This document shows, one piece after another, positions 1 through 64,000 of a DNA stretch of 64,000 nt. The notes beneath the pieces were generated by a model. The model searched no databases. It was given only the letters and a program-made list of their open reading frames with translations, and had not been told where the DNA came from. This DNA comes from Limnohabitans sp. 2KL-17. Its GTDB lineage: Bacteria > Pseudomonadota > Gammaproteobacteria > Burkholderiales > Burkholderiaceae_C. The stretch spans positions 1-64,000 of the forward strand of contig NZ_NESK01000022.1 in assembly GCF_003063415.1 (NCBI RefSeq), in the 5' to 3' direction. Each line of letters starts with the position of its first letter. Positions within the stretch are counted from its first letter, which is position 1. Made by a program: the position numbers and the translations under genes.

Positions 1-1
1 G

Positions 2-271
2 AAGGCACTGATCGCATCCAAGGCACCACATGCGAACGACTTCACCAACCAGCGGGTGCGCAAGGGAGGTGAGGTTGACCCGGCCCTGCGCTCGAAGAAT
101 CGCAACAAGTCCAAGGTACGCGCCCGGGTGGAGCACGTCTTCGCAGTGGTCAAGCGGCTGTGGGGCTTCACCAAGGTGCGCTATCGCGGCCTGGCCAAGA
201 ACGCCACGCGCTCGTTCGTGGCCTTGGGTCTGGCCAACATCTACTTAGCGCGTGGACGCCGCATGGCATGA
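2..271 (+). pseudogene. IS5-family transposase, C-terminal part (cut by window start)
   Basis: DDE transposase C-terminus; 89 residues are visible and the reading frame is open to the window edge. RARVEHVFAVVK fits the R-(3)-E-(6)-K part of the IS5 signature Y-(2)-R-(3)-E-(6)-K, so the last catalytic glutamate is present. It is followed by the usual RYRGLAKN segment and a short basic tail. Whether the full transposase is intact upstream cannot be seen. The element's right end probably lies near 400-419, where TTGTTCAGCGTAGCCCT resembles an IS5-type terminal repeat. That end is inferred, because the left end is outside the window. Confidence 0.85.
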
Positions 272-420
272 GTGCGTCTTCAGAGCGCGCAATGCGCGTG
301 TCTGGCGTGAAAAGGCCAGAAATACGGGCCGAAATTGGGCCGCTTCGCCCATCACATCTCGCATCATGCAATCAACTAGCAACATATCGCTGAATTCGGT
401 GGCTTGTTCAGCGTAGCCCT
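272..420 (+). mobile_element. Right end of the IS5-like element
   Basis: Non-coding stretch between the transposase stop and the mla leader. I see no gene in it. The sequence near 404-419 looks like an IS5 terminal inverted repeat, but the partner repeat and the target duplication cannot be checked inside this window. Confidence 0.4.
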
Positions 421-431
421 AATATGATGCA

Positions 432-516
432 CTTCTAGGTAAAATCCCTAGAAGGACCGGACTGACAGACTGTTGAGCCGGGCGACATAACCACACAAGA
501 GCCGGTCCATCCGGCT
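432..516 (+). promoter_or_regulatory. mla operon leader with alternative RNA folds
   Basis: Three pairings can be read directly. (1) CTTCTAGG (432-439) pairs with CCTAGAAG (447-454). (2) GGACCGG (454-460) pairs perfectly with CCGGTCC (502-508). (3) AGCCGG (500-505) pairs with CCGGCT (511-516), forming a terminator stem before a T-rich tract. Folds 2 and 3 share bases 502-505 and so exclude each other, the arrangement of an antiterminator/terminator switch. A second AGCCGG copy at 476-481 could also compete for the 3' arm. No ligand-binding domain or leader peptide is recognised, so control by attenuation is an inference. Confidence 0.45.
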
Positions 517-524
517 TTTGTTTT
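497..524 (+). terminator. Intrinsic terminator immediately upstream of mlaF
   Basis: The stem AGCCGG/CCGGCT is extended by a G-T and two A-T pairs, has a TCCAT loop, and runs into TTTTGTTTTT. It ends only a few bases before the mlaF start codon. It may therefore terminate transcription entering from the insertion sequence, or act as the off state of the leader. Confidence 0.6.
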
Positions 525-526
525 TC

Positions 527-1342
527 ATGAACACCACATCCACGCCACCCCTTGTTGAGCTGCGCGACCTGACTTTCGGGTACGGCGACCGTGTCATCTT
601 GAAGAACCTGAGCTTCAATGTGCCGAGGGGAAAAGTCACGGCCCTGATGGGTGTGTCGGGCGGTGGCAAGACCACGGTGTTGCGGCTCATCGGTGGGCAG
701 ATTCGCGCCAGTCAGGGCCAGTTGCTGTTTGATGGCGATGACATCACCACGATGCCCCAGTCCGAGTTGTATGCTGCACGTCGCCGCATGGGCATGCTCT
801 TTCAGTTTGGCGCCTTGTTCACCGACATGAGTGTGTCCGACAATGTGGCCTTTCCCTTGCGGGAGCACACCCGTTTGTCAGAAGACCTGATTCGCGACAT
901 CGTGCTGATGAAGCTCGATGCGGTCGGACTGCGCGGTGCGCGAGACCTGCGACCTTCAGAGATATCTGGTGGCATGAGCCGTCGTGTGGCCTTGGCCCGC
1001 GCCATTGCCCTAGACCCTGACCTCATCATGTACGACGAGCCCTTTGCCGGCCTTGATCCGATTTCCCTGGGCACGGCAGCGCGCCTGATCCGTCGGCTGA
1101 ACGACAGTTTGGGCATCACCAGCGTGGTGGTGTCGCACGATGTGACCGAGACTTTCGAGATCGCCGACCATGTGGTCATTTTGGCCAATGGCGGCGTAGC
1201 GCAGCAGGGCTCGCCTGCCGAGTTGCGTGCCAGCACCGATCCGTTGATCCACCAGTTTGTGCACGCCCTTAGCGACGGGCCTGTGCCGTTTCATTACCCG
1301 GCCCCTTCGGTGGCTGAGGACTATGACTGGAGATCGGCATGA
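527..1342 (+). CDS. mlaF: MlaF, phospholipid-transport ABC ATPase
   Basis: Cytoplasmic ATPase of the MlaFEDB inner-membrane complex, which moves phospholipids between the inner membrane and periplasmic MlaC to keep outer-membrane asymmetry. The 271-aa product has Walker A GVSGGGKTT near residues 42-50, signature SGGMSRR near 147-153 and Walker B LIMYDE near 166-171, in the usual ABC order. I chose the ATG at 527 over the in-frame TTG at 518, which falls in the terminator T-tract. The stop overlaps the mlaE start (ATGA), so translation is probably coupled. It leads an operon in the order F-E-D-A-C-B. Confidence 0.95.
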   Translation: MNTTSTPPLVELRDLTFGYGDRVILKNLSFNVPRGKVTALMGVSGGGKTTVLRLIGGQIRASQGQLLFDGDDITTMPQSELYAARRRMGMLFQFGALFTDMSVSDNVAFPLREHTRLSEDLIRDIVLMKLDAVGLRGARDLRPSEISGGMSRRVALARAIALDPDLIMYDEPFAGLDPISLGTAARLIRRLNDSLGITSVVVSHDVTETFEIADHVVILANGGVAQQGSPAELRASTDPLIHQFVHALSDGPVPFHYPAPSVAEDYDWRSA

Positions 1343-2127
1343 ACAAAGCGTTGAATTTATTGGCCGTCTTGGGTGCAACCACCCGGCAGATGATGGCCGA
1401 CTGGGGCTTTGGCGCGCGCTTGTTCTTGAAGTTGTTGACCCTGTCGGGCGTTGCGCTAAAGCGCTTTGGACTGGTGCGCGATCAGGTGCATTTTTTGGGC
1501 AATTACTCGCTGGCCATCATCACTGTCTCGGGTTTGTTTGTGGGCTTTGTGTTGGGCTTGCAGGGCTATTACACACTGCAGCGCTACGGCTCGGCCGAGG
1601 CGCTGGGCCTGCTGGTAGCCCTCAGTCTGGTGCGCGAATTGGGGCCTGTGGTGGCGGCTTTGTTGTATGCAGGCCGCGCAGGGGCATCGCTCACGGCAGA
1701 GATTGGCCTGATGCGCGCTGGAGAGCAGCTCACGGCTTTGGAAATGATGGCGGTTGATCCGGTTCAGCGCATTTTGGCGCCCCGCTTTTTGGGCGGCATC
1801 ATTGCTTTGCCCTTGCTGGCGGCGGTCTTCAGTGCGGTGGGTATTTTGGGCGGCTACGTGGTGGGCGTGTTGCTCATCGGTGTGGATTCAGGCTCTTTCT
1901 GGAGCCAGATGCAGGGCGGCGTGGATGTGTTCAAGGATGTGGGCAACGGCATCGTCAAAAGCGTGGTGTTTGCCGTCGCTGTGACCTTCATCGCCTTGCT
2001 TCAAGGGTATGTGGCCAAACCCACGCCCGAAGGTGTGGCCAATGCCACCACACGCAGTGTGGTGGTTTCTTCATTGTCGGTGTTGGGACTGGATTTCATC
2101 CTGACTGCGATGATGTTCAGCATTTGA
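1339..2127 (+). CDS. mlaE: MlaE, phospholipid-transport permease
   Basis: Membrane subunit of the Mla transporter (MlaE/DUF140 permease family). The 262-aa protein is hydrophobic over most of its length, with a glycine-rich core containing ELGPVVAALLYAGRAGASL and the following EIGLMRAGEQ. These segments are the conserved heart of the family, where the permease contacts the MlaF ATPase. It starts inside the mlaF stop codon and is followed 10 bases later by mlaD. Length and motifs are typical. Confidence 0.95.
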   Translation: MNKALNLLAVLGATTRQMMADWGFGARLFLKLLTLSGVALKRFGLVRDQVHFLGNYSLAIITVSGLFVGFVLGLQGYYTLQRYGSAEALGLLVALSLVRELGPVVAALLYAGRAGASLTAEIGLMRAGEQLTALEMMAVDPVQRILAPRFLGGIIALPLLAAVFSAVGILGGYVVGVLLIGVDSGSFWSQMQGGVDVFKDVGNGIVKSVVFAVAVTFIALLQGYVAKPTPEGVANATTRSVVVSSLSVLGLDFILTAMMFSI

Positions 2128-2137
2128 GGAAGACGGT

Positions 2138-2617
2138 ATGCAACGTTCAAAAAATGATGTTTGGGTCGGCTTTTTCGTTTTGATCGGCGCCATTGCGGTG
2201 CTTTTCCTGGCGCTCAAGTCGGCTAATTTATTGACCCTGAATTTCAATTCAGTTTACGAAGTCAGTGCAAAATTTGACAATATCGGCGGCCTCAAGCCTG
2301 GCGCCGCCGTCAAGAGCGCAGGTGTGGTGGTCGGACGCGTCAAGAAAATCGAATTTGATGGCGAATCGTTCCAAGCCAAAGTCACCCTGGCCTTGCAGTC
2401 GGGCGTGGGGTTTCCACAAGACAGTTCCCTGAAAATCCTGACCAGCGGATTATTGGGTGAGCAATATCTGGACGTTTCGCCAGGTGCGGACGAAAAAAAT
2501 CTGGTGGCAGGTGACCGCATTGGCTCGACCCAGTCGGCTGTGATCCTTGAAAACCTGATCAGCCAGTTTCTTTACAGCCAAGCCGAGAAGCCCGCGGCAG
2601 AAGTTCGGAAACCATGA
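2138..2617 (+). CDS. mlaD: MlaD, MCE-domain substrate-binding subunit
   Basis: A 159-aa protein with one N-terminal membrane helix (about residues 9-27) and one MCE domain (about 38-115, with FDNIGGLKPGAAVKSAGVVVG). In the known system MlaD forms a hexameric ring in the periplasm that receives lipid and docks MlaC. Its length suits a single-MCE MlaD. The stop overlaps the following lipoprotein gene by four bases, and the position between the permease and mlaA/mlaC supports the call. Confidence 0.94.
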   Translation: MQRSKNDVWVGFFVLIGAIAVLFLALKSANLLTLNFNSVYEVSAKFDNIGGLKPGAAVKSAGVVVGRVKKIEFDGESFQAKVTLALQSGVGFPQDSSLKILTSGLLGEQYLDVSPGADEKNLVAGDRIGSTQSAVILENLISQFLYSQAEKPAAEVRKP

Positions 2618-3345
2618 ACCACTTTATGCGAAGAATTTGTGCATTACTGGCCCCCTGCATTGTGCTGGCCTTGCAAGCTTGTGCCAGTGTGCCCAATGCC
2701 GACGCGCGTGACCCCTGGGAGTCAATGAATCGGCGCATCTACAGTTTCAACGATGTGTTGGACAACGTGGCCATCAAGCCAGCGGCAGAGGCTTACGTCA
2801 ACGTCGTGCCGAGCCCGGTTCGCAAAGGCATTCACAACTTTCTGGGAAACCTGGGCGATGTGTGGTCGATGGTGAACAGTGCCCTGCAATTGAAAGGCCA
2901 AGCCACAGTGGAAACTTTGATGCGCATCCAGGTCAACACTTTTTTAGGTTTAGGTGGCGTACTCGATGTGGCCACTGAAATGCGACTTGATAAACGCAAA
3001 GAAGATTTTGGCCAGACCCTGGGTTATTGGGGTGTCAAGCCGGGCCCTTATGTGGTGTTGCCAGTTTTTGGCCCCTCCACTTTGCGTGACACCTTGGCCA
3101 TCCCGGTCAATATCAAGGGCGACTTGGTTCAACAGTTCAACGATCCGTCGAGCCGCAATGCCTTGTCCGCGACGCGCGTGATGGATGCTCGCTCAGGCTT
3201 GCTTCAGACCTTGGATGTCATCAAGGCGGCGGCCTTGGACCCCTACACTTTTGTGCGTGATGGGTATTTGCAAAAACGTGAAAGCGACGTTTACGATGGC
3301 AATCCCCCTGCAATCTTTGACTACACCGAGTCAGAGACGCCCTGA
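2614..3345 (+). CDS. mlaA: MlaA (VacJ) outer-membrane lipoprotein
   Basis: Outer-membrane component that removes misplaced phospholipid from the outer leaflet and passes it to MlaC. The N-terminus is a lipoprotein signal with lipobox LQAC (lipidated Cys near residue 23). It is followed by the family hallmark DPWESMNRRIYSFNDVLD and, further on, LGYWGVKPGPYVVLP. In E. coli mlaA lies away from the mla operon; here it sits inside, between mlaD and mlaC, as I recall for other betaproteobacteria. Translation is coupled to mlaD by a four-base overlap. Confidence 0.94.
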   Translation: MNHFMRRICALLAPCIVLALQACASVPNADARDPWESMNRRIYSFNDVLDNVAIKPAAEAYVNVVPSPVRKGIHNFLGNLGDVWSMVNSALQLKGQATVETLMRIQVNTFLGLGGVLDVATEMRLDKRKEDFGQTLGYWGVKPGPYVVLPVFGPSTLRDTLAIPVNIKGDLVQQFNDPSSRNALSATRVMDARSGLLQTLDVIKAAALDPYTFVRDGYLQKRESDVYDGNPPAIFDYTESETP

Positions 3346-3423
3346 TGCATGCCAAATGAATTCAGGCAAGCCTTGGTTATAATTTTTCGTATAAATATTG
3401 TCTCCTGACCCTCCATTTCGCCC

Positions 3424-4077
3424 ATGAATCCCACTGCCGCATTGCCCTTTAACCGCCGCGACCTTTTGACCACAGCTGGCGCCTTGGCCTTGTGCACAGC
3501 CGCGTCACCCGTGTGGGCGGCAGACGAAGCGCCCGAAGCATTCATTCAGCGCATCACCCAAGAAACGCTGGAAACGATCAAGGCGGATAAATCGCTGCGC
3601 AATGGGGACATGGGCAAAATTATCCAGTTGGTTGACGCCAAACTGATGCCGCACGTGAACTTCCGCCGCATGACCGCACTGGCGACCGGTCCCGCCTGGC
3701 GAAAGGCCACCCCTGAACAGCAAAAGCGCTTGCAAGATGAATTCAAAATCTTGTTGGTGCGAACTTACTCGGGTGCGCTCAGTCAGGTCAGTGACCAGAT
3801 GGTGGTGGTCAAACCCTTGCGTGCAGGGCAGGAAGACAAAAACCTGGTGGTCAACACCGAGGTGCGAGGCAAGGGTGACCCGATCCAACTGGATTACCGC
3901 CTTGAAAGAACACCCGGTGAAGGGGCTGGCTGGATGATTTTTGACCTGAACGTGCTGGGCGTCTGGTTGATCGAAAATTACCGCACGCAGTTCACCAAGG
4001 AAATCAACACTGGCGGCATCGATGCGCTGGTCGCCAGTTTGGCTGCACGCAACAAAACCAACGCCAAAGCGCCCTGA
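3424..4077 (+). CDS. mlaC: MlaC, periplasmic phospholipid shuttle
   Basis: A 217-aa soluble carrier between MlaA and MlaFEDB, with the family's helical N-terminal region and the conserved DFKILLVRTYSGAL segment. The signal peptide ends near WAADE. It carries consecutive arginines in FNRRDLLTTAG, which resembles a twin-arginine (Tat) signal rather than a plain Sec signal. That is notable because tatABC lies 13 kb downstream, but Tat export is an inference. An AT-rich 78-bp gap separates it from mlaA, so it may also have its own promoter. Confidence 0.92.
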   Translation: MNPTAALPFNRRDLLTTAGALALCTAASPVWAADEAPEAFIQRITQETLETIKADKSLRNGDMGKIIQLVDAKLMPHVNFRRMTALATGPAWRKATPEQQKRLQDEFKILLVRTYSGALSQVSDQMVVVKPLRAGQEDKNLVVNTEVRGKGDPIQLDYRLERTPGEGAGWMIFDLNVLGVWLIENYRTQFTKEINTGGIDALVASLAARNKTNAKAP

Positions 4078-4090
4078 TTACCCCTTTGAC

Positions 4091-4366
4091 ATGAGTACCT
4101 TGAAGTTGCCCAACACCTTGCTGCACGATCAGGCAGATGCCTGTCTGGCCCGGTGGGTGGCGCAATTGCAGCCGGACCCGAAGCCATCCGTGCAGGTCGA
4201 TGCGTCGGCGCTGCTTGAGTTTGATTCTTCCGCTTTGGCGGTCTTGTTGGGTTTGCGCCGGCTAGTCCTGTCACAAGGCGGTTCAGTGCAAATCACAGGC
4301 ATGCCCCCGCGTTTGAGTGAATTGGCCAGCCTGTATGGCGTGCTTGACCTGCTCCAGCAGGCCTGA
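4091..4366 (+). CDS. mlaB: MlaB, STAS-domain subunit
   Basis: A 91-aa STAS-domain protein that in the known system binds and stabilises MlaF. The segment LLEFDSSALAVLLGLRR fits the STAS loop-helix motif. I chose the ATG at 4091 because it directly follows mlaC and gives a normal STAS length. The upstream in-frame starts lie inside mlaC. It closes the mla set; the next genes belong to a different ABC system. Confidence 0.85.
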   Translation: MSTLKLPNTLLHDQADACLARWVAQLQPDPKPSVQVDASALLEFDSSALAVLLGLRRLVLSQGGSVQITGMPPRLSELASLYGVLDLLQQA

Positions 4367-4450
4367 ACACCTCGTTTGAAGGTCTTTTTAGCAAGATCAC
4401 CCTGCATCGTCTCGGGGTGAGCAGGCCAGCACTTAAAATAAGTCCCTCCC

Positions 4451-5374
4451 ATGCCTGCGATTTCATTCCAATCCGTTTCCAAAATTTACCTGGCCAAACA
4501 GGCAGGAGCAACTGCGTTCAAAGCGCTCGACCAGGTCAGTTTTGATGTGGAAGAAGGTGAATTCTTTGGCTTGCTGGGTCCCAATGGCGCAGGCAAGACC
4601 ACCTTGATCAGCACCCTCGCTGGCCTGAGTCGTCCCTCAGAGGGTCGTGTGCTGGTCCACGGCCGCGATGTTCAGACCGATTACGCCATCACCCGCCGCT
4701 TGCTGGGTGTCGTGCCTCAAGAACTGGTTTTTGACCCGTTTTTCACCGTGCGCGAATCCTTGCTCATCCAGTCCGGCTATTTTGGCGTCAAGAAAAACGA
4801 TGCCTGGATCGATGAATTGCTGGACAGCCTGGGCTTGGCCGACAAGGCGGGCTCCAACATGCGTCAGTTGTCAGGCGGCATGAAGCGAAGGGTGTTGGTG
4901 GCGCAGGCCCTTGTGCACAAACCGCGTGTGATTGTGCTCGATGAGCCCACGGCGGGTGTCGATGTCGAATTGCGCCAGACGATTTGGCAGTTCATCGCCA
5001 AGCTCAACAAGCAAGGCCACACGGTCTTGCTGACCACCCACTACCTCGAAGAAGCCGAAGCCCTTTGCGGGCGCATCGCCATGCTCAAACGCGGCCAGGT
5101 GGTGGCTTTGGAACGCACCTCGGATTTGTTGCGCGCAGCCACCAGTCAGGTCTTGCGATTCAAGCTGGACGGCGAGTTGCCACCCAATGTGGCTGCCATC
5201 GCCCGCGTCACGGGCCGAATTGTCCAATTGCCAGTGCACAACGCCCTGGAAATCGAAAACCACCTTGCCACAATCCGTTCGGCCGGCTTGGTGGCTGAAG
5301 ATGTTGAAATTCGCCAAGCCGATCTGGAAGACGTGTTCCTGGAAGTCATGAATCGAAAAGGGCTTGCCGCATGA
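4451..5374 (+). CDS. ABC-2 type exporter ATPase (YadG-like)
   Basis: A 307-aa ABC ATPase of the drug/polysaccharide-export type, with Walker A GPNGAGKTT, signature SGGMKRR, Walker B VIVLDEPTAGVD and the H-loop histidine in LLTTHYLEEAE. Its stop overlaps the start of the partner permease (ATGA), so the two form one transporter. This pair resembles E. coli YadG/YadH. The substrate is unknown. It lies between mla and ibaG-murA, where E. coli has no such pair, so it may serve the cell envelope, but that is only context. Confidence 0.88.
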   Translation: MPAISFQSVSKIYLAKQAGATAFKALDQVSFDVEEGEFFGLLGPNGAGKTTLISTLAGLSRPSEGRVLVHGRDVQTDYAITRRLLGVVPQELVFDPFFTVRESLLIQSGYFGVKKNDAWIDELLDSLGLADKAGSNMRQLSGGMKRRVLVAQALVHKPRVIVLDEPTAGVDVELRQTIWQFIAKLNKQGHTVLLTTHYLEEAEALCGRIAMLKRGQVVALERTSDLLRAATSQVLRFKLDGELPPNVAAIARVTGRIVQLPVHNALEIENHLATIRSAGLVAEDVEIRQADLEDVFLEVMNRKGLAA

Positions 5375-6210
5375 GCAACACAGAGTCTCCTCCTGTCACC
5401 AAGCCCTCTGGATTGGACCGTGAGCCACTTGCCGTGATGGCGCGAAGCGGGTTCTTGTTGGGTTGGCAAACCCTGCTCTACAAGGAAGTGCTGCGCTTTT
5501 GGAAAGTGGCGTTCCAGACGGTGGCCGCGCCTGTGTTGACATCGGTGCTGTACATGCTCATCTTTGGCCATGTGTTGGCAGACCACGTCAAGGTCTACGA
5601 CCAGGTGCCCTACACCTCTTTTCTGCTTCCCGGTCTGATCATGATGGGTGTGTTGCAAAACGCTTTTGCCAACAGCTCATCGAGCTTGGTGCAAAGCAAG
5701 ATCATGGGCAGCTTGGTCTTTTTGTTGCTGACGCCTCTTTCACATCGCAGCTGGTTTGTCGCCTACGTGGGCTCCTCGGTGGTGCGTGGACTGGCTGTGG
5801 GCTTGGGCGTCTTTGTCATCACTGGCTGGATGGTGAACATCAGTTTTGTTTACCCGCTGTGGATTTTGGCCTTCGCCTTCATGGGCGCCGCGATGATGGG
5901 GGCACTGGGTGTGATCGCCGGGTTGTGGGCCGAAAAGTTTGACCAGATGGCCGCGTTTCAGAACTTCATCATCATGCCCATGACGTTTTTGTCAGGGGTT
6001 TTTTACTCCATCCATTCACTGCCGCCATTCTGGCAAAAGTTCAGCCATCTGAACCCGTTCTTCTACATGATCGATGGTTTTCGTTACGGCTTTTTTGGCC
6101 AAAGCGATGTCTCGCCCTGGATCAGCTTGGCCGTGGTCGCCACGGCATTGGCCTTGGTCGGCAGCCTCACCCTTTACCTTTTGCGCACCGGCTACAAAAT
6201 CCGGAGCTGA
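5371..6210 (+). CDS. ABC-2 type exporter permease (YadH-like)
   Basis: A 279-aa membrane protein with about six hydrophobic segments and the ABC-2 family signature in the second half (MPMTFLSGVFYSIHSLPP). The N-terminal ~30 residues are cytoplasmic and proline/serine-rich. It forms the channel for the ATPase encoded just upstream. The exported compound cannot be deduced from the sequence. Confidence 0.86.
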   Translation: MSNTESPPVTKPSGLDREPLAVMARSGFLLGWQTLLYKEVLRFWKVAFQTVAAPVLTSVLYMLIFGHVLADHVKVYDQVPYTSFLLPGLIMMGVLQNAFANSSSSLVQSKIMGSLVFLLLTPLSHRSWFVAYVGSSVVRGLAVGLGVFVITGWMVNISFVYPLWILAFAFMGAAMMGALGVIAGLWAEKFDQMAAFQNFIIMPMTFLSGVFYSIHSLPPFWQKFSHLNPFFYMIDGFRYGFFGQSDVSPWISLAVVATALALVGSLTLYLLRTGYKIRS

Positions 6211-6216
6211 TACACC

Positions 6217-6459
6217 ATGAACTCAGAACAACTTCAAGCCATCATTGCCGCAGGGCTGGTCTGCACCCACCTCGAAGTGGATGGCGATGGCCGCCACTGG
6301 AGCGCCGTGGTCGTGTCCGAAGCCTTTGCCGGCATGCGCCCCATCGCACGCCACCAACGTGTCTATGCCACCTTGGGCCAAAAAATGCACACCGACGAAG
6401 TGCACGCCTTGTCAATGAAAACCTACACGCCTGCCGAGTGGGCAGCCCAAGCGCACTGA
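6217..6459 (+). CDS. ibaG: IbaG/BolA-family protein
   Basis: An 80-aa BolA-family protein. These proteins pair with monothiol glutaredoxins in iron-sulfur handling. The core HLEVDGDGRHWSAVVVS and RHQRVYATLG match the BolA fold, and the conserved histidine of RHQRVY is present. The mla-ibaG-murA order is also found in E. coli, which favours IbaG over BolA itself. murA starts 18 bases downstream. Confidence 0.88.
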   Translation: MNSEQLQAIIAAGLVCTHLEVDGDGRHWSAVVVSEAFAGMRPIARHQRVYATLGQKMHTDEVHALSMKTYTPAEWAAQAH

Positions 6460-6477
6460 ACGCATAAGAACGTACAC

Positions 6478-7743
6478 ATGGACAAACTGATCATTCGCGG
6501 CGGCAAGCGCCTGCAAGGCGCGCTGGAAGTGGCTGGCGCCAAAAACGCGGCCTTGCCGGAGTTGTGCGCGGCATTGCTGAGCGCCGAGCCTGTCACGCTG
6601 GCCAATGTGCCACGCCTGCTGGATGTGTCGACCATGCTCAAGCTGATCCGCAACATGGGCGTGAGCGCTGAGCACCATGAAGATGGCCGCGTTACCCTCG
6701 ATGCGGGCGGTTTGAACAAGCCTGAAGCGCCCTACGAGTTGGTCAAAACCATGCGTGCTTCGGTGCTGGCGCTGGGGCCCTTGTTGGCGCGTTTTGGTCA
6801 CGCCAAAGTGTCCTTGCCGGGTGGCTGCGCCATCGGCTCGCGCCCGGTGGACCAGCACATCAAGGGCCTGCAGGCGATGGGCGCAGAGATCACGGTGGAC
6901 CACGGCTACATGCTCGCCAGCCTGGCTGCTGGCCGCACCCGATTGAAGGGCGCGCACATTACCACCGACATGGTCACCGTGACCGGCACCGAAAATTTCA
7001 TGATGGCAGCGGCATTGGCCGAAGGCGAGACCATTCTTGAAAATGCGGCTCAGGAACCTGAAATACCTGACTTGGCCGAGATGCTCATCAAGATGGGCGC
7101 AAAGATCGAAGGCCATGGTACACGCCGCATTCGCATCCAAGGGGTGGAGCGCTTGCAGGGCTGCGAGCATCAGGTGGTGGCAGACCGCATTGAAGCGGGC
7201 ACCTTTTTGTGCGCTGTGGCCGCGACCGGTGGCGATGTGGTCTTGCGCCATGGGCGCGCCGATCACTTGGAAGTCGTGATCGAAAAATTACGCGATGCCG
7301 GCGCGACCATCGAGGTGGGTGAGGGTTTTATTCGGGTCAGGTCTGAAGGCCGTTTGAAAGCCCAGAGCTTTCGTACCACCGAATACCCCGGCTTTCCGAC
7401 CGATATGCAGGCCCAGTTCATGGCGCTTAACTGCATTTCTCAAGGGGCCAGCAAAGTGACAGAAACCATTTTTGAAAATCGGTTCATGCACGTCAACGAG
7501 CTGGTTCGCCTAGGCGCACACATTCAAATCGACGGCAAGGTGTCGGTGCTTGAGGGCGTTGAAAAGCTGTCGGGCGCCACCGTGATGGCCACCGATTTGC
7601 GGGCCTCTGCCAGCCTGGTCATTGCGGGCTTGGTAGCCGATGGCGAAACGACCATCGAGCGGATTTACCACCTGGACCGTGGCTACGACCGGATGGAGTT
7701 GAAACTGCGCGGCCTGGGTGCCGACATTGAAAGAGTGAAATGA
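6478..7743 (+). CDS. murA: UDP-N-acetylglucosamine 1-carboxyvinyltransferase (MurA)
   Basis: First committed step of peptidoglycan synthesis: transfer of enolpyruvate from PEP to UDP-GlcNAc, in the cytoplasm. The 421-aa length is standard. The catalytic cysteine lies in [15 protein letters not shown] (about residue 118), the loop cysteine that fosfomycin alkylates in this family. KNAALPE near the N-terminus (substrate-binding lysine and asparagine) is intact. The stop overlaps hisG by four bases, linking a cell-wall gene to the histidine genes. Confidence 0.97.
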
Positions 7744-8381
7744 TCACCCTCGCCCTGTCCAAAGGACGCATCTTTGACGAAACCCTGCCGTTGCTGCAGG
7801 CCGCTGGCATCGAGGTGCTCGAAGACCCCGAGAAGTCCCGCAAGCTCATCTTGCCGACCAACCAGCCCCATGTGCGTGTGGTGCTGGTGCGTGCAACCGA
7901 TGTTCCCACCTATGTGGAATACGGGGGTGCCGACCTGGGCGTGACCGGTCTGGACACGCTGATTGAGCACGGCGGTCAGGGCCTGTACCAGCCGCTGGAC
8001 CTGAACATCGCCAAATGCCGCATGAGTGTGGCTGTGCGTGCCGACTGCGATTACGCCAGTGCAATGCGCACCGGCTCTCGCCTCAAAGTGGCCACCAAAT
8101 ACACCACCATTGCCCGTGAATTTTTCGCCACCAAGGGCGTGCACGTGGACCTGATCAAGCTTTACGGCAGCATGGAGCTGGCACCGTTGACGGGGCTGGC
8201 CGATGCCATCGTAGATCTGGTCTCCACCGGCAGCACGCTCAAAGCCAACCACTTGGTGGAGGTTGAACGCATCATGGACATCAGCTCTCGCCTGGTGGTC
8301 AACCAGGCGGCGCTCAAACTCAAGCAGGCGCCCATCCGCGCGATCATCAACGCCTTTGCCGGTGCGGTGAAGAAAGACTGA
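7740..8381 (+). CDS. hisG: ATP phosphoribosyltransferase, short form (HisG)
   Basis: First and feedback-controlled step of histidine synthesis (PRPP + ATP to phosphoribosyl-ATP). The 213-aa product is the short form, which lacks the C-terminal regulatory domain and in the known enzymes works with HisZ. No hisZ is present in this window. The core [15 protein letters not shown] and the PRPP-binding stretch [14 protein letters not shown] are clear. It overlaps murA and is followed five bases later by hisD. Confidence 0.96.
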
Positions 8382-8385
8382 AAAC

Positions 8386-9729
8386 ATGGGTCTGCAAGCC
8401 AAACCATTGCAACTGAGTACGGCCGACGCCGGTTTTGAAGCGGCCTTTGCGGCACGCCTGCATTGGTCTGCCGACACCGATGCCGCCATCGAGCATCGCG
8501 TGGCCGACATCCTGGCGGATGTGCAGCAGCGTGGGGATGCGGCGGTGCTGCTATACACTCAGCGCTTTGACGGCTTGCAGGCCACTGACGTGTCTGCATT
8601 GGAGATCACCCAGGCCCAATTGCAAGCCGCTTTGGACAGTTTGCCCGCAGCACAGCGCGATGCTTTGATCGCGGCTGCAGCCCGGGTGCGCACTTACCAT
8701 GAAGCACAAAAAAAAGCGTCTGGTGAGAGTTGGTCATACCACGACGAAGACGGCACCTTGCTCGGTCAAAAGGTCACACCATTGGACCGCGTGGGCATCT
8801 ACGTGCCCGGCGGCAAGGCGGCTTACCCCTCGTCGGTCCTGATGAACGCCATTCCTGCCCATGTGGCGGGTGTGCAAGAGATCATCATGGTTGTGCCCAC
8901 CCCTCAGGGCGTGCGCAACCCGCTGGTGCTGGCAGCCGCTTGTGTGGCTGGGGTGAGCCGAGCCTTCACCATAGGCGGCGCCCAAGCAGTGGGCGCATTG
9001 GCCTACGGCACAGCCACCGTTCCCAAAGTGGACAAGATCACCGGCCCCGGCAATGCCTATGTGGCCAGTGCCAAAAAGCGCGTGTTTGGCACTGTGGGCA
9101 TCGACATGATCGCTGGCCCCAGCGAAATTTTGGTGCTGGCAGATGGCACAACGCCCGCCGAATGGGTGGCGATGGACTTGTTCAGTCAGGCCGAACACGA
9201 CGAGTTGGCGCAGAGTATTTTGCTGTGTCCCGATGCAGCCTATATCGATCAGGTGCAAGCTGCGATAGACCGTTTGCTGCCCACCATGCCGCGCGCCGCC
9301 ATCATTGCGAAGTCGCTCAACGGCAGGGGCGTCCTGATCCACACGCGAAACATGCAAGAGGCTTGCGCCATCAGCAACCGCATTGCGCCTGAACACCTCG
9401 AAGTCTCCAGCCGCGACCCGCACCAGTGGGAGCCGTTATTGCGACATGCCGGGGCGATCTTTTTGGGGGCATTCACCAGCGAGTCCCTGGGCGACTACTG
9501 CGCCGGGCCAAACCATGTGTTGCCCACCAGCGGCACTGCGCGCTTTTCCTCACCATTGGGGGTGTATGACTTTCAAAAGCGTTCCAGCCTGATCGAAGTG
9601 AGCGAGACAGGTGCCCAGTCGCTGGGGCGAATTGCTGCCGAACTGGCCTATGGAGAAGGCTTGCAAGCCCATGCCCGGGCTGCAGAATTGCGCCTCAACC
9701 CTGTGCCCCCCATGAGAGAAGCCAAATGA
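8386..9729 (+). CDS. hisD: Histidinol dehydrogenase (HisD)
   Basis: Zinc- and NAD-dependent enzyme for the last two oxidations, L-histidinol to L-histidine. The 447-aa protein has the family blocks [49 protein letters not shown] and the C-terminal [12 protein letters not shown]. The zinc ligands FSQAEHDE and the His of the C-terminal motif are present. The stop overlaps hisC by four bases. Confidence 0.97.
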
Positions 9730-10808
9730 CCGTCAGACCGAAATTGATGCAACGCATTCGCCAAGACGTGCAGTCCATGCACTCCTACGCCATCCAGGAC
9801 TCGGCGGGCATGGTCAAGCTCGATGCGATGGAAAACCCATACCGCTTGCCGGCCGACTTGCAAGCAGCCTTGGGCAAACGTCTGGGTGCTTTGGCTTTGA
9901 ACCGTTACCCCGATGGCCGTGTCAACGACTTGCGCCACGCGCTGGCCAAGTATGCGGCCATGCCCGAAGGCTTTGACATCATGCTGGGCAATGGCTCGGA
10001 CGAATTGATCTCGATGCTGGCGCTGGCTTGTGATGTGCCTGGCGCTGCCATTGTGGCGCCCTTGCCGGGTTTCGTGATGTATGCGATGAGCGCCCAGTTG
10101 CAAGGTGTGGCCTTTCACGGTGTGCCGCTCACGGCCGACTTTGAACTCGATGAAGCCGCTATGCTGGCTGCCATAGACACGCACAAGCCGTCCATCGTTT
10201 ACCTGGCCTACCCGAACAACCCCACGGGTAACCTGTGGAATGACGAGGTGATTGAAAAAATCATTCTGGCTCAGGGCGCACAAGGTGGCCTGGTGGTGAT
10301 GGACGAGGCCTACCAGCCTTTTGCCAGCAAAAGCTACGCAGGCCGCATCACACGCCACGCCCACGTCCTGCTGATGCGCACGCTCAGCAAGTTTGGCTTG
10401 GCCGGTGTGCGCCTCGGTTACATGATCGGCCCCAAGGCCTTGGTGGCCGAGATTGACAAGGTCCGTCCGCCTTACAACATCAGCGTGCTCGATTACGAAT
10501 GCGCCTTGTTTGCCTTGGAGCATGCCGAAGTGTTCGCCGCCCAAGCCAAAGACCTGCGTGAGCAGCGTGCGCGCTTGCAAAAAGAGCTGGCAACTTTGGC
10601 TGGTGTGAAAGCCTTTCCCAGCGAAGCCAATATGATTTTGGTGCGCGTGCCCGATGCGGCCAAAAGCTTTGACGGTCTGAAGGCACACGGTGTGCTGATC
10701 AAGAACGTTTCTAAAATGCACCCATTGCTGTCCAACTGCCTGCGTCTGACCGTGGGTACGGCGCAAGAAAACGACCAATTGCTGGCCGCCTTGAAAGATT
10801 CTCTATGA
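9726..10808 (+). CDS. hisC: Histidinol-phosphate aminotransferase (HisC)
   Basis: PLP enzyme converting imidazole-acetol phosphate to histidinol phosphate. The 360-aa class I/II aminotransferase has [15 protein letters not shown] and the PLP lysine in [13 protein letters not shown]. The N-terminal LDAMENPY motif is typical of the HisC branch. Tight overlaps with hisD and hisB place it in the same transcript. Confidence 0.96.
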
Positions 10809-11407
10809 ACCGCCCCGCTGACCGAACTGCCGATGTTTCCCGCCAAACGGCCGAAACGCAAATCCGTGTTGCCCTGAATCTGGACGGCTCAGGGCAGTCC
10901 AAACTGGCCACCGGGATCGGTTTTCTGGACCACATGCTGGACCAGATTGCACGCCACGGGCTGATCGATCTGGACATCTCTTGCCAGGGTGACCTGCACA
11001 TTGATGGCCACCACACTGTGGAGGACATCGGCATCACCCTTGGGCAGGCTTTTGCACAGGCCATCGGTGACAAAAAAGGCATTCGACGATATGGCCACGC
11101 TTACGTGCCGCTCGATGAGGCCTTGAGCCGCGTGGTGGTGGACTTTTCGGGCCGCCCCAGTTTGCACATGGATGTGAAGTTCACGTCGGGTTCTCTGGGC
11201 GCTCTTGACACCCAGCTGGTGTATGAGTTTTTTCAAGGCTTCGTGAACCACGCACTGGTCACGCTGCACATTGACAACCTCAAAGGCGTCAATGCACACC
11301 ACCAGTGCGAGACCATCTTCAAGGCTTTTGCCCGCGCTGTGCGCGCCGCACTCGAACTCGACCCGCGTTCGGTAGGCGTGATTCCGTCGACCAAAGGCAG
11401 TTTGTAA
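10805..11407 (+). CDS. hisB: Imidazoleglycerol-phosphate dehydratase (HisB)
   Basis: A 200-aa monofunctional IGP dehydratase. It has the paired manganese-binding histidine motifs [22 protein letters not shown] and the later [16 protein letters not shown]. It lacks the histidinol-phosphatase domain fused to HisB in E. coli, so that phosphatase must be encoded elsewhere. The start overlaps hisC. A 49-bp gap without recognised signals separates it from hisH. Confidence 0.96.
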
Positions 11408-11456
11408 TGCCCCCACGCTCAGCACTCATTTGGGGTGAACCGGCTGAAGGGCTGGC

Positions 11457-12113
11457 ATGACCGCCAACCGCGTGGCCGTGGTGGACTATGGCATGGGTAA
11501 CCTGCGATCGGTGGCGCAGGCGGTGATCCATGCCGCGTCCAGCGTAGACCACGCTGAAGTCACGGTTACCTCAGACCCCCAGGTGGTGCGGGACGCACAC
11601 CGTGTGGTCTTGCCAGGGCAGGGCGCCATGCCCGACTGCATGCGCGAGTTGCGCGAGTCGGGTTTGATGGAGGCCGTACTCGAAGCCGCTGCCAGCAAGC
11701 CCTTGTTTGGTGTGTGCGTGGGCATGCAGATGCTGCTCGATCACAGCGACGAGGGCAACACCCCTGGCCTGGGTCTGATCCCTGGCAAGGTCGTCAAGTT
11801 CGAGCTGGCAGGGCAAATCCAACCCGATGGCACCCGTTACAAAGTGCCGCAAATGGGCTGGAACCAGGTCTGGCAAGCAAGGCCTGCACACCCCCTCTGG
11901 CAGGGCATTGAGGACGGCAGCTGGTATTATTTTGTGCACAGCTTTTATGCCCAGGTTGCCAACCCGGCGCACAGTGCCGCTGAAACCGATTACGGTGGCC
12001 GCTTTGCCAGTGCAATTGCGCGTGATAATATTTTTGCCACCCAGTTTCACCCCGAAAAAAGCGCGTCCCAAGGTTTGGCCTTGTTCCGCAATTTCCTCCA
12101 CTGGCAGCCTTGA
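11457..12113 (+). CDS. hisH: Imidazole glycerol phosphate synthase, glutaminase subunit (HisH)
   Basis: Class I glutamine amidotransferase that supplies ammonia to HisF. The nucleophile cysteine lies in [11 protein letters not shown] (about residue 84). The histidine and glutamate of the triad lie in ATQFHPEKS near the C-terminus, and the oxyanion strand FVHSFYA is present. The 218-aa length is usual. Confidence 0.96.
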
Positions 12114-12155
12114 GTGGTTTTCACTGCCGTTTCTTTCACTTGCTGTTAATTTGCC

Positions 12156-12896
12156 ATGATTCTGATCCCCGCCATTGACCTCAAAGACGGCCACTGCGTT
12201 CGCCTCAAGCAAGGCGATATGGACCAAGCCACGACTTTTGGGGAAGACCCCGCTGCCATGGCCCGCACTTGGCTCGAAAAAGGCGCTCGCCGCTTGCACC
12301 TGGTCGATCTGAACGGCGCATTCGCTGGCAAGCCGCAAAATTTCAGCGCCATCAAATCCATCCTCAAGGCGGTCGGCGACGATATCCCCGTGCAACTGGG
12401 CGGCGGCATACGCGACCTGGACACGATTGAAAAATACATCGACAGTGGCTTGCGCTACGTCATCATTGGCACGGCAGCCGTGAAAAACCCAGGCTTTTTG
12501 AAAGATGCCTGCACCGCGTTTGGCGGTCACATCATCGTCGGCCTGGACGCCAAGGATGGCAAGGTCGCCACCGATGGCTGGAGCAAACTGACGGGTCATG
12601 AAGTGGTGGACTTGGCCAAGAAGTTCGAGGACTGGGGTGTTGAGTCCATCATTTACACCGACATCGGCCGTGACGGCATGCTCAGCGGCATCAACATCGA
12701 CGCCACCGTCAAACTGGCGCAAGCCCTCACCATCCCCGTGATTGCGTCTGGCGGGCTTTCCAACATGGCCGACATCGAGCAACTGTGCGCCGTGCAAGAC
12801 GAAGGCGTGGAAGGCGTGATCTGTGGTCGTGCCGTGTATTCGGGCGACCTTGACTTTGCGCTGGCCCAGCAGCGCGCCGATGAACTTAACGGCTGA
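12156..12896 (+). CDS. hisA: ProFAR isomerase (HisA)
   Basis: A 246-aa TIM-barrel enzyme isomerising ProFAR to PRFAR. The N-terminal catalytic aspartate is in [14 protein letters not shown], and both phosphate-binding half-barrel motifs occur (QLGGGIRD and IASGGLSNM). The TDIGRDGML segment carries the second catalytic aspartate. A 42-bp gap after hisH may hold a weak promoter, but none is clear. Confidence 0.96.
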
Positions 12897-12898
12897 AC

Positions 12899-13747
12899 AT
12901 GAGCACTGGCGCCACCAGCCGCGAGCTTGACTTTGCAGGACTGCCCGCCACCGAATTGCAACTGCCTTGTGGTGACCGTGTGGTCGTGGCCCACCATGGT
13001 GCCCATGTGTTGTCCTGGGTGGCTGGGGGGCGTGAGCGCCTGTACCTGAGCCCCCAAAGTGTGATGGACGGCCATGCCGCCATCCGGGGTGGTATTCCAG
13101 TTTGCTTTCCCCAATTCAACCAGCGCGGTGACCTGCCCAAGCACGGCTTTGCACGCCATCTTTCCTGGACGGCCAAGCCCGTTCGGCTGGCTGCCGACAA
13201 GGCGCACCTGGCGCTGCATTTGACCGACAGCGCCGCCACGCGTCAGTGGTGGGATCAGGCCTTTGAAGCCCTTTTGTTGGTTGAGTTGACACCGGGCGCC
13301 TTGCAGGTGCAACTGGTGGTACGGAACACCGACAGCAAGCCGCTGAGCTTTACGGGTGCATTGCATATCTATTTCGCCGTCAGCGATGTTGCCCAGGCCC
13401 GATTGCTGGGGCTAGGTGGCCGAGCCGAATGGGATGCGGTGACTGACCATCACGACTCAGGGGCGCCCGAACTGCATTTTGTGGGTGAATTTGACCGTGT
13501 CTATGCTGCCTCCGATGCAGGATATACATTGCAGGATGGCCCGCACAGGCTTTCCATTGAACAAGACCTGGATTGGGCCCAGACCGTGGTCTGGAATCCG
13601 GGGGCTGCCAAATGTGCAACGCTTGCTGACATGCCTGCACAGGCTTGGCAGCACATGCTGTGCGTCGAAGCCGCGCAGGTGTTCGAGCCTGTTCAGGTGC
13701 CAGCAGGTGATTTCTGGCAGGGCGCACAGCGCCTAGCCGTGGTGTAA
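12899..13747 (+). CDS. D-hexose-6-phosphate mutarotase-like protein (aldose 1-epimerase family)
   Basis: A 282-aa galactose-mutarotase-fold protein resembling E. coli YeaD. It has the early [11 protein letters not shown] segment, HGFARHL with its histidine, and the later VWNPG and MLCVEAAQV stretches that hold the catalytic glutamate. In the family these enzymes interconvert anomers of hexose 6-phosphates. Its place between hisA and hisF, two bases after hisA, is unusual. No link with histidine synthesis is known to me; it may simply share the transcript. Confidence 0.82.
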
Positions 13748-13814
13748 GGTCCATGCTTGTCGCGTTTGCGTTCAGCGCACCGTGGCCCCATTTTTAACGC
13801 AAAACGAATCCCTC

Positions 13815-14615
13815 ATGCTTGCCAAACGCATCATTCCTTGCCTTGACGTGACCGGCGGTCGCGTGGTCAAGGGCGTCAACTTTGTCGAACTGCGCGATGC
13901 CGGAGACCCGGTCGAAATCGCTGCCCGCTACAACGAACAGGGCGCTGACGAATTGACATTTCTGGACATCACCGCGACCAGCGATGGCCGCGATGTCATC
14001 TTGCACATCATCGAAGCCGTGGCCAGCCAGGTCTTCATCCCGCTCACCGTCGGCGGCGGGGTGCGCACCGTCGAAGATGTGCGCCGTCTGCTCAATGCCG
14101 GGGCTGACAAAACCAGCTTCAATTCGGCGGCCATTGCCAACCCGCAGGTCATACGCGATGCCTCGGCCAAATACGGCGCGCAATGCATCGTGGTGGCCAT
14201 CGATGCCAAACGCCGCACCCCCGAAGACGAGCAACGCATTAGCGCTCATGGGTTGCCCATGGGCCCTGGCTGGGACGTTTACAGCCACGGTGGCCGCCAA
14301 AACGTCGGCTTGGACGCTGTGGCCTGGGCTACGCAAATGGCTGAGCATGGTGCCGGTGAAATTTTGCTGACCAGCATGGACCGCGACGGCACCAAAAGCG
14401 GCTTTGACCTGCAATTGACCCGCGCTGTGAGCGATGCGGTCAGCGTGCCGGTGATCGCCTCCGGCGGCGTGGGCAACCTCGACCACCTGGCAGACGGCGT
14501 GAGCTTGGGCGGCGCCGATGCCGTGCTGGCCGCCAGCATCTTCCATTACGGTGAATACACCGTGCAACAAGCCAAAGAGCGCATGCGCGAACGTGGCATA
14601 CCGGTGCGATTGTGA
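13815..14615 (+). CDS. hisF: Imidazole glycerol phosphate synthase, cyclase subunit (HisF)
   Basis: A 266-aa TIM-barrel cyclase forming imidazole glycerol phosphate and AICAR with HisH. The start [12 protein letters not shown] fixes the N-terminus and its catalytic aspartate. The second aspartate is in [11 protein letters not shown], and the half-barrel motifs TVGGGVRT and IASGGVGN are intact. An insertion of about a dozen residues between IDAKR and the GWDVYSHGG segment makes it slightly longer than the E. coli enzyme. It overlaps hisI by four bases. Confidence 0.96.
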
Positions 14616-15007
14616 ACACGAACTGGCTCGACACAATCAAATGGGACGACAAGGGCCTGGTGCCGGTCATTGCCCAGGAAAAAGACACCGGCGATGTGCT
14701 GATGTTTGCCTGGATGAACCGTGAGGCGCTGCAAAAGACGGCCGAGCTCAAACGTGCGGTGTATTTCAGCCGCTCGCGTAACAAGCTCTGGTTCAAGGGC
14801 GAGGAGTCGGGCCATGTGCAGACGGTGCACGACATCCGCATCGATTGCGACAACGATGTGGTGCTGCTCAAGGTGACGCAACTTGGCCATGAGCCTGGCA
14901 TTGCCTGTCACACGGGCCGCCACAGTTGCTTTTTCCAGAGCCTGCAGCCTGAGGGCTGGCAAGCGACTGAACCGGTCCTGAAGGACCCCGAAACCATTTA
15001 CAAGTGA
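14612..15007 (+). CDS. hisI: Phosphoribosyl-AMP cyclohydrolase (HisI)
   Basis: Opens the adenine ring of phosphoribosyl-AMP; Mg/Zn enzyme. The 131-aa protein starts with GTG inside the hisF stop. It has [30 protein letters not shown] and a cysteine/histidine cluster in DCDNDVVLL and [10 protein letters not shown]. Here HisI and HisE are separate genes, unlike the fused HisIE of E. coli. Confidence 0.96.
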
Positions 15008-15405
15008 ACGTCATGAGCCCTACTCCCAACCTGGCACCGAGCACAGACGACACGCTGGCGCGCCTTGCGGCCATCATCGAGAGCCGCAAAGTGGCCAATG
15101 GCGGCGACCCGGAGAAAAGTTATGTGGCGCGCCTGCTGCACAAAGGCCCTGATGCGTTTTTGAAAAAAATCGGCGAGGAAGCGACCGAAACCGTGATGGC
15201 TGCCAAAGATGTGGACCACGGTGGTGATGCCGCCAAGCTGGTCTATGAAGTGGCCGACTTGTGGTTTCACAGCATGATCGCCTTGGCGCACTATGGCCTT
15301 ACACCGGCTGATGTGGTCAATGAACTGGCCCGCCGCGAAGGTTTGAGCGGACTCGAAGAAAAAGCCCTGCGCAAAGCCACCGAACGCGAACGGCTGGGCG
15401 AATAA
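15004..15405 (+). CDS. hisE: Phosphoribosyl-ATP pyrophosphatase (HisE)
   Basis: Removes pyrophosphate from phosphoribosyl-ATP. It is an all-alpha MazG-like protein of 133 aa if started at the GTG overlapping hisI, or 130 aa from the ATG at 15013. The catalytic stretch [15 protein letters not shown] with the metal-binding EExxE and the later [12 protein letters not shown] are clear. It is the last histidine gene of the cluster. Confidence 0.95.
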
Positions 15406-15408
15406 GCC

Positions 15409-15786
15409 ATGAACGAACAGCCCACTAACGGTCAACCCCAGGATGACAGCACCCACACCATCAGTTGGGTGAGCTACATACTGCATCTGCTGGTGGCCGT
15501 CAGTGCCATCGTGCCGGGTGCGCAAATCGGCCCGGCGTTGCTGCTGGTGGCGCTGGTCATTGATCTGGTCAAAAAAGGCGATGCGCACGGCTGGGAGGCC
15601 ACGCATTTCAGTTTTCGCATCCGTACCGTGCTGTGGGCGGGCTTGCTGTATCTGCTGACTTTGCCCTTGTGGTTTTTCTTTGTGTTTCCAGGTTGGCTGG
15701 CCTGGGTGGCCATCTCCATCTGGTTTTTGTACCGCATCGTGTTGGGCATGGTGCGTCTGAACGGGCAACGCCCCGTGACGGACTGA
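15409..15786 (+). CDS. DUF4870-like small membrane protein
   Basis: A 125-aa protein with three to four hydrophobic segments, a histidine-rich start of the first (SWVSYILHLL) and the short motif EATHFSFRIRT between helices 2 and 3. This pattern fits the DUF4870 family, whose function I do not know. It follows hisE by three bases and so probably shares its mRNA. Confidence 0.7.
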   Translation: MNEQPTNGQPQDDSTHTISWVSYILHLLVAVSAIVPGAQIGPALLLVALVIDLVKKGDAHGWEATHFSFRIRTVLWAGLLYLLTLPLWFFFVFPGWLAWVAISIWFLYRIVLGMVRLNGQRPVTD

Positions 15787-15816
15787 AGCCTGCTGATTTT
15801 TTTACCCCATCTCACC

Positions 15817-16173
15817 ATGACCGACGACCACTGTATTTTTTGCAAAATCATTGCGGGCAAGATCCCATCGCGCAAAGTGCATGAAGACGAACATGTGTTC
15901 GCTTTCCATGACATTGCCCCTTGGGCACCGGTCCATTTCCTGATCATTCCCAAATTGCACATCCCGTCCATGGCGCAATTGGCGCCGGAGCATGCGGGCT
16001 TGATGGGGCACATGATGACTTTGGCCCCCAAACTGGCCTTGCAAGCAGGCTGCAAGCCTTACCCTGAGGGGGGCTTTCGCATCGTGGTCAACAACGGCGC
16101 TGAAGGGGGGCAAGAGGTACACCACCTGCACATGCACGTCATGGGTGGACCACGGCCCTGGCTCAGGGCTTGA
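15817..16173 (+). CDS. hinT: HIT-family nucleotide hydrolase (HinT-like)
   Basis: A 118-aa histidine-triad protein with the active-site motif HLHMHVMGG near the C-terminus and the N-terminal DDHCIFCKIIAGKIPS typical of HinT. Known HinT enzymes hydrolyse purine nucleoside phosphoramidates. It sits between the his genes and tatABC. Confidence 0.92.
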   Translation: MTDDHCIFCKIIAGKIPSRKVHEDEHVFAFHDIAPWAPVHFLIIPKLHIPSMAQLAPEHAGLMGHMMTLAPKLALQAGCKPYPEGGFRIVVNNGAEGGQEVHHLHMHVMGGPRPWLRA

Positions 16174-16282
16174 TGCAAGCTTGAAAACAAGGCCGTCGGC
16201 CTCAATTCCTTGTTGGATCAAGGCAGATCGGGTTCGGGGGGCGTGAACCCTTAGAATCCAGCAACTACGTTAGGAGATTTCC

Positions 16283-16522
16283 ATGGGTTCATTTTCTATT
16301 TGGCACTGGCTGATCGTGTTGTTGATCGTGGTCATGGTGTTCGGCACCAAGAAGCTCAAAAACATGGGCTCAGACCTGGGTGGTGCAGTCAAAGGTTTCA
16401 AAGACGGCATGAAAGAAGGCGGCACCAAGCCTGAAGAGGGGGCGCCTGTCGCGGGTCAAGTGGCCTCTTCAGTTCAGTCTGAAAAAACCACCATCGACGT
16501 TGAAGCCAAGACCAAGTCTTGA
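16283..16522 (+). CDS. tatA: Sec-independent translocase subunit TatA
   Basis: A 79-aa protein with one N-terminal membrane helix (about residues 3-20), the [14 protein letters not shown] hinge and amphipathic helix, and a charged tail. A good ribosome site (AGGAGA) precedes the ATG. It forms the pore-like oligomer of the Tat system, which exports folded proteins. Likely clients in this window are the Rieske protein, the cyanophycinase and possibly MlaC. Confidence 0.95.
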
Positions 16523-16547
16523 TGCCTGACCGCCTGATCGTTGCCTT

Positions 16548-17015
16548 GTGCTGGATTTAAGTTTTTCCAAAATGGCCCTGATCGGCGTGGTGGCGCTGGT
16601 CGTCATCGGCCCCGAAAAGTTGCCCAAAGTGGCTCGCACGCTGGGTGCTTTGCTGGGCAAAGCCCAGCGCTATGTGGCCGATGTGAAGGCCGAGGTCAAC
16701 CGGTCCATGGACCTCGAAGAGCTCAAGAAAATGAAAGAGACCATGGAGACGGCGGCCCGCGATGTCGAGCAGTCGGCCCAGACCACGGCGTCAGACTTTG
16801 AAAAAGACTGGGCCGACACCACGGCGGGTTTGGCACAAGACTTGCCCGAACTTGAGACGCCGCCACCCAGCTACAAGCATCCGGAAAAAAATTGGCGCCT
16901 CAAAAGAGGTGCGATGCCCCAGTGGTACAAAGCCCGTTCCGGGGTGCGTACCAAAGCACTTTCAGGCGCGGCACGCGTGGCCCGTTACCGGCCCAAGTCC
17001 CTCAATTCTGTGTGA
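16548..17015 (+). CDS. tatB: Sec-independent translocase subunit TatB
   Basis: A 155-aa protein that starts with GTG at LDLSFSKM, matching the conserved TatB N-terminus. It continues with one helix, [16 protein letters not shown] and a long charged amphipathic region. TatB receives twin-arginine signals together with TatC. The basic C-terminal end (from about residue 115) is variable in the family. Confidence 0.92.
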
Positions 17016-17056
17016 TGCCAGCGCACCCCGGTGCGCGCCGTCCAACCGACCTCTTC

Positions 17057-17845
17057 ATGTCCGATACCCCATCCCAGCCCGACGACGAACTCAAAGGTTC
17101 CGAGCAACCTTTCGTGGCGCACCTGATCGAACTGCGCGATCGCCTGATCTGGGCCGTGGCTGCCGTGGCGGTGGCGGCTGCAGTGCTGGCCATATTCCCT
17201 GGGCCCGGTAATTTGTACGACATTTTGGCTGCGCCCTTGGTGGTGCATTTGCCCAAAGGGGCAACGCTGATCGCCACCTCCGTCATTTCGCCATTCATGG
17301 TGCCCCTCAAAATTTTGCTGATGGCAGCCTTTTTGATTGCATTGCCCGTGGTGCTTTACCAGGTGTGGGCCTTCGTGGCGCCAGGCCTTTATGCTCACGA
17401 GAAGAAACTGGTGATGCCCCTGGTGGTGTCCAGCACCTTGCTGTTTTTCATTGGCGTGGCGTTCTGTTACTTTTTTGTGTTCGGTCAGGTGTTCAGCTTC
17501 ATCCAGAGCTTTGCGCCCAAAAGCATCACCGCTGCGCCTGATATCGAGGCGTATTTGAGCTTTGTGCTGTCCATGTTCCTGGCCTTTGGCCTGGCTTTTG
17601 AGGTGCCTGTGGCGGTGGTGGTGCTGGCCCGGATGGGCGTTGTCACCGTTCAAAAGCTCAAGGATTTCCGGGGCTACTTCGTGGTGCTGGCTTTTGTGAT
17701 TGCCGCTGTGGTCACCCCCCCCGACGTGGTGTCTCAACTGGCATTGGCCATCCCGATGTGTTTACTCTACGAGTTGGGCATCTGGGCTGCACAAATTTTC
17801 ATCAAGCACACACAGCCGCCAGCAGAGCCCGAAGGGACCGCCTGA
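17057..17845 (+). CDS. tatC: Sec-independent translocase subunit TatC
   Basis: A 262-aa polytopic protein with six membrane segments that binds twin-arginine signal peptides. The start MSDTPSQPDD gives the usual short cytoplasmic N-terminus before the conserved FVAHLIELRDRL. YQVWAFVAPGLYAHEKK and the late VVTPPDVVSQLALAIPM are family hallmarks. Longer in-frame starts lie inside tatB and were rejected. Confidence 0.96.
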   Translation: MSDTPSQPDDELKGSEQPFVAHLIELRDRLIWAVAAVAVAAAVLAIFPGPGNLYDILAAPLVVHLPKGATLIATSVISPFMVPLKILLMAAFLIALPVVLYQVWAFVAPGLYAHEKKLVMPLVVSSTLLFFIGVAFCYFFVFGQVFSFIQSFAPKSITAAPDIEAYLSFVLSMFLAFGLAFEVPVAVVVLARMGVVTVQKLKDFRGYFVVLAFVIAAVVTPPDVVSQLALAIPMCLLYELGIWAAQIFIKHTQPPAEPEGTA

Positions 17846-17857
17846 TCTGCAGGCTTT

Positions 17858-19015
17858 CTAGCGCCGGGGCTTGTTGGCAGCGGGTCGTTCACCTGGGGTC
17901 AGGCTCAGATTCACTTCACCTTGTCGACGCCAGATGTTCACCTGGGCGGGTTCACCCGGCTTCAGGCTGGCTACCTGGGTCAACAACTCGGCCACATTGC
18001 GCACGGGTTGCCCAGCCACTTTGACGATCACGTCGCCAGGGCGGATGCCCGCATTGGAAGCGGGCCCGTTTTTGAGCACACCGGTGATCACGACGCCAGC
18101 CGGCAAGGCCTGGCCCGTCTTGGGCAATTGAAAGCTTTCAGCCAATTCGGGCGACATGTCCTGGGGCTCGACCCCTATCCAACCCCGGATGACTTTGCCG
18201 TTTTTCAGCAAATCCTGCATGACTTGTTTGGCCGTGGAGATCGGAATGGCAAAGCCGATGCCCATGTTGCCGCCAGAACGCGAATAAATCGCGGTGTTGA
18301 TGCCCATCAGGTTGCCATTCACATCGACGAGCGCACCGCCCGAGTTGCCCGGGTTGATCGCGGCATCGGTCTGGATGAAATTTTCGAAGGTGTTGATGCC
18401 CAACTGACTGCGGCCCAAAGCGCTGACAATGCCCGATGTCACGGTTTGACCCACACCAAATGGGTTGCCAATCGCCAGCACAACATCCCCAACTTCGAGG
18501 TCTTGGGTTTGACCTAAAACGATGACAGGCAATTTGTCGAGCTGGATTTTGAGCAGGGCCAAGTCGGTGTCGGGGTCTGTGCCAATGACTTTGGCCGCAG
18601 CGCGCCTGCCATCTGCCAGCACGACCTCGATGTCGTCTGCGTCTTCGATCACATGGTTGTTGGTCAGAATATGGCCTTCGGGGCTGACGATGACGCCACT
18701 GCCCAAGCCTGCGGGGTTTTGTTCTTCTTGCTCACCATAGAAAAATTTGAACCAGGGATCCTGGCTTTGGGGGTTCTGGGTTTTGGCTTTGCTGGTGTTG
18801 ATGCTGACAACGGCAGGAGAAGCCATGCGGGCGGGGGCGCTCAGACTGCCTGCAGGGCGGTTCAGGGGCGAACCTGCCGGTGCCTGCAGCAAGGTCATGC
18901 CATCGGCAGATCGCTGCGCGCCGCGCAGCCATGAGGGCTGGAGGGTGGCGACCACAAACCAGACCGCCAGCAGGACGGTCACCCATTGGGAAAATAAAAG
19001 CCAGTAACGTTTCAT
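17858..19015 (-). CDS. Membrane-anchored HtrA/Do-family serine protease (DegS/AlgW-like)
   Basis: A 385-aa periplasmic protease with an N-terminal membrane anchor (LLFSQWVTVLLAVWFVVATL), a trypsin-like domain and a single PDZ domain. The triad is visible: His in ILTNNHVIED, Asp in DPDTDLALLKI, Ser in NPGNSGGALVD. One PDZ and a retained anchor fit DegS/AlgW, which sense misfolded porins and start RseA cleavage, better than two-PDZ DegP. I chose the start MKRYWLL because longer frames run through the divergent NIF3 gene. It converges with tatC. Confidence 0.9.
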   Translation of the reverse strand: MKRYWLLFSQWVTVLLAVWFVVATLQPSWLRGAQRSADGMTLLQAPAGSPLNRPAGSLSAPARMASPAVVSINTSKAKTQNPQSQDPWFKFFYGEQEEQNPAGLGSGVIVSPEGHILTNNHVIEDADDIEVVLADGRRAAAKVIGTDPDTDLALLKIQLDKLPVIVLGQTQDLEVGDVVLAIGNPFGVGQTVTSGIVSALGRSQLGINTFENFIQTDAAINPGNSGGALVDVNGNLMGINTAIYSRSGGNMGIGFAIPISTAKQVMQDLLKNGKVIRGWIGVEPQDMSPELAESFQLPKTGQALPAGVVITGVLKNGPASNAGIRPGDVIVKVAGQPVRNVAELLTQVASLKPGEPAQVNIWRRQGEVNLSLTPGERPAANKPRR

Positions 19016-19096
19016 GGTTACACATTCTCCTTGATTCACAGTCATGCTCAGGTGCCTTGCGCCACAATACCTGTCCAAGCCCCTAAACACGCCGCC

Positions 19097-19849
19097 ATGA
19101 CCAATGCCAAAACTCTGGGCCAGGCCTTTGATGTCCTGCTCCAACCCGATAAATTCCGCGATTACGGACCCAATGGCCTGCAGGTCGAGGGCGACCGCGA
19201 GGTGAAGTTGCTGGTCAGCGGTGTGACCGCCAGTCGGGCCCTGATTGAAGCCGCCATTGAAGCCCAAGCCGATGCCATTTTTGTGCACCACGGCTTGTTC
19301 TGGCGAGGCCAGGATGGGCGCATCGTCGGCTGGATGCGCGAACGCCTTCGCTTGTTGCTGACCCATGGCATCCATCTGTTTGCCTACCATTTGCCACTGG
19401 ATGCCCACCCTGAATTGGGCAACAACGCCCAATTGGGTCGCCTGCTGGGTTGGCAAGCCGATGGTCGATTCGGTGATCAAGACCTGGGTTTTTTGGGCGT
19501 CAGCACACAGCCCTGGTCGAGGCCGCAGGCCCTGGCCGATCACGTGTCGGCTGTTCTTTCGCGCCCGGTGACCTGCGTTGGCGACATGGGTCAACAGGTT
19601 CGTCGCGTGGCATGGTGCACTGGCGGTGCACAAGGCTACTTTGAAGCGGCCATTGCCCAAGGTGTGGACGCTTTCATCACCGGTGAAATTTCAGAACCCC
19701 AAGCCCATTTGGCCAGAGAAACCGGCGTGGCCTTCCTCGCTTGCGGTCACCATGCCACCGAGCGCTACGGCGCACCTGCCGTTGCAGCCAGAGTGGCGCA
19801 AGACTTGGGTTTGCAACACCGCTTTATTGACATTGACAACCCTGCGTGA
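19097..19849 (+). CDS. NIF3-family dinuclear metal-binding protein
   Basis: A 250-aa protein of the NIF3/YbgI (GTP cyclohydrolase I type 2) family. It has FVHHGLFWRG near the middle, a metal-binding histidine pair, GEISEPQAHLARE and the C-terminal CGHHATERYGAPA. The physiological function of this family is unclear. It is divergent from the HtrA gene and overlaps or nearly abuts pdxA. Confidence 0.88.
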   Translation: MTNAKTLGQAFDVLLQPDKFRDYGPNGLQVEGDREVKLLVSGVTASRALIEAAIEAQADAIFVHHGLFWRGQDGRIVGWMRERLRLLLTHGIHLFAYHLPLDAHPELGNNAQLGRLLGWQADGRFGDQDLGFLGVSTQPWSRPQALADHVSAVLSRPVTCVGDMGQQVRRVAWCTGGAQGYFEAAIAQGVDAFITGEISEPQAHLARETGVAFLACGHHATERYGAPAVAARVAQDLGLQHRFIDIDNPA

Positions 19850-19860
19850 ATCGCTCCGGC

Positions 19861-20937
19861 ATGACTTCTGAACCCGATCTGTTAATGGCCCGAATTGAGC
19901 GACCCATCGCCATCACGCCAGGCGATCCCTGCGGCATCGGCCCTGAAATCATTGCCCGTGCATGGTGTTGTGCGCCGAAATCGACCCAGGGCTGTTTTGT
20001 GGCGGGCGATGTAGGCCTGATGCGCCGGGCCATGGCCTTGGTGCAGACCGTGCCGGCGTTTCCTGTTTGTGAAATCCAGACCCCTGCAGAGGCCATGCAT
20101 GTACCGCCTCGCTGCTTGCCCGTGTTGCAAGTGGTGCCTGAGGCCCCCGCTTTGTCCTGGGGTAGGGTTGATGCACGTGCCGGGCAATTGGCGGGCGATG
20201 CGGTTTTGTGGGCCACGCGCGCGGCTTTGCGGGGTGAGGTTGCCGCGTTGGTCACGGCGCCTTTGCACAAAGAAGCGCTGCATGCTGCAGGGGCACCTTA
20301 CGACCAATACCCGGGCCACACCGAGTTGCTGCAGGCCGAGGCGGCCCGGCATATGGGTGTGCCCTTGGCGCAAATGCCCGTGCGCATGATGCTCGCCAAC
20401 GACGAATTGCGCACTGTGCTGGTGAGCATTCATGTGTCCTTGCGCGACGCCTTGGAGGCCATCACAGTCGAGCGGGTCTTGCAAACCTTGCGCATCACCG
20501 ACGCGTCATTGGGGGTGATCTTGGGCCGGAAACCGCGCATTGCTGTGGCTGGCGTCAACCCGCACGCAGGGGAGGGTGGCTTGTTCGGGCAGGAAGAAAT
20601 CGAGGTTTTGCAGCCCTGCCTGGCCATTGCCAGGAAAGAAGGGCTGGATGTTCACGGCCCCTATGCACCGGATACGGTTTTCATGCGCGCGCGCCAGCAG
20701 TCCGATGGTCGGCGTGAATTTGATGTGGTCATTGCCATGTACCACGACCAAGGCTTGATACCGGTCAAGTACCTGGGGGTGGAGCAAGGGGTGAATGTGA
20801 CCCTGGGGTTGCCCTTGGTCAGAACCAGCCCCGACCACGGCACGGCGATGGACCTGGCAGGCAAAGGCCTGGCCGATGCCCGCAGCATGGTCCAGGCCAT
20901 TCGCATGGCCCGCCAAATGATCCAGAGCGTCGGCTGA
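19861..20937 (+). CDS. pdxA: 4-hydroxythreonine-4-phosphate dehydrogenase (PdxA)
   Basis: NAD- and divalent-metal-dependent enzyme of the DXP-dependent vitamin B6 pathway. The motifs ITPGDPCGIGPEI, TAPLHKEAL, YPGHTELL (metal histidine), AMYHDQGLIPVK and RTSPDHGTAMD are all present. The start is either this ATG (358 aa) or a GTG at 19846 overlapping the previous stop. A strong terminator follows. Confidence 0.94.
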   Translation: MTSEPDLLMARIERPIAITPGDPCGIGPEIIARAWCCAPKSTQGCFVAGDVGLMRRAMALVQTVPAFPVCEIQTPAEAMHVPPRCLPVLQVVPEAPALSWGRVDARAGQLAGDAVLWATRAALRGEVAALVTAPLHKEALHAAGAPYDQYPGHTELLQAEAARHMGVPLAQMPVRMMLANDELRTVLVSIHVSLRDALEAITVERVLQTLRITDASLGVILGRKPRIAVAGVNPHAGEGGLFGQEEIEVLQPCLAIARKEGLDVHGPYAPDTVFMRARQQSDGRREFDVVIAMYHDQGLIPVKYLGVEQGVNVTLGLPLVRTSPDHGTAMDLAGKGLADARSMVQAIRMARQMIQSVG

Positions 20938-20941
20938 CCGG

Positions 20942-20965
20942 AAGGGCTGCTTCAGCCTTTGTTTT
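20942..20965 (+). terminator. Terminator downstream of pdxA
   Basis: AAGGGCTG pairs with CAGCCTTT (one G-T pair) across a three-base loop, followed by GTTTTT. It lies at the convergent junction with mscL and partly overlaps the 3' end of mscL. Confidence 0.6.
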
Positions 20966-21383
20966 TCAGGCTGTCTCGAATCTCACGCAGCAATAAAACA
21001 TCTTCGGGTGTGATCGGCGCAGCCTCAGGGGCTGCAGCTTGGGGTGCGGATGCACTCAACCGGTTCATCTGGCGGATCATCAAAAAGATGATGAAGGCCA
21101 GGATGGTGAAGTTCAAGGCCACCGTGACGAAACTGCCATACGCAAACACGGCCCCCAGTTTTTTGGCTTCGAGCAAAGACAAGCCTGCGGTTTGCCCTGC
21201 CAGTGCCAGGTAATAGTTTGAAAAATCCAGCCCCCCAAAGGCCTTGCTGACCAGCGGCATGATCAGGTCACCCACCACAGAGTCAACGATTTTGCCAAAA
21301 GCGCCGCCAATGATCACGCCGACAGCCAGATCGATGACATTTCCTTTTACGGCAAAAGATTTGAATTCTTGAATAAATGACAT
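20952..21383 (-). CDS. mscL: Large-conductance mechanosensitive channel (MscL)
   Basis: A 143-aa pore protein that opens under membrane tension to release solutes during hypo-osmotic shock. The start [23 protein letters not shown] is the family signature. Two membrane helices follow, and the C-terminal cytoplasmic helix bundle ends in [14 protein letters not shown] longer start nine codons upstream is possible but unlike the family. Confidence 0.96.
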
Positions 21384-21522
21384 ATCAGTGACTCCAAAAA
21401 ATGAATACATTGCGCTAATTGTGAGGCATCAGTGTCACAGCAGAGTTCTTGTAAGTCAGTGGGTTGTTTCACTCCGCTACAATCCAAGGCTGACCCTGAT
21501 AACGACCCGCTAGAGGATTCCC

Positions 21523-22119
21523 ATGAGTGACACCCCAGTCGACAACAGCAAACGGACCTGGCTGATTGCTTCCGGTTGCGCAGGTGCCGTAGGCGCTGGC
21601 TTTGTGGCCACCCCCTTCGTCAGCAGCTTCCAACCTTCTGAACGAGCCAAAGCGGCCGGTGCGGCCGTCGAAGTTGATATTTCCGCCTTGAACCCGGGCG
21701 AAAAGTTGACCGTCGAATGGCGCGGCAAACCTGTATGGATCATGAAGCGGACTCCCGAGCAGCTGGAGTCCCTCAATAAAATCGAGGGTCAATTGGCCGA
21801 TCCGGCTTCTGCACGCACGGCATACCCCACACCCGATTACGCCAAGAATGGCCACCGCTCGATCAAGCCCGAGATCATGGTGGCTGTGGGCATTTGCACC
21901 CACTTGGGCTGTTCGCCCGGTGACAGGTTCGCCACAGGATCGCAGCCCTCATTGCCCGATGACTGGACTGGCGGCTTTTTGTGCGCTTGCCATGGCTCGA
22001 CATTTGATCTGGCAGGCCGCGTGTTCAAGAACAAGCCGGCACCTGACAACCTCGAAGTGCCACCGCACATGTACTTGTCTGACACCAAATTGATCATTGG
22101 CGAAGACAAGAAAGCTTGA
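21523..22119 (+). CDS. petA: Ubiquinol-cytochrome c reductase Rieske iron-sulfur subunit
   Basis: A 198-aa subunit of the cytochrome bc1 complex carrying the 2Fe-2S cluster that accepts electrons from ubiquinol. The cluster ligands are in CTHLGCSPG and CACHGSTFD. The N-terminal anchor SKRTWLIASGCAG resembles a Tat signal with KR in place of RR, as in some Rieske proteins, and would use the TatABC encoded nearby. First gene of petABC. Confidence 0.96.
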   Translation: MSDTPVDNSKRTWLIASGCAGAVGAGFVATPFVSSFQPSERAKAAGAAVEVDISALNPGEKLTVEWRGKPVWIMKRTPEQLESLNKIEGQLADPASARTAYPTPDYAKNGHRSIKPEIMVAVGICTHLGCSPGDRFATGSQPSLPDDWTGGFLCACHGSTFDLAGRVFKNKPAPDNLEVPPHMYLSDTKLIIGEDKKA

Positions 22120-22130
22120 TGGAGACTGAC

Positions 22131-23540
22131 ATGGCTCAATTCAAAGAAATTTCTCCGAACGCCCCCGCAGGCGAAAAGCTGCTCAACTGGGTGGACAACC
22201 GTTTCCCGGCTTCCAAGCTGTACAAGGACCATTTGTCCGAGTACTACGCATCCAAAAATCTGAATTTTTGGTACGTGTTTGGCGCGCTTTCGCTTTTGGT
22301 CCTGGTGATTCAGATCGTGACCGGTATTTTCCTGGTCATGCACTACAAGCCGGACGCAGCGCTGGCCTTTGCCTCGGTCGAATACATCATGCGCGACGTG
22401 CCTTGGGGCTGGCTGATCCGCTACATGCACTCCACGGGCGCTTCTGCCTTCTTCATTGTGGTGTACCTGCACATGTTCCGTGGCCTGATTTATGGCAGTT
22501 ACCGCAAACCCCGCGAGCTGGTCTGGATTTTTGGTTGCGCGATTTTCTTGTGCCTGATGGCTGAAGCCTTCATGGGTTATCTGTTGCCCTGGGGCCAGAT
22601 GTCCTATTGGGGTGCTCAGGTGATCGTGAACCTGTTCTCCGCCATTCCTTTTATCGGCCCTGATCTGGCCTTGCTGATCCGTGGTGACTTCGTGGTGGGC
22701 GATGCCACGTTGAACCGATTCTTCAGCTTCCACGTGATCGCAGTGCCGCTGGTTTTGTTGGGTCTTGTGGTGGCCCACATCATTGCTCTGCACGAAGTCG
22801 GCTCCAATAACCCAGATGGTGTCGAGATCAAAGCACCCGGTGCGCCTAAAGATGCCCAAGGCCACCCCCTTGACGGCATTCCTTTCCACCCTTACTACAC
22901 TGTGCACGATATTTTGTCGGTCAGTGTATTTTTGATGGCGTTCACTGCGATTGTGTTTTTCGCCCCTGAGTTCGGTGGTTATTTCCTCGAATACAACAAC
23001 TTCATCCCGGCCGATCCGCTGACCACGCCATTGCACATCGCCCCTGTCTGGTACTTCACGCCGTTCTATTCGATGCTGCGCGCCATCACCAGCGAAATGA
23101 TGTACGTGCTGATCGCTTGTGTCGTGATCGGCGCTGTGCTGGCTGTTGCCAAAGGCAAGTTGCCCACCCTCTTCAAGAGTGCCGTGATCGGTTCGGCAGT
23201 CGCGTTGGCCGCCATGATGCTGGCCATTGATGCCAAGTTCTGGGGCGTGGTGGTGATGGGTGGTGCGGTCATCATCCTGTTCTTCCTGCCTTGGCTGGAC
23301 AACAGCCCGGTCAAGTCGATCCGATACCGTCCTGACTGGCACAAGTACTTGTATGCTGTCTTTGTGATCAACTTCTTGATCCTGGGCTACCTGGGGGTCC
23401 AGCCGCCATCACCAATCGGTGAGCGCGTTTCCCAAGTCGGCTCTCTGTTTTATTTCGGCTTCTTTCTGTTGATGCCTTGGTGGAGCAAGCTGGGTACGCC
23501 CAAGCAGGTTCCTGACCGCGTGGTCTTCACGCCTCACTGA
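22131..23540 (+). CDS. petB: Ubiquinol-cytochrome c reductase cytochrome b
   Basis: A 469-aa membrane subunit with two b hemes and the quinol sites. The heme histidines lie in RYMHSTGASAFF with YLHMFRG, and in FHVIAVPLVLLGLVVAHIIALH. The Qo-site region (an EYNNF-containing loop) follows. I chose the ATG at 22131 because GGAG lies six bases upstream; alternatives overlap the petA stop. Confidence 0.97.
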   Translation: MAQFKEISPNAPAGEKLLNWVDNRFPASKLYKDHLSEYYASKNLNFWYVFGALSLLVLVIQIVTGIFLVMHYKPDAALAFASVEYIMRDVPWGWLIRYMHSTGASAFFIVVYLHMFRGLIYGSYRKPRELVWIFGCAIFLCLMAEAFMGYLLPWGQMSYWGAQVIVNLFSAIPFIGPDLALLIRGDFVVGDATLNRFFSFHVIAVPLVLLGLVVAHIIALHEVGSNNPDGVEIKAPGAPKDAQGHPLDGIPFHPYYTVHDILSVSVFLMAFTAIVFFAPEFGGYFLEYNNFIPADPLTTPLHIAPVWYFTPFYSMLRAITSEMMYVLIACVVIGAVLAVAKGKLPTLFKSAVIGSAVALAAMMLAIDAKFWGVVVMGGAVIILFFLPWLDNSPVKSIRYRPDWHKYLYAVFVINFLILGYLGVQPPSPIGERVSQVGSLFYFGFFLLMPWWSKLGTPKQVPDRVVFTPH

Positions 23541-23560
23541 GATCACGGAGATTCAAGAAC

Positions 23561-24325
23561 ATGAGAAACCTCAAGAAACTCGCACTGGGCTTTGTGATAG
23601 CCCTGGGTCTGATGGCCAATGCCCACGCCGCTGGTGGTGGCCTTGCATGGGACAAAGCCCCCAATAAAACAAACGATCTGGGCGCATTGCAAAACGGTGC
23701 CAAGCTGTTTGTCAATTACTGCCTGAACTGCCACTCGGCTGCTTTCATGCGTTACAACCGATTGAAAGACATCGGTTTGACCGAGCAGCAAATCAAGGAC
23801 AACTTGCTGTTTGCCACCGACCGCGTTGGTGACAACATGAAAGTGGCACTGGACCCTGTGTTGGCGAAGGACTGGTTCGGCAAGAACCCACCTGATTTGA
23901 CCTTGATGGCCCGTTCCCGCTCGGGCCATGGCGGTACAGGTGCCGACTATCTGTACACCTACTTGCGCACTTATTACCGGGATTCGACCAAGCCCACCGG
24001 CTGGAACAACTTGGCCTTGCCCAACGTGGGCATGCCTAACCCATTGTGGGAGTTGCAAGGTGAGCGCGAGCCTATTTTTGAAGACAAGGAAGAGCATGGT
24101 CATAAAGTCCAGATCTTCAAAGGCTGGAAACAAACCAAGCCCGGAACAATGACACCCCTGCAATACGACCAGGCCATCGGTGACCTGGTGGGTTACATGC
24201 AGTGGATGGCCGAGCCAGCCCAAAATACCCGTGTTCGCATTGGTGTCTGGGTCCTGATTTTCTTGTCAGTATTCACCTTTATCGCTTGGCGTTTGAATGC
24301 CGCGTATTGGAAAGACATCAAGTAA
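23561..24325 (+). CDS. petC: Ubiquinol-cytochrome c reductase cytochrome c1
   Basis: A 254-aa subunit with a cleavable signal (ending ANAHAA), covalent heme at CLNCH, a likely axial methionine in LPNVGMPNPLW and a C-terminal membrane anchor. It passes electrons from the Rieske centre to soluble cytochromes. A terminator follows, separating petABC from sspA. Confidence 0.97.
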   Translation: MRNLKKLALGFVIALGLMANAHAAGGGLAWDKAPNKTNDLGALQNGAKLFVNYCLNCHSAAFMRYNRLKDIGLTEQQIKDNLLFATDRVGDNMKVALDPVLAKDWFGKNPPDLTLMARSRSGHGGTGADYLYTYLRTYYRDSTKPTGWNNLALPNVGMPNPLWELQGEREPIFEDKEEHGHKVQIFKGWKQTKPGTMTPLQYDQAIGDLVGYMQWMAEPAQNTRVRIGVWVLIFLSVFTFIAWRLNAAYWKDIK

Positions 24326-24361
24326 TTGATCTTCCACCCGGCAGTATTGTCGGGTCTTGTG

Positions 24362-24395
24362 GAGTGGTAGGTCTTAGCGGCCTCCCACTCTTTTT
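24362..24395 (+). terminator. Terminator after petABC
   Basis: GAGTGGTAGG pairs with CCTCCCACTC (one mismatch) around a nine-base loop, followed by TTTTTGATTTTTT. It ends about 20 bases before the sspA start, so sspA is probably read from a promoter nearby or by read-through. Confidence 0.7.
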
Positions 24396-24417
24396 GATTT
24401 TTTGAGGAGCCTCCGCC

Positions 24418-25029
24418 ATGATGGTGCTTTATTCCGGAACCACTTGTCCTTTTTCCCATCGTTGCCGCTTTGTGCTGTTTGAAAAAGGCATGGACTTCGA
24501 GATCCGTGACGTGGACCTTTACAACAAGCCCGAAGACATCAATGTGATGAATCCGTACGGCCAGGTGCCGATTCTGGTGGAGCGTGATTTGATTCTGTAC
24601 GAGTCGAACATCATCAATGAGTACATCGATGAGCGTTTCCCGCACCCCCAATTGATGCCCGGTGACCCGGTTGACCGTGCTCGCGTGCGCCTGTTCTTGC
24701 TGAATTTCGAGAAAGAGCTGTTTGTACATGTGCTGACCCTTGAAAACCGAGCCCTCAAAGGTAACGACAAAGCCCTGGAAAAAGCCCGCGCGCACATTCG
24801 CGATCGCTTGACCCAACTGGCCCCGGTGTTCCTGAAAAACAAGTTCATGCTGGGCGACAATTTCTCGATGCTTGACGTCGCGATCGCACCCTTGCTCTGG
24901 CGTCTCGATTACTACGGCATTGAACTCAGCAAGAACGCTGCGCCTTTGCTCAAATACGCCGAGCGCATCTTTTCGCGTCCTGCCTACATTGAGGCATTGA
25001 CTCCTTCTGAAAAGGTCATGCGCAAGTAA
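24418..25029 (+). CDS. sspA: Stringent starvation protein A (SspA)
   Basis: A 203-aa GST-fold protein that binds RNA polymerase in known systems and affects stress and virulence genes. It has the thioredoxin-like N-terminal part with SGTTCPFSHRCRFVLFEKGM and NPYGQVPILVERDLILYES, and an all-helical C-terminal part. A GAGGAG ribosome site precedes it. sspB follows, a common pairing. Confidence 0.95.
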   Translation: MMVLYSGTTCPFSHRCRFVLFEKGMDFEIRDVDLYNKPEDINVMNPYGQVPILVERDLILYESNIINEYIDERFPHPQLMPGDPVDRARVRLFLLNFEKELFVHVLTLENRALKGNDKALEKARAHIRDRLTQLAPVFLKNKFMLGDNFSMLDVAIAPLLWRLDYYGIELSKNAAPLLKYAERIFSRPAYIEALTPSEKVMRK

Positions 25030-25047
25030 TCTCGGTTGGAGCCAATG

Positions 25048-25497
25048 ATGATCAGTGCCACCGAATTGCCTTCCACCCGACCTTATTTGATCCGGGCTCT
25101 GTACGATTGGTGCTCCGAAAACGGCTTCACGCCTTATGTGGCTGTCAAGGTGGACAACTCGGTTCAGGTGCCCCGTGAATATGTTCAGGGTGGCGAAATC
25201 GTTTTGAACGTCAGCATGGACGCCACCAGTTCGCTCAAACTGGGCAATGAATTCATTGAGTTCAAAGCCCGTTTTGGGGGCAAGCCACGCGACATCATGG
25301 TGCCCATCCAACGGGTCATGGCCATTTATGCGCGCGAAAATGGCCAAGGCATGGCTTTCCCCGTCAGCGATGACGATGCTTCTTCGTCCACAGCCACGTT
25401 GTCTGCCGTGAATGTTCAAGAATCCGCTGTGGATGAGGGCGATGAACCAATGCCGCCAACATCCCCTGCTCGTCCCACCTTGAAGCGGATCAAATGA
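25048..25497 (+). CDS. sspB: ClpXP adaptor SspB
   Basis: A 149-aa specificity factor that brings ssrA-tagged proteins to ClpXP. The core RPYLIRALYDWCSENGFTPY and a flexible acidic, alanine/serine-rich tail ending in PTLKRIK (the ClpX-binding tail in known SspB) are present. The start is the second of two tandem ATGs, six bases after GGAG; the first (25045) is nearly equal. Confidence 0.95.
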   Translation: MISATELPSTRPYLIRALYDWCSENGFTPYVAVKVDNSVQVPREYVQGGEIVLNVSMDATSSLKLGNEFIEFKARFGGKPRDIMVPIQRVMAIYARENGQGMAFPVSDDDASSSTATLSAVNVQESAVDEGDEPMPPTSPARPTLKRIK

Positions 25498-25556
25498 AAA
25501 AATTAAAAGCCGCTGGCCCCAGAGACGGTCTCTGGGCAAGTTAGAATCTATCCCGT

Positions 25557-25632
25557 GCCGCTTTAGCTCAGTTGGTAGAGCACCCGCCTTGTAAGCGGTA
25601 GGTCGTCAGTTCGAATCCGACAAGCGGCACCA
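25557..25632 (+). tRNA. tRNA-Thr (anticodon TGT)
   Basis: A 76-nt cloverleaf. The acceptor GCCGCTT pairs with AAGCGGC, the D arm contains AGCTCAGTTGGTAGAGC, the anticodon loop is CTTGTAA, the T arm contains TTCGAATC, and CCA is encoded. All stems are well paired. Confidence 0.96.
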
Positions 25633-25641
25633 CAAACCTGA

Positions 25642-25675
25642 AAAGGCCCTGATTAAAAACCAGGGCCTTTTTTAT
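25642..25675 (+). terminator. Terminator after tRNA-Thr
   Basis: AAAGGCCCTG pairs perfectly with CAGGGCCTTT around a nine-base A-rich loop, followed by more T residues. Confidence 0.8.
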
Positions 25676-25710
25676 GGATTGCGCGCAAGTGAGCCACCTA
25701 AAAGAGGCGG

Positions 25711-26037
25711 CTAACCCGCTCGGTTTTGGACCTTGATGCGGATTGAGGTGACATGCAGATCCTTTTGCGCCAAATGGGCCTGCAAGGCGGGCACCAGTTG
25801 GCGCAGTTTGGCGGCCACCGCATTGGAACTGACGAGGAGGCACCAGCAACCATCTTCGATCGGCCCAGCCTGAACACTGGCCCGCAGCGGCGCTGGCAGC
25901 AGGTTTGAAATGGCTTTCAAGCGCGTAGATGAAGCCCGGACAAGGTCGGCCAGCCGTGCAAAAGTTGGTGACTCTTGAGCGGCTTGGTGCAAGGGAATGG
26001 CTTGGTGGCGTCTTTGCATGGCTGTAAATTGGTTCAA
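25711..26037 (-). CDS. DUF721 (DciA-like) protein
   Basis: A 108-aa protein resembling DUF721/DciA, the ancestral loader of the replicative helicase DnaB. FARLADLVRASSTRLKAISNLLP and the strand-rich CWCLLVSSNAVAAKLRQLVP match the family pattern. Its place divergent from secA agrees with what I recall of betaproteobacteria. A longer frame extends to 26107 but has no better start. Resemblance only; moderately sure. Confidence 0.68.
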   Translation of the reverse strand: MNQFTAMQRRHQAIPLHQAAQESPTFARLADLVRASSTRLKAISNLLPAPLRASVQAGPIEDGCWCLLVSSNAVAAKLRQLVPALQAHLAQKDLHVTSIRIKVQNRAG

Positions 26038-26130
26038 GCATTATCCGGCAGCGAACAGGGCTTGAAACCTGACCCCCAAAACAGGCTGTTCCAGAGGCTA
26101 AAATCATCCAGTTAGGCTGGCGCCTGTGGC

Positions 26131-26213
26131 GGCCAGCTGGGGGCGGTGTTTAACACCCCGCTGGCCCGGTTTTCCGTGAACCCTTTAACTTGACAGGACA
26201 GACGGTCTGTTTT
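26131..26213 (+). promoter_or_regulatory. Structured secA leader
   Basis: GGCCAGC (26131-26137) pairs with GCTGGCC (26160-26166) around an inner palindrome, GGTGTTTAACACC, and is followed by CGGTTTT. A second small hairpin, ACAGA-CGG-TCTGT (26198-26210), ends in TTT shortly before secA. Both could be transcription or translation control elements. No secM-like arrest peptide is apparent. Confidence 0.35.
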
Positions 26214-26244
26214 CGGCCTGAGGCTGAGGATGGATCTTGCAGAC

Positions 26245-28992
26245 ATGGCCATCCCATTCCTCACTAAAATTTTTGGCAGCCGAAACGACCGCCTGCTCAA
26301 GCAATACCGCAAAACGGTGGAGCGTATCAATTCACTGGAAGCCGGACTGGAGTCGTTGAGCGACGATGAATTGCGAGCCAAGACCCAGAGTTTCCGGGAT
26401 CGGTTTGCTGCCGGTGAAACACTCGATGCCCTGCTGCCCGAAGCCTTTGCCGTTGTTCGTGAAGGCTCCAAGCGGGTCATGAAGATGCGGCACTTCGATG
26501 TCCAGCTGTCTGGTGGCATTGCCTTGCACAACGGCAAGATTGCCGAAATGCGAACAGGCGAGGGCAAAACCCTGACCTCCACATTGCCCGCTTACCTGAA
26601 TGCATTGGCTGGTAAGGGCCTGCACGTCGTCACCGTGAACGATTACCTGGCCAGCCGCGATGCCCGCTGGATGGGCAAGCTTTTCAACTTCCTGGGCATG
26701 TCTGTCGGCATCAACCTCGCGCAAATGTCGCGTGAAGAAAAGCAGGCGGCTTACAACTCGGACATCACCTACGGCACGAACAACGAATTCGGTTTCGACT
26801 ACCTGCGCGACAACATGGTCTACGAAGCCCATGACCGTGTGCAGCGCCCCTTGAATTACGCCATCATCGATGAGGTCGACTCGATCCTGATCGACGAAGC
26901 CCGTACCCCTTTGATCATCAGCGGCCAGGCCGAAGACCACACGGCCACCTACTTGTCGATGAAGCAGGTTGTGCCTTTGCTCACACGTCAAGAAGGCGAA
27001 GCTGATCCGCGTACCGGTGAAGGCATCATCACCCCTGGGGACTTTACGCTGGATGAAAAATCACACCAGATTTTCCTGACCGAGCAAGGCCACGAAAAGG
27101 CTGAAGCAGTGCTGGCACAAATGGGCCTGATTCCTGAAGGCGCCAGCCTCTATGACCCTGCCAACATCTCGCTGATGCACCACCTGAACGCTGCTTTGAA
27201 AGCGCAGCATCTGTACCACCGGGACCAGCACTACGTGGTTCAGGAGGGCGAGATCGTCATTGTGGATGAGTTCACAGGGCGCTTGATGACCGGTCGCCGC
27301 TGGAGCGATGGCCTGCACCAAGCGGTGGAAGCCAAAGAGGGTGTGCAAATCCAGGCAGAGAACCAGACGCTGGCGTCGATCACCTTTCAAAATTACTTCC
27401 GCTTGTACAACAAGATGGGCGGCATGACGGGGACTGCCGACACCGAGGCGTATGAGTTTCAGGAAATTTACGGTCTGGAAACCGTGGTCGTTCCGCCGCA
27501 CCGTAAAAGCCAGCGTGAAGACCAGCTTGATCGTGTCTACAAGACATCGCAAGAGCGCTATGCGGCCGCCATTGCGGATATTCGGGAATGCCACGAGCGC
27601 AAACAACCCGTGCTGGTGGGCACCACGTCGATTGAAAACTCCGAGTTGATTTCGCAGTTGCTCACGCAAGCCAATTTGCCGCACCAGGTCCTCAACGCCA
27701 AGCAACATGCCCGCGAGGCAGACATCGTGGCACAAGCGGGCAGCCCCGGCATGATCACGATTGCGACCAACATGGCGGGTCGCGGCACCGACATTGTGTT
27801 GGGTGGCAACATCGAAAAAGATATCCAGGCGGTTGAAGCCGATGAAAGCTTGCCTGAAGATGCGCGACAGACCCGCGTGGCGGAACTGCGTGAGCAATGG
27901 AAAGTTGTGCACGAGCAGGTCAAGTCTTTGGGCGGCCTGCGGATCATTGCCACCGAGCGGCACGAGTCACGACGCATCGACAACCAGTTGCGTGGTCGGT
28001 CCGGTCGTCAGGGTGACCCCGGTTCATCGCGCTTTTACCTGAGTCTGGACGACCCGCTCATGCGCATTTTTGCGGGTGATCGCGTGCGCGCCATCATGGA
28101 TCGACTGAAGATGCCCGAAGGCGAGGCCATCGAAGCAGGCATCGTGACGCGCAGCATCGAAAGCGCCCAGCGCAAAGTGGAGTCGCGCAATTTCGATGTC
28201 CGAAAACAATTGCTGGAATATGACGACGTGTCGAACGACCAGCGCAAGGTGATCTACCAGCAGCGCAATGACATTCTGGATGCAAAGGAGCTGAACAGTC
28301 AGATCGCAGCCCTGCGTGAAGGGTGTTTCACAGACCTGGTTCGCCAGTATGTCCCCGCTGAATCGGTCGAGGAGCAATGGGACCTGACCAGCCTCGAGAA
28401 GGTGCTGGCTGAAGAGTGGTTGCTTGACCTGCCTTTGAGCGAAAAAGTGCAAGCTGCCAGCGCGATCACCGACGAAGAAATCCTGGAACTGGTGGTGGCC
28501 GCAGCCAACACCCATTTCCAGGCGAAGCTCGATGGCGTGGGTGCTGAAAGCTTCACATCGTTTGAACGCATGGTGTTGCTGCAAAGCATCGACACGCATT
28601 GGCGGGAACACCTGAGCGCGCTTGATTACCTGCGTCAGGGCATCCATTTGCGTGGATATGCCCAAAAGCAGCCCAAGCAGGAATACAAGCGCGAGGCCTT
28701 TGAGTTGTTTGGCCAGTTGCTTGATGCCGTCAAAAATGAGGTCACCCGCACCCTGATGACGGTGCGCATCGACTCGGGTGATCAGATTGAACAGGCGGCC
28801 CAGGACATCGAAGAGCGCGCAGAGCACATCAGCAACGTGACCTACAGCGCCCCTGATGAGTCGGGTCAGCCGCAAACGGTATCCGCTGATTTGGCCGGCC
28901 TGCAGAAAGCTTGGGGGCCTGTGGGGCGCAATGAGCCGTGCCCTTGCGGCAGTGGTAAAAAATTCAAACAATGCCACGGCAAACTTGCCTGA
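26245..28992 (+). CDS. secA: Protein translocase ATPase SecA
   Basis: A 915-aa motor that drives preproteins through SecYEG. It has Walker [14 protein letters not shown]-type [15 protein letters not shown], and the motif-VI-type [13 protein letters not shown]. The C-terminal zinc-binding tail [14 protein letters not shown] is thought to contact SecB and ribosomes. I chose the start [16 protein letters not shown] over an ATG five codons earlier from the family N-terminus. A UUCG-loop terminator follows. Confidence 0.97.
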
Positions 28993-29008
28993 GTTTGTTG
29001 CACGCATG

Positions 29009-29034
29009 AAACGGGCTTCGGCCCGTTTTGTTTG
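29009..29034 (+). terminator. Terminator after secA
   Basis: AAACGGGC and GCCCGTTT form a perfect 8-bp stem with a TTCG tetraloop, followed by TGTTTG. Confidence 0.85.
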
Positions 29035-29076
29035 TCGATGGCCTGAATCGATTTTCTGTTTTTCCGAAGGACCGCC

Positions 29077-30306
29077 ATGCCTGTGAATTTGCCACCACTG
29101 GACCCCGCACAATTGCGCCCGATCGCGGGTGTACGGATCGGCATCGCCGAGGCCGGCGTGCGCAAAGCCAACCGCAAGGACTTGACGGTTTTTTTGCTGG
29201 ACCCGGGTACCAGTGTGGCGGGCGTGTTCACCCGCAACCGATTTTGTGCTGCGCCCGTTCAGGTGTGCCGACAGCACCTGGCCGCAGGCCACGCTGTGCG
29301 TGCCTTGGTCATCAACACCGGCAACGCCAACGCGGGCACCGGCGCGCCAGGCATGGCCCATGCGAACCAGACCTGTGCGGCACTGGCCAGCTTGCTGCAC
29401 TGCACGGCCGAGCAGATCCTGCCGTTTTCGACGGGCGTGATCATGGAGCCGCTGCCAGTTGACCGCATCGTGGCCGGATTGCCTGCGGCGTTGTCCGATG
29501 CGCAAGTCGCCCACTGGGCCAAGGCCGCCGAGGGCATCATGACCACCGACACCGTGCCCAAAGCGGCCAGCGTGCAGGTGCAATTGGGGGATCGAACGGT
29601 CAGCATCACCGGCATCAGCAAGGGTGCTGGCATGATCCGCCCGAACATGGCCACCATGCTGGGTTTTATAGCCACTGATGCGTGCATCGATCCTGCTTTG
29701 TTGCCTGAACTGGCCAGAAAGTTGGCCGATGGGTCGTTCAACCGCATCACCATCGATGGCGACACCTCGACCAACGACTCGTTCATCTTGATCGCCACGC
29801 ACCAGGCGGGTCACAGCCCCATCACATCGCTGGACAGTGCAGACGGAAAAATGCTGGTCAATGGCTTGATGCAAGTGGCTCGCCAACTGGCCCATGCCAT
29901 CGTGCGCGATGGCGAAGGTGCCACCAAGTTCATCACCGTTCAGGTGGAAGGCGGTCGCACAGTCGAGGAGTGTCTGCAGGTCGCGTATGCGATTGCCCAT
30001 TCGCCTTTGGTGAAAACCGCCTTTTTTGCCAGCGATCCCAATTTGGGGCGCATTTTGGCGGCGGTGGGTTATGCGGGCATTGACGACCTTGACCAGGGCC
30101 TGATCGAGTTGCTCCTGGACGATGTGCATGTGGTGTCCAAGGGCGGACGCCGCGCCGAATACCGCGAAGAAGACGGTCAGCGCGTCATGAAAGGCAGCGA
30201 GATCACCGTGCGTGTGGGCCTGGGCCGTGGTGCAGCCAGCGACACTGTTTGGACCTGCGACCTGAGCCACGAATACGTCACCATCAACGCGGATTACCGT
30301 TCATGA
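29077..30306 (+). CDS. argJ: Bifunctional glutamate N-acetyltransferase / amino-acid acetyltransferase (ArgJ)
   Basis: A 409-aa enzyme that recycles the acetyl group in arginine synthesis. It is made as a precursor that cuts itself before a threonine; the cleavage region [16 protein letters not shown] with its threonine is intact. [11 protein letters not shown] and the late [17 protein letters not shown] are family motifs. The stop overlaps the next gene by four bases. Confidence 0.95.
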
Positions 30307-31193
30307 CACCCTCTTCCAGTTCAGCCCTCGATCAATTGCTGGCCAAAGTCAGCCAATTGGTGGACCGCATCGAGTCGGTCCTGCCTCAACCCCTGTCAGC
30401 ACCCGATTGGTCTCAGGCGATTGCCTGGCGCTACCGCAAGCGCTCATCTGGCCATGGCGTGCTGGAGCCAGTGCGCCACGTGGCGCCCATGGCACTGGAT
30501 GACCTGAAGGAAATTGACGACCAAAAAGAAAAACTGCAACGTAACACCGAGCAATTTGTGCACGGTCGCTCGGCCAATAACGTCCTGTTGACGGGCGCTC
30601 GCGGTACCGGCAAGTCCTCCCTCATCAAGGCCTGCCTGAACACCTATGCCCCACAGGGCCTGCGCCTGATTGAAGTGGACAAGGAAGACCTGATCGACTT
30701 GCCCGACATCATCGAGGTGGTGGCCGGGCGCGATGAGAAGTTCATTGTGTATTGCGACGACCTGAGCTTTGATGACGGTGAGCCAGGCTACAAGGCCCTC
30801 AAGTCCATTCTGGATGGCACTGTGGCGGCATCGACCCCCAATGTGCTGGTCTATGCCACCAGCAACCGACGCCATCTTTTGCCCCAATACATGAGCGAAA
30901 ACCTCACCTACAAGCACACCGACGATGGTGAGGTGCACCCGGGTGAAGGGGTGGAGGAAAAAATCTCGCTGTCCGAGCGCTTTGGCCTCTGGATCAGCTT
31001 CTACCCTTTCTCGCAAGACGAGTACCTGCAAATTGCCAGCCAGTGGCTCAGCGCCATGGGTGCCACGCCCGCGCAAATTGCTGCAGCCCGCCCTGACGCC
31101 TTGTTGTGGGCTCTGGAGCGTGGTTCGCGCAGCGGTCGGGTCGCCTACCAGTTTGCACGCGACATGATGGGACGCGAATCGGGCCTTGCATGA
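30303..31193 (+). CDS. DUF815 AAA+ ATPase
   Basis: A 296-aa ATPase with Walker [15 protein letters not shown], Walker [15 protein letters not shown] and sensor-like [14 protein letters not shown]. The family (DUF815) is widespread and of unknown biological role. Translation is coupled to argJ upstream and to the Nudix gene downstream (ATGA at both joins). Confidence 0.88.
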
Positions 31194-31672
31194 GTGCAGG
31201 TCTGTTGGTGGCCGACGGCGATCGCCAGCGCGAAGCACTGAGCCCAGGCCAGGCCGAACGTGCTGTGGTCGATGTGGCGGTCGGGGTATTGCTGCAAGCC
31301 GATGGGCAGTTTTTGCTGACTTCTCGCCCTGAGGGCAAGGTCTACGCAGGCTATTGGGAATTTCCGGGTGGCAAACTCGAAGTGGGTGAGTCGGTCGAGC
31401 AAGCCTTGCGCCGGGAATTGCATGAAGAGTTAGGTATCACGATCGGCCAGGCGCAGGTCTGGAAAACCCAGATGGTCGATTACCCGCACGCTCTGGTGCG
31501 TTTGCACTTTTGCAAAGTGTGCGATTGGCAAGGTACTTTACAAATGCGCGAGGGCCAATCACACGCATGGCAGACTTTGCCCGTCGCGGTGGTGCCTGTT
31601 TTGCCCGGCACGATTCCGGTGCTGGCTTGGTTGGCCGAGGAGCAGGATTTCACGGGTGCCACGCACGCCTGA
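31190..31672 (+). CDS. Nudix hydrolase, MutT-like
   Basis: A 160-aa protein with a complete Nudix box, GGKLEVGESVEQALRREL then HEELGI, and the preceding GYWEFP motif typical of MutT, which removes 8-oxo-dGTP. The first ~20 residues extend beyond the usual MutT start. Not a fusion with the thiamine-phosphate-synthase-like domain seen in some homologues. MutT activity is likely but unproven. Confidence 0.87.
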   Translation: MSAGLLVADGDRQREALSPGQAERAVVDVAVGVLLQADGQFLLTSRPEGKVYAGYWEFPGGKLEVGESVEQALRRELHEELGITIGQAQVWKTQMVDYPHALVRLHFCKVCDWQGTLQMREGQSHAWQTLPVAVVPVLPGTIPVLAWLAEEQDFTGATHA

Positions 31673-31716
31673 AACCCGAAAGATGAAGGCCTGTTGCAGT
31701 GGCCTGTTGCAAGGGC

Positions 31717-31932
31717 CTATTGAAGGCGCGGATCGCCAAAAGGCTCATCCGGGGGCGTTTCGTCGGGCAGTTTGAATTCTTCGCTGGCCCAGGCGCCCAG
31801 GTCGACGCCTTTGCAACGGGCGCTGCAAAATGGGCGATAAGGGTTGTGGCGGCTGTAAAGACTCAGGCCCGCGCAGGCTGGGCATCGCACTTTGCGGGGT
31901 TTGAAGGCTTCAGGCTGGTTGGCGTCGCTCAT
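31717..31932 (-). CDS. yacG: DNA gyrase inhibitor YacG
   Basis: A 71-aa zinc protein with CPAC and, 16 residues later, CSARC, matching the YacG treble-clef finger. E. coli YacG binds GyrB and blocks gyrase. It ends the pilBCD-coaE-zapD-yacG cluster and overlaps zapD by four bases. Confidence 0.9.
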   Translation of the reverse strand: MSDANQPEAFKPRKVRCPACAGLSLYSRHNPYRPFCSARCKGVDLGAWASEEFKLPDETPPDEPFGDPRLQ

Positions 31933-32684
31933 GCGCACAAAGACATCTCGAAGGGCACATCACCGGTGGTCGCCACCAATTTGCCATCGCTTTGCTGGCG
32001 CATCATCCGGATGACCACCAACAGTCGGTTGCAGCTGATTTCGGGGGTGATGCCCAGGGCTGGATCAATCTTCAGGCGCAGCAGCTGAAACGTACGTCCC
32101 TGGGGCAGGTTTTGTTGCAGTTGCCCGGCTGTGGCCATGACTTTTTGGCTGCTGCCGGATTCACGCAGCATTTGCAGCAGCAACTGAATGGCTTTGGCCA
32201 AAGGCGCAAAAGGTGCGACCCACTGCGCCAAGTCGTTGGCTCGGCTGCTTGCCTCGTGGTGCTGCCAGGCGTAATAGGCGGGCAGATCAAATTCACAAGT
32301 GCCGCCAGGGATGACAGCGCGGCTGCGCAAGGCCATCAGGAAGTCGTTGTCATTGAGGCTTTGGCCAATTTTCCCGCTGACCTGGTTGAGCGACTCAAAG
32401 TGCCCATCCAGTTGGGCGATCAGTCCGTCGAGGGCTTTTTCGGAGATGGCCGGGTTGCCGCGGTAGCCGTTGTACAGCTGCTTTTGGCGTTCCAGGTCTT
32501 TCAGGACGTCCGACTTAAGCTCTGAGCGCGATGCCACTTCGATGATTTCGAACAAAGTGGTCAGCGCGAAATGATGGTCGACCGCCTCAGAACGGGCCAT
32601 CAACAGGCCCAGGCGGTTGAACAGTTGTTGCAAGCGCAGGTAGGTGCGGATGCGTTCGTTAAAAGGGTATTCGTACAGTATCAC
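31929..32684 (-). CDS. zapD: Cell division protein ZapD
   Basis: A 251-aa cytoplasmic FtsZ-bundling protein (DUF1342). The start ILYEYPFNERIRTYLRLQQLF and the central RSELKSDVLKDLERQK are the family hallmarks. The coaE-zapD-yacG order is also known in other proteobacteria. Confidence 0.94.
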   Translation of the reverse strand: MILYEYPFNERIRTYLRLQQLFNRLGLLMARSEAVDHHFALTTLFEIIEVASRSELKSDVLKDLERQKQLYNGYRGNPAISEKALDGLIAQLDGHFESLNQVSGKIGQSLNDNDFLMALRSRAVIPGGTCEFDLPAYYAWQHHEASSRANDLAQWVAPFAPLAKAIQLLLQMLRESGSSQKVMATAGQLQQNLPQGRTFQLLRLKIDPALGITPEISCNRLLVVIRMMRQQSDGKLVATTGDVPFEMSLCA

Positions 32685-32706
32685 GCGGCTTCTTCCAAGT
32701 CCGCCA

Positions 32707-33324
32707 TCATAGCCCGAAGTCAGAGGCCACTTGAGCCACTTGGGCCTCTAATTCGGCCAGACGCAAGCCTTGGTTGTAGATCACCACATCGGCACAGGCC
32801 AGTCGTTGGGTTCTGCTGGCTTGTAAAGCGATGATGCGGTCAATTTCCTCTGGCGCCAAACCACTGCGGGCCATGACCCTTTGTTTTTGCGTAGGGGCAT
32901 CACAGTCGACCACAACCACCCGGTCAAGCTGCCTGCGCCAGCGCTCGCCCGACTCCACCAGCAGTGGCACATCAAACACCAGGCAGTTCTGACCGCTTTG
33001 CAGTGCTGCCTGCGCTTGTTCAGCGGTGATCAGGCTGACCAGGGGGTGAATGATGGCTTCGAGCTGTTTTTTGGCATCCGCATTGTTGACGATCAGCGCG
33101 CGCATGGCTTGCCGATCCATGGCGCCATCAGCATCGACCATGTGCGATCCAAAGACCTGGCTTATCTGGGCAGTGGCACGCCCGCCCGGGGCGGTCAAGT
33201 TGCGCGAAATCGCGTCAGCGTCGATCACTGCAGCGCCGCGGGCTGCCAGCATGCCTGCCACGGTGCTTTTGCCGCTGCCTATGCCACCGGTCAGGCCGAT
33301 GCGCCAAATACGCTGAGAGTTCAT
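32707..33324 (-). CDS. coaE: Dephospho-CoA kinase (CoaE)
   Basis: Last step of coenzyme A synthesis. The 205-aa P-loop kinase has LTGGIGSGKSTVA at the N-terminus, DADAISRNLTAPGG and VFDVPLLVESG. The start MNSQRIWRIG is chosen because upstream in-frame codons lie in pilD. Confidence 0.95.
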   Translation of the reverse strand: MNSQRIWRIGLTGGIGSGKSTVAGMLAARGAAVIDADAISRNLTAPGGRATAQISQVFGSHMVDADGAMDRQAMRALIVNNADAKKQLEAIIHPLVSLITAEQAQAALQSGQNCLVFDVPLLVESGERWRRQLDRVVVVDCDAPTQKQRVMARSGLAPEEIDRIIALQASRTQRLACADVVIYNQGLRLAELEAQVAQVASDFGL

Positions 33325-33326
33325 GG

Positions 33327-34148
33327 TTAAAAAGGCATCCAGGGCAGGTGGCCAAAGGCCATCACCCACAAACCGGCCAAGGCCAAAAAGGGGCCAAACG
33401 GAATATAGCCGTCTTCAGGCATGCGCTGACGCATGCGCAGCCAGAGTCCACCGGCAATGCCAGTGAGGGATGCGATCAGAACCAGTGACAGCAGTGCAGG
33501 CCAGCCCAGCCAAGCCCCCATTGCCGCCAGCAGTTTGAAGTCGCCTTGGCCCATGCCCTCTTTGCCTGTGACCCCCTTGAACAGCCAATAGACAGACCAC
33601 AAAAACAGGTAGCCCGCTACGGCACCCCAAATGGCCGTGCTCAAACTGATGTGACTCAGCCCCAAGGTAGCCGCCAACAAACCCGACCACACCAAAGGTT
33701 GAGTGATGGCATCGGGCAGCAAACGGGTGTCCGCATCAATGGCTGCGAGCGTCACCAAGGCTGCCGCAAAGCCTGCCCAGGCCAAGGCGGTGCCGCTCAG
33801 GCCGTATCGGTAAAAGCTCCAGGCAAACAAGACTGCGGTGAACAGCTCGATGGCGGGGTAACGCCAGCCAATCGGGGCCTGACATTGTCGGCAACGGCCT
33901 TTGAGCCCTAGGTAGCTGAACACGGGAATATTTTCAACCCATGACAGGGTATGACCGCAATGTGGGCAGTGAGACCTGGGAACGGCGATGTTGTAAGGCT
34001 TGGGTGGCGGCAGGCCGGCGCCGGACTCTGCATCGGCCCATTGCGCCTCCAGCATGCGTGGCAGGCGGTGAATGACCACGTTCAGAAAACTGCCCACCAC
34101 CAAACCCAGGGCCACCACCCCACTCCACATGATTGAATCGTTGACCAT
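33327..34148 (-). CDS. pilD: Prepilin peptidase / N-methyltransferase (PilD)
   Basis: A 273-aa membrane protease that processes and methylates type IV pilins. It carries both cysteine pairs of the methylase domain (CPHC and CRQC) and the catalytic aspartates in DADTRLLPD and GMGQGDFK. It has about seven to eight membrane helices. It follows pilC by one base. Confidence 0.94.
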   Translation of the reverse strand: MVNDSIMWSGVVALGLVVGSFLNVVIHRLPRMLEAQWADAESGAGLPPPKPYNIAVPRSHCPHCGHTLSWVENIPVFSYLGLKGRCRQCQAPIGWRYPAIELFTAVLFAWSFYRYGLSGTALAWAGFAAALVTLAAIDADTRLLPDAITQPLVWSGLLAATLGLSHISLSTAIWGAVAGYLFLWSVYWLFKGVTGKEGMGQGDFKLLAAMGAWLGWPALLSLVLIASLTGIAGGLWLRMRQRMPEDGYIPFGPFLALAGLWVMAFGHLPWMPF

Positions 34149-34149
34149 T

Positions 34150-35364
34150 TCAGAAAACCTGACCCAGGCGAAAAATTGGTAAATACATGGCCACAAGAAT
34201 ACCGCCAATCAGGCCGCCCAGCACAACAATGATCAAGGGCTCGAGCAAACTCGACAAGCCATTCACCCGATCGTCCAGTTCGGTTTCCATCAAGCCACCA
34301 GCCCGCGCCAGCAAATTGTCCAGGGCGCCAGTCTCTTCCCCGGTGGCACACAGCTGCACGATCATGGATGGGAATCGCCCACTTTGGACCATGCTCTCGC
34401 TCAAACGACTGCCCTGTGCCACCTGCCTTTGCAATTGCAGGGTCACACGCTCGAAAATCGCGTGATCGCAGGCTTGTGACACAGGCCCCAAGGCCTCTGC
34501 CAAGGGCACACCTGCTGCCAGCAATGCCGACAAGGTCTGGGCCCAGCGCGCCACCACAGCCGTGCCGATGAGCGGCCCCAGCAAGGGCAGTTTGAGCAGC
34601 CAACGGTCCTTCATTGTTTTGAACTTGGCCTGGGCAGCCTGGGGGCGTTGCCAAAACCAGATCCCCAGCACAAGGCCCGCCATCACCAGTGGCCCTGACG
34701 CACTCAATCCGTTGCTCAAGGCCACCACCATTTGCGTGGCCCATGGCAAGTCGGCCCCAAATGACTTGAACACATCCTCGAACACCGGCACGACAAACAC
34801 CAAAATCAGCACCAACACAGCGGTGGCGACACCCAGCACCGCACTGGGGTACATCAGGGCAGAACGCAATCGTGAGCGCAGGCCCTCGTTTTTCTCCAAG
34901 GTGTGGGCCAAGCGCTCCATCATGCTGTCCAGAATGCCAGCTGACTCGCCCGCTTGCACCATGCTGGTATACAGCCCGGTGAAGTGGGTTGGATGGCGCG
35001 TCAAAGCCTCGTGCAAGGCCATGCCGGAAGCCACATCGTTTTGTACCGCCTGGACGATCTCGACGAGAGCCCCCAAAGGCAGGCTGCGTGTCAGCATGTC
35101 CAGCGCTTGCAACAGGGGCACGCCGGCACGCAGCAGTGCAGCCAACTGCCGGGTCATGAGGGACAGTTCGCGGGGTCTAACTTGTAGCGGAAGTTCCCAC
35201 CACAAGCGCTGCAGTCGCACATATTGCACGCCCTGCCTGCGCAATTGGGCGCGGGCCAGCCCGGCATCAAGGGCATTCAGGCGCCCTTGCACAGGGCGGC
35301 CTTGTTCATCGCGGCCCTGCCATCTAAAAGCAGGGCTTGGGTTTTGTAGGTCGGGCTTGTTCAT
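34150..35364 (-). CDS. pilC: Type IV pilus inner-membrane platform protein (PilC)
   Basis: A 404-aa protein with two GspF/PilC domains. The first has LSLMTRQLAALLRAGVPLLQ; the second has RWAQTLSALLAAGVPLAEAL and CATGEETGALDNLL. Three membrane helices are visible. It anchors the assembly motor in the inner membrane. It overlaps pilB by four bases. Confidence 0.94.
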   Translation of the reverse strand: MNKPDLQNPSPAFRWQGRDEQGRPVQGRLNALDAGLARAQLRRQGVQYVRLQRLWWELPLQVRPRELSLMTRQLAALLRAGVPLLQALDMLTRSLPLGALVEIVQAVQNDVASGMALHEALTRHPTHFTGLYTSMVQAGESAGILDSMMERLAHTLEKNEGLRSRLRSALMYPSAVLGVATAVLVLILVFVVPVFEDVFKSFGADLPWATQMVVALSNGLSASGPLVMAGLVLGIWFWQRPQAAQAKFKTMKDRWLLKLPLLGPLIGTAVVARWAQTLSALLAAGVPLAEALGPVSQACDHAIFERVTLQLQRQVAQGSRLSESMVQSGRFPSMIVQLCATGEETGALDNLLARAGGLMETELDDRVNGLSSLLEPLIIVVLGGLIGGILVAMYLPIFRLGQVF

Positions 35365-36578
35365 GCGCCGTACCGGGTCGAGGCCAAGACTTCATCGAGT
35401 GAGGTGATGCCTTTCAGCACTTTACGCAGACCCGCCAGCCGCAAAGTGCCCACACCTTCTCGTTGGGCTTGTTGTGTCAATTCCAGATTGCCTGCCTCAC
35501 GCAGAATCAGGTGCTGCATGTCTGTGCTCACGGGCATGACCTGAAAAATACCGGTGCGTCCAGAAAACCCCTTGTGGCAATGCGAACAGCCCACAGGGCT
35601 GAAAGCCTCGACCGTGTCTGCCGTGATGCAGTCGGGAGGCAGGCCCGCCTTCAGCAAAACATCGGAAGGCAAAGCCACACGCTTTTTGCAATGCGGACAC
35701 AGGCAGCGCACCAAGCGTTGGGCGGTGACCAGTGTCACGCTGGCTGCAATGTTGTAAGCGGCTGTTCCCATGTTGCGCAAACGCACCAGGGTGCTGGGCG
35801 CATCGTTGGTGTGCAGGGTGGACAACACCAGATGGCCAGTCTGTGCAGCCTGAATGGCGATGTTCGCTGTTTCCAGGTCGCGCACCTCGCCGACCATCAG
35901 GATGTCCGGGTCTTGGCGTAAAAAAGCACGCAAAGCGATGGCAAATGTCAGGCCGGGTTTGTCTTGCACATTCACCTGGTTGATGCCTTGCAGCTGGATT
36001 TCGCAGGGGTCTTCCACCGTGGCGATGTTCACTTCTGCCGTGTTGAGCAGGTTCAGGCAGGCATAAAGCGATTGTGTTTTGCCCGACCCGGTGGGACCTG
36101 TCACCAGCACCATGCCATGGGGACGGTGAATGGCCTCGACCAGGCGAGCCAGGTCTTCAGGCTCATAACCCAGTTGGGTCAAGTCGAGCTGTGCTTGCGC
36201 TGAATCGAGAACCCGAATCACGAGTTTTTCGCCAAACAAGGTGGGCAAAGTACTCACACGCAAGTCCAGCTCACGGCCACTGAGCAATTTCAGCTTCATG
36301 CGACCGTCTTGTGGCAAACGCTTTTCGGCAATGTCCAGCCTGGAGAGGACCTTGATGCGCGAGGACAGTCTGTCTTTCAGTGCCATGGGCGGGGTGGCCA
36401 CATCGCGCAGTTCACCGTCGACGCGCATGCGCACCCTGTAATGTTTTTCATAGGGCTCAAAGTGCAAATCAGAGGCTTTGAGTTCCACGGCCTGCTCCAG
36501 GAGCTGCTGCACAAGATGAACGACGGGTGCGTCATCGATGGCACCGGGCCTGGACTGGGGACCAAGGGAGTTTTGCAT
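35361..36578 (-). CDS. pilB: Type IV pilus/type II secretion assembly ATPase (PilB/GspE-like), short form
   Basis: Hexameric ATPase that powers pilus extension. Walker A GPTGSGKTQ, the Walker B region ILMVGEVRD, the Asp-box segment and the four-cysteine zinc site (CPHC and CSHC near the C-terminus) are intact. At 405 aa it is about 160 residues shorter than typical PilB and lacks the N-terminal MshEN-type domain. No in-frame extension is present upstream, and a GGAGG ribosome site precedes this ATG, so the short start looks real. Confidence 0.88.
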   Translation of the reverse strand: MQNSLGPQSRPGAIDDAPVVHLVQQLLEQAVELKASDLHFEPYEKHYRVRMRVDGELRDVATPPMALKDRLSSRIKVLSRLDIAEKRLPQDGRMKLKLLSGRELDLRVSTLPTLFGEKLVIRVLDSAQAQLDLTQLGYEPEDLARLVEAIHRPHGMVLVTGPTGSGKTQSLYACLNLLNTAEVNIATVEDPCEIQLQGINQVNVQDKPGLTFAIALRAFLRQDPDILMVGEVRDLETANIAIQAAQTGHLVLSTLHTNDAPSTLVRLRNMGTAAYNIAASVTLVTAQRLVRCLCPHCKKRVALPSDVLLKAGLPPDCITADTVEAFSPVGCSHCHKGFSGRTGIFQVMPVSTDMQHLILREAGNLELTQQAQREGVGTLRLAGLRKVLKGITSLDEVLASTRYGA

Positions 36579-36748
36579 AGGCCTCCATGAGCTATTTGGT
36601 TTTCTTTTTTTGAAAACACATCATGAGCCGAAATTGCCCCTTTGTAAATGCAGAGCAGGGGCCAAGGGTCCCGGGGGCGCCGTGACCAGGCCTCGGCTGG
36701 GGGCTTTGGGGTCGCCACCTCGAATGCCGCGCAAGCAATGGCCTGGTT

Positions 36749-37909
36749 TTAAATGAACTTGACCGGTTGGTATTTCGGGTCGGCGTGCTCGCAGGCTTCG
36801 GCCTTGGCGCAGGGCATCTGGCAAAGCGCCCGTTGGTTCAGGGCGCAGGCTCGGTTGAAGGTGACCACATGGTCCACCTCGGCGCGGATACCTATCCATT
36901 CACCCAGCTTGTGGTCGTGGTGGCTGGGCACATGGGCCATCAGCAACTCACCACTGGCCAGCCGCAGGGTGTACAAAAACTCCGAGCCGCGAAAGGCTTT
37001 GCGGATGATCTCGGCCTTCACGGGGGCATGGTCGTCGTGCACGATGTCGTCGGCGCGCAGCAGCACATCGCATTCGCCGCCTTCAAACGCACAGGGCAAT
37101 GGGCATTCGGCCACATCGGTCAGCTCGCCAACGGCCGTACTCACCAAAATGTGCCCATTTACTTCCCGCAAAGTGGCTGGGGTGAAGACACCATGCCCGA
37201 TGAAGTCGGCCACAAAACGGGTGGCCGGGCGGTGGTAGAGGCTGTAGGCATCGTCCCACTGGTGCAACTGGCCTTCGTTCATCACGCCGATCACATCGCC
37301 AATGGCAAAAGCTTCAAGCTGGTCGTGTGTGACCAGCAGGGCGGTGGCGTTGGCCGCTTTGAGGATGCTGCGCACCTCTTGAGCCAGGCGTTCGCGCAAG
37401 TCGATGTCCAGGTTGGAGAAAGGCTCGTCGAGCAGCAGCAAATCAGGCTTCGGCGCCAGGGCACGGGCCAGTGCCACGCGTTGCTGCTGGCCCCCCGAGA
37501 GCTCATGCGGGTAGCGGTTTTCGGCACCCCCCAAACCCACCAGCGCCAGCACGTCTTGTACGCGTTGGCGCTGTTCGTTCTTTGGCAGGTGTGCCAAGCC
37601 AAAACCCACATTGCGCCCGACGTCCATGTGCGGAAACAGCGCATAGTCCTGAAACACCATGCCAATGCGACGGCTTTCTGCAGGTTCGGTGTGCCCCACT
37701 TCGCTCACCACGCGGTTGGACAGCAAAATTTTGCCGCCGGTCACGGGCTCCAACCCGGCCACGGCACGCAGCAAGGTGGTTTTTCCGCAGCCAGACGGGC
37801 CGATCAAAACGCCAATGTCACCCGCACTCAACCCCAGGTTGACCCCGCGCACAGCGGGCGAGGGATTGCCAGGGTATTGGACGTCCAGTTGGCTCAACTC
37901 TAAAAACAT
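36749..37909 (-). CDS. Ferric-type ABC transporter ATPase (FbpC/FutC-like)
   Basis: A 386-aa importer ATPase with Walker A GPSGCGKTT, signature LSGGQQQRVALARAL and Walker B LLLLDEPFSNLD. A C-terminal TOBE-like region (about 250 onward) is usual for this group. The start MFLELSQLDV is chosen over an upstream ATG. It is divergent from a matching two-domain permease; a periplasmic binding protein is missing here. Iron as substrate is inferred from the family. Confidence 0.85.
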   Translation of the reverse strand: MFLELSQLDVQYPGNPSPAVRGVNLGLSAGDIGVLIGPSGCGKTTLLRAVAGLEPVTGGKILLSNRVVSEVGHTEPAESRRIGMVFQDYALFPHMDVGRNVGFGLAHLPKNEQRQRVQDVLALVGLGGAENRYPHELSGGQQQRVALARALAPKPDLLLLDEPFSNLDIDLRERLAQEVRSILKAANATALLVTHDQLEAFAIGDVIGVMNEGQLHQWDDAYSLYHRPATRFVADFIGHGVFTPATLREVNGHILVSTAVGELTDVAECPLPCAFEGGECDVLLRADDIVHDDHAPVKAEIIRKAFRGSEFLYTLRLASGELLMAHVPSHHDHKLGEWIGIRAEVDHVVTFNRACALNQRALCQMPCAKAEACEHADPKYQPVKFI

Positions 37910-38063
37910 GGTTCTGATTGTAGGCAGGTTGCCCAAGCCCCGATGAGCCGCTTTTTTGCAAGCCTGTGCTTTGGTGCGTGATTTATGGCGACCATGGTGT
38001 GCAAAGGTTCAGGCCCAGGGGCGGGCTCCTACAATAAGCGCTTCATTCAGAGGTCTGCTTTTG

Positions 38064-39698
38064 ATGCTGCGCACTTTGACCCGACCTTTGTCGCGTCTTT
38101 CCTCACTGGTTTACGCCTTGTTGGCTTTGGCATTGGCCTTGCCGGTTCTGGCTGTGCTGGGCTCATGGCTGCAGTGGAGCGGCCAAAGCGCAGACATCTT
38201 GCAGGAAATGGGCCACACCGTGCTGCCCGATTACGCCCTGACCACGCTGGGTTTGTGCCTCATGGTGGCGGTTGGCGTGACGGTCTTGGGCTTGGCCACT
38301 GCCGTGCTGGTCACGTTGTTTGATTTTCCGGGGCGAGGCATTTTTGAGTGGCTGCTGCTTTTGCCACTGGCCATGCCGGCTTATGTGGTGGCCTATGCCT
38401 ACACCGATTTTTTGCAGTTCAGCGGGCCCTTGCAGGTGGCTTTGCGCGAAGGGCTGGGCTTGCAAGGTCGCTTGTGGCCGGATGTGCGCAGTGTCTGGGG
38501 GGCGGCGCTGGTGTTCACCCTGTCGCTCTACCCCTATGTGTATTTGCTGGCCCGAACCGCTTTGGTGGAAAGGGCAGCTGGCCTGATGGAGGCAGCCCGG
38601 CTGTTGGGCGCACCGCTTTCCCGCCGCATTCGAGAAATCGCCTTGCCACTGGCCCGCCCGGCTGTTGCGGCTGGCGTGGCTTTGGCGCTGATGGAAACAC
38701 TGGCCGACTTTGGTGTGTCCAGTTATTTCGGCATCCAGACTTTCACGGCGGGCATTTACAAAGCCTGGCTGTCCATGGATAACCGCATCGCTGCGGCTCA
38801 ACTCGCCACGGTTTTGCTGGCTGTCGTGGTGGTGTTGCTTCAGCTGGAGCAGCGCGCGCAAAAGCGCCTGCGCTTCAATCAAAGTCGTGGTTCGCGCCAA
38901 AGCTCTGCCGAGGCACAACCCGTAGCGTTGCGTGGCGCTCACCGCTGGATGGCATGGGGTGTTTGCAGTGTGCCCGTGCTGCTGGGTTTTGTGCTGCCGG
39001 TGCTCATCATGTTGCGGGCTTTGGCAGGCGAGACCACCGAGCTGCCCTGGGAGCGCTTTGGACAATGGGCCTTCACCAGCTTGCGCCTTGGGGCGGTGAC
39101 CGCTTTGCTGGCTGTGGGGGTGGCGCTGGCGCTGGCCTTCAGCGTGCGTACCCGGGACGACCGCATCAGCCAGGGTGCCATCCAACTGGTGGGTCTGGGT
39201 TACGCCATTCCTGGCGCGGTGGTGGTGGTGGGCTTGTTGTTGCCTGTCGGCTGGATTCAGCAGACTTGGCCAGAATCATCTGCAGGGGCTTGGATCACAG
39301 CCACTTCATTGGGACTGGTCTGGGCCTATTTGGTGCGATTTTGCGCTGTGGCGTTGCAGTCCGTTCAAAGCGGCTATGCCCGCATTCCGGTCAGTCTGGA
39401 CGATTCCGCCCGCATGCTGGGCGTTACCGGTTGGGGCCTGATGCGCCGTGTGCACGCCCCCTTGCTCCAGCGCACCACCCTGGCCGCCATGCTGCTGGTG
39501 TTTGTCGACGTGATGAAAGAGTTGCCCGCCACGATGGTGCTGCGCCCATTCAACAGCGACACACTGGCGGTGGTGGCCTACCAACTGGCGCGCGACGAGC
39601 GACTGGGGGAGGCGGCTTTGCCATCACTGGCCTTGGTGCTGGTGGGCTTGATCCCGGTGATTTTGCTCAGCCGGACCTTGCGTCAACCGGCATCCTGA
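38064..39698 (+). CDS. Ferric-type ABC transporter permease (FbpB-like, fused double permease)
   Basis: A 544-aa membrane protein with about twelve helices and two permease halves, each with an EAA-type loop (EAARLLGAPLSRRIREIALP and DDSARMLGVTGWGLMRRVHAP). This layout is typical of FbpB/FutB/SfuB iron importers. A start further upstream is possible, but AGAGG lies before this ATG. TACAAT at 38030 could be the -10 of its promoter. Confidence 0.85.
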   Translation: MLRTLTRPLSRLSSLVYALLALALALPVLAVLGSWLQWSGQSADILQEMGHTVLPDYALTTLGLCLMVAVGVTVLGLATAVLVTLFDFPGRGIFEWLLLLPLAMPAYVVAYAYTDFLQFSGPLQVALREGLGLQGRLWPDVRSVWGAALVFTLSLYPYVYLLARTALVERAAGLMEAARLLGAPLSRRIREIALPLARPAVAAGVALALMETLADFGVSSYFGIQTFTAGIYKAWLSMDNRIAAAQLATVLLAVVVVLLQLEQRAQKRLRFNQSRGSRQSSAEAQPVALRGAHRWMAWGVCSVPVLLGFVLPVLIMLRALAGETTELPWERFGQWAFTSLRLGAVTALLAVGVALALAFSVRTRDDRISQGAIQLVGLGYAIPGAVVVVGLLLPVGWIQQTWPESSAGAWITATSLGLVWAYLVRFCAVALQSVQSGYARIPVSLDDSARMLGVTGWGLMRRVHAPLLQRTTLAAMLLVFVDVMKELPATMVLRPFNSDTLAVVAYQLARDERLGEAALPSLALVLVGLIPVILLSRTLRQPAS

Positions 39699-39744
39699 AA
39701 GCCCGCCCTGGTGGCAGGGGACAGACAAGATAGGGGGCGCGGAT

Positions 39745-40683
39745 TCAGTCTGGCTTTTTGTCGTACAGAGATTGCTCTTCGATGATCTGCCGAACGATGG
39801 CTTGTGCGTGGTCTTCGGTTAGGCTGAATTCCCGGCGCAAGTGTTCGATGGTTCGCTGCTCCTGGGCGCGCATGCGCCCGTCTTTGAGGACTTCTTCCAC
39901 CTCGGTGGTGAATTCAATTTCCTGGGTCCGCACGCGCGTGGCAAAGGCCGATGCCACGATACCGGTCAGCAAAGCCACCGTGAAAACCCCCGACAGTGCG
40001 GTGACGGCCCCGATCACTTTTCCCCAGGCCGAGATGGGCGTGACATCGCCGTAGCCCACTGTGGTGATGGTGATGATGGCCCACCACATGGCATCAGGGA
40101 TGGTGCCGAATTTTTCGGGCTGCAAGTCGTGTTCTGCGAAATACATCAGGCATGAGGTGATGAGGATCGACAAAGCCAGCAGGTAAAGCGCCGAGATGAA
40201 AGCGTCTCTTTCTGCATAGATGGAGGCAATCAGATCCTCCAGCGCTGTCGAGTAATGCGACAACTTCAAAATGCGCATGACCCGGATGACACGCAAAAAG
40301 CGCAAATCCAGTCCGGGTACCAAGGACTGCAAAAAGAAGGGCAAGATCGCCAGCAAGTCCACCAAGCCGTGAAAGCTCAACATGTAGCCCAGGCGGCGGC
40401 GATTCGCACTGGACTGCGCGCTTTTTTTCATTTCGGCTGCCGTCCAGATGCGCAGCAGGTATTCCACACTGAAAAACAACACCGAAAACGAATCAAACAG
40501 TGCCAAAGCCCGGCCGTATTGCTGCTCGATCGAGGGCACCGATTCCAGAACCACAGCCACGATGTTGAGCAAGACCACCAAGGTCAGAACCCATGAAAAA
40601 ACCCAAGCGGTTTTCTTGTCTTTGTGGCTTTTGAGTTCGAGGATCAGGAACAGCCTGTGTCTCAGTGGATGGTGCGCATTCAT
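39745..40683 (-). CDS. Voltage-gated potassium channel, six-helix type
   Basis: A 312-aa channel subunit with the selectivity filter TVGYGD and an S4-like helix with spaced arginines (FLRVIRVMRILKL). It thus has the S1-S6 order of Kv-type bacterial channels. The cytoplasmic tail (EVLKDGRMRAQEQRTIEHL) is charged and may form a coiled coil. Substrate selectivity follows from the filter; gating by voltage is inferred from S4. Confidence 0.88.
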   Translation of the reverse strand: MNAHHPLRHRLFLILELKSHKDKKTAWVFSWVLTLVVLLNIVAVVLESVPSIEQQYGRALALFDSFSVLFFSVEYLLRIWTAAEMKKSAQSSANRRRLGYMLSFHGLVDLLAILPFFLQSLVPGLDLRFLRVIRVMRILKLSHYSTALEDLIASIYAERDAFISALYLLALSILITSCLMYFAEHDLQPEKFGTIPDAMWWAIITITTVGYGDVTPISAWGKVIGAVTALSGVFTVALLTGIVASAFATRVRTQEIEFTTEVEEVLKDGRMRAQEQRTIEHLRREFSLTEDHAQAIVRQIIEEQSLYDKKPD

Positions 40684-40716
40684 GTGCGCATCTTAGACAG
40701 GAATGGTGGGCAGCTT

Positions 40717-42231
40717 TTACATTTTTCCGGTCTTGAGGTAGCGGCTGTGCCAGCTCAATGACTCGTCCAGCAGGTGCGGCGTGTGTTTGCCCGCACCGCT
40801 TTGCCAGGCTCGTTCCATGTAGTCCAGCAATTGCGGGCGAAACGAAGGGTGAGCGCAACGCGCTACGATTTGCCTGGCCCGTTGTGTCGGAGCCAAACCG
40901 CGCAGGTCGGCCAAGCCTTGCTCAGTCACGATGACCTGCACATCGTGCTCGGTGTGGTCGTGGTGCGACACCATGGGCACGATGCACGAGATCTTGCCGC
41001 CCTTGGCCACTGAGGGACTCATGAAAAAAGACAGGTAGGCATTGCGCGCAAAGTCGCCCGATCCGCCGATGCCGTTCATGATGCTGGAGCCCATGATGTG
41101 GGTGGAGTTCACGTTGCCGTACAGGTCGGCTTCGATCATGGCGTTCATGGCAATCACGCCCAAGCGACGAACCAGCTCAGGGTGGTTGCTGATCTCTTGG
41201 GGCCGCAGCAAAATGCGCTGCCGATAAAAATCGATGTTGCCGTTGAACTCGGCCGAAGCCTCGGGGCTGAGCGACAGAGCGGTGGCCGATGCAAAAGCCA
41301 GCTTGCCCGAGCGCAGCATCTCCAGCATGCCGTCTTGCAAAACTTCGGTGTATGCGGTCAGATTTTCAAACGGTCCCTGGCTGATCCCGGCCAGCACAGC
41401 GTTGGCCGTGTTGCCCACACCCGATTGGAGCGGCAGCAATGCCTTAGGCAGTCTGCCGGCTTTTACTTCGTGCGTCAGAAAGTCCAGGATGTGCGCCGCG
41501 ATTTTGGCCGACACCTCGCTGGGCGCGTCAAACGCCGAATTGCGGTCAGGCTGGTCGGTGACGACCACTGCGATCACTTTGGTGGGGTCGCACTTGAGGT
41601 AGGGCGAACCGATGCGGTCACTGGCCCTGACCAGCGGGATGGGCAGTCGGTGCGGCGGCAAATGGGTGCCCTCGTAGATGTCGTGCATGCCTTCAAGCGC
41701 GGGGTTTTGGTGCAGGTTGACTTCCAGAATGATCTTGTCGGCCTGGTCCAGCCATGTCTTGTTGTTGCCCACCGAGGTGGAAGGAATCAATCGGCCATCG
41801 GGCAAGATGCCCACCACCTCGACCACGGCCACATCCAGTTTGCCCAGAAAGCCAAACCACGCCGCCTGTGCCACATGCGACAAGTGCATGTCGGTGTAGA
41901 GCATTTGCCCGGCGTTGATCAGCTTGCGGCAGGTGGGGTCTGACTGGTAGGGCAGCCGCATCTCGATGCCCCGTGCCTGGGCCAGAGCACCGTCCAGCTC
42001 GGGTGCGGTGGAGGCGCCGGTCCACAAACCAATGCGCGCATCCGTTTGACCTGCTGCGTGCAGGGCGGCCAGCCTGGCTGCCAGGGCTTGTGGCACCGCT
42101 TTGGGGTAACCGGCCCCGGTAAAACCGCTCATGCCCACGTTGGCGCCCACCGGAATCAACTCGGCGGCCTGTTCTGCGGTCATCACCTTGGCATGCAATG
42201 TGGCGTTCTGGATGCGGGCGGCGAGTGGCAT
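40717..42231 (-). CDS. Acetyl-CoA hydrolase / succinyl-CoA:acetate CoA-transferase
   Basis: A 504-aa class I CoA-transferase of the Cat1/AarC/ScpC group. It has GVGNTANAVLAG (CoA-binding glycine motif), the likely catalytic glutamate in YTEVLQDGML, and the long signature starting MGSSIMNGIGGSGDFARNAY. It probably recycles acetyl-CoA, succinyl-CoA or propionyl-CoA with acetate; which donor is used cannot be decided. A strongly structured leader lies just upstream. Confidence 0.88.
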   Translation of the reverse strand: MPLAARIQNATLHAKVMTAEQAAELIPVGANVGMSGFTGAGYPKAVPQALAARLAALHAAGQTDARIGLWTGASTAPELDGALAQARGIEMRLPYQSDPTCRKLINAGQMLYTDMHLSHVAQAAWFGFLGKLDVAVVEVVGILPDGRLIPSTSVGNNKTWLDQADKIILEVNLHQNPALEGMHDIYEGTHLPPHRLPIPLVRASDRIGSPYLKCDPTKVIAVVVTDQPDRNSAFDAPSEVSAKIAAHILDFLTHEVKAGRLPKALLPLQSGVGNTANAVLAGISQGPFENLTAYTEVLQDGMLEMLRSGKLAFASATALSLSPEASAEFNGNIDFYRQRILLRPQEISNHPELVRRLGVIAMNAMIEADLYGNVNSTHIMGSSIMNGIGGSGDFARNAYLSFFMSPSVAKGGKISCIVPMVSHHDHTEHDVQVIVTEQGLADLRGLAPTQRARQIVARCAHPSFRPQLLDYMERAWQSGAGKHTPHLLDESLSWHSRYLKTGKM

Positions 42232-42261
42232 GGGGGATTTTCAGGGAGAAAACCGATCAAT

Positions 42262-42310
42262 ATGCCCCGCTGAATTGATCTTGTCTTTGCGCCAAGACAG
42301 CCCGGGGCAT
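42262..42310 (-). promoter_or_regulatory. Nested inverted repeats in the CoA-transferase leader
   Basis: ATGCCCCG (42262-42269) and CGGGGCAT (42303-42310) form a perfect 8-bp outer stem. Inside it TGTCTT (42282-42287) pairs with AAGACA (42294-42299) around a six-base loop. The structure would sit about 30 bases before the CoA-transferase start codon on its mRNA. It may be an RNA element or an operator; no known riboswitch class is recognised. Confidence 0.35.
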
Positions 42311-42398
42311 TAATTTTCACAGACCAACTTCATCAGCGTTTTCTAATATATTGGGGTTCAGGCCCAACCAGTTCAACGCATTCACAAGGACGGTTTTC

Positions 42399-43283
42399 AT
42401 GCACAAGCCCGACCCAACACCTGTCAAGCCCGTGGTTCATGGCATTTTTGACCCCGGCACCTGGACGGTGACCTATGTGGTCCATGCCCAAGAGGGCACC
42501 GCCTGCGCCATCATCGATTCGGTGCTCGACTACGACCCCAAGTCGGGCCGCACTTGCACATCCTGCGCAGACAAAGTGGTGGACTATGTGCTTGCTCATG
42601 GTCTGCAGGTGGCCTGGATTTTGGAAACCCACGCCCACGCCGACCACCTGAGCGCGGCCCCCTACCTGAAAGCCCGCTTGGGTGGCAAAACGGCCATTGG
42701 TGCCAACATCACGGCAGTGCAAAAAGTCTTTAAGGGCATCTTCAATCTGGCGCCTGACTTTGCGGTCGATGGCCGCCAGTTTGACCATTTGATCGCCGAT
42801 GGTGAAAGCCTGGATTTGGGCAACTTGCGCATCCAGACTTTGTCGGTGCCTGGTCATACCCCGGCCTGCATGGCCTACCAGGTGGGTGACGCGGTGTTTG
42901 TGGGTGATACCTTATTCATGCCCGATGTCGGCTCGGCGCGTTGCGATTTTCCGGGCGGTGATGCAAAAACCTTGTATGCCTCGGTGCACAAAATTTTGAG
43001 CCTGCCACCCGAAACCCGCTTGTACATGTGTCACGACTACCCGCCTGAGGGCCGCGCTGTCCAGTTTGAAAGCACGGTCGCCGAGCAGCGCACTGCCAAT
43101 ATTCACCTGAAAGACGGCATCGGCGAAGCCGATTTTGTGAGCATGCGCTCCACCCGGGATGCGACTTTGGCCATGCCTGTGCTGATCTTGCCCGCAGTGC
43201 AGATCAACATCAGAGCAGGCGAGTTGCCACCGCCTGAGGCCAATGGCGTGTCTTACCTCAAGATTCCCCTGAATATGCTCTAA
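42399..43283 (+). CDS. Metallo-beta-lactamase fold hydrolase, Blh / persulfide-dioxygenase-like
   Basis: A 294-aa MBL-fold protein with metal motif THAHADHLSA, a further histidine in VPGHTPACMAYQ and aspartate in GDTLFMPDVG. The stretch GSARCDFPGGDA resembles Blh proteins of bigR operons and is related to ETHE1 persulfide dioxygenases. Those enzymes remove reactive sulfur species. An AAGGA ribosome site precedes the chosen ATG. The ArsR gene next door supports a sulfur-stress role, by inference. Confidence 0.78.
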   Translation: MHKPDPTPVKPVVHGIFDPGTWTVTYVVHAQEGTACAIIDSVLDYDPKSGRTCTSCADKVVDYVLAHGLQVAWILETHAHADHLSAAPYLKARLGGKTAIGANITAVQKVFKGIFNLAPDFAVDGRQFDHLIADGESLDLGNLRIQTLSVPGHTPACMAYQVGDAVFVGDTLFMPDVGSARCDFPGGDAKTLYASVHKILSLPPETRLYMCHDYPPEGRAVQFESTVAEQRTANIHLKDGIGEADFVSMRSTRDATLAMPVLILPAVQINIRAGELPPPEANGVSYLKIPLNML

Positions 43284-43389
43284 GCAAACCCGTGTGCGGA
43301 TAACCGCAAACAGCGAAAACTAACCATGACCCAAGGTCTGGTGGTTCAGCGCACCGACCTGCTGCCCCCCTCAAATTAGGCTGACACGC

Positions 43390-43728
43390 TCAAGGCAGTG
43401 TTTTGAAAGCAGCGCGGCGTTCGGCGGACTTTTCCATCTGGCGGGCGATGTTGCCGCAGACCAGGTCGCACAGCTCAAAGATCGAAGGGTCGGCGATGCG
43501 GAAGTAAGCGCTGGTGCCACGGCTTTCCCGCTCGACCAGCCCGTGCTGGGTCATCAAGGCCAGGTGCCGGGACACGTTGGCCGCGGTGAAGCCGCACAGC
43601 TGGGCCAGCTCGCCCACATTACGTTCGCCGGATCGCAGGATGTTGAGTATTTGCAGTCGCGTGGGTTCGGCCAGTGCCTGGAAATAGGAAGCGACCTCTG
43701 CCAATGCTTCATCGGGTAATTGTTTCAT
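43390..43728 (-). CDS. ArsR-family transcriptional repressor
   Basis: A 112-aa winged-helix repressor with ALAEPTRLQILNILRSGERNVGEL and the recognition helix region GFTAANVSRHLALM. It has three cysteines (about 45, 87 and 91). The first lies just before the recognition helix and the others in the last helix, so thiol or metal sensing is possible. It is divergent from the RND operon and probably represses it. It resembles the YgaV/BigR/SqrR group in context more than in proven residues. Confidence 0.85.
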   Translation of the reverse strand: MKQLPDEALAEVASYFQALAEPTRLQILNILRSGERNVGELAQLCGFTAANVSRHLALMTQHGLVERESRGTSAYFRIADPSIFELCDLVCGNIARQMEKSAERRAAFKTLP

Positions 43729-43767
43729 GGGGGTCCTGTCTTTTCGGCTGTTCGACTGTTTTCATTG

Positions 43768-43796
43768 TATCATTCGTTAATTTATCAATCAGTTAA
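43768..43796 (+). promoter_or_regulatory. Direct repeats between arsR and the RND operon
   Basis: TATCATTCGTTAA (43768-43780) is followed 15 bases later by TATCAATCAGTTAA (43783-43796), a near-identical tandem copy in an AT-rich stretch. ATTTA and TAAAT across 43780-43798 also form a short inverted repeat. This is the natural place for the ArsR operator controlling both divergent promoters; binding is inferred. Confidence 0.45.
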
Positions 43797-43824
43797 ATAA
43801 GCAAATAACGATGTTAGGCAAAAA

Positions 43825-44886
43825 ATGACAATGCGAATTACCCTGCTGACCCTGGCCACTTTGGCATCACTTTGCTTTCATGCCACTGCTTTGGCTGCTG
43901 ATGCGGCACCTTTGAAGGTGATCACAGTGCAGCTTGGGGGCATGGTTCAGGGTGAAACCAGCCTGGACGGCGTGGTGGAGGCTGTTCGCCAAACCACCTT
44001 GTCCACCCAAGTGGCCGGTGCGGTGGTGGCTTTGCATGTCAAAGCGGGTGATCGCGTCAAGGCAGGGCAAGAACTCTTGCGCATCGATGCCCGCGCGGCA
44101 CAGCAAAACGTGGTCGGCTCGAGTGCACAGGTCGATGCAGCGCAAGCCAACCTGGTGGTGGCCGGCAAGGAGTTGGAGCGTCAAAAACAATTGCTGCAAA
44201 AGCAATACATCAGCCAGGCCGCCTTCGACCGTGCACAAGCCCAATGGGATGCCGCCCAGTCTCAGGTGAAGGCTTTGCAAGCGCAAACCCAGGTGGCACA
44301 AACACAATCGGGTTTTTTTGTGGTGAATGCACCCTACGCCGGTGTGGTGAGCGATTTGCAGGTGACATTGGGCGACATGGCCATGCCTGGCCGAGCCTTG
44401 TTGACCATGCACGACCCATCCGCACTGCGTGTGACGGCTGCAGTTCCCCAGGCACTGCTGGCCACGGTCACTTCACAGCAAAAGTCGATTCGTTATGAAC
44501 TCCCGGGTGTGGCGGGTCACACGAGCCCACATGAACCCAAACAGGTGCAGGTGTTGCCCGCGGTGGACCCGGTGACCCATACCGGCCAGATCCGTCTGAG
44601 CCTGCCCACAGGCATTGAAGGGCTGGCACCAGGCTTGTTTGCAAGGGTATGGCTGCAAGGTGTGATGTCGGGCAAGGCAGGTGTGGAGCGTGTGTATTTG
44701 CCCAGCACTGCCATCGTCCGACGCGCAGAGATGACAGGTGTTTACGTCCTCAATGCCCAGGGCAAGCCCGGTTTGCGCCAGGTGCGCCTGGGCCAAACCT
44801 TGGGCGATCGGGTCGAGGTGTTGAGTGGTCTGCGCAATGGCGACCAGGTGGCTGCTGAGCCGCAATTGGCTGGCGCTGCACGCTGA
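43825..44886 (+). CDS. RND efflux periplasmic adaptor (membrane fusion protein)
   Basis: A 353-aa adaptor with an N-terminal signal (ending ALAAD). It has a lipoyl-like half motif VAGAVVALHVKAGDRVKAGQ, a coiled-coil hairpin (about residues 85-140) and beta-barrel domains. It links the RND pump to the outer-membrane channel. It starts the efflux operon with a second possible ATG two codons later. Confidence 0.9.
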   Translation: MTMRITLLTLATLASLCFHATALAADAAPLKVITVQLGGMVQGETSLDGVVEAVRQTTLSTQVAGAVVALHVKAGDRVKAGQELLRIDARAAQQNVVGSSAQVDAAQANLVVAGKELERQKQLLQKQYISQAAFDRAQAQWDAAQSQVKALQAQTQVAQTQSGFFVVNAPYAGVVSDLQVTLGDMAMPGRALLTMHDPSALRVTAAVPQALLATVTSQQKSIRYELPGVAGHTSPHEPKQVQVLPAVDPVTHTGQIRLSLPTGIEGLAPGLFARVWLQGVMSGKAGVERVYLPSTAIVRRAEMTGVYVLNAQGKPGLRQVRLGQTLGDRVEVLSGLRNGDQVAAEPQLAGAAR

Positions 44887-44897
44887 AGGATCCGTTA

Positions 44898-47800
44898 ATG
44901 TCTGAATCAAAATCCTTGAGCATTTCGGGGCGCATTGCGGCCCTTTTTCAAAGCGCGCAGATCACGCCACTGTTGGCCTTGGTGGCATTGCTACTGGGTG
45001 TTTTTGCGGTGATGGTGACGCCCCGAGAGGAAGAGCCTCAGATCAATGTGACCATGGCCAATGTGCTGGTGCCGTTTCCAGGTGCTGCCGTGCGCGATGT
45101 GGAGCAGATGGTGGCCATTCCGGCCGAGCAGGTGTTGTCGAAGATCACGGGCGTGGAACACGTTATGTCGGTTTCTCGCCCCGGCATGGCCATCCTGACG
45201 GTTCAGTTCAAGGTCGGTGTGCCACGAACCGAGGCCTTGGTGCGTTTGCACGACACCCTCCGAAACAACGCCGACTGGCTGCCCAAAGGGCTGGGTGTGA
45301 TGGAGCCCTTGATCAAACCCAGGGGAGTGGACGATGTGCCCATCGTCACGCTGACACTGTTCAGCAAGAACGAGGACAGCAGTGCCTACAACCTGGAGCG
45401 CGTGGCGCACAGCATGGAGGTTGACATCAAGCGCGTCAAAGGCACGCAGGATGTGCAGACCATCGGTGGCCCGGATCGCGCCGTGCTGGTGCAGATTGAT
45501 CCCGAGCGCATGGCCGGTTTTGGCGTCACGGTGCAAGACATGCGCATGGCCTTGCAGTCCGCCAACATGGGCTTGCCAGTGGGCGAGTTGATTGTGGGCA
45601 ACAAGAGCGTTGCCATAGAGGCTGGCCCGTTTTTGTCGCAAGCCAGTGATGTGGCAGATCTGGTACTGGGCGTGCGCGAAGGCCGCCCGGTGTTCGTTAA
45701 AGATGTGGCCAAGGTCGAAGAGGGCCCTTTGCCTGCCGCACGCTACGTGACGCACGGATTGGGCAAAAAGGCGGGTGGTGGTGAATACCCCGCCGTGACT
45801 TTGACCATCACCAAAAAGCCCGGCGAAAACGCCATCGATGTGGCCAACGCCGTGATGGCGCGCGTGGCGGCATTGCGTGGCACGGTGATTCCCGACGACG
45901 TCGAAGTGGCCGAGACCCGCAACTACGGCGCCACGGCCAACGACAAGGCACAAAAGCTGATTCAAAAATTGTTGTTTGCCACGGCGTCTGTCGTGGCGTT
46001 GGTGTTCATTGCCTTGGGCAAACGCGAAGCCGCCATTGTGGGCACGGCCGTCATCCTGACTTTGACCGTCACGCTTTTTGCGTCCTGGGCCTGGGGTTTT
46101 ACACTCAACCGCGTATCGCTTTTTGCACTGATTTTTTCCATTGGTATTTTGGTGGACGATGCGATTGTGGTGGTGGAAAACATCCACCGCCACCAGCAGT
46201 TGTATCCAGAAAAAACGCTCACTGAAATCATTCCTGGTGCTGTCGATGAAATCGGTGGCCCCACGATTTTGGCCACACTCACTGTGATCGCGGCACTCTT
46301 GCCGATGGCCTTTGTGAGCGGTTTGATGGGCCCTTACATGAGCCCTATTCCGATCAACGCCAGCATGGGCATGTTGCTGTCGCTGGCGATTGCCCTGGTG
46401 GTCACACCTTGGCTGGCGCGTGCCTGGATGAAGCCATCGCAGGGTCATGCGTCTGCTGCACACGCCACGCCCAAAGGCTTGACCGCAAAACTGGGTCCCT
46501 TGTTTGAGCGGGTGTTTGAGCCGCTGCTGCACAACCAATGCGGCGGCCGAAACCGCAAATTGTTGGGCCTGGGAATTGCTGGTTTGATCGCCATCTCGCT
46601 GGTCTTGCCTGCGACCGGCTTGGTCCTCTTGAAAATGCTGCCATTCGACAATAAATCAGAGTTCCAGGTGATGGTGGACATGCCTGTGGGCACGCCCGTT
46701 GAAGACACTGCGGCTGTCCTGCGCGAACTGGGTGCGCACCTGGCCCAGCAAGCCGAGGTGACCGATTACCAGTCGTATGCCGGTACGTCCTCGCCCATCA
46801 ACTTCAACGGCTTGGTGCGTCAGTACTACCTTCGCGCTGGCGGCGAGGTGGGTGACATCCAGGTCAAGTTGGTGGAAAAGGACCAGCGCAAAGCGCAAAG
46901 TCACGCCATTGCCACACGGTTGCGCCCTGAACTGCAGGCCATTGGTCAGCGCTGGGGTGCCAACGTCAAAGTGGTGGAGATGCCGCCTGGCCCACCGGTT
47001 CTGGCGCCCATCGTGGCTGAAATTTATGGCCCTGATGCCGAAGGCAGGCGCAGCGTGGCCAAGGCCGTGCGCGCCGTCTTTGAAAAGACCGACAGCGTGG
47101 TGGACGTCGATGACAGCAGCATTGCGACTGCACCGCGCATGCTGTTGCTGGTGGACCGTCGCAAGGCGGCTGCCTTGGGTATTTCCCAGCAGGCCATCGT
47201 GACCACTTTGCGTGCGGGGCTGGCCGGTGAAGCCGCAACCTATTTGCACGATGGCAGCAAATACCCTGCAGCTGCTTTGATCCAGTTGCCCGCTGAGCGG
47301 CATGGTGATTTGTCGGCCTTGCTGCAACTGACCGTGCGTGGCGCTTCGGGCAAATTGGTGCCGATCCGCGAGCTGGTCACAATCACCGACAGTGAGCGCG
47401 AGCAGCCCGTGATCCACAAGGATTTGCTGGCCGTGAACTTTGTCACCGCCGACATGGCGGGCAAGCTGGACAGCCCGTTGTACGGCATGTTCCAGATGCG
47501 CAGCGCCATTGCAAAAATCCAGACACCCGATGGCAAGGCCTTGGGTGAGTATTTCATTGCCCAGCCTGCCGACGCTTGGCGCGGTTACGCCATCAAGTGG
47601 GATGGTGAATGGCAGATCACCTACGAGACTTTCCGCGATATGGGGGCTGCCTATGCGGTGGGTCTGGTGCTGATTTACCTGCTGGTGGTGGCCCAGTTTG
47701 GCTCTTACCTCACGCCACTGATCATCATGGCGCCGATACCATTGACCATCATCGGCGTCATGCCTGGCCACGCCTTGTTGCAGTCGCAGTACACCGCAAC

Positions 47801-48122
47801 CAGCATGATCGGGATGATTGCATTGGCCGGCATCATCGTGCGCAATTCCATCTTGTTGGTGGACTTCATCAACCTGCAGGTCAAAGCCGGCATGCCGTTC
47901 AAGCAAGCCATCGTGCAGTCGGCCATCACACGCGCCCAGCCCATCATGCTGACCGGTGGCGCGGCCATGCTGGGCGCCTTCTTCATCCTTGATGACCCGA
48001 TCTTCAATGGACTGGCCATTTCGCTGATCTTTGGCATCTTTGTATCGACCATCCTCACACTGGTCGTGATCCCCACGCTCTACTACGCGGCTTACCGCCG
48101 CAAGTTCGAGCCTGCGCAATAA
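44898..48122 (+). CDS. RND efflux transporter permease
   Basis: A 1074-aa proton-driven exporter of the AcrB superfamily with twelve membrane helices and two large periplasmic loops. The proton-relay aspartates are in GILVDDAIVVVENIHRH (helix 4). The periplasmic part differs from classical AcrB, and no metal-binding methionine cluster was noticed. The substrate is unknown. The gene lies 11 bases after the adaptor and is followed by a DUF2892 protein and a TolC-like channel. Confidence 0.92.
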   Translation: MSESKSLSISGRIAALFQSAQITPLLALVALLLGVFAVMVTPREEEPQINVTMANVLVPFPGAAVRDVEQMVAIPAEQVLSKITGVEHVMSVSRPGMAILTVQFKVGVPRTEALVRLHDTLRNNADWLPKGLGVMEPLIKPRGVDDVPIVTLTLFSKNEDSSAYNLERVAHSMEVDIKRVKGTQDVQTIGGPDRAVLVQIDPERMAGFGVTVQDMRMALQSANMGLPVGELIVGNKSVAIEAGPFLSQASDVADLVLGVREGRPVFVKDVAKVEEGPLPAARYVTHGLGKKAGGGEYPAVTLTITKKPGENAIDVANAVMARVAALRGTVIPDDVEVAETRNYGATANDKAQKLIQKLLFATASVVALVFIALGKREAAIVGTAVILTLTVTLFASWAWGFTLNRVSLFALIFSIGILVDDAIVVVENIHRHQQLYPEKTLTEIIPGAVDEIGGPTILATLTVIAALLPMAFVSGLMGPYMSPIPINASMGMLLSLAIALVVTPWLARAWMKPSQGHASAAHATPKGLTAKLGPLFERVFEPLLHNQCGGRNRKLLGLGIAGLIAISLVLPATGLVLLKMLPFDNKSEFQVMVDMPVGTPVEDTAAVLRELGAHLAQQAEVTDYQSYAGTSSPINFNGLVRQYYLRAGGEVGDIQVKLVEKDQRKAQSHAIATRLRPELQAIGQRWGANVKVVEMPPGPPVLAPIVAEIYGPDAEGRRSVAKAVRAVFEKTDSVVDVDDSSIATAPRMLLLVDRRKAAALGISQQAIVTTLRAGLAGEAATYLHDGSKYPAAALIQLPAERHGDLSALLQLTVRGASGKLVPIRELVTITDSEREQPVIHKDLLAVNFVTADMAGKLDSPLYGMFQMRSAIAKIQTPDGKALGEYFIAQPADAWRGYAIKWDGEWQITYETFRDMGAAYAVGLVLIYLLVVAQFGSYLTPLIIMAPIPLTIIGVMPGHALLQSQYTATSMIGMIALAGIIVRNSILLVDFINLQVKAGMPFKQAIVQSAITRAQPIMLTGGAAMLGAFFILDDPIFNGLAISLIFGIFVSTILTLVVIPTLYYAAYRRKFEPAQ

Positions 48123-48149
48123 GTTTTATCAACCCTCAGGAGAAATAGC

Positions 48150-48359
48150 ATGAAAACATGGCAAATCGTTCGTTTGGTAGCAGGCACCTTTATCCTTGTA
48201 TCGCTGGCGTTGGGCGTCCAGGGCAGCCCCATTTTTGTCAGTCAATGGTGGCTGGCGTTCACTGCTTTTGTGGGTGCCAACCTGTTGCAAAGCGCGCTGA
48301 CCAACTGGTGCTTGATGGAGTCCATCTTGCGCAAATTGGGCGTGCAGCCTGGCGCCTGA
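48150..48359 (+). CDS. DUF2892 (YgaP-like membrane domain) protein
   Basis: A 69-aa protein with two membrane helices (about 7-25 and 30-50) and a C-terminal LRKLGVQPG. It matches the DUF2892 domain that is fused to rhodanese in E. coli YgaP. A strong AGGAG site precedes it. Its presence inside an RND operon beside ArsR and Blh-like genes suggests reactive-sulfur handling, which is inference. Confidence 0.78.
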   Translation: MKTWQIVRLVAGTFILVSLALGVQGSPIFVSQWWLAFTAFVGANLLQSALTNWCLMESILRKLGVQPGA

Positions 48360-48379
48360 TTCAGCCACAGCAGTTTGGG

Positions 48380-49759
48380 ATGAACATGATGATTTCACGC
48401 ATGCTGCTTGCCGGCACTGTACTGGCCATCTGCGCGACGGCCGCCAGTGCCACTGACCTGCTGCAAGTCTGGGAGGCTGCTCGCCAGCATGACCCGCAAG
48501 GGGCCGTCAACCAGGCCAGCCGAGCGGCAGGGGCCACTCGGCATGAACAGGCCGCTGCCTTGTGGCGACCGAACCTGGGCCTGAGCGCCACTGGCGGTTG
48601 GTCCAATGCGCAAAGCCAGATGAATGGCGCGCAATTTGCGATGCCGGGTTCTGCGCCGGTCAGTGGTGCTTCTTTCGGCACTTCAATCCACGGTGGCAAC
48701 GCCACCCGCTGGGCCCTGAATGCCAAACAGGCGCTGTACAACCCGGAGCGCCGCGCCCAAAGCGCCCAGCTTGGCATGGCGGCGCAGGCCAGCGAGCACG
48801 AATGGCAACTGGCGCAGCAAGACTGGATGCTGCTGACCACAAAGCGCTACTTTGACGTGGTGCAGGCCGAACGCCGGCTGGTGCTGTTGCTGCAACAGCA
48901 GCAAGCGGTCGACAAAGCCCTGACCGAGGCGAAAGACCGATTTGCTTTGGGAGACGCGCCGGTAACGGACACCCACGAGGCCCAGGCGCGCGCGCAGGCC
49001 CTGGGGGCTCAGGCTATTGCAGCGGGCAACGATCTGGACATGGCCCGTCAAGTGTTGGCCGAAGTGACCGGCTTGCCAATTCAGATGTTGACGCTGCAAG
49101 CGCCCAGTCGCCCGGGTGTGGCCATGGCTGCAGAGCCTGTCGCCATCTGGCTGCAACGGGCCGAACAAAACAACCCCATGCTCAAGCTGCAGCAAGCCCA
49201 GGCCACAGCCGCGCAGTTTGAAATTGACAAACACCGTGCATCCGCTTCGCCCACGCTTGACTTGGTGGCGCAAGCCTCGCGAGATCGGCTCAGCGGTTCG
49301 GGTGATTTTGGTGTGGCCAGCAACACGCAAAGCCAGCAGATGGTGGACGTGATGCTGAATGTGCCGCTTTATTCCGGCGGGATGCGCAGTGCCAGGTTGC
49401 AAGAGGCCATGCACCTGCATGACAAAGCCCTCGCTGAATTGGCGCGGAGTCGTCAGCAGGTCAGCCAGATGACACGCGCCGCCTGGCTGGCCGTGCACAG
49501 TGGCCAGGCCCGCTTGGCCGCGCTGAATGCGGCCCGAACGGCCAGCCAGGCCCGCTTGGCATCGACCCAGCTGGGCCGTCAGGTGGGGGACCGCACCACG
49601 CTCGATTTGCTGAACGCTCAAAACGATGCCAGTGCCGCCGAATGGTCGTGGCTGCAGGCGCAGATCGACACCTTGATGGCGCAATTGCGTCTGGATGCAA
49701 TGGCTGGGCAGCTGGGGCTGCAGCAACTCGAAGCGGTCAATGCCGCACTAAAAAATTGA
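48380..49759 (+). CDS. TolC-family outer-membrane efflux protein
   Basis: A 459-aa outer-membrane factor with a signal peptide (ending ASAT) and two repeats of long heptad-rich helices. The repeats include QVLAEVTGLPIQM and QLGRQVGDRTTLDLLNAQND, the latter typical of TolC proteins. It completes a full tripartite pump with the adaptor and RND genes upstream. A longer start would run through the DUF2892 gene and is rejected. Confidence 0.9.
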   Translation: MNMMISRMLLAGTVLAICATAASATDLLQVWEAARQHDPQGAVNQASRAAGATRHEQAAALWRPNLGLSATGGWSNAQSQMNGAQFAMPGSAPVSGASFGTSIHGGNATRWALNAKQALYNPERRAQSAQLGMAAQASEHEWQLAQQDWMLLTTKRYFDVVQAERRLVLLLQQQQAVDKALTEAKDRFALGDAPVTDTHEAQARAQALGAQAIAAGNDLDMARQVLAEVTGLPIQMLTLQAPSRPGVAMAAEPVAIWLQRAEQNNPMLKLQQAQATAAQFEIDKHRASASPTLDLVAQASRDRLSGSGDFGVASNTQSQQMVDVMLNVPLYSGGMRSARLQEAMHLHDKALAELARSRQQVSQMTRAAWLAVHSGQARLAALNAARTASQARLASTQLGRQVGDRTTLDLLNAQNDASAAEWSWLQAQIDTLMAQLRLDAMAGQLGLQQLEAVNAALKN

Positions 49760-49794
49760 CCCCAACGCAAAATCTTTCATGCTGATCCAGAGAG

Positions 49795-49812
49795 CCATGG
49801 CCCTGGCCATGG
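49795..49812. repeat. 18-bp palindrome before the cyanophycinase gene
   Basis: CCATGGCC and GGCCATGG are separated by CT, a perfect inverted repeat about 100 bases before the cyanophycinase start. No T-tract follows, so it looks more like a protein-binding site than a terminator. Confidence 0.4.
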
Positions 49813-49910
49813 GTTTCGCGGCAGACCTGTAACAGCGTACAAGCGGCATTTCAAACAGCTGAACGAGTTCCTTCACCGCACCAGTTCGGCTCATGGCGTA
49901 GAGTTAAACC

Positions 49911-50864
49911 ATGAAACGAAGACATTTTTTAGAAGGCATGGCAGTAACTGTGGGGGCTGGCATCGGCTTGGCAGTCGCCACAATGGGTTTGCCTGTCTTG
50001 GCTCAAAGCCGCAAGATATCCCGCTTGGTGATCGTTGGTGGTGCAGAAGACCGATTACAGGATCGCATCATTTTGCGCAAGTTCGTCGATTACTGTGGAG
50101 GCAGTCAGGCCCGAATCCGTGTCATCACCGCCGCCAGCGGTGACACGCAGGGTGTCTGGAAAAGTTACCAACAGGTTTTCAAATCGCTGGGTGTCGAAGA
50201 TGTTGAGCGGCTTGCACTCGATGACCGCGACAGTGCCTACGCGCAGCCATTGCAGTCCGATATCTTGCAAGCCGATGGTATTTTCATGAGCGGCGGTGAC
50301 CAGTCCAAATTGATGGACGCCTTGTGGGATACCCCTGCGTACCAATCGCTGCACCAGTCTTTTTATCTGAACCGCTGCTGCATTGGTGGCACCAGTGCAG
50401 GTGCAGCGGTCATGTCCCGGCACATGATCGCCCAAGGACCGGCGGTGCTCAGGCCGAGCAAGGAAGCCGTGGAGACCGATATCGGTCTGGGTTTGCTGTC
50501 GCAGGCGGTCGTGGATCAGCACTTTTCAGAGCGAAGACGTCTGTCTCGCCTTTTGTCGACTTTGGCGATTCGACCTGATTTGCTGGGAGTCGGCATCGAT
50601 GAAGACACCGCGTTGGTCGTCGAGAAGGGCGAAGCCTTTGAAGTGATCGGAAAAGGCACCGTGACCTTGATTGACCCATCGGACATGCGATCGAATGTGA
50701 ACGAATTGGACCCCCTGGAGCAGATTGAAATGCTTGGCGTGCAATTGCACGTGCTGCCTGCGGGCCATCGCTACAGTGTTAACTCTGTTGGCCTGAGATC
50801 AAGTTCGGCAGCATTGCGTCGCGCCATCCAGCGCCTGGTGGCCGAGGGGCCGATGCGGGGATGA
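49911..50864 (+). CDS. Cyanophycinase (peptidase S51 family)
   Basis: A 317-aa serine peptidase of the cyanophycinase group, which cuts the storage polymer cyanophycin (Asp-Arg) into dipeptides. The catalytic serine is in CIGGTSAGAAVMS (about residue 162), and IFMSGGDQSKLM and GVGIDEDTALVV are family motifs. The N-terminus KRRHFLEG plus a hydrophobic stretch ending VLAQS is a good Tat signal, so the enzyme is probably exported. No cyanophycin synthetase is in the window, so the polymer may come from outside. Confidence 0.88.
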   Translation: MKRRHFLEGMAVTVGAGIGLAVATMGLPVLAQSRKISRLVIVGGAEDRLQDRIILRKFVDYCGGSQARIRVITAASGDTQGVWKSYQQVFKSLGVEDVERLALDDRDSAYAQPLQSDILQADGIFMSGGDQSKLMDALWDTPAYQSLHQSFYLNRCCIGGTSAGAAVMSRHMIAQGPAVLRPSKEAVETDIGLGLLSQAVVDQHFSERRRLSRLLSTLAIRPDLLGVGIDEDTALVVEKGEAFEVIGKGTVTLIDPSDMRSNVNELDPLEQIEMLGVQLHVLPAGHRYSVNSVGLRSSSAALRRAIQRLVAEGPMRG

Positions 50865-50889
50865 GCCAAGCGAGTAAGAAACGATCAGC

Positions 50890-50911
50890 TGGTGCCCCGA
50901 CAGTCCTCGAA
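50890..50911. repeat. attL, decayed copy of the tRNA-Arg 3' end
   Basis: TGGTGCCCCGACAG followed by a TCGAA matches the right-hand site except for one missing C and three changed bases. It lies 25 bases after the cyanophycinase stop. This is the expected leftover of the original tRNA end, free to mutate after integration. Confidence 0.7.
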
Positions 50912-50963
50912 TTTAGTCCGCTAACCCACATGGAATAAGGGTTTGTTTTTCGCTGTGGTCAAA

Positions 50964-50985
50964 TGTGCCCCCAAATGTGCCCCCA
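50964..50985 (+). repeat. Two TGTGCCCCCA repeats at the left end
   Basis: TGTGCCCCCA occurs at 50964-50973 and 50976-50985, each preceded by AAA, just before the integrase start. The same decamer is repeated at the element's right end. Likely arm-type integrase sites or an autoregulatory operator; inferred from position. Confidence 0.6.
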
Positions 50986-51005
50986 CACTGCGAAGGATAC
51001 CCCCC

Positions 51006-52220
51006 ATGAAACTGACCGATGCGAAGCTACGGACCCTGACCCAGCCGGGCAAACATGCTGACGGTGCAGGGCTTTACCTGGAACTGACCCCAGCGGGCGG
51101 CAAGTACTGGCGCATGAAGTACCGGCACGGCGGCAAAGAAAAGCGCCTGGCCTTTGGGGTGTACCCGGCTGTAAGCCTGAAAGATGCCCGGGAAAAAGCC
51201 GAAGCGGCCCGCAAGCTGCGGCAAGCCGGTGACGATCCCGGCGAAACCAAAAAGGCCGCGAAGGCGCAAACCGTTTTTGAAACGGCCAACACCTTGCAGG
51301 CGGTGGCCGCTGACTGGATGGCTCACCAGTCAACCCGCTGGGAGCCTGCAACCAAGGCCCGGGTTTTGGCTTCGCTTGAAACCGACATATTCCCCGCGCT
51401 GGGTGCCCGCCCGCTCGCCAGCATTCGCCCGAGCGAGGTTATGAAGGCGGTTCAAAAGATCGAGGCCCGGGGCGCTGGCGATCAAGCGGCCCGGGTGCTG
51501 CAACGGATCAAACAGGTTTACCGATGGGCCGTGACCCATGAGCGAATCGAGGCTAACCCCATGCTCGACCTGATGCCCGGCGAGATACTCAAACCCCGCG
51601 AAGTGAAGCACAGGGCCGCGCTGTCTGACCGTGACCTGTCCGGGTTCCTGGTGAAGCTGAACGCCTACCAAGGCGACACCAACACGGTGCAAGCCCTGCG
51701 CCTGCTGCTGCTGACCACCACCCGCCCGGGTGAAGTGCGGGGCGCACGTTGGAGCGAGTTTCACCCAGCCGAATCCCTTTGGATCATCCCCGCCGACCGA
51801 ATGAAAATGCGCGAAGAACACAGGGTTCCGCTGTCACGCCAAGCCCTGCAAGTGCTGGAAACAATGCGCCCGATCAGCGGTGACAGGGAATTGGTTTTCC
51901 CTTCGCCCTTCTACCCTTCAAAGCCCCTGAGTGAAAACACGTTCAATTCAGCATTGGCCCGCATGGGTTACAAAAACACGGCCACGGCGCACGGGTTCCG
52001 GGCGCTGTTTTCCACGGTGATGAACGAGCATGATCGAAGCCTGCGCGATGTGATCGAGCGCCAGCTAGCCCACAAAGAACGCGATCAGGTGCGGGCGGCT
52101 TACCACCGATCCACCTACATGAAAGACCGGGCCGACTTGCTGCAATGGTGGGCTGACTACCTGGACCAAAGGGCAAAGGGGGCCGAAGTGATCGACCTGG
52201 CCACGCACAGGGCCGCATGA
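51006..52220 (+). CDS. Tyrosine integrase, P4 type
   Basis: A 404-aa site-specific recombinase. The N-terminal arm-binding domain (DUF4102; LTDAKLRTLTQPGKHADGAG, KRLAFGVYPAVSLKDAR) precedes the catalytic domain with arginine in TTTRPGEVRGARW and HGFRALFS. The tyrosine region is AAYHRSTYM, before the typical WWADYLD tail. It lies next to attL, as usual for elements that enter tRNA genes. An efficient terminator follows directly. Confidence 0.95.
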   Translation: MKLTDAKLRTLTQPGKHADGAGLYLELTPAGGKYWRMKYRHGGKEKRLAFGVYPAVSLKDAREKAEAARKLRQAGDDPGETKKAAKAQTVFETANTLQAVAADWMAHQSTRWEPATKARVLASLETDIFPALGARPLASIRPSEVMKAVQKIEARGAGDQAARVLQRIKQVYRWAVTHERIEANPMLDLMPGEILKPREVKHRAALSDRDLSGFLVKLNAYQGDTNTVQALRLLLLTTTRPGEVRGARWSEFHPAESLWIIPADRMKMREEHRVPLSRQALQVLETMRPISGDRELVFPSPFYPSKPLSENTFNSALARMGYKNTATAHGFRALFSTVMNEHDRSLRDVIERQLAHKERDQVRAAYHRSTYMKDRADLLQWWADYLDQRAKGAEVIDLATHRAA

Positions 52221-52264
52221 TCTGACCCAGCCCGGCCCCGCGCTTTGCGAGACACCCCCAGCGG

Positions 52265-52290
52265 AAACCGCCCACCGAGGCGGTTTTTTT
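52265..52290 (+). terminator. Terminator after the integrase
   Basis: AAACCGCC pairs perfectly with GGCGGTTT around a six-base loop, followed by four more T residues. Confidence 0.85.
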
Positions 52291-52342
52291 GCGCCCGGGC
52301 GGTGTGTTTGGCGCTTTTTGGCGGCTGCTATTTTGAAAAAGT

Positions 52343-52461
52343 GCGGGGACAGCGGGGACAAATTGGAAGAACTGAGGATTTATGCGGGTTTGCAGCCGTT
52401 TGAGGTGCGGGGACAAAGCGGGGACAAAACGGGGACAAAGCGGGGACAAAGCGGGGACAGT
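52343..52461 (+). repeat. Left iteron cluster GCGGGGACAAA
   Basis: Two copies of GCGGGGACA stand at 52343-52351 and 52352-52360. Five further 11-bp copies (consensus GCGGGGACAAA, third with A at position 1, last cut at AG) lie end to end at 52407-52461. The 11-bp period puts every copy on the same helix face, as in plasmid iterons. No gene overlaps them. Confidence 0.8.
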
Positions 52462-52465
52462 ATCA

Positions 52466-52495
52466 GTATGTGAAAAAAATTACTCATTCACATAC
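52466..52495. repeat. 9-bp inverted repeat next to the left iterons
   Basis: GTATGTGAA and TTCACATAC flank an AT-rich 12-base centre right after the last iteron. It may be a melting site or a binding site of the replication protein. Confidence 0.55.
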
Positions 52496-53579
52496 ATTCA
52501 GAACCTTCAAACGTTCGTTTTTGCCCCATGCCTTGCCCTGTGCTGTGCCCTTCGCCCCGGCTTTTGTCGGTGGCCTGACTGACCCCGGCCCCGGTGCCCT
52601 TTGCCTGGTGCCCGGTGTTGCACGGCCCCGGCTTGCAATGGATACCCCCGGAAAAGGCCGCGAAAAGGGTTCCCCCATGGCCCCACCTTTGGCGGCGCTG
52701 CTGTCCGGCCTGATGGCCTGCTGACCTGGTGCGGCTGCTACCGGCCACGGCCTGCCCGGTGGCGTGATCGAGTGCAGGCGGTGCCCTGCGCCAGCGATGG
52801 CCGGGCGGGTTGCTTGCTGGTGCTGGCGCTGCTGTGCGGTGCGGTGGCAAAGGTGGCACGGCCACGGCCACGGGCAAGGCAAGGGCACAGGCACAGGCAA
52901 GGGCGGGCAAGACCCCGGCCCGGATCAGGCGGGCGCTGTGTGGTGTTGACCTAGTGCGGTTCGCTGGTGGCCAAGGCCCGCCCGGTGGCGTGATCGAGTG
53001 CGGGCGATGCTCTGCGCCAGCGATGGCCGGGCGGGTTGCTTGCTGGTGCTGGCGCTGCTGTGCGGTGCGGTGCGGTGCGGTGGCAAAGGGGCACGGCCAC
53101 GCCCAAGGCCAAGGGCAAGGGCAAGGGCAAGGGCAAGACCCGGCCCCGGATCAGGCGGGCGCTATGTGGTGTTGATCTGGTGCGGCTGCTGGTGGCCACG
53201 GCCTGCCCGGCGGCGTGATCGAGTGCAGCCGATGCCCTGCGCCAGCGATGCCCGGGCGGGTTGCTTGCTGCGATGCCTTCGCCTGTCCTGATGCCTGCGA
53301 CACCTACGCCCCAGCCCGTGCAATAATTCGCCCAACCCCTGACCGGGGCCGGTGCTTCAAAACACCTTTGAAACAAGCGGTGCAACGCCCCCGATAGTGG
53401 CGTTTTGTCACGTCTGAACATGCCCACGCCACGGCGGCGAGGGCTTTGGTTTTCGGGCGGGATGGCCGAAGCGGCAACGCCCGGCGCACGACTTGTTTCG
53501 TGTTTTGAACATCCCGCCCACCCGCTGCGCTTCAAAACGTGGCGAGTGGCTTTCAAGTCTCAACAAGGAGCATGAAGCC
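52496..53579. other. Non-coding, repeat-rich region
   Basis: No convincing gene in about 1.1 kb. The region is very rich in G+C and filled by degenerate repeats, which open many overlapping frames on both strands. The translated frames are biased and low-complexity, so I do not call them genes. A weak terminator-like hairpin, AACGCC/GGCGTT followed by TTGT, lies at 53384-53408. Confidence 0.6.
53111..53134 (+). repeat. AAGGGC hexanucleotide microsatellite
   Basis: Four perfect tandem AAGGGC units within repeat copy 2; copy 1 has an imperfect counterpart at 52871-52911. Length variation between strains is likely. Confidence 0.75.
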
Positions 53580-53831
53580 ATGACACCCAACGTCATTCAC
53601 CTGACCCGCCGACCCAGCACGGCAACACCCACCAACACCCTGCACGATCTGGCCACGATGGCAGCGCACCAAGAGGCAGAAAACGCCCTGGCCATGGCGC
53701 TGCACTACCTGCGATCCAGTGCGGGCAACATCCCCGGCGCTACCCGTAAAGCGGTGCAGGCATTGGGAGCATTGAACCGCCTGAACAAGCCCACCAACAC
53801 GCCCGCACCTGCTGGCGCTGCTGTCCGATAA
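53580..53831 (+). CDS. Small hypothetical protein of the element
   Basis: An 83-aa protein without recognised family. It starts with MTPNVIHLTRRPS, has a predicted helical centre (DLATMAAHQEAENALAMALHYL) and a proline/alanine-rich end. AAGGAG lies nine bases before the ATG. An earlier ATG at 53572 gives only MKP and stop, which may modulate translation. The 3' end runs into repeat-family sequence. Real gene likely from the ribosome site and helical pattern; function unknown. Confidence 0.6.
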   Translation: MTPNVIHLTRRPSTATPTNTLHDLATMAAHQEAENALAMALHYLRSSAGNIPGATRKAVQALGALNRLNKPTNTPAPAGAAVR

Positions 53832-54336
53832 GGCGACACGGGCAGGCACGGCCCCGGCCCCGGATCAGGCGGCGCTGTGGTGTTGACCTGGTGCGGCTGT
53901 TGTTGGCCACGGCCCGGCCTGTGGCGTGATCGAGTGCAGCCCGATGCCCTGCGCCAGCGATGGCCGGGCGGGTTGCTTGCTGCGATGCCTTCGCCCGCCC
54001 TTATGGCCAGACCTAGCGCCAACACCACCCCCACTTGATGCGGTGCATTGGTGCGCCCTTTGCCTGTGTGCTTTGGCTACACCATGCGTTATGACCTGTT
54101 CGATTGAGTGCAGAAAAGACACAGAAAGTCCGAGGAGGGCGAAGATTTTTTTTCACGTTCAAGCGGCAATGGATACCGACCATTTTTCAGAGTGAAGGGC
54201 ACGGATTAAGACATGTGCAAGGCTGTAAAGGTGTTTTCAGAAGTGTTCGTATGACGTGCAGAAATTCCAGCCGCCGGGTGGCGGCTGGAATCCTGCGGGG
54301 CACATTTAAACCCTCACAAACCCCCACGGAAGACTT
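53832..54336. other. Intergenic region before alpA
   Basis: It holds the fourth repeat copy (to about 54000), then about 330 bp of more mixed composition with no supported gene, an A/T-rich run near 54146-54160 and a perfect hairpin at 54264-54291. Promoters for the alpA operon should lie here. Confidence 0.55.
54264..54291. promoter_or_regulatory. Perfect 12-bp inverted repeat before alpA
   Basis: ATTCCAGCCGCC and GGCGGCTGGAAT are separated by GGGT, 45 bases before the alpA start. No T-run follows, so it is not a standard terminator. It could be an operator or an RNA hairpin in the alpA leader. Confidence 0.55.
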
Positions 54337-54573
54337 ATGGACACCACCAAAAACACCCAGCAAACCCCGCCCGGGCGCTTACTTCGCTTGACTGCTGTTG
54401 AGGGCTTAACCGGCCTTCGCAAGAGCACCATTTATGCAGGCATGGCCAACAAGCCCCCGACTTTTCCCACGCCCGTTCGGATCAGTGCCCGCGCTGTGGC
54501 CTGGCGTGAATCCGATGTACTGGCATGGATTGCAGCCCGTGCAGATGCAAGACCGCAAGGGGTAGCCAAATGA
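54337..54573 (+). CDS. AlpA-family transcriptional regulator / excisionase
   Basis: A 78-aa MerR-like HTH protein of the AlpA group. LLRLTAVEGLTGLRKSTIYAGM is the recognition part and RAVAWRESDVLAWIAAR the second half. In CP4-57 and P4-like elements AlpA promotes excision and controls the element's genes. It leads a tight operon; its stop overlaps the next start (ATGA). Confidence 0.9.
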   Translation: MDTTKNTQQTPPGRLLRLTAVEGLTGLRKSTIYAGMANKPPTFPTPVRISARAVAWRESDVLAWIAARADARPQGVAK

Positions 54574-54926
54574 TCAACACCAAAATTTCCGGACACCTCT
54601 GCGGTGTGGTGACGCTACACAAGACCACTATCGGCGGGATTTTTGCAACCTGGCGCATGGCGGCAGTTGATAGGCATGGGGTGAGCCAAGTTTGTGATTG
54701 CCTGAGCGATTCCAAGACCGACATTGAAGCCCTGCAAGCCCTGAGCGATGGTGATCCTGTTGTTGTTTGTGGCTTTGCTTCAGTAGGCGTTTTGGCTGGC
54801 GCACATGAGGGTCAAAGCCACGGCCTGAGCGTGAGGGTTGAAGCCGTGAGGACAGCCCACCACCCGGGCATAAATCCAAGGCACTGGACGCACCAAGCGA
54901 TGCAGGCCATTGATGCGGGCCATTGA
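54570..54926 (+). CDS. Hypothetical protein, possible OB-fold single-strand DNA-binding
   Basis: A 118-aa protein not clearly assigned. The alternating strand pattern (HLCGVVTLHKTTIGG, WRMAAVDR, GDPVVVCGFASVG, HGLSVRVEAVRT) recalls SSB or PriB-type OB folds. Its position between alpA and replication genes would suit an SSB. This is a fold guess only. It overlaps alpA by four bases. Confidence 0.5.
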   Translation: MINTKISGHLCGVVTLHKTTIGGIFATWRMAAVDRHGVSQVCDCLSDSKTDIEALQALSDGDPVVVCGFASVGVLAGAHEGQSHGLSVRVEAVRTAHHPGINPRHWTHQAMQAIDAGH

Positions 54927-54930
54927 TGCC

Positions 54931-55902
54931 ATGAATACCTTTACCAAATACCCCAACACCATGACACGGACAAATAAACAAATGCAAAACGACACCATGA
55001 ATAAAGTAATCGCCCCATTCGTAAACTCCGAACAACATTGGAAGGTGCAAGTTGCGGCGCTGTGTGCGGGCAATTCGCGCTTGGTGTTCGCTGTGGCCTG
55101 TGCCTTCGCTGGCCCCTTGCTGCGCCCCGCTGGGATTGCAACGGGCGGCTTTCACTTTCGGGGCGGGTCTTCAAGCGGCAAGACCACGGCCCTGAAGGTT
55201 GCTGCAAGTGTCAACGGTCAACCTGATGGCCTGCAACGCTGGGGCAAAACAGGCCGCGCCCTGGAGTCGATTGCAGCCCAGCAATGCGATTCGCTGCTGG
55301 TGTTGGATGCACTGGAACTGGTGGATCAGAAAACGGCGGGCAAGTGCATTGATAAGTTGTTTTCTGGTGTGGGCAAATCACGTGCAGCCCGTGAAGGTGA
55401 GCCACGGCCCCGGCTGTCTTGGCGACTGTTGTTCCTGTCTGCTGGTGAATTGGGTTTGGCCGATCAGATGGCCGAAGGCATGAAGCGGGCACGGACCGGG
55501 CAAGAAGTGCGAATGGCCGAGATTCCCGCTGATGCTGGCGCTGGCTGTGGCATGTTGGAAAACCTGCACGGGATGGACGGCGGCGGGTCTGCGTTTTCAC
55601 GCCACATCGTTGAACAGGCGGGGCGCTGCTACGGTGGCCCGGGCCGCGCCTGGTTGCAATGGTTGACCGAGAACGCCCGCACACTGAAGCCCGATCTACG
55701 CCAGCGAATCCAGGAAATCGAGCGCCACATGCTCCCCGAAGCCGGGGCCGGGCAGGTGCAACGTGCGGGCCTGCGCTTTGCCCTGGTAGGGGCAGCGGGT
55801 GAGATGGCCACGGCGGCGGGTCTGACCGGCTGGGAGCCGGGCGAGAGCGAACGGGCCGCGATAACTTGTTTCAATGCCTGGATGGCTTCAGTAAAGCCAT
55901 GA
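54931..55902 (+). CDS. Stand-alone DUF927 helicase-like protein with altered Walker B
   Basis: About 323 aa, homologous to residues ~590-870 of the large replication protein encoded downstream. The Walker A GGSSSGKTTALK is intact. The Walker B reads LLVLDAL where the large protein has LLVLDEL, so the catalytic glutamate is replaced by alanine (codon 55309-55311). Downstream, KCIDKLFSGVGKSRAAREG replaces ECAYMLANESSKARATRNG. It lacks the primase/Toprim part and the C-terminus. It probably binds but does not hydrolyse ATP and may regulate or join the helicase hexamer; inferred. The start could also be a later ATG (54961-54997). Confidence 0.78.
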   Translation: MNTFTKYPNTMTRTNKQMQNDTMNKVIAPFVNSEQHWKVQVAALCAGNSRLVFAVACAFAGPLLRPAGIATGGFHFRGGSSSGKTTALKVAASVNGQPDGLQRWGKTGRALESIAAQQCDSLLVLDALELVDQKTAGKCIDKLFSGVGKSRAAREGEPRPRLSWRLLFLSAGELGLADQMAEGMKRARTGQEVRMAEIPADAGAGCGMLENLHGMDGGGSAFSRHIVEQAGRCYGGPGRAWLQWLTENARTLKPDLRQRIQEIERHMLPEAGAGQVQRAGLRFALVGAAGEMATAAGLTGWEPGESERAAITCFNAWMASVKP

Positions 55903-56072
55903 AAGCCAACACGCCCAGCAACCCCAAAGACCTGCAAGCCCAGCGCCTGCGCTTGCATGGCCTGGACGTGATCGAGGGCAGGCAGGGCGGCACGGCCTTT
56001 CAAAAGCTGGTGCTGACCCGTACCACGGCAAGACCCAGCGCCAGCGCCCGGCGCTTACCGATGCGGCGGTGA
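55899..56072 (+). CDS. Small basic hypothetical protein
   Basis: A 57-aa arginine-rich protein (LQAQRLRLHGLDVIEGRQ; basic C-terminus). It starts inside the stop of the DUF927 copy (ATGA) and ends five bases before the HTH gene. No family recognised. The coupling supports a real gene. Confidence 0.45.
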   Translation: MKANTPSNPKDLQAQRLRLHGLDVIEGRQGGTAFQKLVLTRTTARPSASARRLPMRR

Positions 56073-56076
56073 CGTG

Positions 56077-56361
56077 ATGGACAAAACCACCAACACCCAG
56101 CCCCGTTACAACGGCATTGAAGGCCAGCGCCTGGCGATCCTGCACAGGTTGACCAAAGGCCCGGCCACGGTGGAACAACTGTCCACCGACTGCAACGCAC
56201 CAGACCCCCGCGCCCGTGTCCACGAACTGCGATGCGATGGACACCGAATCGAAACCCAAATGATTGACCGCACAAACCCCGATGGTTCCGTGAACCGTGT
56301 TGGGCTTTACGTGCTGTCAGTGACGGACAACCGGCAATGTGAATTGAACTTCAACCAATGA
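56077..56361 (+). CDS. Helix-turn-helix protein (HTH_39-like)
   Basis: A 94-aa protein with GQRLAILHRLTKGPATVEQL and DPRARVHELRCDGHRIETQ, the pattern of the phage/plasmid HTH_39 winged-helix family. A short strand-rich tail follows. It may bind the iterons or other sites of the element; target unknown. Its stop overlaps the replication gene by four bases. Confidence 0.75.
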   Translation: MDKTTNTQPRYNGIEGQRLAILHRLTKGPATVEQLSTDCNAPDPRARVHELRCDGHRIETQMIDRTNPDGSVNRVGLYVLSVTDNRQCELNFNQ

Positions 56362-59300
56362 CCCACCACCACACGCACGAAACCACGCGCCAAGCCCTGG
56401 CGCATATCCCGGCGAACCTGCCCCGCGATGAATGGGCACGGGTAGGCATGGCGATCAAATCAGAGTTTCCCGATGAAGGCGGTTATGACCTGTTCGCGCA
56501 ATGGTCTGAAACCGCCCCGGGCTTCAAGGCCAGCGATTGCCGAATAGCCTGGCGATCCTTCAAGGCGGGCGGGTCTGTGACCATGGGCACACTGTTGCAC
56601 ATGGCCAAACAACACGGCTACACCTTGCCCAAAGACGGGCAGGCAGCGGCGAAGCCTTCGCCCGAAGTGCTGGCCCAGCGCCAGCGGGATCAGGCCGAAG
56701 CCATGGCCCGCGAAGCCGAAGCCCAAAGCCTGCGCCATGAGGCGGCGGCTGTTGCAGCCCTGACCGCATGGGCAGGGGCCAGCTATCAAGGCGAATCTGA
56801 ATACTTGCAGCGCAAGGGTGTGAAAGCCCACGGCCTGCGCTTTGGTGCTGAAGGCGCTTTGATGATTCCCCTGTTCGATGCAGCGGGCAAGTTGTGGAAC
56901 CTGCAAAACGTGAAGCCGGACGGCCAAAAGTTGTTCTTGAAGGGTGGCCGTGTAACGGGCCTGTGGCACATGCTGGGGGCGGTGCCTGCCCCGGCTGCTG
57001 TGGCTGGCGCTGGTGCCCGTGATGGGGATCAGGGCAGCAACCCGCCCAGCGACACCGACACCACCACCAACCACGATCAGGCGGCGGCTGTCCGGGTGAT
57101 CCTGATTGCTGAGGGCTACGTAACGGCGGCCAGCTTGCACGAGGCCACGGGCTACCCGGTGGCGGTGGCCTTTAATGCGGGCAACCTGGACAAAGTGGCC
57201 CGCGCCCTGCGCCAGCATTACCCGGCGGCGCTGCTGGTGCTGTGTGGTGACGATGACCAAGCCACGTACACCAAGACGGGCAGCAACCCCGGCAAGATCA
57301 AAGCCACGGCGGCGGCGGTGGCTGTGCAGGGTGTGGCCATTTTTCCGGCCGATCTGCCCCCGGATCAAAGTGACTTCAACGACATGCACCAAAACCACGG
57401 CCTTGACGCTGTGCGTGACTGTGTGCTGACTGCGATTGCCGATCACGAACTGGCAGCGATGGCGGCGCACGATGACGAACAGGACGCACCAGACGGGGCC
57501 ACGCACCATACAAACGCGCCCGGCAAGACCAAGCCCCCAGCACGGAAGAAAAAGCCTGTAAACGGTGCCAGTGCTGGCGCTGCTGGTGGCGATGGTGGCC
57601 ACGGCGGTGACGGTGGCCGCACGGGCGGCAAAGCTGCGAACGATTGGGACAGATTCAGCGTGACCGATGAAGGGGTGTTTTATGCGGGTGTAGACAAGGA
57701 CGGCGAACCCACAAAGTCCGAATGGCTGTGCAGTCGTTTGGATGTGCTGGCCTTGACCCGTGACCATGATGGCGGCGGATGGGGTTATCACCTGCGCTTT
57801 GCCGATCCATTGGGACACGTCAAAACATGGGCCATGCCAGCCCGTATGCTGGCGGGTGACGGCGGCGAGTACCGCGCATTTTTGATGGGGCAGGGTCTGA
57901 GAATCGGCACTTCACCACGCGCCCGAAACCTGCTGACCCAATACATTCAAACGCGCCAGCCTGAGGACTTCACCACCTGCACCGACCGCATAGGCTGGCA
58001 CGGCCTGGCCTTTGTGTTGCCACGCGAAACCATGGGCGATGAAGCCGAAAAGATCGTTTTCCAAAGTGACCAAGCCATGGAAAACACATTCACAGTCAAA
58101 GGCACGGCTGACCAATGGCGTGACCGTGTGGGCGCGATGTGTGCGGGTAATTCGCGCCTGGTGTTTGCAGTGGCCAGCGCCTTTGCCGGGCCTTTGCTGC
58201 GCCCTGGTGGCGTTGAATCGGGCGGCTTTCACTTTCGCGGCGGATCGTCAACGGGCAAGACTACGGCCCTAAAAGTAGCGGCAAGCGTGAACGGTGGCCC
58301 CAACTACCTGCAACGCTGGCGCACCACTGACAACGCGCTTGAAGCGATTGCAGCCCAGCACTGCGATTCGCTGCTGGTGCTGGATGAACTGGCACAGGTT
58401 GACCCCAAAACGGCGGGCGAGTGCGCTTACATGCTGGCCAACGAATCGAGCAAGGCCCGGGCAACCCGTAACGGCGCACCACGGCCCCGGCTTTCATGGC
58501 GGCTGCTGTTCCTGTCTGCTGGTGAATTGGGTTTGGCCGATCACATGGCCGAGGGCATGAAGCGGGCGCGAACAGGGCAAGAAGTGCGAATGGCCGATAT
58601 TCCCGCCGATGCTGGCGCTGGTTTGGGGATGCTGGAAAACCTGCACGGCATAGAGGGCGGCGGGTCTGCGTTTTCACGCCACCTCGTTGAACAGGCGGGC
58701 CGCTGCTACGGTGGGTCGGGCCGTGCCTGGTTGCTGTGGTTGACTGAAAACGCCCACACGCTGAAAGCTGACATTCGCCAGCGGGTGCAGGCGATAGAAG
58801 CCCGCATGATTCCCGAAGCCGGGGGCGGGCAGGTTCACCGAGTGGGTTTGCGCTTTGCCCTGGTGGGTGCAGCGGGCGAGATGGCCACGGCGGCGGGCCT
58901 GACAGGCTGGGAGCCGGGCGAGAGTGAACGGGCCGCGATCACCTGTTTCAATGCCTGGATGGCTTCGCATGGCGGGTCTGGTGACGGTGAAGTGACCGCA
59001 ATGCTGCGACAGGTGCGGGCTTTCCTTGAATCGCACGGTGAAGGGCGGTTTACCTGGTGGCATAGGGCAGGCGATGACCATGCAGCCAAGACCTTGAACC
59101 GGGCCGGTTTCCGGCGCATGGTGAGCGAGGACGGAAAGCCGATCAAGAACGATGCCGAACACCAACGGGAATACGGGGAGCGCATGGCGTCAACCATGGC
59201 CGAATCAGTCAGCACCGAGTATTTCATTCACGCTGAGGTTTTCAAGGCTGAGGTTTGCAGGGGCTTTGATGCTGGCGCTGTTGCCCGGGTGTTGGTTGAC

Positions 59301-59417
59301 CATGGTTGCTTGATCCCTGAGGCTAAGGGGCGGCATGACTGCAAACCCCGATTGCCTGGGATAGGTCTTTCCCGCTGCTACCGAATCAGCCCGGCTATCT
59401 TTGCCCTGGACCTTTGA
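56358..59417 (+). CDS. Replication protein: PriCT-2 / Toprim / DUF927 helicase
   Basis: A 1019-aa multidomain protein. Residues ~10-90 form a PriCT-2 domain (GYDLFAQWSETAPGF, CRIAWRSFK). Residues ~244-345 form a Toprim-like domain (VILIAEGYVTAASL, LVLCGDDDQ). A Gly/His-rich linker lies near 405-432. From ~440 on is a DUF927 helicase domain with Walker A GGSSTGKTT at ~628 and Walker B LLVLDEL at 672-678. This resembles the P4 alpha-type primase-helicases that bind iterons and replicate satellites. It is the likely initiator for the iteron clusters. Confidence 0.9.
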   Translation: MTHHHTHETTRQALAHIPANLPRDEWARVGMAIKSEFPDEGGYDLFAQWSETAPGFKASDCRIAWRSFKAGGSVTMGTLLHMAKQHGYTLPKDGQAAAKPSPEVLAQRQRDQAEAMAREAEAQSLRHEAAAVAALTAWAGASYQGESEYLQRKGVKAHGLRFGAEGALMIPLFDAAGKLWNLQNVKPDGQKLFLKGGRVTGLWHMLGAVPAPAAVAGAGARDGDQGSNPPSDTDTTTNHDQAAAVRVILIAEGYVTAASLHEATGYPVAVAFNAGNLDKVARALRQHYPAALLVLCGDDDQATYTKTGSNPGKIKATAAAVAVQGVAIFPADLPPDQSDFNDMHQNHGLDAVRDCVLTAIADHELAAMAAHDDEQDAPDGATHHTNAPGKTKPPARKKKPVNGASAGAAGGDGGHGGDGGRTGGKAANDWDRFSVTDEGVFYAGVDKDGEPTKSEWLCSRLDVLALTRDHDGGGWGYHLRFADPLGHVKTWAMPARMLAGDGGEYRAFLMGQGLRIGTSPRARNLLTQYIQTRQPEDFTTCTDRIGWHGLAFVLPRETMGDEAEKIVFQSDQAMENTFTVKGTADQWRDRVGAMCAGNSRLVFAVASAFAGPLLRPGGVESGGFHFRGGSSTGKTTALKVAASVNGGPNYLQRWRTTDNALEAIAAQHCDSLLVLDELAQVDPKTAGECAYMLANESSKARATRNGAPRPRLSWRLLFLSAGELGLADHMAEGMKRARTGQEVRMADIPADAGAGLGMLENLHGIEGGGSAFSRHLVEQAGRCYGGSGRAWLLWLTENAHTLKADIRQRVQAIEARMIPEAGGGQVHRVGLRFALVGAAGEMATAAGLTGWEPGESERAAITCFNAWMASHGGSGDGEVTAMLRQVRAFLESHGEGRFTWWHRAGDDHAAKTLNRAGFRRMVSEDGKPIKNDAEHQREYGERMASTMAESVSTEYFIHAEVFKAEVCRGFDAGAVARVLVDHGCLIPEAKGRHDCKPRLPGIGLSRCYRISPAIFALDL

Positions 59418-59420
59418 GCC

Positions 59421-60152
59421 ATGACCACCAACATGACCACGCCCATCCCCTACAACGAGCAAGACGGCCCCGCCCCTGCTTTGTCGCACCTCATAGATTG
59501 CCATGTGCTGGACTTGCCGCGCTTTAACCCTGGCTGGGTCAACGAGATGCGGGCAGACCTTGACACCCAGCCCGTGAATCAACATTGGTTGCCCGGCATT
59601 GATGGCCGGTTAGGTGAGGCCCGGGCCTGTGGCTTTGCTTTGGGCTGTGCCCCTTTCGTGTCTTCGGTTGATCCTGACGACCGAATAAACCCGGGCACGT
59701 TTGCCGCGCTGTTGAAGGCGCTGCAAGACAACCCGGGCGCACCCTTTGCATGGGCTGGCGAACAAATGGTGAATGAGAGGCTGGAAGCCTGGCCAGTGCG
59801 CCCCCATGTGTGGCCCGGGGGTTATGACCCGCTGCTACACGTATGCAAAGGCACACACGTTCACGGCGTGAAGCTGTATCGCCGTGAACAGGTCACGCCC
59901 CACCTGCCTGCAATGCGAACAGTGGGGCAGGCCTGCGAGTTTTATTTAGACCTGGCCATTGTGAAGCCCTACACCACCCCCCCGCCCACATCATGGCCCG
60001 TGCATGTGCCCATGGTGGGCAGGCTATGGCGGCAACATGACACCAACGGGAGCCGGTACTTTGAACAGGAGAGCTTTACCCGTGCGGCCCTGGCGCTGGG
60101 GTTTGATTCGATGAACACCCTGCAAGCTGAAACGCGGCGGCACTGCCTTTGA
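59421..60152 (+). CDS. Glycosyltransferase-like (GT-A fold) protein
   Basis: A 243-aa protein in which GRLGEARACGFALGCAPFVSS followed by VDPDDRINPGTFAALLKAL closely follows the GT2 pattern, with VDPDD as the DxD metal site. A later WPVHVPMVGRLWRQHD carries a possible acceptor-side motif. No signal or membrane helix. Substrate unknown. A sugar transferase is unexpected in a minimal replicative element; it could modify DNA, a phage receptor or a protein. It is the last gene of the operon. Confidence 0.6.
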   Translation: MTTNMTTPIPYNEQDGPAPALSHLIDCHVLDLPRFNPGWVNEMRADLDTQPVNQHWLPGIDGRLGEARACGFALGCAPFVSSVDPDDRINPGTFAALLKALQDNPGAPFAWAGEQMVNERLEAWPVRPHVWPGGYDPLLHVCKGTHVHGVKLYRREQVTPHLPAMRTVGQACEFYLDLAIVKPYTTPPPTSWPVHVPMVGRLWRQHDTNGSRYFEQESFTRAALALGFDSMNTLQAETRRHCL

Positions 60153-60465
60153 GGGCGTTAATGCAGTGGGCATGACAGCCCACCCGCTTTGCCGCCCGAT
60201 AAGGGGGCGGGCGGGAATTCCGTTCGCGCTGCAAAGGGGGCGGCAAGGCTTGCACCAAGTAAGGGAAAAGCCAAGCCCTTGACCTGGCGCCATACCCACC
60301 TGGTGCCCGCCGATCTGGTGGACAGCGCCAGCGTTTGGACTGTCCTTGCTGGCGCTGTTGTCCTATCTTTTGCGGGCGCCATGGGTGCCCGGTGCCTGGA
60401 CGTTAACGGGCTAGGCTTCAAATCCATTTTCTAGGTTTCGCGCACAGCGAGGATTCAACCGAATT

Positions 60466-60507
60466 GCACAATATTTAAGCAAAATCAGTTGATAACTTGT
60501 TTTGTGC
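60466..60507. promoter_or_regulatory. AT-rich unwinding-type element
   Basis: GCACAA (60466-60471) and TTGTGC (60502-60507) flank a 30-bp centre with only seven G or C, in otherwise GC-rich DNA. A DnaA box follows immediately. This fits a DNA-unwinding element of a replication origin. Confidence 0.6.
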
Positions 60508-60516
60508 TGTGGATAA
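60508..60516 (-). promoter_or_regulatory. Perfect DnaA box (TTATCCACA)
   Basis: TGTGGATAA on the plus strand is TTATCCACA on the minus strand, the consensus DnaA-binding site. It stands between the AT-rich stretch and the right iterons. Confidence 0.75.
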
Positions 60517-60523
60517 GTGCCAT

Positions 60524-60563
60524 TTTGTCCCCGCTGTCCCCGCTTGTCCCCGCTTGTCCCCGC
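60524..60563 (-). repeat. Right iteron cluster (inverted relative to the left)
   Basis: Four copies of TTGTCCCCGC (minus strand GCGGGGACAA) stand end to end with 9-11 bp periods. They are the same motif as the left cluster but in opposite orientation. Confidence 0.8.
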
Positions 60564-60806
60564 ACAAAATAACGATAGCGGAAGCAAAACACACAAACAC
60601 CCCGCCGATTGTTCCCCGGTTTGGCCGCTTTACCTTTGCCTGTCTGGGGTGTGGCTGGGTCTGTTTGGGCTATGCCACCCCCCCCGTGTTGGGTCCTACC
60701 TGGGTAATGCTGTCACGGGTCGTTGCGAGCCCGGGGCCTGACTGTTTCATGGTTATGCCTAGGGGGTTGAGTTGTGAGGTCGGATGATGCCCCGCTATCC
60801 GTTGGT

Positions 60807-60958
60807 TGTGCCCCCGCGGTTGCAGCACATGCCCCCAATAATTACCCGATGTGCCCCCATCCTGGCAGTGCGCCCGCCTGGCCTTGCCTTTGGGGTGTTT
60901 GAAAATGTGCCCCCATTTTTGAAAATAGTGCCCCCAAATGTGCCCCCATGTGCCCCCG
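60807..60958 (+). repeat. TGTGCCCCC array at the right end
   Basis: Copies start at 60807, 60829 (ATGCCCCCA), 60850, 60906, 60927 (AGTGCCCCCA), 60939 and 60949. All are in plus orientation, several preceded by AAA. The last copy ends about 100 bp from attR. Likely arm-type sites for the integrase. Confidence 0.65.
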
Positions 60959-61060
60959 GAAGGTGGCACACTTCAGTAAACCACAATGGACGATGAAACT
61001 GAGTTTTCAGAGGGGGAATAAAAAAATCCGCACCGTTTTGGACGTGTGCGGATCAAAGTT

Positions 61061-61083
61061 TGGTGCCCCCGACAGGAATCGAA
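61061..61083. repeat. attR within tRNA-Arg
   Basis: TGGTGCCCCCGACAG plus a TCGAA is shared, with small changes, with the left site. It covers the CCA end, acceptor strand and part of the T arm of tRNA-Arg, the usual crossover area of P4-type integrases. Confidence 0.7.
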
Positions 61084-61135
61084 CCTGTATCACTCCCTTA
61101 GGAGGGGAGAGTTCTATCCATTGAACTACGGTGGC
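61061..61135 (-). tRNA. tRNA-Arg (anticodon CCT)
   Basis: A 75-nt cloverleaf with D arm GTTCAATGGATAGAAC, anticodon loop CTCCTAA on a CTCCC/GGGAG stem, T arm ACAGGTTCGATTCCTGT and encoded CCA. The acceptor pairs GCCACCG with CGGGGGC, leaving one A-G mismatch at position 4. The mismatch lies on the part that the element would have supplied at integration. Confidence 0.93.
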
Positions 61136-61221
61136 AGTGGGGGCATTTTACAGGCCACTGATTAAGGTTTGTTACATCCATGGCCTTGGATATTGGGCTT
61201 GGTTTGGGCGTCAGTCAGGTT

Positions 61222-62406
61222 TTATTTGCTGAGCAATCGCATGGCATCTTCCAGCCCTTTGAGGGTCAGGGGGTACATGCGGTTGCTCATGAGTTGCTGC
61301 ACGATCGAGATGCTTTGGCGGTACTGCCAGACGCCTTGAGGCTCGGGATTGATCCAGGCAAATTTTGGGAAGGTGTGCGTCAGGCGCTGCAACCATTCCG
61401 CACCGGCTTCTTCGTTGTTGTATTCAACGCTGCCGCCTTTTTGCAAAATTTCATAGGGGCTCATGGTGGCGTCCCCGATGAAGATCAGCTTGTAGTCCTT
61501 GTTGTATTTGCGCAGGATGTCCCAGGTCGGGAACTTCTCTGCGTAACGGCGCTTGTTGTTCTTCCACATGAAGTCATAAACGCAGTTGTGAAAGTAATAA
61601 AAATCCAGTTGCTTGAATTCTGTTTTGACGGCAGAGAACATCTCTTCTACCCGTGTGATGTGCTCGTCCATGGTGCCGCCCACATCCATGAGCAGCAGCA
61701 CCTTCACATTGTTGTGCCGCTCCGGCCGCATTTTGATGTCCAGAAAGCCTGCGTTGGCGGCGGTGGCCCGGATGGTGTCGGGCAAATCCAACTCTTCCAC
61801 CGAACCCTCACGTGCAAAGCGGCGCAGACGGCGCAGTGCCACCTTGATGTTGCGTGTGCCCAGTTCCTGTGAGTCGTCGTAGTCTTTGTAGGCGCGTTGC
61901 TCCCAGACTTTGACGGCACTTTTGTTACCGCCTTTGCCGCCAATCCGGATGCCCTGCGGGTTGTGGCCGCCGTTGCCAAAGGGCGATGTGCCGCCGGTGC
62001 CGATCCATTTGCTGCCGCCTTCGTGGCGTTCTTTTTGTTCTTCGAGGCGCTTTTTCAGGGTGTCCATCAACTCGTCCCAACCCATCTTTTCGATGGCGGC
62101 TTTTTGCTCGGGCGTGAGTTCTTTTTGCAGGATTTTTTCCAGCCAGTCGAGGGGCACTTCCTTGGTGAAGTCGGTCAACATCTCGACGCCCTTGAAATAG
62201 GCGCCAAAAGCCTTGTCGAATTTGTCGAAGTGCTTTTCGTCCTTGACCATCACCGTGCGGGCCAAGTGGTAAAAATCATCGATGCTGCAGGCGTCTGATG
62301 CAGGGCCAACCACATTGGCCTGGAGCGCCTCCAGCAGCGTCAGGTACTCGCGCACAGACACCGGTAATTTGGCGGCACGCAGGGTGTAGAAGAAATCAAT
62401 CAGCAT
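61222..62406 (-). CDS. VWA-domain protein (CoxE-like)
   Basis: A 394-aa protein in which the C-terminal half is a von Willebrand factor A fold (VKVLLLMDVGGTMDEH onward). The MIDAS motif DxSxS is DxGGT here, so metal binding may be altered. It follows a MoxR-type ATPase operon on the same strand, the usual MoxR-VWA pairing in which the two act as a chaperone for metalloproteins or complexes. The start MLIDFFYTL overlaps the acetyltransferase gene by seven bases. Confidence 0.85.
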   Translation of the reverse strand: MLIDFFYTLRAAKLPVSVREYLTLLEALQANVVGPASDACSIDDFYHLARTVMVKDEKHFDKFDKAFGAYFKGVEMLTDFTKEVPLDWLEKILQKELTPEQKAAIEKMGWDELMDTLKKRLEEQKERHEGGSKWIGTGGTSPFGNGGHNPQGIRIGGKGGNKSAVKVWEQRAYKDYDDSQELGTRNIKVALRRLRRFAREGSVEELDLPDTIRATAANAGFLDIKMRPERHNNVKVLLLMDVGGTMDEHITRVEEMFSAVKTEFKQLDFYYFHNCVYDFMWKNNKRRYAEKFPTWDILRKYNKDYKLIFIGDATMSPYEILQKGGSVEYNNEEAGAEWLQRLTHTFPKFAWINPEPQGVWQYRQSISIVQQLMSNRMYPLTLKGLEDAMRLLSK

Positions 62407-63029
62407 GACCGGGTGTCCTTGTGGCTGGCGCGGTTCAATTGAAAGTTCAAATGCGTTCTCACACTGGGCCATTCACTGGCAATGATGCTGTAAACACAGG
62501 TGTCTCGCATTGCGCCCGCAGCCAACGGGTGGGTATTGGTCTGGTGGCTGCGCAGAACACCATCCAGCTTGGCCCCCAGGCGCTCAATGGCATGGCGGCT
62601 TTGGTGGTTGAAAAAATGCGTTCGAAACTCAACAGCGATGCAGCTCAACTGCTCAAAGGCATGGGCCAGCAGCAGGCGCTTGGCCTCGGTGTTGAGCGGG
62701 CTGCGCTGCACGCTTTTGCGGTACCAGGTCGAACCAATTTCCACGCGCCTGTTGGTGGCGTCGATGTTCATGTAGGTGGTCATGCCCACTGCTCGGCCGG
62801 ATGCGGGGTCCAGCACGGCAAAAGGGCACATGCTGCCCTGTGTTTGCAAGTTCAGCCGGCGTGCAATTTCAGCGGCCATGGCATCAGGCGCCGGGATGGC
62901 CGTGTACCAGAGGTTCCACAGTTCGCCATCGCGCACCGCATCCACCAGATCGTCGTGGTGACCCGTGGCGAGCGGCACCAGCGTGACATGCTGATCAGAA
63001 AGGGTGACGGGTGCGATCCAGTGGCTCAT
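62400..63029 (-). CDS. GNAT acetyltransferase (RimJ/RimL type)
   Basis: A 209-aa protein of the RimJ-like N-acetyltransferase group. It has VEIGSTWYRKSVQRSP, NTEAKRLLLAHAFE and FRTHFFNHQSRHAIERLGAKLDGVLR, the typical acceptor and acetyl-CoA regions. Substrate unknown. It overlaps both neighbours, so it belongs to the MoxR-VWA operon. Confidence 0.86.
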   Translation of the reverse strand: MSHWIAPVTLSDQHVTLVPLATGHHDDLVDAVRDGELWNLWYTAIPAPDAMAAEIARRLNLQTQGSMCPFAVLDPASGRAVGMTTYMNIDATNRRVEIGSTWYRKSVQRSPLNTEAKRLLLAHAFEQLSCIAVEFRTHFFNHQSRHAIERLGAKLDGVLRSHQTNTHPLAAGAMRDTCVYSIIASEWPSVRTHLNFQLNRASHKDTRSC

Positions 63030-63274
63030 GATGGTGTGTCGTTGTCGTTGTCGTTGTCTTTGGCTTTTTGTTTGGCGCGCCAGAAACGTGCCAGATGCAG
63101 CCCCACACCACCGCCCAGGCCTACCAGCAAAATGCCGCCAATGCTGGCGTAGTCATAGCCAGCGCTGAAAATGTTCAAGCCGAGCAACTTGCCTGCCCAA
63201 TAGCCGGCCAAAGCGCCGCCGACGAAACCGACAGCGTCTGAGATACCTTCAAGAAAAGGGTTGGGAGTCGACAT
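63026..63274 (-). CDS. Small membrane protein of the moxR operon
   Basis: An 82-aa protein with two glycine-rich hydrophobic segments (FVGGALAGYWAGKLLGL and GGILLVGLGGGVGLHLA). Its acidic tail DNDNDND is coded by three GTCGTT units. No family assigned. Stop and start codons overlap with the acetyltransferase gene (ATGA). Confidence 0.7.
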   Translation of the reverse strand: MSTPNPFLEGISDAVGFVGGALAGYWAGKLLGLNIFSAGYDYASIGGILLVGLGGGVGLHLARFWRAKQKAKDNDNDNDTPS

Positions 63275-63285
63275 ATGGCCGGTTC

Positions 63286-64000
63286 TCAGCGGTTGCGCTG
63301 GTTCATGAACACCAGCTTTTCAAACAAGCTCACGTCTTGTTCGTTTTTGAGCAGAGCACCCACCAGTGGCGGCACAGATACTTTCTGATCGGCACTTTGC
63401 AGCGCCTCAAGCGGTATATCTTCTGCGACCAAAAGCTTGAGCCAGTCCAGCAGTTCGCTGGTGGAGGGTTTTTTCTTCAGACCAGGCAGACCACGCACAT
63501 CGTAGAAAGTTTTGAGGGCCAGGGCCAGCAAATCTTTCTTGAGCGTCGGGAAGTGCACATCCACGATCAGGCGCATGGTGTCCGCTTCGGGGAACTTGAT
63601 GTAGTGAAAGAAGCAACGGCGCAAAAAGGCGTCGGGCAGCTCTTTTTCGTTGTTGGAGGTGATGAACACCAGCGGACGGGTCTTGGCCTTGATCAGCTGG
63701 CGTGTCTCGTAGCAATAAAACTCCATGCGGTCGATTTCGCGCAGCAGGTCGTTCGGGAACTCGATGTCGGCTTTGTCGATCTCATCGATCAGGATGGCCA
63801 CTGGGGTTTCGGAGGTGAAAGCCTGCCAGAGAACACCCTTGATGATGTAGTTTTCGATGTCCTTGACTTTGGCTTCGCCCAATTGGCTGTCACGCAGCCG
63901 GCTGACGGCGTCATATTCATACAGGCCTTGCTGGGCTTTGGTGGTGGATTTGATGTGCCATTGCAGCAGGGGCAGGTTCAATGACTGCGCCACTTCCTCG
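63286..64000 (-). CDS. MoxR-type AAA+ ATPase (N-terminus outside the window)
   Basis: About 237 C-terminal residues are visible and the frame is open at the window edge. Walker B AILIDEIDKAD, sensor 1 FITSNNEKELPDAFLRR with the arginine finger, and the helical lid are present; Walker A must lie beyond the window. MoxR ATPases work with VWA proteins, here encoded at the end of the same operon. Confidence 0.9.
   Translation of the reverse strand, partial: EEVAQSLNLPLLQWHIKSTTKAQQGLYEYDAVSRLRDSQLGEAKVKDIENYIIKGVLWQAFTSETPVAILIDEIDKADIEFPNDLLREIDRMEFYCYETRQLIKAKTRPLVFITSNNEKELPDAFLRRCFFHYIKFPEADTMRLIVDVHFPTLKKDLLALALKTFYDVRGLPGLKKKPSTSELLDWLKLLVAEDIPLEALQSADQKVSVPPLVGALLKNEQDVSLFEKLVFMNQRNR

Follow-up and report, generated by a model that had tools for sequence, protein, structure and literature searches.

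A truncated DUF927 helicase core, probably a non-catalytic relic, in a variable operon slot of a Limnohabitans satellite-like element

The window analyzed here, the first 64,000 nt of contig NZ_NESK01000022.1 from the 3.5-Mb genome of Limnohabitans sp. 2KL-17, carries an integrated satellite-like element of ~10 kb (50889 to 61083) that runs from a degenerate attL beside the integrase gene to the 3' end of a tRNA-Arg(CCT) gene at 61061, which bounds it. No exact att repeat of 12 or more was found, and the degenerate copy was revealed by comparison with L049, a sister element in genome G008. Homology to L049 and to a further element, L044, starts at 50890; a 30-mer from the tRNA 3' end is found again at position 1567 of L049 (22/30 identical), and a weak match to it lies at 50889 of the window (16/30, the next best being 14). 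On the forward strand, the element encodes a tyrosine integrase (50943 to 52220; Pfam Arm-DNA-bind_3, Phage_int_M, and Phage_integrase), an AlpA regulator/excisionase (54337 to 54573; Phage_AlpA, 4.7e-14), a small unnamed protein (54570 to 54926), the DUF927 copy that is our subject, a second small unnamed protein (55899 to 56072), a winged-helix HTH_39 protein (56074 to 56361; Pfam, 1.1e-07), and an intact 1019-aa primase-helicase with PriCT_2, Toprim, and DUF927 domains (56358 to 59417; Pfam, PHROG DNA primase, PDB relatives 8tch and 5dgk). The copy thus lies between two small genes of an apparent single operon, as judged from the shared strand and from overlapping or adjoining starts and stops. 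Pfam and PHROG scans gave no match for either small gene; the upstream one is 99% identical in L049 and 49 to 51% identical in L045 to L047, and the downstream one 96% and 78 to 95%, respectively. A promoter scan of 54000 to 56400 found none.

The copy itself (54931 to 55902, forward strand) is a stand-alone, truncated DUF927/AAA+ helicase core of 323 aa, recognized by alignments, Pfam, and its translation. It forms a single open frame from an ATG at 54931 to a TGA at 55900 to 55902 (the ORF list starts the same frame at an upstream TTG) and aligns without gaps to residues 585 to 870 of the full protein, with 685 of 833 nt identical and, between the motifs CAGNS and NAWMAS, 225 of 276 aa. Its 323 codons are open, with neither a stop nor an indel over the aligned 833 nt. 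The Walker A motif GGSSSGKT (55162 to 55185, forward strand) is kept and agrees with the GxxxxGK[TS] pattern of active AAA+ helicases of the Cch/Rep type. In these, Walker B also closes with an acidic residue, where the copy has alanine: a GCA codon (55309 to 55311, forward strand) stands in place of the GAA of the full gene, turning LLVLDEL into LLVLDAL. Alignment thereby confirms what the initial annotation had read from the letters, including a full DUF927 protein about 3 kb downstream in the same (apparent) operon; from motif to motif the distance is ~3.1 kb, and the full gene begins ~0.46 kb past the end of the copy. Against the DUF927 model (PF06048), the copy scores 129.2 bits, well over the curated cut-off of 22.6, yet it covers only positions 155 to 280 of 284 and so is not a whole domain: it is missing the front half of DUF927 as well as the C-terminal 149 residues of the full protein.

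A predicted model of the copy, which leans on a 71-row alignment of relatives, is confident overall (pLDDT 91.4) and places an AAA+ core in front of helices that would form a lid. The confidently predicted helices span residues 33 to 321, so that the piece ends near domain edges, the best argument that the copy could fold and bind. Foldseek returned SCCmec Cch (PDB 5dgk; E, 1.4e-10) and SaPIBov1 Rep (PDB 8tch; E, 2.2e-07), both DUF927-type helicases of solved structure, as the best structural matches, consistent with an AAA+ core fold; the same two chains alone matched the full protein by sequence with E no higher than 1. In the portion of PMC7581432 that deals with it, Cch is described as containing DUF927 and as related to the SaPIBov1 Rep helicase. 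Both chains are longer than the copy, which is without their front and back parts, and in both the last Walker B residue is acidic (DE in 5dgk, DD in 8tch), unlike in the copy.

The low-confidence part of the model, a leader of ~30 residues, corresponds to an AT-rich sequence without a clear homologue (54936 to 55041, forward strand; about residues 3 to 37) whose GC content is 41%, compared to roughly 60% in the element, and which contains repeated ATG and A-rich codons. Besides itself, the leader (54934 to 55060) had matches in 4 of 90 genomes of the genus, each of 21 to 24 bp and inside an apparent recurring membrane-protein gene on the opposite strand; these were taken as chance and rejected as true homology. 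A plasmid search with the leader and the front of the copy (54938 to 55404) gave no match. An alignment placed an NTF in the leader on an NTF of the full protein, a correspondence that may or may not be real.

Comparison with L049 shows the same site without the piece, as the gene equivalent to that at 55899 follows directly there. The flanks are 99% identical on the left (424/430 nt) and identical at 454 of 505 nt on the right, while at the protein level AlpA is 96% and the next gene 99% identical. Between these flanks lie 960 bp that are absent from L049 (54936 to 55895, forward strand), bordered by an 8-bp direct repeat, GCCATGAA (54928 to 54935 and 55896 to 55903, forward strand), that occurs once at the L049 junction; it could have arisen by duplication of the target or reflect micro-homology. 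The codon at which the 55899 gene used to start lies in the left repeat and is now in frame with the copy; the current start of this gene lies in the right repeat and overlaps the TGA of the copy. Because the copy has taken over the start of its neighbor and its stop overlaps the neighbor's new one, it may be translated. Other frames occupy the same slot in L045, L046, and L047. We infer that the piece was gained in the window's element and not lost from L049, a judgment drawn from one sister element, on which basis gain and loss are indistinguishable. The slot is not the only exchangeable part: L049 shares 98.6% of its integrase, 96% of AlpA, and only 71% of its primase with the window's element, and L046 has the reverse pattern (integrase 38%, primase 90%), so that the primase too is exchanged between elements by module swapping.

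Within the copy, divergence is concentrated in residues 97 to 157 (55219 to 55401, forward strand; residues are counted from the ATG at 54931). Compared to seven Limnohabitans-type primases, the copy has 80 specific nucleotide changes in 852 sites, 45 of them within 180 nt (residues 97 to 156). Such clustering was reached in none of 5,000 shuffles, in a test that scans every segment of a length (180 nt) fixed after the tract had been seen, and the seven other primases lack it (lowest, 366 of 5,000, in L010). At the protein level, 23 of the copy's 35 unique changes relative to six primases fall in residues 97 to 157, and those six have between 0 and 10 unique changes each. Four of the replacements, N109R, H118Q, E127A, and Y141D, break positions that are invariant in 37 of 37 other domains, and a fifth, N145S, one conserved in 36 of 37. 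Since the Walker B glutamate is lost together with N109, H118, and Y141, the copy is very probably unable to hydrolyze ATP as its relatives do. The annotation had spoken of a changed sensor region, of which the changed stretch stands; the segment RLLFLSAGELG that follows it, which we take to be the one that would hold sensor 1, is identical in the copy and the full protein.

The tract has changed as if it were neutral. In a codon model written for this analysis, with a hand-set topology and, in the fit with own branch lengths, a transition/transversion ratio fixed at 2.1, dN/dS on the copy branch was 0.753 in the tract against a background of 0.050; the background value was rejected (2dlnL, 27.6) and a value of 1 was not (0.64). 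These likelihood ratios are nominal because the tract limits were chosen after the changes had been seen. The branch leading to the copy has a length of 0.389 in the tract and 0.024 in residues 158 to 244, where neither the background value nor 1 was rejected. Over all codons outside the tract, dN/dS was 0.25 (background, 0.114), with 1 rejected (2dlnL, 15.1) and the background rejected weakly (4.7). Uniform neutral decay of the whole copy was discarded, as the changes are concentrated in residues 97 to 157 and a single copy-branch dN/dS fits worse than two (lnL, -2781.1 versus -2754.4). Positive selection in the tract was likewise set aside: dN/dS reached 1.52 with shared branch lengths, where 1 was not rejected (lnL, -2755.7 versus -2754.4), and 0.75 with own lengths. 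In neutral simulations, the tract stayed free of stops 21.5% of the time and kept a mean of 29.2 amino acids, compared to the 34 of 61 kept in the copy (P, 0.037); the absence of stops and this slight excess are weak evidence of use. Of the signs of neutral decay that could have told against the annotation, an elevated dN/dS was thus found in the tract, where it is indistinguishable from 1, and stops were not.

The unequal depth of divergence inside one gene points to recombination as the probable origin of the mosaic. In an older copy, the outer parts could have been overwritten recently from an active primase; alternatively, the copy could be recent and its center replaced. By both routes, low dN/dS outside the tract may stem from active primases and is no proof of constraint on the copy. 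The direct relatives are the Limnohabitans-type Toprim-DUF927 primase-helicases (L003, L008 to L011, and L064), which match the copy at as many as 45 of 45 nt in blocks outside the tract; the five from genomes have open frames of 1014 to 1036 aa, and all six read DEL where the copy reads DAL. A tree of 38 domains put the copy among the Limnohabitans primases, beside L003, with moderate support (93/65, short of what the tool counts as a firm fork) and on a branch of 0.25, compared to 0 to 0.046 for its neighbors. In each of the four 45-nt blocks of residues 170 to 229, the copy and L003 are identical or one nucleotide apart, in contrast to differences at 16 of 45 nt in residues 95 to 109 and 22 of 45 in residues 140 to 154, and in several blocks outside the tract the closest sequences are the L003, L008, and L064 primases. 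Much of the copy is therefore nearly identical to the primases of other Limnohabitans elements, and low dN/dS there says little about the copy. The tract appears to hold most of the copy's own history and to evolve as if the catalytic center no longer matters. No outside donor for it was found; the best DNA match among the loci compared was to Limnohabitans primases (84% over 118 nt), and the tract peptide had no relative among viral contigs.

Loss of the acidic residue at Walker B is exceptional among the relatives read. Across 92 fetched loci (a few of which are the same gene twice), Walker B ends in Glu in 90 and in Asp in 2, L094 and L102, whose LDD resembles the SaPIBov1 Rep chain. With the copy as the query, matches were obtained in 8 of 90 genomes of the genus, 49 of 399 in a family sample, 54 of 399 in an order sample, and 24 of 369 in a class sample (these sets overlap, all of them containing the genome of the window). 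In the match tables, from genus to class, a short open frame (342 aa from stop to stop) within a few kilobases of a full one is seen in no genome other than the window's. Twenty-seven loci, comprising 14 element neighborhoods, 10 viral contigs, and 3 second views, hold one DUF927 core each, all with DE, and none of the 14 neighborhoods has a second core. Other short pieces are apparent halves of one broken gene, solitary, or far from a second gene (840 kb in G743). Eight loci with short or partial frames comprise genes split between frames (L133, L136, and L137), matches that begin only part-way in (L131, L132, L134, and L138), and matches in two frames (L135); DE is kept in seven, the match in L138 misses the site, and none of the eight has a Glu-less core beside a full gene. 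Damaged DUF927 genes are thus not rare, and the match tables hold more matches in two pieces or with stops (G508, G855, G910, G925, G1004, and G467). The copy also matched 59 plasmid and 7 phage records, with a best identity below 60%, and no description of a stand-alone DUF927 copy was found in the literature searched.

With moderate confidence, we propose that the copy is a truncated, recombined, non-catalytic relic of a DUF927 primase-helicase. By this account, part of a primase-helicase of the satellite type would have been inserted, as 960 bp between 8-bp repeats, into a slot of variable content in the AlpA-to-primase operon. The source of this piece, or of the sequence that overwrote it, would be a primase of a different Limnohabitans element instead of the resident primase. 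The catalytic center of the piece (residues 97 to 157) would then have changed at a rate not distinguishable from neutral, much of the rest being recent. If made, the product would be a core that perhaps binds ATP and does not hydrolyze it, most likely an inert or nearly inert passenger, presumably without a kept function. This proposal builds on the observed truncation, the presence of the piece here and its absence from the sister element, the mosaic depth, the lost invariants, and the neutral-like rate of the tract. Several points argue against it: the frame is free of stops and indels, slightly more amino acids are kept in the tract than under neutrality, the predicted ends of the copy lie near domain edges over an AAA+ core and lid, which random truncation need not give, and the codons outside the tract are not neutral, though recombination could cause that. 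Nor was a source for the tract found, and one sister element leaves gain and loss indistinguishable. A relic would be ordinary in itself, and its interest lies in showing how satellite replication genes may be cut, inserted, and patched within one operon slot, with a sister site for comparison. It would also show how a single lost catalytic residue can mislead, since the glutamate was lost along with much else in a tract where no constraint could be measured.

The initial annotation had instead proposed an ATP-binding, probably non-hydrolyzing subunit that could poison, load, or tune the helicase and so serve as a built-in copy control. In this reading, a kept subunit would join the helicase ring, bind ATP through Walker A, and slow or tune replication of its own element. 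Walker A is indeed kept and hydrolysis very probably lost, the core and lid are predicted to fold like the Cch and SaPIBov1 Rep helicases, the frame is open in an operon position with a reused start and an overlapping stop, and the codons outside the tract are not neutral (which recombination could explain). Hda, a stand-alone AAA+ paralogue that regulates DnaA initiation, offers a working analogy for a core-only regulator, although Hda keeps its ATPase motifs. A clean Walker B variant kept for this purpose is nevertheless not what the sequence resembles, as several invariants besides the glutamate have been lost and the tract evolves in a neutral-like way. The annotation had looked to homologous elements for further pairs of a full DUF927 protein and a Walker-B-less copy, and no second pair was found among the matches listed and the loci read; the relatives read keep Glu or have Asp, and homologues with the glutamate were what it had named as counting against copy control. 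As L049 is without the copy despite a near-identical left flank, and the copy is nearer to the primases of other elements than to the resident one, we regard copy control as unlikely. A functional copy would amount to a simple form of dominant-negative control over the replication of mobile elements.

The closeness to the L003, L008, and L064 primases in several blocks, together with the exchangeable slot content, would also suit a captured helicase core that acts as a decoy, poisoning the helicase of a rival Limnohabitans element and so giving exclusion. Satellites carry variable and defense genes, according to the sections of PMC8628076 and PMC10803314 that treat their cargo; against this, there was no PADLOC match at E 0.01 and no recurrence was found, and the tract is neutral-like, so that we judge a decoy to be improbable. 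Somewhat less so, though still doubtful, is the idea that the tract is the remnant of an old stand-alone, non-hydrolyzing DUF927 "pseudo-helicase" lineage, residing in the exchangeable slot of satellites as a dominant blocker of its own or a rival's replication, whose outer parts were repeatedly overwritten from active primases. Such overwriting would keep the ability to join a ring and leave the center free to differ, which fits the branch lengths (0.389 versus 0.024), the domain-like ends, the reused native start codon, and the P of 0.037 for kept residues; no second example of the type was found among the loci examined. Two genes in one operon with a gapless alignment might suggest that the resident primase gene was simply duplicated in tandem and then mutated in Walker B. 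The synonymous distance of the copy is, however, 0.567 to the resident gene, compared to 0.331 to L003 and 0.336 to L008, and the block differences and the grouping with L003 (moderately supported) likewise disfavor duplication, which we consider very unlikely; the copy is accordingly not a simple duplicate of the resident gene. Equally hard to credit is a local mutation process or an assembly error, to which the packing of changes into ~180 nt, synonymous sites included (dS to L003, 0.509 in the tract and 0.289 outside), might point: the frame stays open, and there is no adenine-specific pattern. Adenine-directed mutation of the diversity-generating (DGR-like) kind was rejected on its spectrum, with the 47 tract changes comprising 10 A>G, 8 C>A, 8 C>T, and the rest spread.

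Known satellites provide a partial match for the element. As outlined in the pertinent sections of PMC10803314 and PMC8628076, PICMI and P4-like satellites share an integrase, AlpA, and a primase with this element, and in PICMIs the interval from alpA to the primase gene is filled by small genes that vary. PICMIs are defined in PMC10803314 by int, alpA, and prim (DUF3987/DUF5906) at fis, unlike the Toprim-DUF927 protein and tRNA-Arg site found here. The same sections describe P4 cnr, which controls copy number and lies near the P4 primase-helicase gene, and do not describe it as a helicase fragment. The P4-like satellite set (Psu, Sid, delta, and epsilon together with an integrase, AlpA, and alpha) is incomplete in this element, where an integrase, AlpA, a winged-helix protein, and a primase were detected; scans of nine element ORFs against Pfam and PHROGs yielded no Psu, Sid, delta, or epsilon. 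Related elements hold further genes in this region. L064 has a terminase small subunit-like gene (264 to 827; PHROG 57, 1.7e-16) between the winged-helix and primase genes, and in L045 a protein that looks similar by eye (~6824 to 7714) lies in the slot that the copy occupies in the window; the two suggest helper-phage packaging of related elements. The interval between the integrase and AlpA genes (52714 to 54005) holds long direct repeats at ~225-bp spacing, three consecutive and one near 53.84 to 54.0 kb, and similar long repeats are present in L044, L045, L047, and L049. A GCGGGGACAGCGGGGACA-type sequence of 24 bp lies close to each end of the element, the two occurrences being in inverted orientation (52343 to 52366 and 60520 to 60543; 23/24 identical), and is a possible origin or binding site.
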